Below are positions 1 through 28,061 of a DNA stretch of 28,061 nucleotides, piece by piece. The notes under the pieces are model-generated. The model was not told the DNA's origin. It searched no databases and saw only the letters and a program-made list of their open reading frames with translations. The DNA comes from a virus: IMG/VR virus record IMGVR_UViG_3300020281_000104, positions 1 to 28,061 of that record. One strand, written 5' to 3'. The position numbers and the translations under genes are program-made. Numbering within the stretch: the first letter of the stretch is position 1; each line of letters starts with the position of its first letter.

Positions 1-1388
1 ATACCCCACAATACACTTGCTTGGTAGCCACTTGATGCAGGGTCTAGTCCAGCAACTAAATATAAATTTTTATATACCTGTCCTAGTGTTAAATCAGGTC
101 GCATACATTGGTCAATAATATTCATAGTAAATATTTGCGTACCTTCTACATATGCTTGATTAAAATAAACCATTTCAAATGTTTGCCTACCACCTGTAGA
201 TTCAGCAGAACGTAACCTAGACATTAACCATTTAAAACTACGTTTACCTGGCCACAACATACAATCAATATGTTCTTCTTCTAAGTGATGTGGTATTTCA
301 CATTCTAAACTATGTGATGTTTCTACAATGCTTGTAAAGTTATCTGATTCAAGTAAATGATTATATAAATCATCAGGGTGCTGTCTTGACCCAATTACAA
401 TAACAGCTGTATGTTCCTCTTTACGACTTGATAGTGTTGTTGTCCACCATTGTCTTGTACTTTCTCTTGCACCAGGTTGCATAGTAGTTTGATGGTCTTC
501 AATGTCGTCTGCAATTATTATGTCACAGTCCCTAGATAAAATCTTTCCACCTTTACCTACAGCTACCATAGTAGGTGATTTAATACCTGCTACTGTTCTT
601 GTACCTACAGTAAATTGATTTTGTGACCAGTTTTTACCTGACCTGTTATCTGGTTTAAAGCTAGTACCTGGTAAACAAAAATCTTCTTGTAACTCTTCGT
701 TAGTATCTAATACGTCAAGTACAGCAGATAGTGCATTCTTAGCTATGTCTTCGTTACCACCTACCCACATAATCCTTACATTAGGGTTTTTACATATCTG
801 ATAAACAGCAAAGTGTATTAACAATTCTGTTTTTCCGTGTCGTGGGGGTGACAGTATCAATAATTCTTTACCGTTATCTATAGAATCTATAATGTTATTT
901 ATCCAGTTAGTATGAAAAGGCGCAGTGTCATACTTTTCTCCTAGTTCTGTTTCAAAGTATCTTAGTCGGAAGTTCGAAAAATTTTCTAATGCACGTTTTG
1001 CACCTTCAGATAGTTCCCAATCTTCTGCTGCTACTTGGTTTCTAGTATCTATCTTGTAGGCAGCAAGCATGCGACTGACAGTAGCCGAAGTGCAACCAAG
1101 GAGAGAAGCTGCGTCAGCTACTGCCATATCGCCAGTGGCCACTTGTTCAGCTATTCCCTCGCTTACGAAAGCTCGGTAATACTGTCCTCGTCTAACAGAA
1201 GCGTAGTCGCCTTCGTCAGACTTACGTTCTATATTAATCGGTTTTACTTCAACTTGCTTGTTATGTCGTTTATCTCTTGCAAACTGTCTTTTCTGGCATG
1301 TAGGAGAACAAAATTTACGTTGTTTCCCTTTTAATTTTTTCCTACAACCCTCTGCTATACAGATAACATTGCTTGCGGTATCGACCAT
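1..1388 (-). CDS. terL: Terminase large subunit (partial, runs off left edge)
   Basis: Packaging motor that pumps phage DNA into the prohead and cuts it. 462 complete codons are visible and the C-terminus lies beyond base 1. Walker A SPPRHGKT is at residues 180-187, Walker B IIIADD at 290-295, and the start of the RNase H-like nuclease domain (GLDPASSG, first catalytic Asp) at 447-454. The N-terminus is unusual: a four-cysteine cluster (C10, C15, C27, C31) with a basic stretch is followed by a helix-turn-helix (about 84-112, core MAVADAASLLGCTSATVSR), before the ATPase begins. This extension could do the DNA-recognition job normally done by the small terminase subunit, for which no separate gene is visible. 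ATG at 1388 has only a weak GAAAGA ribosome site, but a strong promoter lies about 40 bases upstream. Identification is firm; the role of the N-terminal part is inference. Confidence 0.93.
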   Translation of the reverse strand, partial: MVDTASNVICIAEGCRKKLKGKQRKFCSPTCQKRQFARDKRHNKQVEVKPINIERKSDEGDYASVRRGQYYRAFVSEGIAEQVATGDMAVADAASLLGCTSATVSRMLAAYKIDTRNQVAAEDWELSEGAKRALENFSNFRLRYFETELGEKYDTAPFHTNWINNIIDSIDNGKELLILSPPRHGKTELLIHFAVYQICKNPNVRIMWVGGNEDIAKNALSAVLDVLDTNEELQEDFCLPGTSFKPDNRSGKNWSQNQFTVGTRTVAGIKSPTMVAVGKGGKILSRDCDIIIADDIEDHQTTMQPGARESTRQWWTTTLSSRKEEHTAVIVIGSRQHPDDLYNHLLESDNFTSIVETSHSLECEIPHHLEEEHIDCMLWPGKRSFKWLMSRLRSAESTGGRQTFEMVYFNQAYVEGTQIFTMNIIDQCMRPDLTLGQVYKNLYLVAGLDPASSGYQASVLWG

Positions 1389-1426
1389 TGTTTAACTATC
1401 TTTCGTTAGATGTTTGTATAGTGAGA

Positions 1427-1455
1427 ATTATATGTTATAGTAGCTCTAATTACAA
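1427..1455 (-). promoter_or_regulatory. Sigma70-type promoter for terminase / leftward late transcription
   Basis: Read on the minus strand: -35 TTGTAA (1455-1450), 17-base spacer, -10 TATAAT (1432-1427). The -10 is a perfect consensus and the spacer is optimal. Transcription would start near 1420, giving a leader of about 32 bases before the terminase ATG at 1388. Confidence 0.6.
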
Positions 1456-1581
1456 ACACTTAACACAAGTATTTTGTTACAGGTAAAGTGGTGACCGGGA
1501 CATCAAAAGCTGCTGACTGGCAAGACAGTAACGTAGAAACGCAAAAGCAGTACCCAAGGACACTAAGAAAAGGTTAAGTCA

Positions 1582-1623
1582 AAAAAAACAGGCTATGCCC
1601 GCTCCTGCCCAGAAACATTGGGC
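1582..1623 (-). terminator. Possible leftward intrinsic terminator
   Basis: On the minus strand a GCCCA/TGGGC hairpin (1623-1607) and a weaker GGCAGG/CCTGTT pairing lead directly into a run of eight T (plus-strand A-run 1581-1588). It would stop leftward transcripts coming from the early control region before they reach the terminase promoter. No leftward gene feeding it is visible, so the call is tentative. Confidence 0.3.
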
Positions 1624-1683
1624 CTTCCGAAAGATTACCAGCATATTTTATAGACCTTACGTACAATAATGTAGACAGTCAGA

Positions 1684-1713
1684 TTGACATATGGTAGTCA
1701 AATGTAATATGTA
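1684..1713 (+). promoter_or_regulatory. Candidate rightward early promoter
   Basis: TTGACA (1684-1689) is a perfect -35 box. A -10 TATGTA lies 18 bases on (1708-1713), with TAATAT at 1705-1710 as an alternative at a poor 15-base spacing. The -35 overlaps a TTGAC-N8-GTCAA inverted repeat, which could be an operator. It is correctly placed to drive the early operon starting at 1937. Confidence 0.4.
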
Positions 1714-1748
1714 CACACAATAACAATAGCTTATGTAAACTTTATATG

Positions 1749-1806
1749 TATACAGTATATAATCCTTCTACTGTCCCATAGGACAGAAGGATATATACAG
1801 TATATA
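1749..1806 (+). promoter_or_regulatory. Twin palindromic repeats flanking a bulged hairpin (H0)
   Basis: TATACAGTATATA occurs at 1749-1761 and again at 1794-1806; its core TATACAGTATA is nearly palindromic, like a dimeric operator site. Between the copies is a hairpin: TCCTTCT (1763-1769) pairs with AGAAGGA (1785-1791), three unpaired bases ACT (1770-1772), GTCC/GGAC (1773-1776/1781-1784), loop CATA. A TATAAT box overlaps at 1758-1763. The 7 bp + 3-base bulge + 4 bp + tetraloop plan matches the hairpins at 1881, 2115, 2425 and 2723. Confidence 0.55.
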
Positions 1807-1880
1807 CTTTTAAATACAGCCATATGTAGTTTAATTACATACCTATGAACTGTTATGAAATCTATACAATAACAATATAT

Positions 1881-1930
1881 CTTTCTGTTCGAAAGACTGC
1901 TGACTTGCGAGTCAGCCTTCCGACAGAAAG
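1881..1930 (+). promoter_or_regulatory. Bulged hairpin H1 directly upstream of the 1937 gene
   Basis: CTTTCTGT (1881-1888) pairs with ACAGAAAG (1923-1930). CGAAAG pairs with CTTCCG with one mismatch (1890-1895/1917-1922). Three bases ACT (1896-1898) bulge, then GCTGACT pairs with AGTCAGC (1899-1905/1910-1916) around a TGCG loop. The 3' arm itself supplies part of the AAAGGA ribosome site, so folding could control translation of the next gene. Confidence 0.6.
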
Positions 1931-1936
1931 GATATT

Positions 1937-2107
1937 ATGATAAATAATATAATTACTATGAAGTGGCGTTATCCTAGATATTTACGCTGGTACTGGGGTA
2001 GAAATAAATATAGATTACAGCGTAAAGCACGTTTCCAACTATGGCGTTTAAAGATAACTATATTAATTTATAGCGATGCTTTACGCCTTTGGTTAAACGA
2101 TAAGTAA
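1937..2107 (+). CDS. Small basic Trp/Arg-rich protein, 56 aa
   Basis: First gene of the early operon and not recognised. ATG follows AGAAAGGA at good spacing; an internal ATG at 1958 is possible. The protein is strongly basic and aromatic (many W, R, K and Y; for example WRYPRYLRWYWGR at residues 9-21), with a C-terminal helix that looks amphipathic. This composition would suit nucleic-acid or membrane binding, or a small host-takeover protein, but that is inference. Hairpins H1 and H2 bracket the gene. Confidence 0.6.
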   Translation: MINNIITMKWRYPRYLRWYWGRNKYRLQRKARFQLWRLKITILIYSDALRLWLNDK

Positions 2108-2114
2108 TTATCAA

Positions 2115-2149
2115 TCAGTATTCTGCTGACACTTGTGTCAGAATACTGA
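2115..2149 (+). promoter_or_regulatory. Bulged CTTG hairpin H2
   Basis: TCAGTATT (2115-2122) pairs with AATACTGA (2142-2149); CTG (2123-2125) bulges; CTGACA pairs with TGTCAG (2126-2131/2136-2141) around CTTG. The outer stem extends as TCA/TGA with one mismatch. It is followed by the small palindrome GATACTTATTAAGTATC and then the AAAGAAAGGAA ribosome site of the 2195 gene. Confidence 0.6.
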
Positions 2150-2194
2150 CTGATACTTATTAAGTATCTTATCTATTTAAAGAAAGGAATTACA

Positions 2195-2416
2195 ATGGAT
2201 AAATTTAAAACTAAAAAACTATGTACAGTATGTATGTATCCAATCGTCTTTAAGAAAGACGCTTATTGGAAACCAGCCAACAATGGCAAAACATACCCAT
2301 TAAACATACACTATGGCGAATGTTCGACCAAAGTGTATCTTAATGGCGAAAATGCTTGGGAAGTATCCAAGCGTAATGTTTCCAAGGTACAACAACTTAA
2401 ACTTATGTTTAGGTAA
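2195..2416 (+). CDS. Small zinc-finger-like protein, 73 aa
   Basis: Not assignable to a named family. C10-x2-C13 and H39-x3-C43 (HYGEC) give four plausible zinc ligands in a treble-clef or zinc-ribbon arrangement; the rest is basic (K/R-rich at both ends). ATG follows AAAGAAAGGAATTACA. It is probably a nucleic-acid-binding or host-interaction factor, one of several Cys-cluster mini-proteins in this operon. It stands between hairpins H2 and H3. Confidence 0.75.
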   Translation: MDKFKTKKLCTVCMYPIVFKKDAYWKPANNGKTYPLNIHYGECSTKVYLNGENAWEVSKRNVSKVQQLKLMFR

Positions 2417-2424
2417 TTATCTTA

Positions 2425-2457
2425 CTGCCTTCAGCAGACTCTTGAGTCTGAAGGCAG
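2425..2457 (+). promoter_or_regulatory. Bulged CTTG hairpin H3
   Basis: CTGCCTTC (2425-2432) pairs with GAAGGCAG (2450-2457); AGC (2433-2435) bulges; AGACT pairs with AGTCT (2436-2440/2445-2449) around CTTG (2441-2444). A ribosome site GAAAGGA and the ATG at 2480 follow within about 20 bases. Confidence 0.62.
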
Positions 2458-2479
2458 AAAGATAGTTATAGAAAGGATA

Positions 2480-2563
2480 ATGATGATAACTATGGGAATA
2501 GATAAATATTGTATGTGGTGTGAACTACCAGAATATGACAAAGATTGTCATTGCTGGGAGTAA
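2480..2563 (+). CDS. Cys-rich micro-protein, 27 aa
   Basis: ATG ATG after a strong GAAAGGATA ribosome site; ends two bases before the next start. The product has CMWC (C11, C14) and CHC (C23, C25), enough to bind one metal ion. Small size leaves some doubt, but the ribosome site, the tight spacing to the following gene and the motif shared with its neighbours argue that it is translated. Confidence 0.5.
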   Translation: MMITMGIDKYCMWCELPEYDKDCHCWE

Positions 2564-2565
2564 TA

Positions 2566-2712
2566 ATGAATAATGTAGTATTTTGCACGAAGTGCAATAA
2601 AAAATGTACCGATTCGCCTTGGCGAACTTGGGTTGGCTATGAATCAGTTGACCCAGTTGTATATGCTTATGTATGTAGTATCGAATGCTACAATAAATCG
2701 GATATGTTTTAA
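2566..2712 (+). CDS. Zinc-finger-like micro-protein, 48 aa
   Basis: C7-x2-C10 (CTKC) with C14, then C37-x3-C41 (CSIEC) form a treble-clef-like ligand set; the middle holds WRTWVGY. The ATG is two bases after the stop of the 27-residue gene, so it is probably translationally coupled to it. The spacing of the cysteine pairs resembles MYM/FCS-type fingers, but the family is not certain. Confidence 0.6.
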   Translation: MNNVVFCTKCNKKCTDSPWRTWVGYESVDPVVYAYVCSIECYNKSDMF

Positions 2713-2722
2713 TATGTATCAC

Positions 2723-2757
2723 TCAGTTGTCTGTAGACTCTTGAGTCAGACAACTGA
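2723..2757 (+). promoter_or_regulatory. Bulged CTTG hairpin H4
   Basis: TCAGTTGTCTG (2723-2733) pairs with CAGACAACTGA (2747-2757); TAG (2734-2736) bulges; ACT pairs with AGT (2737-2739/2744-2746) around CTTG (2740-2743). It precedes the 2821 gene by about 60 bases of very AT-rich DNA (ATATATATAGATAATATATATG). Confidence 0.62.
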
Positions 2758-2820
2758 CTGATATATATAGATAATATATATGTCAAGACATAAAAACGAA
2801 ATATAATGAAAGGAGTTATT

Positions 2821-3093
2821 ATGTCAAAACCAATGAACCCAGTAGTGTGTGGAATTACTGGTAAAACATTAACCGAATGGCGTGAGCGCACATTCGTGCA
2901 AAGATACATTAATGGTTCTTTGCAAACAATTCCACTTTACCTTGATGTAAACGAGGTAATAGCATTGCATAAGCAATCACCAACATATATCGCCAAGAAA
3001 GCTGGCGATAGTGCAGAGGCATCTGCACAAGCTACCGAGGAAGTAGCTGAAACCAAGAATGAGGAAGTTCTTGAGGAAGTTGCACCCTATTAA
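2821..3093 (+). CDS. Hypothetical early protein with acidic Ala/Glu tail, 90 aa
   Basis: Start placed at ATG 2821 because AAAGGAG lies 7-8 bases upstream; an in-frame ATG at 2806 would put that site inside the gene. The N-terminal half (residues 1-58) looks like a small globular domain containing CGITGKTLTEWRER. The C-terminal third is low complexity (Ala/Glu/Thr, net acidic). No family recognised. It is followed by a structured leader for the next gene. Confidence 0.75.
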   Translation: MSKPMNPVVCGITGKTLTEWRERTFVQRYINGSLQTIPLYLDVNEVIALHKQSPTYIAKKAGDSAEASAQATEEVAETKNEEVLEEVAPY

Positions 3094-3105
3094 AAACCAA
3101 TAGGT

Positions 3106-3249
3106 TTTACACTCCCTATGTTCTATAATGTAGGGAGAGTAAAGTCTATATGTATATAGACTTGATAGGATAAATTAGCCATTTATACTATCGGCTAGGA
3201 CTCTATGGCGAGTGAGATAAAAAACAATAGCAAACTATGCATCCTAGCC
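3106..3249 (+). promoter_or_regulatory. Structured leader with three consecutive hairpins
   Basis: (a) TTTACACTCCCTA (3106-3118) pairs with TAGGGAGAGTAAA (3131-3143) with one mismatch and a 12-base loop. (b) AAGTCTATA/TATAGACTT (3142-3150/3155-3163) around TGTA, perfect. (c) GGCTAGGA (3193-3200) pairs with TCCTAGCC (3242-3249), perfect, enclosing 41 bases. It ends about 12 bases before the ribosome site of the 3274 gene. No T-run follows any of the stems, so a leader or small RNA is more likely than a terminator. Confidence 0.5.
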
Positions 3250-3273
3250 AACGATGATACGAAAGGAAAAACT

Positions 3274-3486
3274 ATGGACATAGTAGAAGTTAGTAAAGCA
3301 TTCGATACGCTAAGGCCATTACTTAATGACTTTGATATGGAACAACTTAAAAGACAAGTTGGAAATGCAGTCATTAAGTTCCATGAAGATAAGGCAGAAA
3401 ATAAATATAATGATGACCTTAATTTCTTGGGTATTGATATGACATTAAATACTAATGAAAGTGATTACGTAGACATTCCATTTTAA
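3274..3486 (+). CDS. Hypothetical early protein, 70 aa
   Basis: Start chosen at ATG 3274 because GAAAGGA lies 7-8 bases upstream; the frame is open back to 3205, but that part is occupied by the long inverted repeat ending at 3249. The product (MDIVEVSKAFDTLRPLLNDF...) is acidic and largely helical, with no cysteine cluster and no recognised family. Confidence 0.7.
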   Translation: MDIVEVSKAFDTLRPLLNDFDMEQLKRQVGNAVIKFHEDKAENKYNDDLNFLGIDMTLNTNESDYVDIPF

Positions 3487-3519
3487 TTAGCCAGAGTAAT
3501 AGCTAATGGAAGGAAAGAT

Positions 3520-3663
3520 ATGCGATTCGAATTAATGTCGGAATATCTAACACACGTACATCAACATTGGATGGATACAGCTAACCCAACTAATGAAGAA
3601 ATTAATATAGCTGAAGACTACTATATAATTCTAAAGAACTTTATCTTTAGAAACGTTAGGTAG
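3520..3663 (+). CDS. Hypothetical micro-protein, 47 aa
   Basis: ATG after GAAGGAAAGAT. Mostly helical, with an acidic middle and a hydrophobic/basic C-terminus (IILKNFIFRNVR). Not recognised. The stop codon lies eight bases before the next hairpin (H5). Confidence 0.6.
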   Translation: MRFELMSEYLTHVHQHWMDTANPTNEEINIAEDYYIILKNFIFRNVR

Positions 3664-3671
3664 TCTTAGTT

Positions 3672-3712
3672 TACTTCTGTCGTTGTTAACTTATATATCA
3701 ACGACAGAAGTA
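3672..3712 (+). promoter_or_regulatory. Long perfect hairpin H5 with conserved loop
   Basis: TACTTCTGTCGTTG (3672-3685) pairs perfectly (14 bp) with 3699-3712; loop TTAACTTATATAT (13 bases). TATATAAGAAAGGAAATTATG follows at once: the stem ends about six bases before the ribosome site of the 3729 gene. No T-run, so not a terminator. Confidence 0.65.
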
Positions 3713-3728
3713 TATAAGAAAGGAAATT

Positions 3729-3983
3729 ATGAGTATAGAAGAACAATTACAAGCTATAAACAAAAGAATCAATATGTTAGGTAATGTGCAAATGACACTA
3801 GTTGACCACTTTACTGCTAACGATAATGATTTAATGCGTAAACTTATGGCAGCAATGCTGTCAAATGATACATTCAGAGATGATTTCACAACTCATCTTA
3901 ATAATTTAAATGCACCAGATGACGTAAAATTATTTATGACAGAGGTAAATGAATTTATGTTATCACTAAAAGAGGAGGAATAA
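3729..3983 (+). CDS. Hypothetical early protein, 84 aa
   Basis: ATG follows AGAAAGGAAATT. Helical and acidic, starting SIEEQLQAINKRINMLG with a heptad-like pattern, so possibly an oligomeric coiled coil. No recognised family. The stop codon lies one base before the ATG of the next gene, and AGAGGAGGAA at the end of this gene is the ribosome site for it. Confidence 0.75.
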   Translation: MSIEEQLQAINKRINMLGNVQMTLVDHFTANDNDLMRKLMAAMLSNDTFRDDFTTHLNNLNAPDDVKLFMTEVNEFMLSLKEEE

Positions 3984-3984
3984 T

Positions 3985-4578
3985 ATGCCTAATTGGACAT
4001 ATAATACAGTAGAAATAACAGGTTCTGTAGAAAATATACAGAACTTTTTGGACTTAGTAAAAGTTACTGATGACAAAGGTGTTAGTTGGTATGACTTTAC
4101 ACAATGTAATCCAATACCAGATGACTTAAGAAATATACACCAAGGTGGTGCAACCATTGACGGTGTAAGATACGATGCTTGGTATGAAGACGAAGATGGT
4201 AAAAGACCTATGATGGATATGGTAAAAGATAGATTAATAAAAGACTATGGTACATATCAACCAATTGACTGGCAGTATCTTAACTGGGGTACAAAATGGG
4301 GTGATTGTGATACAACTTTAATATCAGATACTATTACAAAAGATAATAGAGAAGTTGTTTTTCAATTTGATTCAGCATGGGGAGAACCATTTAGATTACT
4401 TAATGATATAGCAATTAAATTTAACTTAACAATTGTTAATTCATGGGATATAGAATTAGGTAATGGTGATGGTATATCAGAGTATCCTTGGACACCAGAA
4501 GATACTGAGCGTATATATAACGAGTATGAAAAATCAATGCAAGAAATGCATGAAAAAGTTAAAGAGATAACAGAATAA
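3985..4578 (+). CDS. DUF1281/Api92-like (YubB ferredoxin-like) protein, 197 aa
   Basis: The N-terminus MPNWTYNTVEITGS is the hallmark of the Api92/YubB (DUF1281) family, usually M-x-N-W-x-x-N, found on phages and plasmids. The family has a ferredoxin-like alpha/beta fold; its molecular function is not established. Other family-like features are the WYDF and CNPIP segment (about residues 34-43), repeated Trp residues and the central AWYEDED and NWGTKW motifs (NWGTKW about 99-104). A strong AGAGGAGG ribosome site lies within the preceding gene. The stop overlaps the next ATG by one base. Confidence 0.8.
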   Translation: MPNWTYNTVEITGSVENIQNFLDLVKVTDDKGVSWYDFTQCNPIPDDLRNIHQGGATIDGVRYDAWYEDEDGKRPMMDMVKDRLIKDYGTYQPIDWQYLNWGTKWGDCDTTLISDTITKDNREVVFQFDSAWGEPFRLLNDIAIKFNLTIVNSWDIELGNGDGISEYPWTPEDTERIYNEYEKSMQEMHEKVKEITE

Positions 4579-4784
4579 TGTCATCAGAATATATATATGA
4601 ATATGTTGATGAAAATTTAAAACAAGATGAAAACAGTTTAACTGTAGATTTTTATTTTAAATCCGATGTTAGTAAGGACGAAGCGATAGAATTAATAGAT
4701 AAGATAATAGACAAAGTTGACGCTAAAAAAATGATAGGACATAAACCTACAATTTTTGTTAAATCACCATGGTGTGATGAATAA
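4578..4784 (+). CDS. Hypothetical acidic protein, 68 aa
   Basis: Starts in the TAATG overlap with the DUF1281-like gene, so the two are translated together and may act together. Acidic, with a likely alpha/beta pattern (SLTVDFYFKSDVSKDEAI; later TIFVKSPWC). No family recognised. Last gene before a 330-base gene-free stretch. Confidence 0.72.
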   Translation: MSSEYIYEYVDENLKQDENSLTVDFYFKSDVSKDEAIELIDKIIDKVDAKKMIGHKPTIFVKSPWCDE

Positions 4785-4800
4785 ATGTGGCTGAAACGCA

Positions 4801-4999
4801 TGGCTATCTACATGCTGGAATTAGTACTAAGCCAGCTATCACGCAAGTGATAACCATATGTAGATAGCTTGTAGCACATAGTTTGAAACTTGATAGTTAA
4901 GTCTGAACAAGTACAGATAATTGTGTGTTACAAGCTATTTATGTATTAGATACTACGAACTGTATGCTATGGCGTGCTGTAGTTAGGTGGAAGTATCTA
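4801..4999 (+). ncRNA. Structured non-coding RNA candidate (three-way junction plus two stems)
   Basis: The 4785-5113 stretch has no supported gene. Helices seen by eye: P1 GCTATCTACAT (4803-4813) with 4858-4868, 11 bp perfect. Inside it, P2 GCTGG/CCAGC (4814-4818/4832-4836) and P3 TATCAC/GTGATA (4837-4842/4847-4852) capped by GCAA, a GNRA tetraloop. P1, P2 and P3 abut without unpaired bases on the 5' side. P4 is 13 positions long (4866-4878/4924-4936) with one G.U pair and shares 4866-4868 with P1, so the two helices compete at their ends. P5 TAGATACT/AGTATCTA (4947-4954/4992-4999) has an inner AACT/AGTT stem. A short GGAAGG/CCTTCC pairing (5033-5038/5063-5068) and hairpin H6 follow. It could be a free RNA or a long regulatory leader for the 5114 gene. 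Confidence 0.6.
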
Positions 5000-5066
5000 C
5001 AAAGATAGCAATATACGTACACAACTGATGGGGGAAGGAGAAGTACATAGCCCTGTTCACAACCTT

Positions 5067-5108
5067 CCTTCTGTCAGTTGTTTACCTTTATATCAACTGA
5101 CAGAAAGG
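5067..5108 (+). promoter_or_regulatory. Long hairpin H6 with conserved loop
   Basis: TTCTGTCAGTTG (5069-5080) pairs with CAACTGACAGAA (5094-5105), 12 bp; the flanking CC/GG also pair if one A is bulged. The loop TTTACCTTTATAT is 13 bases and nearly the same as in H5. The 3' arm runs into the AGAAAGGAA ribosome site of the 5114 gene, so folding should limit its translation. Confidence 0.65.
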
Positions 5109-5113
5109 AAACT

Positions 5114-5554
5114 ATGAATCATATACACGTAACTCAAGTACCTAACAAGGAATATGAAGTACAAGTGGCATTCTATAATATTGATAGTCATGATGACAAA
5201 CCTACATTTAATGAACCAGATGTATGGCAAGTTATAGTGCCAAGTAGTAGTGCTATGAACGCAATTACTACAGCAATGCATATCATTCAGATAAGCAGAG
5301 CAGAAACAATGACGAACTTCATGCAACCTGTTGATGGTAAAATGACGTTTACAATTGACGAAATAGAAACAATAAGACAAGCAGCTGAAGACGCAGATGT
5401 CTTTAAAGCTTGGCTTGATATAGAACCTACATCTATACAAGTATGTTTAGTAGATGACGTAGAGAAACTACGTAGCATGACACTAGGTGTACTTAGCCAG
5501 AAAATGGAAGACGTAGGTAATGAAGCAGAAGAATACCTAAAGGAGCAAGAATGA
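5114..5554 (+). CDS. Hypothetical early protein, 146 aa
   Basis: Start chosen at ATG 5114, seven bases after AGAAAGGA; the frame is open back to 5078, but that segment is hairpin H6. The first 85 residues look like a beta-rich domain (HIHVTQVPNKEYEVQVAFYN, then VWQVIVPSSS); the C-terminal half is acidic and helical. No family recognised. The last bases overlap the next ATG (ATGA). The upstream structured RNA could regulate it. Confidence 0.72.
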   Translation: MNHIHVTQVPNKEYEVQVAFYNIDSHDDKPTFNEPDVWQVIVPSSSAMNAITTAMHIIQISRAETMTNFMQPVDGKMTFTIDEIETIRQAAEDADVFKAWLDIEPTSIQVCLVDDVEKLRSMTLGVLSQKMEDVGNEAEEYLKEQE

Positions 5555-5859
5555 CACTACCAAATGGTATGTATCCTGCTACTCCACCACCAGTTAGTAC
5601 AAGTGAACGTGGTAAGAAACCTAGTTTACTAACTAATGAAGTGGCACAAGTATTGTTAGGTAATCCAAATACATGGTATGTAATTGGTAAATCTGACAAA
5701 TGGATTAGTGGGGTAAAACATAATATAGAGTCTATGACTCAAAGAAATATAGCACACCTAGCAGCTGTAGGTAGGTTTGTTATAAAGCAAAGGAAAAATA
5801 CAGATACAAATATGGTTGACATATATTGTAAATTTATAACTAAAGATGAGGAAGAATAG
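5551..5859 (+). CDS. Hypothetical early protein, 102 aa
   Basis: Four-base ATGA overlap with the preceding gene, with AAGGAGCAAG as ribosome site. Starts with a Pro-rich segment (PATPPPVSTSERGKKP), followed by a compact domain (residues 25-95) with alternating helix and strand. No recognised motif. It lies directly upstream of the AAA ATPase, but a link in function is not shown. Confidence 0.72.
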   Translation: MTLPNGMYPATPPPVSTSERGKKPSLLTNEVAQVLLGNPNTWYVIGKSDKWISGVKHNIESMTQRNIAHLAAVGRFVIKQRKNTDTNMVDIYCKFITKDEEE

Positions 5860-5871
5860 AAAGGATAAATT

Positions 5872-6591
5872 ATGACAACTGAAAATGATTGTTGGAAAAT
5901 GATAGCGTCAGTGCTAGGAAAGTCACGTAGAGTATTACTCTATGGTCCTCCAGGCACAGGCAAAACATACAGTGCTGTTAAACAAAGCACACCCTTAGAC
6001 ATGGATGGTAAACCCAATGTCTATCAAATAACTATGACAGAGGATACTGCATCTGCTAACTTAGAAGGTTTCTATAAACCTAGTTCAGATGGTACGTTCC
6101 AATGGCATGATGGTATTGCAATACAAGCATGGCGTAATGGTGGTAGATTAGTTATCAATGAGATAGACCACGCATCACCAGATGCTATGACATTCTTGCA
6201 TGCTATATTGGATGACCAAGACATAGCAATGTTGACATTAAACAATGATGAAAAGGAAACTGTTAAACCAGCTGAAGGCTTTCAAGTCGTAGCTACTACT
6301 AACAGTCCACCTGAGTCATTGCCACTTGCGTTGAAGGATAGATTTCCTGTAAAAATTTATGTCGATTCAATACATCCAAAAGCAATGGAACAATTCCCAG
6401 AGGAATGGCATGGTGTTATTACCGATACAACTATGGTAGAAGACCCAGAAGATAGGATATCTGTACGTGCATGGTCAGAGTTCTTTCAGTTACAAGAAAA
6501 AGGATTTACCCCAGAAACTGCAGGTAAATTAGTCTTTGGTGAGAACTCAGAAGAACTTACAGATGCAATACTTCTAAGCAAGGCAGACTAA
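5872..6591 (+). CDS. MoxR/CobS-like AAA+ ATPase, 239 aa
   Basis: ATP-driven remodelling enzyme of the AAA_5 (MoxR/CobS-like) group. Walker A GPPGTGKT at 25-32, Walker B VINEIDHA at 94-101, sensor-1 ATTN at 141-144 and a DRF arginine-finger motif at 156-158 are all present, so it should be active. It is short (239 aa), with only a small helical lid after residue 165. It is coupled by a TAATG overlap to a CobT-like vWA protein; MoxR-type ATPases typically work with a vWA partner, as in CobS/CobT, NorQ/NorD and RavA/ViaA. The substrate is unknown. There is no other cobalamin gene here, so cobalt chelation should not be assumed. Confidence 0.88.
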   Translation: MTTENDCWKMIASVLGKSRRVLLYGPPGTGKTYSAVKQSTPLDMDGKPNVYQITMTEDTASANLEGFYKPSSDGTFQWHDGIAIQAWRNGGRLVINEIDHASPDAMTFLHAILDDQDIAMLTLNNDEKETVKPAEGFQVVATTNSPPESLPLALKDRFPVKIYVDSIHPKAMEQFPEEWHGVITDTTMVEDPEDRISVRAWSEFFQLQEKGFTPETAGKLVFGENSEELTDAILLSKAD

Positions 6592-8030
6592 TGCAAGACA
6601 AAAGAGCATACCCTTACCCAGAGATAGTTACTGGTGATAAGTGGCATGTGATGGAAACCACAGAACACGACCCACAACCAAGAACAGATAATCTAAACAA
6701 ACAGATGTATGTTCCTATGGATAGAGATTGTGAATATTGTGGTGTCAATCATAGTCGTATGATACGTAGACACGAGTTAGGCCATGCTAAATGGTCACCT
6801 AAAACTATGGGTAAATTATTACGTGGTACACGTGCAGAAGCTATACATGCACTAGAAGAAGTACGTATTAATTATCTACTGGCTTATCACGATTTGCCAA
6901 TAGATGATTACATATTGTGTAGAGAAGAAATGCTATCTAAAACTCATAGACTAATTATGACAGCTAGTATTACTGACTTAATATTGTATACTCTTGCAGC
7001 ATACTCGAACAAAAGGTCTAGTGGTGCTAGGTCTGTAATGGTTAATACAGATATGTATCAAGATATACTTGATGTATTTCAAGAAGCAATAGATTCAAAT
7101 GAGATATCTGAGTTACGTAAATCGCAACTTAGATTTGCTAAACAAACTGCTATGAAATTCATAAGTATGTTAACTAATCATGCATGGAATCAATTGCCTA
7201 GTTATCGTAAAGTTCAAAAGTATGCAGAAAAACTATCTGCAATACTTGCTGAGTTTATGGATAAACCTAAACCAGAAGAAGTCAAAGCACCACCACCTGC
7301 ACCAGAAACTGAAGGTGAAGAGGGTGAAGACGAAGAATCTGAAGGGGACGCAATTGAATCTTCTAGTACAGGTGATGCTGTTGAGCAGCTAGAAAGACGT
7401 ATGCGTAAAGACCTTGTAGATAAAATGACATACAATAGTAGCAATGGCATAGGTGAATGGGGTGATATGACTATACATGAACCGCCTTTGTCAGTGAACT
7501 TGAAAGGTAGATTGAAACAAGGTAGAGAATACAGACCATCAGATTATGGTTACAATCCTAAATACATTAATAGATATTGTATCGACAAACAAATATTTAA
7601 ACAAAAAATTAATGTAAAAGGTGGCACTATATTGATAGATGCATCAGGTTCTATGTCATTCAATGGTGATGACATACTAGAGGTAATGCAATTGTTACCT
7701 GCTGTAAACATAGCTATGTATAATGGCTGGGGTAACTCAGGTACATTACGTATTATTGCTAAGAATGGTATGCGTGTAACAGAAGAACAACTAGATAATT
7801 GGTCTGGAGGTGGCAATGTAATAGATGGTCCAGCATTACGTTGGTTATCTACAATGCCAGCACGTAGAATCTGGGTATCAGATATGCATGTTTTTGGTGT
7901 AGGTAGACACTCAAGTGGCTATAACTTATTACAAGAATGCTATCAATTATGTACACAACATAAAATAATTAACCTCAAAGATATTGAGGAAGTAAAGGAA
8001 CACGCACTTAAACTAAACCAAGTGCTATAG
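6591..8030 (+). CDS. CobT-like vWA protein with HExxH motif, 479 aa
   Basis: Partner of the preceding AAA ATPase. N-terminal part: CEYC at 47-50, then HELGH at 61-65 followed by ALEEVRIN at 87-94, the HExxH...LExxR arrangement of putative vWA-linked metallopeptidases and CobT-like proteins. Residues 231-262 form a Pro/Glu-rich acidic linker (PPPAPE, EGEEGEDEESEGD), as in CobT. The C-terminal vWA domain begins at about 343, with a complete MIDAS: DASGS at 350-354, then SGGGNVID at 405-412 and the WVSD segment at 428-431. It ends soon after the vWA core. Whether it cleaves proteins or only binds metal and partners is not known. Its final codons overlap the start of a structured RNA. Confidence 0.85.
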   Translation: MQDKRAYPYPEIVTGDKWHVMETTEHDPQPRTDNLNKQMYVPMDRDCEYCGVNHSRMIRRHELGHAKWSPKTMGKLLRGTRAEAIHALEEVRINYLLAYHDLPIDDYILCREEMLSKTHRLIMTASITDLILYTLAAYSNKRSSGARSVMVNTDMYQDILDVFQEAIDSNEISELRKSQLRFAKQTAMKFISMLTNHAWNQLPSYRKVQKYAEKLSAILAEFMDKPKPEEVKAPPPAPETEGEEGEDEESEGDAIESSSTGDAVEQLERRMRKDLVDKMTYNSSNGIGEWGDMTIHEPPLSVNLKGRLKQGREYRPSDYGYNPKYINRYCIDKQIFKQKINVKGGTILIDASGSMSFNGDDILEVMQLLPAVNIAMYNGWGNSGTLRIIAKNGMRVTEEQLDNWSGGGNVIDGPALRWLSTMPARRIWVSDMHVFGVGRHSSGYNLLQECYQLCTQHKIINLKDIEEVKEHALKLNQVL

Positions 8031-8181
8031 TGGTATGGAATACAGTAATGTCGAAAGACAGTTAGTGTTCCTTTCCACTAATTAAAGCTGTGTTTAGTAG
8101 TAGAATAGAGTGCAGGGAGAACCTGCAACAGGTTAGATAACCTCATAAATGTCAACAATCAACCCATAGTGAACACTACTA
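8029..8181 (+). ncRNA. Structured RNA candidate downstream of the vWA gene
   Basis: Gene-free stretch 8031-8345. First fold: AGTGG/CCACT (8029-8033/8075-8079), a 3x3 internal loop, GGAATAC/GTGTTCC (8037-8043/8065-8071, one wobble pair), and an inner TGTC-GAAA-GACA stem (8049-8060) with a GNRA tetraloop. Second fold: TAGTAGT/ACTACTA (8095-8101/8175-8181) enclosing TGCAGG/CCTGCA (8111-8116/8122-8127) and AGGTT/AACCT (8130-8134/8139-8143). From 8181 to about 8330 the DNA becomes unusually C-rich and G+C-rich, with a TGACGC...GCGTCA inverted repeat; I see no gene there. The RNA could be processed from the operon transcript or act as a leader for the 8346 gene. Confidence 0.5.
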
Positions 8182-8345
8182 CGCATACCTACGTCCCTCT
8201 GCCTGTCCAGCACACCGCTTCTCACTTCGTCCTTGCCTAGAAAATACTGACGCCTCAAGCTAACCTTTCGGCATTGGCGTTCCTCGTAGCGTCACTCAGT
8301 GCTTACCCTGCAGAGGTCCTTGAATACTCAGACTCTATGGTTATA

Positions 8346-8594
8346 ATGAAACCTATGAAAGAGATTGAAAGCCTGTTGACTGAAGCAGAAACAGGAAAGA
8401 CTAGTCGTGTATTCGAAAGAATAACTGACGAAGCTAAGCCATTCTGGGATGGTATAGAAGAAAGGATTATTGCTGGTAGACCTATTAAACCATATGTAGT
8501 ACATAGAATATTACGTGATGAATATGGTATTAAAATAAGTGAAACAGCAGTACGTAATCATTTCTTGAACCTTAAAGAACAGCATGGCAACTAA
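8346..8594 (+). CDS. Helix-turn-helix-like protein, 82 aa
   Basis: The start is uncertain: the frame is open from 8274 with in-frame ATGs at 8337, 8346 and 8355, and none has a clear ribosome site. ATG 8346 is preferred because the product then begins M-K-P-M-KEIESLLTEAE and aligns without gaps with the start of the next protein (M-A-T-N-KEIEKLLAEAE). The C-terminal part (KPYVVHRILRDEYG, ISETAVRNHFLNL) reads as a helix-turn-helix, probably DNA binding. The final 11 bases overlap the metallophosphoesterase gene, so the two are coupled. Confidence 0.68.
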   Translation: MKPMKEIESLLTEAETGKTSRVFERITDEAKPFWDGIEERIIAGRPIKPYVVHRILRDEYGIKISETAVRNHFLNLKEQHGN

Positions 8595-9645
8595 TAAAGA
8601 AATAGAAAAATTATTAGCAGAAGCTGAATCAACAAAGATACGTGAACTTAAAGCAGATAACCTTAGATTACTACGTCAATTAGAGAAAGCTAAAAATAAA
8701 AAAGCTGACATGATAGACGCTGTATATGAGGCAGTTGCTACTAATCTCAGGACCTGGGATAAACCTAAGATACCTAAACCAAAGGTACATAAACGAAGTA
8801 AAAATGAGGAGGTTGCAGTAGCAGTACTGTCTGATGTACAGCTAGCTAAAGTAACGCCTGATTATAACACACAGGTAGCTGAAGAACGTGTTATTGAATA
8901 TGCAAATAAAATAGTTGAATTGTCAAATGTTCAACGTTCTGCACATCCAGTAAACAAATGCGTAGTATTAGCTGCAGGTGACATTGTAGAAGGTGAACTA
9001 ATATTTCCTGGTCAAACACATCTTATTGATGCATCGTTATATAACCAAGTAACAATTGATGGACCTAGAATATTGACAAAGTTCTTTGACATATTGTTAG
9101 CTAATTTTGCAGAAGTAGATGTACATTGGGTGATAGGTAATCATGGCAGCCTTGGAGGCCGTGCAAGGAAAGACTACCATCCAGATTCCAATGCAGATAG
9201 AATGCTAGGAAAAATAATGTCAATGACATATGAAAAAGAAAAACGTATGACATGGACAATACCTGATAGTACAGGTGATAACCATTGGTTCGATATTGCA
9301 GATGTCGGTGAAGGATGTAAGTTCTTTGTATGGCATGGAGATAATATCAGGGGACATTCAGGATTCCCATGGTATGGCTTTGGTAAGAAGCTACTAGGTT
9401 GGAAAGCATTGGCCAGCAGAGGTCTTATGCCAGACTTTGACTATGCAATAGCAGGACATTTTCATACACCTACAACTATGTACGTTAATGACGTAAGATT
9501 GTGGGTGAATGGCAGCACAGAAAGCTACAACACATACGCACTAGAACAACTAGCTAGTATGGGCAGACCGTGCCAGTGGTTACTCTTTGCTAAACCAAAG
9601 CATGGAGTAACTGCAGAATATTTGGTAAAACTTGGTAATCAATAA
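8584..9645 (+). CDS. Calcineurin-like metallophosphoesterase, 353 aa
   Basis: Two-metal phosphohydrolase of the calcineurin superfamily (nucleases, nucleotidases, phosphatases). Motifs in order: SDVQ at 83-86 (D-x-Q where most members have D-x-H), AGDIVEGE at 131-138, GNHG at 185-188, WHGD at 250-253 and GHFHT at 291-295. The catalytic set is nearly complete; Gln for His in the first motif occurs in some nuclease-like members. Residues 1-55 are helical and coiled-coil-like, resembling the start of the preceding protein. The setting among recombination and DNA-binding genes suggests a DNA or nucleotide substrate, but this is not shown. Confidence 0.88.
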   Translation: MATNKEIEKLLAEAESTKIRELKADNLRLLRQLEKAKNKKADMIDAVYEAVATNLRTWDKPKIPKPKVHKRSKNEEVAVAVLSDVQLAKVTPDYNTQVAEERVIEYANKIVELSNVQRSAHPVNKCVVLAAGDIVEGELIFPGQTHLIDASLYNQVTIDGPRILTKFFDILLANFAEVDVHWVIGNHGSLGGRARKDYHPDSNADRMLGKIMSMTYEKEKRMTWTIPDSTGDNHWFDIADVGEGCKFFVWHGDNIRGHSGFPWYGFGKKLLGWKALASRGLMPDFDYAIAGHFHTPTTMYVNDVRLWVNGSTESYNTYALEQLASMGRPCQWLLFAKPKHGVTAEYLVKLGNQ

Positions 9646-9667
9646 AGAATATATATATAATACAATT

Positions 9668-9838
9668 ATGACAGATAGTATTGTCAAGTCTAAATGGACA
9701 TTGATTGGTATAGAATACAGTGGACTAAGTAGTCGACCATACTTTATACTAAGAAACAAAAACGATAGTATTAAGATGATACCTTTAGAAAGAGGTGTCA
9801 CTAATCTTCGTAGTCTATTAGACTTAGAAGAAGAATAA
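9668..9838 (+). CDS. Hypothetical small protein, 56 aa
   Basis: The frame is open from a TTG at 9632 inside the previous gene; ATG 9668 (MTDSIVKSKWTLIGIEYSG) is the more likely start, although no good ribosome site precedes either. Predicted strands (KWTLIGIEY, PYFILRNK) and a short acidic end. No family recognised. Hairpin H7 begins two bases after the stop. Confidence 0.55.
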   Translation: MTDSIVKSKWTLIGIEYSGLSSRPYFILRNKNDSIKMIPLERGVTNLRSLLDLEEE

Positions 9839-9840
9839 CT

Positions 9841-9885
9841 ATCGCATACGTTTGTTTTTACTTTTGTATTACAAACGTATACGAT
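9841..9885 (+). promoter_or_regulatory. Long hairpin H7 before the Rad52-like gene
   Basis: ATCGCATACGTTTGT (9841-9855) pairs with 9871-9885 with one mismatch (14 of 15 pairs); the loop TTTTACTTTTGTATT is 15 bases and resembles those of H5 and H6. ATATAAAGAAAGGAATGTTATG follows, so the stem again sits just upstream of a ribosome site. Confidence 0.6.
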
Positions 9886-9904
9886 ATATAAAGAAAGGAA
9901 TGTT

Positions 9905-10498
9905 ATGGCAAATAACGTTGACTTGCTATCTCCATTTCCACAGGAGGTAGTTCGTAAAGCACCAGCAGGTAAGTTCGGTGATTATGTTCCACACGCATTG
10001 TATGTAGAGCGTTTGAGGGACAGTGGAGTCAAATACACATGGCAATGTGAAGCTGTGTATGGTACATTTAACGGAGAAAAACGCATAGTAGGTGCTAAAG
10101 GTACTATTACCATAGAAGGTATGGGTAGCTATGATGGTTTCGGTGATGTTGATACATTCAAGCTAGGAAATGCCAAGTTTAATGATGGTACTAACCTAAA
10201 GGATGCAGAGTCTGATGCATTTAAGCGTGCATGTATGCGCTTTGGTCTAGGTGTAGAACTTTGGTCAGGTTCTAAACAGTCAGAAGAAGAAGCTACAGCA
10301 GTAGCGCCTGATGGTTACACACAAGACATGGCCGATGCAGATGCAAAGGTAGAAGTTACCAAGGTAGATATGCGTAAGAAAGAAAACAAACCTACTAAAG
10401 AAGACATACAACGCATGAATGACATCATGGATAGTATAGTTGCACAAGATGTGGAGGTAGGTACACCTAAAGAGGACGCAAAAGAAGCACCTTTCTAA
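9905..10498 (+). CDS. Rad52-family single-strand annealing protein, 197 aa
   Basis: Phage recombinase that anneals complementary single strands for recombination-dependent replication and repair. The Rad52/Rad22 signature is clear at residues 100-116: DAESDAFKRACMRFGLG. The preceding beta strands (YTWQCEAVYG, KGTITIEG, about 44-72) fit the family's beta-sheet and the core is of usual length. Residues 120-197 form an acidic/basic linker likely to bind partners. ATG follows AAAGAAAGGAATGTT. The stop overlaps the next ATG (TAATG), pointing to a partner in DNA metabolism. Confidence 0.87.
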   Translation: MANNVDLLSPFPQEVVRKAPAGKFGDYVPHALYVERLRDSGVKYTWQCEAVYGTFNGEKRIVGAKGTITIEGMGSYDGFGDVDTFKLGNAKFNDGTNLKDAESDAFKRACMRFGLGVELWSGSKQSEEEATAVAPDGYTQDMADADAKVEVTKVDMRKKENKPTKEDIQRMNDIMDSIVAQDVEVGTPKEDAKEAPF

Positions 10499-11043
10499 TG
10501 CAAGACGTAGCATTTATAGCGCAGACAGTTGCTGCAATAACAAGTGACGTACAGAGTAAGGAAACACTTAATAAGATTATTGGTAGTGCAAACAAATATG
10601 CTACTACCATGAAGTTTCCTGCTGATAAATCACTATGGTCTGATAAGCAACTAGATAAATACCTAAATATGATAGAGAAACTTGTAGATATGCCTGAAGA
10701 ATATACTGAAGAACAGTTTAATCAGCTATCATTAGAAGACAAACTATCTACAGTAGGTATGGAAAGCACAGACAAGACAGATGGGTTACAAACCCCTGAA
10801 GGTCTAGTCGGAGAGGTAGTTCAGAAAATGGAAAAACAAAATAAGTACAGGGATGACCTTAAGTGTCCCTGTCCTAACAAGTTAATGGTTTGGGATAATC
10901 GTAAAACAAAACGTACAGATAAAAGTCCAGACTTTACTTGTTCAGGAAAGACACCAGAAGAATGTCCACAGCATACAGGCAAGTGGCGTAAGTCATGGTG
11001 GTTAGACAACAGTGATATACCAGAGGAGTGGGGAATAAAATGA
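10498..11043 (+). CDS. Zinc-binding protein paired with the Rad52-like gene, 181 aa
   Basis: N-terminal helical region (1-115), then a C-terminal Cys cluster: C123 and C125 (KCPCPNKL), C148 (FTCSG), C156 (ECPQH) with H159, followed by Trp/Lys-rich GKWRKSWWLD. Together this looks like a zinc ribbon contacting nucleic acid. One-base overlap with the annealing gene suggests a shared role, such as a recombination mediator or single-strand binding. No named family recognised. Confidence 0.75.
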   Translation: MQDVAFIAQTVAAITSDVQSKETLNKIIGSANKYATTMKFPADKSLWSDKQLDKYLNMIEKLVDMPEEYTEEQFNQLSLEDKLSTVGMESTDKTDGLQTPEGLVGEVVQKMEKQNKYRDDLKCPCPNKLMVWDNRKTKRTDKSPDFTCSGKTPEECPQHTGKWRKSWWLDNSDIPEEWGIK

Positions 11044-11309
11044 TACCAGAATATTTTAGAGGTAAAGAAATACCTAGGTTTATTAAAAGTAAAACACAGT
11101 TAGTTGCTTGGGCATTAACAGAGTTTATGAATGATGAACCAATAAGTAACTGGGAGTTTGTAGCAGAGTTACACTGCCACAGATTTGGTGGAATAATACA
11201 TAATCTTAGGCAGGAAGGTTATGAAATTACTACATTACCTAGTAAAAAACGTGGGTTAGTACATTACTTTTGTACTAAAATACCTACAACAACTACTGCC
11301 ATTAGCTAA
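11040..11309 (+). CDS. Winged-helix DNA-binding protein, 89 aa
   Basis: Start chosen at ATG 11040 (overlapping the previous stop) because GAGGAG lies eight bases upstream; a GTG at 11028 is in frame but less likely. The pattern SKTQLVAWALTEF, then ISNWEFVAELHCHRFGGII and NLRQEGYEITTL is the phage winged-helix layout, with a recognition helix around 50-60 and a wing at EGYEITTLPSKKRGLVHYF. Possible early/late regulator or replication accessory; the target is unknown. Confidence 0.75.
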   Translation: MIPEYFRGKEIPRFIKSKTQLVAWALTEFMNDEPISNWEFVAELHCHRFGGIIHNLRQEGYEITTLPSKKRGLVHYFCTKIPTTTTAIS

Positions 11310-11761
11310 TGATAGAAGTATTTGTCGGTTGTTTAGTGCCACTGTTACTTACAACTGACAATATATCTGAGTTCAAGGACTGTTACGACACTGCTAACAA
11401 AGTAGAGTACGTGCTGGAACATACAGAACTTGTACAAAGATATTTTAAAGAGAAAGACATCTTGCGTGCTTTAGGTATTATATACTGCGAAAGCTCAGGT
11501 AAAGCTGAAGCAGTCGGTAATAATACTAACGGTACACAAGATGTTGGACTCTGGCAGTTTAATGATGATACCTGGGCATGGTTAACACCTAAGCTAGGTA
11601 TAATAGAAGATAGAACTAACACAGAAACAAGTACAGCAGTCGCTGCCTGGTTAGTTTACAATGATGGTTGGCATCATTGGAACAGTAGTAAACATTGTTG
11701 GAAAGGAACTAATAATGAAATGTTGTGGATACAAACTAGAGAAAGTATGCGTAGTTACTGA
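11309..11761 (+). CDS. Lytic transglycosylase / lysozyme-like protein, 150 aa
   Basis: Cuts peptidoglycan glycan strands. Residues 52-135 match the SLT/Rpf-like fold: catalytic glutamate in YCESSGKAEAVGNN (E61), GTQDVGLWQFNDDTW (76-90), and the late STAVAAWLVYNDGWHHWNSS segment (about 108-127), followed by a HCW. A short hydrophobic N-terminus (VFVGCLVPLLLTT, about residues 4-16) may be a signal or anchor. It is the best endolysin candidate in the window but lies in the plus-strand early operon, away from the holins. TAATG overlap with the preceding gene; another gene begins inside its 3' end. Confidence 0.82.
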   Translation: MIEVFVGCLVPLLLTTDNISEFKDCYDTANKVEYVLEHTELVQRYFKEKDILRALGIIYCESSGKAEAVGNNTNGTQDVGLWQFNDDTWAWLTPKLGIIEDRTNTETSTAVAAWLVYNDGWHHWNSSKHCWKGTNNEMLWIQTRESMRSY

Positions 11762-11819
11762 CCAAGTATTCTGCGAATACTGTGAGAAGGTATGGGGTCA
11801 TGTAGATGACATGGTCTAA
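11715..11819 (+). CDS. Cys-rich micro-protein overlapping the transglycosylase, 34 aa
   Basis: ATG follows GAAAGGAACTAATA, a strong ribosome site located inside the transglycosylase gene; the first 47 bases are read in a different frame from it. The product has CC (3-4), C12 and CEYC (20-23), enough for a small zinc site. The overlap and small size lower confidence, but the ribosome site and the Cys pattern fit its neighbours. Confidence 0.55.
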   Translation: MKCCGYKLEKVCVVTDQVFCEYCEKVWGHVDDMV

Positions 11820-11973
11820 CACAAACAAACGATTCAGAAAACAAATAGATAAATTGTTAAATCTTGTATGCGAACTATGTGGTGTTGCATATATTACAGA
11901 CTTTACATTAGTTAAATATTGTAATGATTGTATTGATAGATTAACAGTAGAAATGGATGACATAGATGAGTAA
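11806..11973 (+). CDS. Zinc-ribbon-like small protein, 55 aa
   Basis: Starts 14 bases inside the preceding micro-gene in another frame. Basic N-terminus (NTNKRFRKQIDK), then CELC (22-25) and CNDC (39-42), a two-knuckle zinc ribbon, and an acidic tail. The stop codon overlaps the next ATG (ATGAGTAA). Probably a nucleic-acid or RNA-polymerase-binding factor; this is inference from the motif. Confidence 0.65.
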   Translation: MTWSNTNKRFRKQIDKLLNLVCELCGVAYITDFTLVKYCNDCIDRLTVEMDDIDE

Positions 11974-12166
11974 ACAAAGAATTGACATAAGTAAAATAAA
12001 TATATTTACTAATCCTAAATATATGAAAGTATGGGCAAAACAATTTGATAAAGCATGTGGCAGTGATACATTTAACGTACCACCTGATATGTACGCATTG
12101 AGAAAATTAATGGACAAATTTGTTATAGATTATAACTTTCATTTAGCACAATTAGAGGAGGAATAA
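11966..12166 (+). CDS. Hypothetical small protein, 66 aa
   Basis: Begins eight bases before the end of the zinc-ribbon gene. Helical, mixed charge (ISKINIFTNPKYMKVWAKQF), ending LAQLEEE. The GAGGAGGAA at its end serves as ribosome site for the next gene and reads Glu-Glu-Glu, as in several neighbours. No family recognised. Confidence 0.68.
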   Translation: MSKQRIDISKINIFTNPKYMKVWAKQFDKACGSDTFNVPPDMYALRKLMDKFVIDYNFHLAQLEEE

Positions 12167-12336
12167 TGGCAAAGAAAGATAGGCTAGAAGAACTAACATA
12201 CGCACTTAAAACAATATCTGATACATTATCATTGCTTGACAGCAGAATAACACAGAACACTACGTTGATTGCAACTGTAGCTGGTATAGATATACAAAGT
12301 ATGCGTGAAGAAATGGCTAATAAAGAAGAAGAATGA
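12166..12336 (+). CDS. Hypothetical helical micro-protein, 56 aa
   Basis: TAATG overlap with the previous stop, after GAGGAGGAA. Almost entirely helical with heptad spacing (LEELTYALKTISDTLSLLDS), so likely a small coiled coil. No recognised family. Confidence 0.65.
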   Translation: MAKKDRLEELTYALKTISDTLSLLDSRITQNTTLIATVAGIDIQSMREEMANKEEE

Positions 12337-12422
12337 TTGTAAAACACCATAATAAATTGTTTAATTGGTACTTAGATGAACCTATATTAGATGATTTGGA
12401 TGAAGAATTAGAGGAGGAATAA
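12333..12422 (+). CDS. Acidic micro-protein, 29 aa
   Basis: ATGA overlap with the preceding stop, and its own stop overlaps the next ATG. Sequence NWYLDEPILDDLDEELEEE is strongly acidic. It may exist mainly to carry the GAGGAGG ribosome site for the 12422 gene, or may be a small DNA-mimic-like inhibitor; neither is shown. Confidence 0.5.
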   Translation: MIVKHHNKLFNWYLDEPILDDLDEELEEE

Positions 12423-13009
12423 TGGTATATAATACAAAGTTTCAAGCATTTCCTAATGCAAAAGAAAGACAGGCATTAACACCTAATGAATCTAACTATA
12501 AGTTTAGATTATGGTCAGCAAATAAAGAGAAACTTGCAAGTGAAGCAAATACATTTGGAGGTCGTAGGTTATTAGGTGTAACAAACAAGAATAAACCTAT
12601 ATGGTTATCATTTCATATTGACAGAGAAACTCTTGATATAAGTATGAAGTTATCTCACGATATGGACACGATAAGAAAAAGTAAGTTATGTCCCAGAGGT
12701 ATAAGACTAGCTACAGGTGAACAGCTTTATAACTTAGAACATGCTATGAGGCCAGCACTTAAGACTGACCATGGAGAAGTTACACAACGTACATTAGATT
12801 ACATAGAAAAAGTTATGATTATGTGTGAATCTAGCACCATAGGTAAAGTAAAAACATTCTTTAATAAAAGTGCATGTACCAAATCATTGTTTATGATTAT
12901 AGCTAATCTTGTTTATCACGGTTCAGTAGAAGCTGATAGATTTAGATGGCGAGATGTAATGGCTACATGGGATATGCCAGCTGGAGAATACCTAACAGTA
13001 GATGGGTAA
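12422..13009 (+). CDS. Hypothetical protein, last early gene, 195 aa
   Basis: Excellent AGAGGAGGAATAATG start overlapping the previous stop. Globular alpha/beta protein; notable segments are NYKFRLWSANKEKLASEA (25-42), KPIWLSFHIDRETLDISMKL (58-77) and DRFRWRDVMATWDMP (172-186). No catalytic motif or family recognised. It closes the plus-strand operon; the minus-strand late operon ends 67 bases away. Confidence 0.75.
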   Translation: MVYNTKFQAFPNAKERQALTPNESNYKFRLWSANKEKLASEANTFGGRRLLGVTNKNKPIWLSFHIDRETLDISMKLSHDMDTIRKSKLCPRGIRLATGEQLYNLEHAMRPALKTDHGEVTQRTLDYIEKVMIMCESSTIGKVKTFFNKSACTKSLFMIIANLVYHGSVEADRFRWRDVMATWDMPAGEYLTVDG

Positions 13010-13024
13010 TAAATAGTACAGATT

Positions 13025-13050
13025 ATAATTGATTAAAGTTTTTTAATTAT
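13025..13050. terminator. Weak AT-rich inverted repeat at the convergent junction
   Basis: ATAATT (13025-13030) and AATTAT (13045-13050) flank an internal T6 run. It lies exactly where early (plus) and late (minus) transcripts meet, as a two-way terminator would, but the stem has no G-C pairs. Position is the main argument. Confidence 0.3.
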
Positions 13051-13076
13051 GAATGGGCCAGATGAAACTATGGACG

Positions 13077-13529
13077 TTACTTATGAAATCCACCACCGCT
13101 ACCACCACGTACATTAAATGGGTTAACTACTCCACGTCTAGCTAAAGTAGATGGTCCTGCTTGTTTTTTAACATAATCTTTTGTACTAGGTCCTTTACCA
13201 GTACCTATGTTTTTAAATATGACAGGTGGTGTTTTAATAGGTCCTGCTTTACGAAACCAACCACCACTACTTGTACTAACGTTAGATAATCCTCGACTAT
13301 ATTTCATAGGTGCTGATGTAATAGATGATGTCATTCTTTTAGCAGTAGTACCTTTATTATAAAATGGTTGTTTAGTAACTAATTTAGATTCTTTTGATAT
13401 AGCTGGTCGTTTACCTAGTCCACTTACAGTAGCACCACTAGACCTTTTATTTATTTTCTTTTGTTGATAAGGTCCATAAACTTGAGGTTTAATCTCCCAA
13501 GGATATTGTACAGGTGGCCATTCAGCCAT
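13077..13529 (-). CDS. Basic low-complexity late protein, 150 aa
   Basis: Last gene of the leftward late operon. Rich in Lys, Ser, Gly and Pro, little predicted secondary structure, and a Gly-rich end (RGGSGGGFHK). Such small basic disordered proteins at the end of late operons are often minor virion or DNA-associated proteins; no family recognised. The stop of the preceding gene overlaps its ATG by one base. Confidence 0.7.
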   Translation of the reverse strand: MAEWPPVQYPWEIKPQVYGPYQQKKINKRSSGATVSGLGKRPAISKESKLVTKQPFYNKGTTAKRMTSSITSAPMKYSRGLSNVSTSSGGWFRKAGPIKTPPVIFKNIGTGKGPSTKDYVKKQAGPSTLARRGVVNPFNVRGGSGGGFHK

Positions 13530-13825
13530 TATTTATTAAGACCTAGTTTTTTAAGTCCCTTATTAAATTGTACAGCTTTATTAAGTTGTGCTTGTCTAGT
13601 AACAAATGCTTGGTCAAGTGTTCTGTACGCAGCATCAGTAGGAAAACCTTTTTCAGAACCAAACTGTCCTATTAGTTTACCCATTTCTTTATACAATTTA
13701 TCTGCGTCAATACTTTTACCTAATGCTTTATCACGTATAGCTTTATGTTGTTTCATACGCTTTTTAAGTTCTTGTTTACCAAGACCTGCGTATCCTTGAC
13801 CTACTTTATCGTAATGACCAGGCAT
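13529..13825 (-). CDS. Basic helical late protein, 98 aa
   Basis: Lys-rich and helical: QELKKRMKQHKAIRDKALG, then a central acidic helix and KGLKKLGLNK at the end. TAATG overlaps at both ends. Possibly a minor virion protein; no family recognised. Confidence 0.7.
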   Translation of the reverse strand: MPGHYDKVGQGYAGLGKQELKKRMKQHKAIRDKALGKSIDADKLYKEMGKLIGQFGSEKGFPTDAAYRTLDQAFVTRQAQLNKAVQFNKGLKKLGLNK

Positions 13826-14142
13826 TATGGATTTAACTTACTTCCACGATTAGATACGTTTCTATCTTCCCATGATTTTATCGTAGGTTTTACTCTACCT
13901 TTAGGTAGTTTACGTTTAGATTTTGTTTTTGGATTTGCTTGTTTCATCACACCAGGTTTTAAATTAGTAAGTATATGGTCTTTATAACCTTCAAAAGTAA
14001 TTGCTTCAGCTCCTATACGACCACCACTCATACCACGAGCAACTTTTTCTGCTTGCGCTGCTGATAAGATATCACCACGATAACCACCATACTTACCTGC
14101 ACCTGTAATTAATTTTACATTACCACGTACATTGCCGTACAT
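13825..14142 (-). CDS. Basic Gly-rich late protein, 105 aa
   Basis: N-terminal Gly/Tyr-rich segment (YGNVRGNVKLITGAGKYGGY), a short helix (AAQAEKVARGM) and a Lys/Arg-rich tail (KTKSKRKLPKGRVKP). No recognised family. One-base overlap with the holin gene upstream and the next gene downstream. Confidence 0.7.
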   Translation of the reverse strand: MYGNVRGNVKLITGAGKYGGYRGDILSAAQAEKVARGMSGGRIGAEAITFEGYKDHILTNLKPGVMKQANPKTKSKRKLPKGRVKPTIKSWEDRNVSNRGSKLNP

Positions 14143-14441
14143 TACTTACTCACTTTAGCTGGTGTTGATATTTGTTTTTTAGCAAATTCTTTAACAACTA
14201 CTAACGCTGCACCTGCACCAGACATAGCTGCTAATTGCACTGCACTAGCATCTACACCTACAAGTGGAGCAACTGTTAATGCACCAATGAAAGCCTCAAT
14301 AAATGTCCAAACAGTTTTGTTTAACATTCCTTTTAACTCATCACTCATTTTATAACTCCATGATTCAGACCAAGGTGTCCACGCTACATCCTTTTTAAAT
14401 GTACCATCTTGGTTACGTTTTCTTTTTGATTTCTCAAACAT
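14142..14441 (-). CDS. Putative holin, r1t-type, 99 aa
   Basis: Makes the membrane lesion that starts lysis. Charged N-terminus (KSKRKRNQDGTFKKD), then two hydrophobic helices (about 44-60 and 64-84) separated by the short turn VGVDASA, and a Lys-rich end. The run WTFIEAFIGALTVAPLVG with the Ala/Gly-rich second helix resembles the r1t holin family. Overlaps its neighbours by one base. Confidence 0.7.
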   Translation of the reverse strand: MFEKSKRKRNQDGTFKKDVAWTPWSESWSYKMSDELKGMLNKTVWTFIEAFIGALTVAPLVGVDASAVQLAAMSGAGAALVVVKEFAKKQISTPAKVSK

Positions 14442-15805
14442 TATCTAGTATAGTCCTGTTTTTTATTGATATCATCTAATGCTTTTTTAAGAGGACTATA
14501 AAACTCTGTTATAGGCATTAATGCAGGATTCTTTTTAAATAAATTTTTAGCAGCTTTAGTTGCTTTTAATGCAATTGCTGCTGCAGTAACATCATCTAAT
14601 CCTTTTGATATAGCATTACCATATACTTTTTTATATTCATCTGACTGTTCAAGTACAGATGACGGTAAATCTGTAGCTTTAACATTCTTAGAACCTCTAG
14701 CTACATTACCTCCACCATATTTAGATTTAAATTTAGCTCTTGTTCTATCTGTTGCACCAAGATTTGCAGGTGGTTTAGCAGGAGGAGTATCTGGAGCTTC
14801 TAATCCTGTAATAGGTGCAGGTTGAGGTACTTGTGACGTAGAACGCATTTTTTCTATAAGTTCTGCTGTCTTTTTTGTTCTAGGTCCACCACCTAATCTA
14901 GTAAGTTTATCATATCTTGACTCACCAGTAGGCTTACCTTTTATATCATAAACTGGTTGATTTTTGATATCTTGTACAAAAGCAGGTTTAGTTCCAAGAC
15001 CTTTGTTAATATCACCAGTATCTGCTGTTCTTTTACTTACTTGATTAAGAGGAGCAGCTAAATCTTGTCTTGGTCTAGCAATATCTTCACCGCCAACATT
15101 AACAATATTTGATTTTGAACCTTTACTAGCACGTTTTAACATAGCATCATCACTTAATGTAAGTTCTTTATCTACTGGGTCTATATCTATTGACCTTTGT
15201 TCTAAGTTTTTTATACGTTCTTGTTGTTCATATGATGTACCCATTGTTTGTTTTTCTATTTCTATTTGACCTTCAAGTTCTGCAACTTTATCTTCAAAAT
15301 ATCCTCTAACAGTAAATCCTTTAAACTCATCAGGTGTTTTACTTACTTGAACTTTTTTAACTGGTTTACCTAATTTTTTAGCAACTTTTTGTTGACGAGC
15401 AGCACGTTCAAATCTTTCTGTTTCTATTGCACCCATTTCTAAATCTAAATCTGCAGTAGGTAAGTTTGCAGCTGTTTTCTTTAATACATCTAATTCAGCT
15501 TCCATTGAACCTACCATCTTAGATTGTTCTGCTTCAAATACTACTGCATCAAAATCACCAACAGGACCTAATTGTTTTAACAAATTTGGGTCTTGTCCAC
15601 CAGTAGTAACAGAACTTGTTAATTTTTCATCAATAAATGCATTAGGATTACCACTTAACAAATCATCAAGTTGTTGTTTACGTTTTAATTTATCACCTTG
15701 AGAAGGGTCATATTCACCACCAGTAGGTGTTAAGTCAGGACCTTCTTCATATCCACCAGTATCTAGGTCATCATAAAGTTTTTTACTTTTTTTAAAAGGT
15801 ATCAT
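14441..15805 (-). CDS. Large late protein, possible internal virion protein, 454 aa
   Basis: Mostly charged, with coiled-coil-like parts (residues 95-215) and long Pro/Lys-rich disordered segments (about 240-390), ending in a helical domain (DDVTAAAIALKATKAAKNLF). No signal peptide, membrane segment or enzyme motif. Length, composition and late position fit an internal virion or ejection protein, but no homology is recognised. ATGA overlap with the DUF5675 gene. Confidence 0.72.
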   Translation of the reverse strand: MIPFKKSKKLYDDLDTGGYEEGPDLTPTGGEYDPSQGDKLKRKQQLDDLLSGNPNAFIDEKLTSSVTTGGQDPNLLKQLGPVGDFDAVVFEAEQSKMVGSMEAELDVLKKTAANLPTADLDLEMGAIETERFERAARQQKVAKKLGKPVKKVQVSKTPDEFKGFTVRGYFEDKVAELEGQIEIEKQTMGTSYEQQERIKNLEQRSIDIDPVDKELTLSDDAMLKRASKGSKSNIVNVGGEDIARPRQDLAAPLNQVSKRTADTGDINKGLGTKPAFVQDIKNQPVYDIKGKPTGESRYDKLTRLGGGPRTKKTAELIEKMRSTSQVPQPAPITGLEAPDTPPAKPPANLGATDRTRAKFKSKYGGGNVARGSKNVKATDLPSSVLEQSDEYKKVYGNAISKGLDDVTAAAIALKATKAAKNLFKKNPALMPITEFYSPLKKALDDINKKQDYTR

Positions 15806-16386
15806 ACTATATTCCTGCCGTCTAGTTTAGCAGATAAAATTTGGACTTCACCACTAATCTCTTGTAATTTTTCCATAATGTCATCTTTAACAGGTTCTTG
15901 TGTAGATTCTTGTATGTCACCATCATAGTCAATGTATGTCACTTCTACATCTAATCCAGCTTCTATAGCTGCAGCAACACGTGGATATACAAACTTATAT
16001 GCATCAACGCTACTGCCGATAAAACCGTCTTTAGCTATACGGTTGTTAGTCTGTGTGTTACCAAGTATAAGACAACCAGCAGTATGCTCATCAGTATTGC
16101 CTGTATGCCATAAGATATACTCAAAACCTGGAACATCCTGCACATGTATCATACCCTTGTGCATAGCACCGTATTTACCACTATATCTAGTATGGAATCC
16201 ACCTTCAGTACGTAGCTCTAACTTGTAAGTACCTGCAGGTATTCTTGTTTCACCCCAGACTTTTACATCTCTTTGTTCATCTTCTAATGTGTATGCTAAA
16301 AATGTACGTTTACCATTGTTTATTTCAAATAACATACCTGATGTAGAGTCTTTACCACTACTTATTCTTAATACTTCATACTTCAT
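15802..16386 (-). CDS. DUF5675-family protein, possible cell-wall enzyme, 194 aa
   Basis: Start chosen at ATG 16386, after AAGGAG at seven-base spacing; an in-frame ATG at 16419 is less likely. Family-like motifs: YTLEDEQRD (32-40), TRIPAGTYKLEL (47-58), and HVQDVPGFEYILWHTGNTDE followed by HTAGCLILG (81-109). The HxGN...GC pair (H94, C105) recalls L,D-transpeptidase-like active sites, so peptidoglycan work is plausible; the family is formally of unknown function. A C-terminal coiled coil (about 160-190) may mediate oligomerisation or virion binding. Overlaps the 53-residue gene by 11 bases. Confidence 0.78.
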   Translation of the reverse strand: MKYEVLRISSGKDSTSGMLFEINNGKRTFLAYTLEDEQRDVKVWGETRIPAGTYKLELRTEGGFHTRYSGKYGAMHKGMIHVQDVPGFEYILWHTGNTDEHTAGCLILGNTQTNNRIAKDGFIGSSVDAYKFVYPRVAAAIEAGLDVEVTYIDYDGDIQESTQEPVKDDIMEKLQEISGEVQILSAKLDGRNIV

Positions 16387-16537
16387 ATTGAACTCCTTGC
16401 CATACTTTGCACCAACCATATGGTGCTACTTCTTCAATAAATTTAGTACAATAATTATTAAGGTAGTGCAAACAATTATTGCAGTACTGTCCAGGCTTAG
16501 GGCTATTGACAACGTATGCTCCAGGTAAATTGTGCAT
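16376..16537 (-). CDS. HiPIP-like Cys-cluster micro-protein, 53 aa
   Basis: C19-x2-C22 (GQYCNNCLHY), C29 and C42 within VAPYGWCKVW: four cysteines in the layout of high-potential iron-sulphur protein-like small phage proteins (C-x2-C...C...GWC-x2-W). It may carry a 4Fe-4S cluster or zinc. TAATG overlap with the preceding stop; its 3' end carries the AAGGAG ribosome site for the DUF5675 gene. Confidence 0.65.
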   Translation of the reverse strand: MHNLPGAYVVNSPKPGQYCNNCLHYLNNYCTKFIEEVAPYGWCKVWQGVQYEV

Positions 16538-16731
16538 TATTTCTTCTTCTTTGTTGCACGGCTTTTTTGCACAGCTTTAAGGTCAATGTATTTACCTGCT
16601 TTATATGCTGCAGCAGTACGTTTAATTTCTTTAGCAACTGATGATTTAGAATTTTTTTTGTTAGCAAGATACTTAGCAGGTACGCCTTTCTCGTATTTAA
16701 CTTTACGTCTACTTTTTTTTCTTTTTGGCAC
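16537..16731 (-). CDS. Lys-rich small protein, 64 aa, GTG start
   Basis: The frame is open from a GTG at 16776, but GTG 16731 has GAGGT nine bases upstream and gives a typical N-terminus (M-PKRKKSRRKVKYEKG), so it is preferred. Extremely basic, ending KSRATKKKK. Likely nucleic-acid binding or packaged with DNA; not recognised. Begins 23 bases inside the end of the previous gene in another frame. Confidence 0.65.
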   Translation of the reverse strand: MPKRKKSRRKVKYEKGVPAKYLANKKNSKSSVAKEIKRTAAAYKAGKYIDLKAVQKSRATKKKK

Positions 16732-16981
16732 TGGACTTCTTACCTCTTTTAATATCGTTATCTTGAGAATGTCCACCTTTAATAAAACTATTTACTCTAC
16801 CCATAGCCCAAGCAGCCATGCTAGAGGATTTAGAGCCAGAAGATAAATAAGCACCTTGACCTCTACGGTACACTTGTGCCAATTGTCCATAAGTATATTT
16901 AGAATTAGCAGCTTTCTTTTGTAAAGCAGCTTTTGTTTTAGCATTAATAGGTTTTCTTTTAGGTTTTTTCTTAGGAGGCAT
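16709..16981 (-). CDS. DUF5824-like small basic protein, 90 aa
   Basis: Central YGQLAQVYRRGQGAYLSSGS and AAWAMGRVNSFIKGG form the conserved core of a small family that I recall from phages and large DNA viruses (DUF5824-like); both ends are Lys-rich. Function unknown. Its ATG overlaps the stop of the 41-residue gene. Confidence 0.7.
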   Translation of the reverse strand: MPPKKKPKRKPINAKTKAALQKKAANSKYTYGQLAQVYRRGQGAYLSSGSKSSSMAAWAMGRVNSFIKGGHSQDNDIKRGKKSSAKKKKK

Positions 16982-17106
16982 TATTTCTTCCTTATCTTTT
17001 TAATCTTGCCATTCTTAGTTCTGGCAAATTTATGTGTTTTAGTTTCTCTAATGAGCGTACCATAATATCTTTTACCCTTCCACATCCAACTTACACTTTT
17101 AGCCAT
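16981..17106 (-). CDS. Basic micro-protein, 41 aa
   Basis: MAKSVSWMWKGKRYYG, then RETKTHKFARTKNG and a Lys/Arg tail. Reads as a short beta hairpin with a basic tail. TAATG overlap downstream and TGATG overlap upstream support translation. No family recognised. Confidence 0.62.
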   Translation of the reverse strand: MAKSVSWMWKGKRYYGTLIRETKTHKFARTKNGKIKKIRKK

Positions 17107-17159
17107 CAATCATCACCTGGCCAATTAGGATTTCCTGAATAAGTATTATCTTCATCCAT
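17106..17159 (-). CDS. Acidic micro-peptide, 17 aa
   Basis: MDEDNTYSGNPNWPGDD, linked to its neighbours by a TGATG at its end and an eight-base overlap at its start. A different frame from ATG 17155 (18 residues, ATGA overlap) is an alternative. Very short; kept because every base here is otherwise packed into coupled genes. Confidence 0.35.
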   Translation of the reverse strand: MDEDNTYSGNPNWPGDD

Positions 17160-17274
17160 TTTTCTTTCGCTTTCTTAATACAGCAAAATCTTTTTCATTT
17201 AAAACGTCAAAAGGCGGAGCTAATTTAGCTATAACTTTTTGTTTTTTTGAATAACCTTTTTTACCTTTTGGCAT
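17152..17274 (-). CDS. Basic micro-protein, 40 aa
   Basis: MPKGKKGYSKKQKVIAKLAP followed by PFDVLNEKDFAVLRKRKK. Resembles the short 'GYSKKQ...IAK-APP' proteins often seen between phage structural genes. The ATG begins one base after the stop of the 97-residue gene. Function unknown. Confidence 0.65.
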   Translation of the reverse strand: MPKGKKGYSKKQKVIAKLAPPFDVLNEKDFAVLRKRKKNG

Positions 17275-17275
17275 A

Positions 17276-17569
17276 CTACCACTTTACCTTATGTGACCAA
17301 TACTTTGCAGACAATTTAGATTTAGGTTTACCTTGTGCATTATGTCTTGCATAATATGATTTTTTTCTTGCTTTATCTTTTTTAGATTTAGGATTTTTTC
17401 CAGCACCTTTAACGCCTTGTTGCCCAAATCTAATTAACTTATACGTATTACCTTCTTTAGCCATAACAACATGTGATTTAGTTTTATGATTAGGTGTACG
17501 TTTAGGTTTGTTAACACCTTTTAACCCATTTTTTTTCATTTGTGTTTTAACACGTTCTGGTACAGACAT
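17276..17569 (-). CDS. Conserved small phage protein with RKSYYARH and YWSHKVKW motifs, 97 aa
   Basis: Motif order NTYKLIRFGQQGVKG (about 42-56), RKKSYYARHNAQGK (68-81), SAKYWSHKVKW (87-97, extreme C-terminus). The RxSFxARH...YWxxxxxW pattern recurs in small proteins of many marine phages and is probably structural or DNA-associated; no biochemical role is known to me. Strongly basic. A good AAGGAGAAGT ribosome site precedes ATG 17569, and TAATG overlaps the 28-residue gene. Confidence 0.72.
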   Translation of the reverse strand: MSVPERVKTQMKKNGLKGVNKPKRTPNHKTKSHVVMAKEGNTYKLIRFGQQGVKGAGKNPKSKKDKARKKSYYARHNAQGKPKSKLSAKYWSHKVKW

Positions 17570-17655
17570 TACTTCTCCTTACAATTACTGCTTCCATGTT
17601 TACAGTTACATATTTGTGTAAAAGAACCGTCTTCTTTAACGTTTACCATACACAT
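17569..17655 (-). CDS. Cys-rich micro-protein, 28 aa
   Basis: MCMVNVKEDGSF, then CNCKH (C16, C18, H20) and NC near the end, enough to chelate a metal. TAATG overlaps both upstream and downstream. Confidence 0.5.
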   Translation of the reverse strand: MCMVNVKEDGSFTQICNCKHGSSNCKEK

Positions 17656-17837
17656 TACTTTCTAAATCCTATAGTAAGTAACCATATACATAGTGTAATT
17701 ATAGTAGCTAAACCAGTTATTTGCTGTGCAGAACCAGTTAATGTAAGTGTAGCAATAACTAAACCAACCAAAGTCCAACTAAGGTTTAATGTTTCTTTTA
17801 TTGCTTCTACTACCCACGACCATAATTTTTTTATCAT
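17655..17837 (-). CDS. Two-helix membrane protein, holin-like, 60 aa
   Basis: Two hydrophobic helices (about 17-35 and 40-57) with a short turn (GSAQQ), Lys at both ends and Trp near the membrane edge: small class II holin-like topology. ATGA overlap with the large secreted protein. It could be a second holin, an antiholin or a membrane accessory. Confidence 0.65.
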   Translation of the reverse strand: MIKKLWSWVVEAIKETLNLSWTLVGLVIATLTLTGSAQQITGLATIITLCIWLLTIGFRK

Positions 17838-19783
17838 AAGCTTCTCCTAAATACAAAAGCTGCCATGCTAGCTATTCTAGTCAGAATAACTGGGACTACA
17901 ACTTCTTGTGCTTTTTCCTTCTGGTCTTGTGTCATATCATTAGATATATTAGAAAGGTTTATGTCTGTTATATTGTCAAGGTCTATTAATACTTCTAATG
18001 GATTCTCTATAAATGCTTCGTATTGTACCTCTGTAACAACATCAGCTAGTGTATAGTCTTCTACGTCTGCATTTTCTACAGCTCGTTCTACGTATTCTTC
18101 TACAGCTTCTGCAACTAATTCGTCTGATTTAACAACCTCTGCAATAATTTCAACGTCTTTAGTTTCAACTTGTAATACCTCCGCAACTACTTCTACTTGT
18201 TCTTCAGTAAGTTCTTCTACATCCTCTATAGCTTCCTCAACTACAGCCTGTATGACCACCTGTGTTTCTTCTGTGGCTTGGGATAAGTTTTGTACACCAA
18301 TGTCATTAACTTCTTCGAGTACTTCTATAACTTCATCAGTTGTAACTTCTTCAATAATAATGTCTTCAACAATATTTTCAACTTCTTCAACCTCAACAAT
18401 AACTTCTTCTTCAGTAAGTTTTATAGGTTCTTCTACAACATCTTCCTGTATTGGTTCATCCAAAATTTTCTCATCAATAATCTCAGGTAAAATTTCGGCC
18501 TCATCAGTATCAAGTTCTTCTTCAAATTCTGTATCCCAATCATCAATATCTTCATCCTCTTCTATAATTATTACTTCTGGAATATCTTCAAACGTAAATT
18601 CTGTTTCATCAAATGAAAATTCTTCTTCAAGTTCCTTAACGTCAATCTCGATTTCCTCTTCAATAATATCTTTTTTGGTAGTTTCGATAACAAATTCATC
18701 TTTAATATCTGTATCTTCATTTTTATCGACCACTTGAAGTACCATATCATCATCTTCAAAAAACTCTGTTTCGGTATCTCTTGTATCTCCTCGTGGTATC
18801 TCTTCGTGTAACTCATCTTCTTCCATAATATCACAATCTCCACGTTCTATCTGTGCATCAGTCATATAACAACCAAATTTATCTTCATTAGCTTTACGTT
18901 CATTATCACGTTCTACTGTGCCATCTTCTATTTCATGTTCTTGATATTCAGCTTCTGTACCATCATCTAAAACTACGACAAACATTTCAGGTTCAGGTGG
19001 TGGAGGTGGTGGTTTAGGTGGCTCAGGTGGTGGTGGAGGTAAAGTAGTTGTAGTTGTTGTAGTAGTTGTAGTTGTTGTAGGCATAACATATTTAAAAGAT
19101 ATGTCATCTAATAATGACCAGTCATTAATTGTAAGTGTAAAACTTTCTATAAATGTATCTAAAGTATCGTATATATTGTAAACAACTGTTTCAAGCATAG
19201 TTTCTAAATTAGAATTGCTTTGTGCATCTACTACATTTTCTTGTATAGTTTCATCTTTATGTGTATATGTAACTGTGCTTTCATTATTTAATGCACCTAT
19301 AGTAAAACCTACTTCGTATATATCTATTTCTAATTCTTCTTCATCTACTGTTGTTGTTTCAGGTAATATAAATGTATAGTCCTCACTATCATTTCCATGT
19401 TGCAAATAATGCAAGTTCATACAAAAATCTGTACAACCAAACTGACCATCATAATGATTATTAATAACAATATTATTTTCTATTTCATTACCATCTAGGT
19501 CTAATTCATCTACAGGTAATTCTATATCTGTAGATTGTTCGTAAGTAGGTATAGTAGTTGTAGTACTTGTAGTAGATGTAGTAGTAGTTGTAGTAGTTTC
19601 TTTTTCTAATTCTTCAGTTTCTTCTTCTAAAGGACCATCAAAAGTTTCTACTTCCTCTGTTTCTCCTGGGATAGTAGTAGTAGTGCTAGTAGGTACAGTA
19701 GTGGTAGTAGTAGTTGTATCGTTTTCATTAGCATATAAAGGTAATGGAAGCAGTAATATAACTGCGAATAAAACTCGCAGCAT
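17834..19783 (-). CDS. Large secreted Thr/Pro- and Glu-rich protein, 649 aa
   Basis: Signal peptide MLRVLFAVILLLPLPLYA (1-18). Three Thr tracts (23-37, 63-77, 236-247), the last followed by a Pro-rich hinge (PPPPPEPPKPPPPPP, 249-263). Such Thr/Pro linkers are typical of actinobacterial exported proteins. A beta-like segment with paired Cys (117, 121) lies at about 85-230. From 265 to about 600 it is extremely acidic, with degenerate V/E/A-rich helical repeats (EVVAEVLQVETKDVEIIAEV). The C-terminus has a hydrophobic amphipathic stretch (VVVPVILTRIASMAAFVF) and two Arg, possibly membrane-seeking. It lies between small membrane proteins in the lysis region, so an envelope-spanning lysis or surface role is possible. 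No family recognised. Confidence 0.75.
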   Translation of the reverse strand: MLRVLFAVILLLPLPLYANENDTTTTTTTVPTSTTTTIPGETEEVETFDGPLEEETEELEKETTTTTTTSTTSTTTTIPTYEQSTDIELPVDELDLDGNEIENNIVINNHYDGQFGCTDFCMNLHYLQHGNDSEDYTFILPETTTVDEEELEIDIYEVGFTIGALNNESTVTYTHKDETIQENVVDAQSNSNLETMLETVVYNIYDTLDTFIESFTLTINDWSLLDDISFKYVMPTTTTTTTTTTTTLPPPPPEPPKPPPPPPEPEMFVVVLDDGTEAEYQEHEIEDGTVERDNERKANEDKFGCYMTDAQIERGDCDIMEEDELHEEIPRGDTRDTETEFFEDDDMVLQVVDKNEDTDIKDEFVIETTKKDIIEEEIEIDVKELEEEFSFDETEFTFEDIPEVIIIEEDEDIDDWDTEFEEELDTDEAEILPEIIDEKILDEPIQEDVVEEPIKLTEEEVIVEVEEVENIVEDIIIEEVTTDEVIEVLEEVNDIGVQNLSQATEETQVVIQAVVEEAIEDVEELTEEQVEVVAEVLQVETKDVEIIAEVVKSDELVAEAVEEYVERAVENADVEDYTLADVVTEVQYEAFIENPLEVLIDLDNITDINLSNISNDMTQDQKEKAQEVVVPVILTRIASMAAFVFRRSL

Positions 19784-19947
19784 TACATTACAATCGCTGC
19801 AACAACTCCACCTAGTGCTACGAGTAGCGTTAATACTTTGTAAAACTCTGCTTTATCTAGTTTAGCATCTAGTTTTTCTTCAATTTTATCGAGTCTATCA
19901 ATGACCATATTAAGTAACTCCTTTTGTGTATAGCCATGATTTGTCAT
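19783..19947 (-). CDS. XhlA-like small membrane protein, 54 aa
   Basis: Amphipathic helix/coiled coil (ELLNMVIDRLDKIEEKLDAK) followed by one C-terminal membrane helix (VLTLLVALGGVVAAIVM), the layout of haemolysin XhlA-like holin accessories. ATG 19947 follows the previous stop without a gap, with no obvious ribosome site. The stop overlaps the ATG of the 649-residue gene. Confidence 0.65.
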   Translation of the reverse strand: MTNHGYTQKELLNMVIDRLDKIEEKLDAKLDKAEFYKVLTLLVALGGVVAAIVM

Positions 19948-20082
19948 TTAAGCTATCCAATCCCAGTCATCTTCTTTATAGTGTGATGGTATTTTAGGCT
20001 GCGCAAGAACATCTAACCATGTAGTAAATTTTTTTAAAAAATATCCGAGTATTAATCCTGCTAAAAATTCCATAGCTGACAT
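19948..20082 (-). CDS. Small membrane-anchored protein, 44 aa
   Basis: Short N-terminal hydrophobic helix (FLAGLILGYFLKKF) and an acidic Trp-containing tail (YKEDDWDWIA) expected in the cytoplasm or periplasm. No strong ribosome site; 12 bases separate it from the fibre-like gene upstream. Probably part of the lysis/membrane set. Confidence 0.58.
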   Translation of the reverse strand: MSAMEFLAGLILGYFLKKFTTWLDVLAQPKIPSHYKEDDWDWIA

Positions 20083-20094
20083 TATAACACAGAA

Positions 20095-20625
20095 CTATGA
20101 ACCAATACCGTATAAAGTAAATCTTCCTGCAGTAAAATTATCTCCAGTTTCTACTTCAAACTGTAAGCCTTTATGTAATGCTGCAGTTGTGTTAAAAAAA
20201 CCACCAGTTTCTGTTGATACTTCACCACTAGCATTTTGAAATACAATATCCATCATGCCAGAAGATAACTTACCAGCGTCATTAAAATCTTGTAATAGTA
20301 ATTCACAGTTAAAACTTGCGCCTGTACCTGTACCTGTTTCGCCAATCTCTACATCATTAGCACCAGAACCTTTAACGGTTGTTTCTGTAGATGTTGTACT
20401 TACTGATGAACGTTGAAATGAAAAATTATAGTTTGAAGTTACTTGTGCATTAGAGGAATCTAAATAATGCATGTGTATTTCTTCTGCAGCGTCTATAGTT
20501 ACTCCTGTTATAATAACTTTGTAACTATCGTATGTATTTACCCAGTCAGTTCCACCTAATGTGACTGTAGTTGTAGGACTTGTAATTTCTACTGATTGTA
20601 TTAATTCTAATTTATTTGCACTCAT
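20095..20625 (-). CDS. Fibre-like paralogue A, 176 aa
   Basis: Beta-rich protein starting KLELIQSVEIT, with DTY-like NTYDSYKVIITGV (29-41), HYLDSSNAQVTSNYNFSF and a C-terminal RFTLYGIGS. Shares this plan with the two genes upstream. Probably a tail-fibre tip or accessory adhesin; no chaperone or enzyme motif. ATGA overlap with paralogue B. Confidence 0.72.
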   Translation of the reverse strand: MSANKLELIQSVEITSPTTTVTLGGTDWVNTYDSYKVIITGVTIDAAEEIHMHYLDSSNAQVTSNYNFSFQRSSVSTTSTETTVKGSGANDVEIGETGTGTGASFNCELLLQDFNDAGKLSSGMMDIVFQNASGEVSTETGGFFNTTAALHKGLQFEVETGDNFTAGRFTLYGIGS

Positions 20626-21131
20626 TCGTGTTTTACTCCATATACTGATGCATGTATTTGACTAAATGTACCAGCAGTTTCCAGTTTTAAACCACCTGCA
20701 GCAGTTGTTGTTTTAACCATTGTTCCTACTTTGTTATACCCTGCATCACTATTGCATGCTGCCCAAATGTATTTATATAATGTTGTACTTCGTGGATTAA
20801 AAACTTTTAAATGTGCTTGTAAATCATGTTGAAATCCACTGTCTACCATTATTAAAACACTACTATCTTGGTCAGAGTTTTGATTATTATCTGTAATACC
20901 ACCGGTATCACCTAATTCAAAAGAAGCATAGTCATAGTTACCAGCACCTAATTCTGCATTAGAATCATCTAATATTTTAATTGTTGGTCTAGGATTAGAA
21001 CCATCTGCATTTTGTAAACCTCTTAAAAATACATCATAATACTCATAAGTATCTGTAAAACATCCATTAAGATTAAGTGAACTTACGCTTGAACCTGTAA
21101 AGGTATTAACTAATTCTAATTTTCCTGACAT
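20622..21131 (-). CDS. Fibre-like paralogue B, 169 aa
   Basis: Starts KLELVNTFTGSSVSSLNLNG, then DTYEYYDVFLRGL (27-39), ILDDSNAELGAGNYDY and the end HASVYGVKHE. Clearly related to paralogue A in motif order (KLEL, TYxxYxV, LDxSNA, C-terminal YG) but diverged. Likely a virion surface protein. Confidence 0.72.
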   Translation of the reverse strand: MSGKLELVNTFTGSSVSSLNLNGCFTDTYEYYDVFLRGLQNADGSNPRPTIKILDDSNAELGAGNYDYASFELGDTGGITDNNQNSDQDSSVLIMVDSGFQHDLQAHLKVFNPRSTTLYKYIWAACNSDAGYNKVGTMVKTTTAAGGLKLETAGTFSQIHASVYGVKHE

Positions 21132-21763
21132 TATTCTGCATATCCATATAATGAAAGTCTTGCACCTGCTCTAAAACCATTAGTAGCAGTTGTATAAAAA
21201 TGTATTTTTTCTACAGGTCCTGATTGTTTAAAGAAAAAACCACCTAATGATTGCCTACTTGTAGTAGCACCAGCATGTGAAGAACCTCTAAACTCTGTAA
21301 TTGTTTTTAATGTTGAACTTCCTAAATTATGTATAACATTGTTAAAGTTAAAACTTTTTTCAGAAGCAGCATCATCAAATTGTTCTCTAGCAAGGTGATA
21401 GTTAGCGTTACTTGCACGTGTGTTTCTTGAACCAGAGCCTGCTTTAATTTGTACAAATCTATGATTGTATTGATTGCCAGATGTAATTCGTGTACCACCT
21501 ACAGTGTATTGTATTCTTATTTCATATTGGCTACCATCAGTACCAGATACAGGTAACTCACCAATAATGTGATGTGTATTATATGTATCTCCCTGTAAGT
21601 TATCAAACTCAAATTCAGCAGTATCTACAGAAATTGTTTTTGTTTCTATAAGTGTAAGTTTTCCATTAGCACCAGATTCTGGTAATAAATCTATATCTTC
21701 GTTTACTCCAGGTCCATCTATACCTAGACTACCACCTTCTTTAAGCATTAATAACATGCTCAT
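21131..21763 (-). CDS. Fibre-like paralogue C, 210 aa
   Basis: Has a 32-residue N-terminal extension, then KLTLIETKTISV, DTYNTHHIIGEL, beta strands with Gly/Ser turns and the end RLSLYGYAE. The extension may dock onto the fibre encoded by the next gene upstream (21760). One-base TAATG overlap with B, ATGA overlap with the fibre gene. Confidence 0.7.
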   Translation of the reverse strand: MSMLLMLKEGGSLGIDGPGVNEDIDLLPESGANGKLTLIETKTISVDTAEFEFDNLQGDTYNTHHIIGELPVSGTDGSQYEIRIQYTVGGTRITSGNQYNHRFVQIKAGSGSRNTRASNANYHLAREQFDDAASEKSFNFNNVIHNLGSSTLKTITEFRGSSHAGATTSRQSLGGFFFKQSGPVEKIHFYTTATNGFRAGARLSLYGYAE

Positions 21764-23148
21764 CCGCTTAACAAAGCACTTTCTGCATCAACTTGTATAA
21801 AACCACGATTGTTAGAAGACCTTAATTCTACAAATTCACCAGCAGTAAACGTACCACTACTAATTGCACCAGTTATTTCTATCATAAAAGAATGCATCAT
21901 AGATTGACCACTAGTACCACCATAGCTAGGAATTGTTATAGTTGTTATATCTTCTGCGTGACCAGAACTAACACCTGCTACTTCTAAAGTACCTACTAAT
22001 GAAATATCTATATTAGCAAAATAATTAGTCCACATAGGTGTTGCAGGCATAAATACTTTGTAAGTTGTAGTTGATGTAGCTACACCAGTAGCAATAACAC
22101 AATCATTTGAAAAGTCAGCGAAATTACTTCCATATCTTTTTAAAAACTTTTCACACTTAGCAGTTTCTTCTTCTCTAACTTCTACATTTCTTGTAGCAAC
22201 ACTTCCAAGTTCTAACTTCATACCAGTTAATTTAATACTGCCACCTGTTCCAGTACCTTGACTTATTTTAAAACCAAAAACACCTTCTTCACCATCAGCA
22301 AAACTTGACATGTTTACACCATTACCATATGTTCCAGGGTCCCATTGAAAAGTAACTTTAAACTGTTGCCAAGTATTAGAAGCAATCATTTCAGTTCCTA
22401 ACTCACCACCTCCACTGCTAGTGTCACCAATTTGGTAATTATATGAAAAATGTCCTTTTATTTTAGGTTTACTAATTGAATCAGATTTAAACCAACAACT
22501 TAATGTCATTGTTCTTCTGTATAATAAAGGTTGTTGAGCTATAGGTTGTACTACAAAAGTAGTGTCTAAATTACCAGAAGAACTTATATTTAAAGCTCTA
22601 TGAGGGCTATCAAAAGGTCTATCATCCGCACTATGAGGAGATTCACCAACAATTTCTTGTACGCTTACAGTAGATGAGCCATCATGTTTAGTATACCAAC
22701 AATCTATAGCTGCTTGTTGATAGCTACTAGTTTGAGTAATACTTCCAGCCGCTGGTTCAGAGTTATTTTTTGATAAACAATTTCCATTTCTAAATAAATT
22801 TTTATTAACAAGACCTCCATCAATTCTGTCATGTACATCTTCAAACATTTCTTTTATAACTGACATACGTACTGTAGTACCATCAGCATGGTCAGGGTCA
22901 GTAAGATGTCTACCTTCTATGTCACGTGTCATAGTAGTAATAGTTGTACCAGATGATGCAGTAACTTCTACTATTTCTCTATTTGTTGAACTGTCAGGGT
23001 CAATAACTAAATAATATGGAGCTTCTATATTAGTGCTACCATCACTTGTTGGTGCTTCAGTTAAAGTCATAGCTGTAGCACTACCAGCTACAATTCCATT
23101 TAATGTAGTTTCAAAAAAATTACTAAAATTTACTTCTTGTGCTGTCAT
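21760..23148 (-). CDS. Tail fibre / receptor-binding protein, 462 aa
   Basis: Residues 15-95 form a small beta module (EIVEVTASSGTTITTMTRDI, then HADGTTV) also present in the 25118 gene product. After the linker at 100-112, LFRNGNCLSKNN (about 117-128) opens a jelly-roll/carbohydrate-binding-like domain with CWYTK, MTLSCWFKS and MKLELGSVATRNVE (ends near 330), typical of phage fibre domains. The last 130 residues form another beta domain. Probably the main host-binding fibre. Confidence 0.75.
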   Translation of the reverse strand: MTAQEVNFSNFFETTLNGIVAGSATAMTLTEAPTSDGSTNIEAPYYLVIDPDSSTNREIVEVTASSGTTITTMTRDIEGRHLTDPDHADGTTVRMSVIKEMFEDVHDRIDGGLVNKNLFRNGNCLSKNNSEPAAGSITQTSSYQQAAIDCWYTKHDGSSTVSVQEIVGESPHSADDRPFDSPHRALNISSSGNLDTTFVVQPIAQQPLLYRRTMTLSCWFKSDSISKPKIKGHFSYNYQIGDTSSGGGELGTEMIASNTWQQFKVTFQWDPGTYGNGVNMSSFADGEEGVFGFKISQGTGTGGSIKLTGMKLELGSVATRNVEVREEETAKCEKFLKRYGSNFADFSNDCVIATGVATSTTTYKVFMPATPMWTNYFANIDISLVGTLEVAGVSSGHAEDITTITIPSYGGTSGQSMMHSFMIEITGAISSGTFTAGEFVELRSSNNRGFIQVDAESALLSG

Positions 23149-25118
23149 TACGCTCCAAATCTCATCTGTCCTAATGGACTTATACCAAACACCATGTTAC
23201 TAGATATTTCTGTTATATCAGGTTGTCTAGTTCCACGCACCGTTATTATAGCATACTGTGTAACGCTGCCTCTTTCAACATTAGAATTAATTGGATAACT
23301 TATTCTTTCAACAACACCTCTAATAATTTCTTTTGGGTCAAATAACTCTAATGTAACAGAAGAACCTTCTCGTGTTTTTAATTCAGCATATATAGCATTG
23401 CCTAATCCTTTTACTAATAATGGTTTTCTTCCTGGTCTTTCTACTCTATCAGATAAATTAATTGGTATTTGTACAACTACAAGCTCTGGTCTAGCTAATG
23501 CACGAAACTGTAAAGATTTTAATTTAGGTGTATTAATATTATTTGTAGATTTTAAGGTAAGTTTACCTACAATATATCTTGATACCTCAGTTAATTGAGC
23601 TTCTCTTTCTCCTGTACCTATTGTTTGTTTTAAAGCTGATTTATATGAACTATCATCTGGATTATCTAATGCTTCGAACTTTGTTGAATAAGATAAATCT
23701 ATTTCTGTATTAATAGGTTGGTCAAATGTAGATACTTCTGCACCAACAAATTGTTTTTGTTCTGCAGTAAAGAAATCTGCAGCAGCAGTTACTAAATATC
23801 CTTCGTCTTCAAAATCAGTACCTTGTTTAAAAAATCCTAAATCATTAATAAGAACAGCTAAATTACCATCAGAATTTGTTATACCTGTAATTTTACCACC
23901 ATTTTTTGTATTTAAATCTCTAGCTATACCAGCAGTTGGAAGATAATATCTCCATAAAAAACTTTCTGTAGAACTTTCTTGTATACCCATATAAACACTA
24001 TCTCTTGATACAAACATTGTATAAGGTGTTGTGTCAATATCCTCTACATCCCATTCTTTAACTAATTGTCTTTGACCTAATACATAAAGGTCATCAGCTA
24101 CAACTAATTGCGCTCTATAAAATCTTCCTATTGTTGTAGATTTTTCTTTAGTTCCAAAAAATATTTGTCCTTCAGATGCTGCAATAGAATGTATTTCTTC
24201 AAAAGGTATATTAGTTTGTCCTTTTAATGTCATAGTTCCTGATACATCTTTTATAGAATATATATCACCATTTGTAGAAGCAGCTAATACTACTGCACCT
24301 GCGTCTACAATTGCCGATACATGATGTGTATCTTCGAATGTAAATATTGCATCTCCATCTTGTAAATCAGAAGAAGACCATGTTTTACCAAAAGGATTAA
24401 CTGCCCATAACAATTCTACAGTTCCATTATCTCCTGATATAAATAAAAAACCTTTAGCAAACCAAACACCTGTTAATCCACCACTTGATGCTTGTGCAGT
24501 TGTTAATGTTGTAAAAGAAGAACCATCATATTGAATTAACTCTGAGTTAGATGTACCATCTGCAGTAGTTAAATATAGTGTATTACCTACTACTGCTATA
24601 CCTGTAAAGTTATATGAAGCACCTGTAGCTGTAATTTCTGTCCAATTTTCACCATTGTCTGTACTTTTCCATAAATCTGTTTCATCAGTTATATACAAAG
24701 TATTATCTGTTGTTTGTGCAAGATAATTATTACTTCCTGTTAATTCTGACATAAAACCTGTCATTTTGTTTAATAATTTAATATGATAAGAAGTGTCATT
24801 ATCACTATGAAAAACATCAATACCTTTACTATCCCAAAATCTAGTTACATCTTTTTCGTTACCATCACGTCTATGTGCTGTATCTAAGTTAGAACCACCA
24901 CTAAAATTATTTCTTGAATATATACGTCCTAAGTTTGTAGTAAAATCTTCTGCATTTTGTTTAACATTTACTTGTTGATTAGCACCTACTTCAGATGATT
25001 GAATAATCATTTCTCTATTAGGACTAATAGCAGAACGTAATAGCATATCGTCTATTCGTATATCATATCCATATCTTTTTGGATTCTGAATGTTTAAAGT
25101 ACTAGCTACTCTAGGCAT
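23148..25118 (-). CDS. Beta-propeller tail protein, 656 aa
   Basis: N-terminal 110 residues form a docking region (LNIQNPKRYGYDIRIDDML). From about 125 to 420 there are repeated four-stranded blades (NTLYITDETDLWKS, NTLYLTTADG, VLAASTNGDIYSI); one is an Asp-box S-T-D-N-G-E-N-W at 152-159, as in BNR/sialidase-type propellers. The C-terminal 230 residues are beta-rich. Asp-boxes mark a fold, not necessarily enzyme activity; no catalytic triad was seen. Likely tail hub or host-contact protein. One-base overlaps on both sides. Confidence 0.72.
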   Translation of the reverse strand: MPRVASTLNIQNPKRYGYDIRIDDMLLRSAISPNREMIIQSSEVGANQQVNVKQNAEDFTTNLGRIYSRNNFSGGSNLDTAHRRDGNEKDVTRFWDSKGIDVFHSDNDTSYHIKLLNKMTGFMSELTGSNNYLAQTTDNTLYITDETDLWKSTDNGENWTEITATGASYNFTGIAVVGNTLYLTTADGTSNSELIQYDGSSFTTLTTAQASSGGLTGVWFAKGFLFISGDNGTVELLWAVNPFGKTWSSSDLQDGDAIFTFEDTHHVSAIVDAGAVVLAASTNGDIYSIKDVSGTMTLKGQTNIPFEEIHSIAASEGQIFFGTKEKSTTIGRFYRAQLVVADDLYVLGQRQLVKEWDVEDIDTTPYTMFVSRDSVYMGIQESSTESFLWRYYLPTAGIARDLNTKNGGKITGITNSDGNLAVLINDLGFFKQGTDFEDEGYLVTAAADFFTAEQKQFVGAEVSTFDQPINTEIDLSYSTKFEALDNPDDSSYKSALKQTIGTGEREAQLTEVSRYIVGKLTLKSTNNINTPKLKSLQFRALARPELVVVQIPINLSDRVERPGRKPLLVKGLGNAIYAELKTREGSSVTLELFDPKEIIRGVVERISYPINSNVERGSVTQYAIITVRGTRQPDITEISSNMVFGISPLGQMRFGA

Positions 25119-26125
25119 TAGGTTGGATAAAGTATGCTATTAAGTTGTACTGGTTCTGGGTATTTAGACCTTAAATTAGAGCGTGCTTGTGTAATTAATA
25201 ATTGTTGATATCTTAATAAACTTTGTGAAATACTATTAGAGCTACCTACTGGTGATGTAGCAGCTTCTAATTGTTCTGTAATATAAGGTGTATTTAATCT
25301 TGATATATCTTTACCTACAACTAACTGTGCAGCAGCACCAGTCATTATGATAGGTTCATATTCTATTTCTAAACCGACAGTAGCTAATGTTGTAGCCTCT
25401 GATGTTGGTTCTACAAATTTCTTTTTAAAAGTAACAAAAACAGTATGACCTGCTGATATATCTACAAACTGTACTGCATGTACAACATCAGGTCCTGTTG
25501 TATATGTTTTAGTTCTTTCTGTTTGTGTATCATCTGTATATACAAATGGATTAGGTAAATCAATCATTTCTATAGCTACACCATTGTATTTAAGTCCTGT
25601 TTGGTCAGAACCTGACTGCCAATCTGTATATTGTGATATAGCTTTTAAAGGAGTAACTAAATAGTTATAGGTATCTCCATCTGTACCGTGTGTACCTAGT
25701 AATTTATAACCTGTACTAGCAGTAAGTTCAATAGTTTCTGTTGCAAATAAAGTAGGATATAAGTTTTTAATTTGGTCTACTACAGCTTCATAAACATTTT
25801 TACGTGGAAATGTAGGTTGTATTTTAATTATTGCGTTTGCTGAATGTGCTGCAGCAGTTGTACCTCTTTGTCCTCTCCTAACTGTTATTGTATTACTTAC
25901 ATTGTTAAGAGAAGTAGTGTACATTATTTCTTGACCTACTTCAATAATTGCACCAGCATCTAATGAATCTTCTTCTTCAACAGAAAATAAATTACCATCA
26001 TAACTTATTTCAGTTTCAGATGCATCTATACCAGATGTTAGATATGAGTAAGTTTCTACAGAATCTACAGGTTCGAGATACTCTCTATATATCCTGTCTA
26101 CTAGGTCACCAATATTTGTACTCAT
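25118..26125 (-). CDS. Structural protein, possible head-tail connector, 335 aa
   Basis: Starts MSTNIGDLVDRIYREYLEP, then a beta module (28-102: IEVGQEIMYTT, NTITVRRGQRGTTAAAHSAN) shared with the fibre at 21760. The remainder mixes helices and strands (NVYEAVVDQIKNLYPTLF at 110-127). Position directly after the capsid and small head gene suggests a neck or connector protein. A TAGGAGT ribosome site precedes ATG 26125. Confidence 0.65.
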   Translation of the reverse strand: MSTNIGDLVDRIYREYLEPVDSVETYSYLTSGIDASETEISYDGNLFSVEEEDSLDAGAIIEVGQEIMYTTSLNNVSNTITVRRGQRGTTAAAHSANAIIKIQPTFPRKNVYEAVVDQIKNLYPTLFATETIELTASTGYKLLGTHGTDGDTYNYLVTPLKAISQYTDWQSGSDQTGLKYNGVAIEMIDLPNPFVYTDDTQTERTKTYTTGPDVVHAVQFVDISAGHTVFVTFKKKFVEPTSEATTLATVGLEIEYEPIIMTGAAAQLVVGKDISRLNTPYITEQLEAATSPVGSSNSISQSLLRYQQLLITQARSNLRSKYPEPVQLNSILYPT

Positions 26126-26133
26126 TGGTACTC

Positions 26134-26466
26134 CTAACTAGATTTAAATATTAATTGTATGCTTCTATCTGCTGCTTCTGTACCATTTGATGTAACTCTT
26201 AAAAAACCTCCTGTTGCAAAAGCCCAACCACTAGGGTCAACTCTTACTACATCTCCAGCTGATACTGTGTAGCTTACATCAGTACCATCAGTTTCTTTAA
26301 CATCTACCCAAGCACTTCCATCAAAAGCAAAGTCAAAGGTAACTGCTGTACCTGTCATTGTTGCTGGAAATACTATACCAGATAGTAATAAACCATCTGT
26401 TTGTACTCCTGTAGAGTTACTAGCATCTGCTGATATATCTATTAAAACTTCTTTTGAAATTTGCAT
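26134..26466 (-). CDS. Small beta-rich head protein, 110 aa
   Basis: All-beta composition (VTFDFAFDGSAWVDVKETDG, then VVRVDPSGWAFATGGFLRV, SIQLIFKSS), no charged tail. Lies just after the capsid gene, where decoration or head-completion proteins are usual. AAGGA precedes ATG 26466. Exact role not recognised. Confidence 0.68.
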   Translation of the reverse strand: MQISKEVLIDISADASNSTGVQTDGLLLSGIVFPATMTGTAVTFDFAFDGSAWVDVKETDGTDVSYTVSAGDVVRVDPSGWAFATGGFLRVTSNGTEAADRSIQLIFKSS

Positions 26467-26492
26467 ATTGTCCTTACTATAGCAGAAGAAAT

Positions 26493-26514
26493 GGGAGGAA
26501 GGTGGATTCCCCCC
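26493..26514 (-). terminator. G+C-rich hairpin after the capsid gene (attenuator-like)
   Basis: GGGAGGAA (26493-26500) pairs with TTCCCCCC (26507-26514), eight positions with one mismatch, six-base loop. It is the strongest G+C stem in the late operon. On the minus strand only a weak ATTTCTTCT follows, so it probably stabilises or attenuates the abundant capsid mRNA rather than ending it. Confidence 0.45.
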
Positions 26515-26531
26515 AAATCTTCAAATTAAAA

Positions 26532-27650
26532 TTAAGCTACGTCTGTAATCTTAAGGTGATAGGAAGGAGGACCGAAGTCGTATCCCATCTCCATGTAGAT
26601 TGCTTTAGCAACTTGAGCATTTGCATCTTGGTCAATGTCACGTACAAACACAGTTCCATATCCTGGGATATTTGTGAATGCTGGTTGTACGAAAGCAAAG
26701 TCAACAATAAATGCAGTATTAGCAGGAATGATGTTAGGGTCAATAACCATCATACCAATTTGTCCAAATGGTGTGACAATTACATCAATGTCAATACCTG
26801 CAAGGTTTCTATCTCTAGGAAGGATAGCACCTGTAATTCCAACAGAACCAGCAAGTAATTCTTTGTTAAGGTCCAATAATTGTTTTGGACTTAAGCAAAG
26901 TACTGGCTGTACCATTGGAGCATGTGCATCATACAATCTCTTAAGAGAGTTTGCAATAGCATCCCATGATAAAACTTGGTCTGTTCCAGAACCATCACCA
27001 GCTGTATCGTTGTAGTATATGTTACCACCAACAAATGTTGGAGCTGTTGCATTGTCTGCGTTAGCATTTAATGCACAGTATTCTGAAAGACCACGCATTT
27101 CTCTTGTACCTGCGCCTGGTGTAGCGTTTGCTCCATCAGCGAATGTACCGTTGAATGCGAACCATTCTACTTCTCTAGCTACTTTTTCAAGAGCTAAAGA
27201 CATTTGCTCTGCAAATTCATCAACGATTGGATTAGAACCAGCTAAACCGAGTTTATCAGCAGCTGTTACTGTTCCATCACCATCTGATGAATTGATTATG
27301 TTAGCACTTAAATCAAAAGGATTTTGGTGCTGATATGTTGCCATAGCTGTGTAAGTCATCTTTACACCTTTGTGAAATATCTGTGTCACACCTGTGTATG
27401 CAACTCTATCTCTACCGAGATATTCTGTTGGTGTGTTACCTTCTTGACCTTTATCAGGCTCAGAAGTCACTGTGTGTGAGTCAGCAGCTTGGATTTGCCA
27501 GAAAGTAGATTGTAAAACCTTACCTCCGTTTAAGCCACCTGTTGCAGATAAGAAAGGAGTTCTTTGACCACCTACACGGAATAGCTCCCCAGCAAAATTA
27601 TTAATATTCTGGGAGTAAATTGCGTCACCTGTCAAGCTTATGCTTGCCAT
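26532..27650 (-). CDS. Major capsid protein, HK97-fold (SU10/DUF5309-like), 372 aa
   Basis: Builds the icosahedral head. Size, position right after the scaffold, and the segment YTGVTQIFHKGVKMTYTAMA (about 86-105) resemble the SU10-type (DUF5309) major capsid family. Other coat-like features are the N-arm (ISLTGDAIYSQNINNFAGEL), a spine-helix region (FAEQMSLALEKVAREVEWFA, about 145-164) and the C-terminal beta domain (AGIDIDVIVTPFGQIGMMVI). It has the strongest ribosome site in the window, GGAGGTGTTTTATG, as expected for the most abundant protein. No maturation protease is visible here. Confidence 0.87.
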   Translation of the reverse strand: MASISLTGDAIYSQNINNFAGELFRVGGQRTPFLSATGGLNGGKVLQSTFWQIQAADSHTVTSEPDKGQEGNTPTEYLGRDRVAYTGVTQIFHKGVKMTYTAMATYQHQNPFDLSANIINSSDGDGTVTAADKLGLAGSNPIVDEFAEQMSLALEKVAREVEWFAFNGTFADGANATPGAGTREMRGLSEYCALNANADNATAPTFVGGNIYYNDTAGDGSGTDQVLSWDAIANSLKRLYDAHAPMVQPVLCLSPKQLLDLNKELLAGSVGITGAILPRDRNLAGIDIDVIVTPFGQIGMMVIDPNIIPANTAFIVDFAFVQPAFTNIPGYGTVFVRDIDQDANAQVAKAIYMEMGYDFGPPSYHLKITDVA

Positions 27651-27686
27651 AAAACACCTCCGTTTTGTGTCGTATTAAACTGTTAC

Positions 27687-28061
27687 TTATTTATTTTGCT
27701 CAATGTAGTTTAGTTTTGCTCTAAGTGAATCCTTTACTGAAGCATTTTTAAGAGCTGCAACTAATTCTTCATTGGCATCTAAAGGCACTTCTGAATTAGA
27801 ATTTGCATCAAGTGCAGCCACTCTGGAACGTGCATCATCTTGAATTTGTGGTTCAACTTCAGGTTGTGTTACTTCCTCAACTTGTCCACTAGATTCGTAA
27901 CCATACTCATCCTTAGCGAACTGTGCGATAGACTCTGTATCAATCGGTCCATCATACACTTGTTTCAACGCTTTACCGAAACCCTTGTCAGTAGATAATC
28001 CTAACTTACCAAAGACATTATCTATTTCCTTATCTTTATAAGAAGCTAGTTCTGCCTCAAG
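27687..28061 (-). CDS. Scaffolding protein (partial, enters from right edge)
   Basis: The last 124 residues are visible; the frame is open to the window edge, so the true start is beyond 28061 (the TTG at 27968 is internal). Acidic, helical, with Gln/Glu/Pro-rich stretches (QVEEVTQPEVEPQIQDDARS) and a basic helical tail (KNASVKDSLRAKLNYIEQNK), typical of scaffolds whose C-terminus binds coat protein. Immediate placement before the capsid gene supports this. Confidence 0.75.
   Translation of the reverse strand, partial: LEAELASYKDKEIDNVFGKLGLSTDKGFGKALKQVYDGPIDTESIAQFAKDEYGYESSGQVEEVTQPEVEPQIQDDARSRVAALDANSNSEVPLDANEELVAALKNASVKDSLRAKLNYIEQNK

Follow-up and report, generated by a model that had tools for sequence, protein, structure and literature searches.

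The early region of a marine phage

The window analysed here is the whole 28,061-base stretch of a marine phage record in IMG/VR, which is of the linear class. The TerL gene occupies 3-1388 of the minus strand (PHROG terminase, E=3.4e-52), which also carries the structural genes, and the small early genes form a rightward operon from 1937 that is followed by an AAA ATPase gene (5872) and further genes. The first early gene (1937..2107, plus strand) encodes an arginine-rich protein of 56 aa for which no homologue was found in the other loci, and the gene at 2195..2416 (plus strand) encodes a Cys-containing, zinc-like protein of 73 aa. Upstream of all the hairpins described below, TTGACA-15-TAATAT at 1684..1710 (plus strand) is a candidate early promoter, a call that is a resemblance only; a TTGACAT.TGGTAGTCA-like sequence is kept in the alignment of relatives. 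At 17834-19783 the window encodes an acidic protein of 649 aa with long threonine runs (TTTTTTTVPTSTTTT).

No nucleotide relatives were found among annotated phages, and the TerL relatives in such phages are distant (22-29% identity, mostly Streptomyces phages, among the matches listed). Related loci were gathered from IMG/VR by way of the zinc protein (7 loci), the ATPase (80) and TerL (80), and 105 loci with a total of 1.2 Mb were left after removal of redundancy. The genome matches comprise a MAG labelled Gammaproteobacteria and another labelled Actinomycetota, so no host is assigned.

Hairpins at the cistron junctions

The original prediction described five intergenic hairpins whose 5' arm has a bulge of three bases, and all five are present where it had placed them, on the plus strand. 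The first (1755..1798) lies in the 5' leader of the early operon and reads ATCCTTCT-ACT-GTCC CATA GGAC-AGAAGGAT; it is retained in relatives with bulge and loop altered (GCT, CTTG, TATA). The second (1881..1930) stands immediately 5' of the first early gene, conforms to the common plan apart from one A.C mismatch, and takes AGAAAG of the next Shine-Dalgarno sequence, AGAAAGGA, into its 3' arm. The third (2109..2155), TATCA a TCAGTATTCT-GCT-GACA CTTG TGTC-AGAATACTGA c TGATA, begins 2 nt past the stop of 1937-2107 and precedes the zinc protein gene, which separates it from the fourth (2413..2469), TATCTT a CTGCCTTCA-GCA-GACT CTTG AGTC-TGAAGGCAG a AAGATA, whose base contains the stop codon of 2195-2416. 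The fifth (2712..2768), TATCA c TCAGTTGTCT-GTA-GACT CTTG AGTC-AGACAACTGA c TGATA, follows directly on the stop of 2566-2712 and lies 5' of the 2806/2821 gene. The last three begin at a stop codon or no more than about 10 nt from one. Two related intergenic hairpins, each with a 13-nt tip, are found further along the plus strand: one at 3672..3712, 5' of the 3729 gene (14-bp stem, tip TTAACTTATATAT), and one at 5069..5105, 5' of the 5114 gene (12-bp stem, tip TTTACCTTTATAT). These two copies, the link to stop codons, and the mismatch with the TATC...GATA stem beyond it had all been missed by the original prediction.

Some neighbouring features deserve mention in their own right. Just 3' of the third hairpin, at 2149-2194, there is a second small inverted repeat, GATACTTA T TAAGTATC, seen in relatives as GATAC TTAT GTATC or GATAC TTAAT GTATC; its GATA also closes the third hairpin, so that it could offer an alternative pairing to the hairpin base. 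A hairpin occupies the junction 5' of the 5114 gene in most lineages inspected, and a hairpin or a terminator is there in most lineages. The gene itself (5114-5554) encodes a fast-evolving early protein whose family is not recognised, in 25 of the 25 genomes compared. It is preceded by a long, strongly folded non-coding region (4784-5068), of which one stem type, AGCTTGTAGCACA...TGTGTTACAAGCT, recurs in the loci L069, L074 and L078; the L078 counterpart also has a T-arm-like GGTTCGAATCC, and an ARAGORN search for tRNA finds none there.

The hairpins are real and far beyond chance. Their RNA folding z-scores are -5.0, -5.2, -5.5, -7.0 and -5.3, and for each of the five none of 200 dinucleotide shuffles folded as well. 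A strict search of all 28,061 bases of the window (Watson-Crick pairs only, outer stem of at least 8, inner stem of at least 3, loop of 3-5, bulges of 1-6 nt on either arm) gave four matches, at 1762, 2115, 2425 and 2723, every one with a 3-nt bulge on the 5' arm, and no other bulge size or 3'-arm bulge, when shuffled versions of 1400-2800 gave 0.003 matches on average. Among the relatives the count is 144 strict 5'-bulge hairpins, with bulges of 3-4 nt, against 0 in dinucleotide-shuffled copies, and the suspicion that shuffled sequence might yield such bulged stems as often is answered for window and relatives alike. Rfam 15 has no match in the window at gathering score, and exact tip patterns searched across IMG/VR matched 10 stretches, all within the same phage family.

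About 100 related marine phage loci possess the same element at the cistron junctions of their early operons. In those loci that include both TerL and the ATPase, the element is confined to the early region, with 108 strict copies in the TerL-AAA interval (264 kb) and 0 in the remaining 560 kb. Most copies in relatives lie 5' of a gene in the same direction. The original prediction noted that four of the five lie shortly before a ribosome site, but the steadier landmark is the stop codon upstream: among the relatives the hairpin starts 7-16 nt past it in 37 of 43 measurable copies, and the distance to the next start codon varies from 11 to 194 nt.

A conserved stalk with a fixed mismatch

The three-base 5' bulge and the general stem plan of the original prediction hold; the placement of the bulge and the length of the stems needed revision. 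The bulge may slide by 1-2 nt, and the register common to the family is CT-NNN-GAC...GTC-AG. The stems at 2115, 2425 and 2723 extend further than proposed, through a 1x1 mismatch into another 5-10 pairs (TATC...GATA). Forty distinct copies possess the TATC...GATA base; in 37 of them a single 1x1 mismatch comes next and then at least 7 Watson-Crick pairs. Of these 37, 33 measure 16-17 positions from base to bulge, with 4-5 inner pairs beyond. L063 has 7-nt loops and no bulge, yet the same base.

Selection on the structure, which had been claimed from one genome, is supported by compensatory changes in related phages, with 94.6% of alignment cells paired and double changes in 12 of 18 pairs. The covariation score is 0.350, whereas shuffles score 0.108 +/- 0.014 and slid partners never exceed 0.075, and a larger model-fitted alignment, which includes some antisense copies, agrees (0.387 vs 0.108). 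The element is also strand-specific. The bulge belongs to the 5' arm of the coding sense, and when a covariance model built from 26 copies was run against 100 loci, the coding sense outscored the antisense at every site matched on both strands. The 1x1 mismatch takes the forms C.C, A.A, T.T, T.C, A.C, C.A and A.G and is never a pair. On the coding strand it is never G.U, while the 7 cases of A.C or C.A would be G.U if read on the opposite strand, which is a modest argument that the molecule of the coding strand is the one that matters. G.U within the stems is very rare (11 of 990 pairs) without clear asymmetry between sense and antisense. Because it is almost absent on either strand, it is uninformative as a test of the RNA strand; that test was dropped and the mismatch asymmetry used instead. 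Such near-absence of G.U is odd for a constraint acting on RNA only, and we can explain it only in part. A purely mutational origin of the perfect arms by quasi-palindrome correction is disfavoured, since the bulge and the 1x1 mismatch would presumably have been corrected as well.

A different structured RNA candidate is found in nearly all relatives at 1484-1655, between TerL and the early operon. It has 18 consensus pairs, 8 with compensatory changes, and invariant G.U pairs on the plus strand, which fits better than the minus strand. It has no match in Rfam, and it makes use of G.U, unlike the hairpin stems.

Tips shared within a genome

The main new result, missed by the original prediction, is a crossed pattern of conservation in which the outer stems follow the site and the tips, that is bulge and loop, follow the genome. 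The junction of the zinc gene provides a clear example: its outer stem, TCAGTATTCT...AGAATACTGA, is kept across lineages, and its tips vary by lineage (GCT-GACA CTTG, GCT-GACT TAAA, TCC-GACCA CTTG). The TCC-GAC tip occurs three times in L027, TTCC-GACT-AYGAM characterizes L019, L020 and L114, and L073 has ATAAAAA tips, with TTTATAAAAA at several sites; L117 has TCC-TTAC-GGA, and L146 and L035 have AATATG. Between L057 and L058, which are 96% identical, the bulges of two separate hairpins read TTAC and TTCC, the same C-to-A change in both.

The same trend is seen in the pooled copies. Outer-arm identity is 0.57 for the same site in different genomes and 0.47 for different sites in one genome. 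The longest tip word in common averages 4.72 within genomes and 3.64 between them (0 of 1000 permutations), and bulge identity within genomes is 0.61 against 0.49 when permuted within site class (1 of 5000 permutations), a moderate pooled difference, and in both tests related genomes are treated as independent. The outer arms, too, resemble one another within genomes a little more than expected (3.91 vs 3.65), and recombination or copying between sites could account for part of the likeness of tips. A stalk that follows the site and a tip that follows the genome is the pattern expected if the tip is read in trans. In L033 (5225-5277) and L036 (2782-2833) the TTCC bulge is able to pair with a loop GGAA, giving two competing folds.

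A possible RNA operator and its alternatives

We tentatively favour, at somewhat short of even confidence, the reading that the hairpins are a multi-site cis-acting RNA operator at the early leader and the cistron junctions, the tip of which would be read by a trans-acting factor. Tips common within a genome and different between genomes suggest that something acting in trans reads the RNA tip, and this reader is probably encoded by the phage. Copies of one operator would be set in the leader and at the cistron junctions of the early polycistronic mRNA, where the two long arms would form a rigid stalk of about 20 bp in which mismatch and bulge are fixed. A sequence-specific factor, most likely a phage RNA-binding protein, would recognise what is exposed at the tip, namely the bulge, the GAC/GUC inner stem and a loop of the CUUG or UUAUG type, and with the same tip class on all copies in a genome one factor could act on many early cistrons together. 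The most likely outcome would be that the fate of the mRNA is controlled at each junction, be it through processing, through the 3' end or the stability of the upstream cistron, or through access to the downstream one. We infer RNA as the acting form, a factor that reads the tip, the phage origin of that factor, and this outcome from the patterns of the sequences. The idea of RNA elements between early genes was already part of the original prediction, and of the three functions it offered (RNase processing sites, mRNA stabilisers, binding sites for an RNA-binding protein) a binding site for a trans-acting factor is the best supported, because tips agree within genomes and differ between them.

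Its suggestion of a nearby zinc mini-protein as the RNA binder fares badly: the 2195 protein is absent from L033 and L058, which bear hairpins, and present in six of six hairpin-less genomes, and it is unlikely to be the reader. The arginine-rich 1937 protein was rejected as a general reader, its homologue being found in no other locus. Phyletic profiles and the tracking of proteins against tip classes gave no clear candidate; those that best track bulge type are the 5114 product and a small early protein, and fast-evolving proteins in general rank high. Phage CsrA (PF02599) was found in none of 9 records. The reader may be any uncharacterised early protein, or a host factor that differs between hosts.

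Among the alternatives, processing by RNase III is unlikely, yet it survives best. Here the host enzyme would cut irregular hairpins of about 20 bp, as in the early mRNA of T7, where R1.1 is cut at a single bond (PMC4858673), and it would separate the cistrons and leave protected 3' ends, with the conservation of tips secondary. The stalk, with its 16-17 positions below the bulge in 33 of 37 copies and the 4-5 inner pairs above it, amounts to about two helical turns, the copies lie between cistrons just past stop codons, and the below-threshold near-misses in Rfam are microRNA precursors, themselves RNase III-type substrates, at scores far under gathering. To our knowledge RNase III is not expected to recognise a tip sequence, and the sharing of tips within genomes is therefore left unexplained. 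Moreover, lineages of the L063 type keep the base without the bulge, and a phage-encoded RNase III was found in 0 of 9 records.

Less probable still are terminator-like hairpins without U-run, at which transcription would stop or pause behind each early gene, perhaps only with a factor's help, or which would be targets in the N/boxB style of a phage antiterminator that reads the tip, N being known to read a hairpin loop in nascent RNA (PMC3526286). The placement directly past stop codons would suit them, and L061, L065, L078 and L124, which are without bulged hairpins, have U-run intrinsic terminators at comparable junctions (with loop words, TTATTAATTTAG and TTATTAAGTTAG, common between sites). 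In L117 a U-run terminator (4489) even bears the tip TCC-TTAC-GGA of the hairpins without U-run. Together with the terminators of the sister lineages, this common tip places the element in an end-of-cistron context. In the window, however, the absence of a T-run noted by the original prediction is confirmed: none of the five sites has a hairpin with a run of at least five T, and the one such case within the window interval, at 4020, falls inside coding sequence. A series of terminators along a single operon, with no obvious promoter behind each, would shut off the genes beyond them; moreover, two copies lie 5' of the first gene, and no N-like feature is established. Given this end-of-cistron context we favour the RNA operator, set at the cistron junctions, over its two main rivals, processing by RNase III and termination that depends on a factor.

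Quite improbable are passive stabilisers or translational insulators, which would shield the ends of mRNAs or separate adjacent ribosome sites with no specific reader: high stability, position between cistrons and arms that vary freely while pairing holds would be as expected, but the fixed 5' bulge, the enforced 1x1 mismatch and the common tips are unneeded for stability, and perfect stems would be stabler. Most doubtful of all is a role in DNA, with single-stranded or cruciform hairpins used for attC-like cassette exchange or ssDNA initiation and early genes swapped between them, because despite the near-perfect Watson-Crick pairing with almost no G.U and the persistence of junction hairpins while the small early genes differ between relatives (L004 is without 2462-2712, a segment between two hairpins), a tyrosine recombinase (PF00589) was found in 0 of 9 records, three of them of 39-43 kb, with 14 of 14 controls positive (a helper phage or the host could supply one), strict copies are restricted to the early interval and always in coding orientation, and the mismatch is kept on the coding strand when the complement would sometimes wobble.

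Returning to the RNA operator, a bolder extension of it is possible but doubtful: a phage-wide RNA address code, in which each lineage would carry its own tip on many early junctions, and a matching co-evolving phage factor would control the early regulon and be unable to act on that of a competing relative. It would resemble the specificity of lambda N and boxB, but repeated along the operon. If the operator reading is true, a multi-copy RNA operator family would be added in a widespread group of uncultured marine phages, and the lineage-specific tips on conserved stalks would be a built-in natural experiment. It would make it practical to look for an RNA-binding factor with a specificity that follows the tips, and orthogonal pairs of RNA and protein, comparable to those of MS2 or boxB, would be in prospect. 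Even as RNase III or terminator sites, the hairpins would represent a well-conserved punctuation of mRNA that differs between close relatives.

Comparison with known systems

By layout, the inverted repeats of mycobacteriophages and Microbacterium phages appear nearest to these hairpins; by mechanism, the nearest would be the RNase III sites of T7, lambda N/boxB and the T4 gp43 operator. The extended start-associated sequences (ESAS) of Cluster K mycobacteriophages have 17-bp arms with an arm consensus for each genome, and each is set right 5' of a start-codon SAS of 13 bp (PMC3203893); Microbacterium phages of clusters EF and EG have comparable inverted repeats (PMC7302621). As in our family, these occur in many gaps of one phage, their sequence class varies by phage, and their function is likewise not established. 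The hairpins described here differ in that the arms vary from site to site and the tip is common, bulge and mismatch are fixed, and the hairpin follows a stop codon. Accordingly, no arm consensus unites the sites of a genome (the outer-arm identities being the 0.47 and 0.57 given above), and the next start is 11-194 nt away. The intrinsic terminators of the sister lineages L061, L078 and L124 occupy the same kind of junction, 7-20 nt past stops, and have loop words in common, but they have the U-runs which the bulged hairpins are without.

Integron attC sites also show a structure more conserved than the sequence, extrahelical bases and a cassette-like gene order (PMC3053210), whereas our hairpins are biased to the coding strand, no integrase was found in the 9 records, and it is tip and base that are conserved, not integrase boxes. 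In T4, early mRNA is subject to post-transcriptional control at intergenic regions, where the operator of gp43, a single site, has a conserved loop sequence and RegB recognises GGAG/U motifs, on which structure hinders it (PMC3014915). The intergenic setting in early mRNA is alike, and the hairpins are many where the gp43 operator is one.

Lambda boxB/nut with N provides the likeness of an RNA hairpin loop read by a phage factor, and several phages have their own specificity in systems of this type. The present family differs by its many copies per operon and its long stalk, and no N-like reader was found; the first gene of the window does encode an arginine-rich protein, for which the other loci gave no homologue. 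Finally, the early RNase III sites of T7 (R1.1 and others) lie between early cistrons as irregular hairpins of about 20 bp, and our hairpins are predicted to have such an irregular helix in the same position; the difference lies in the tip, which here is specific to the lineage and common to the copies within a genome.
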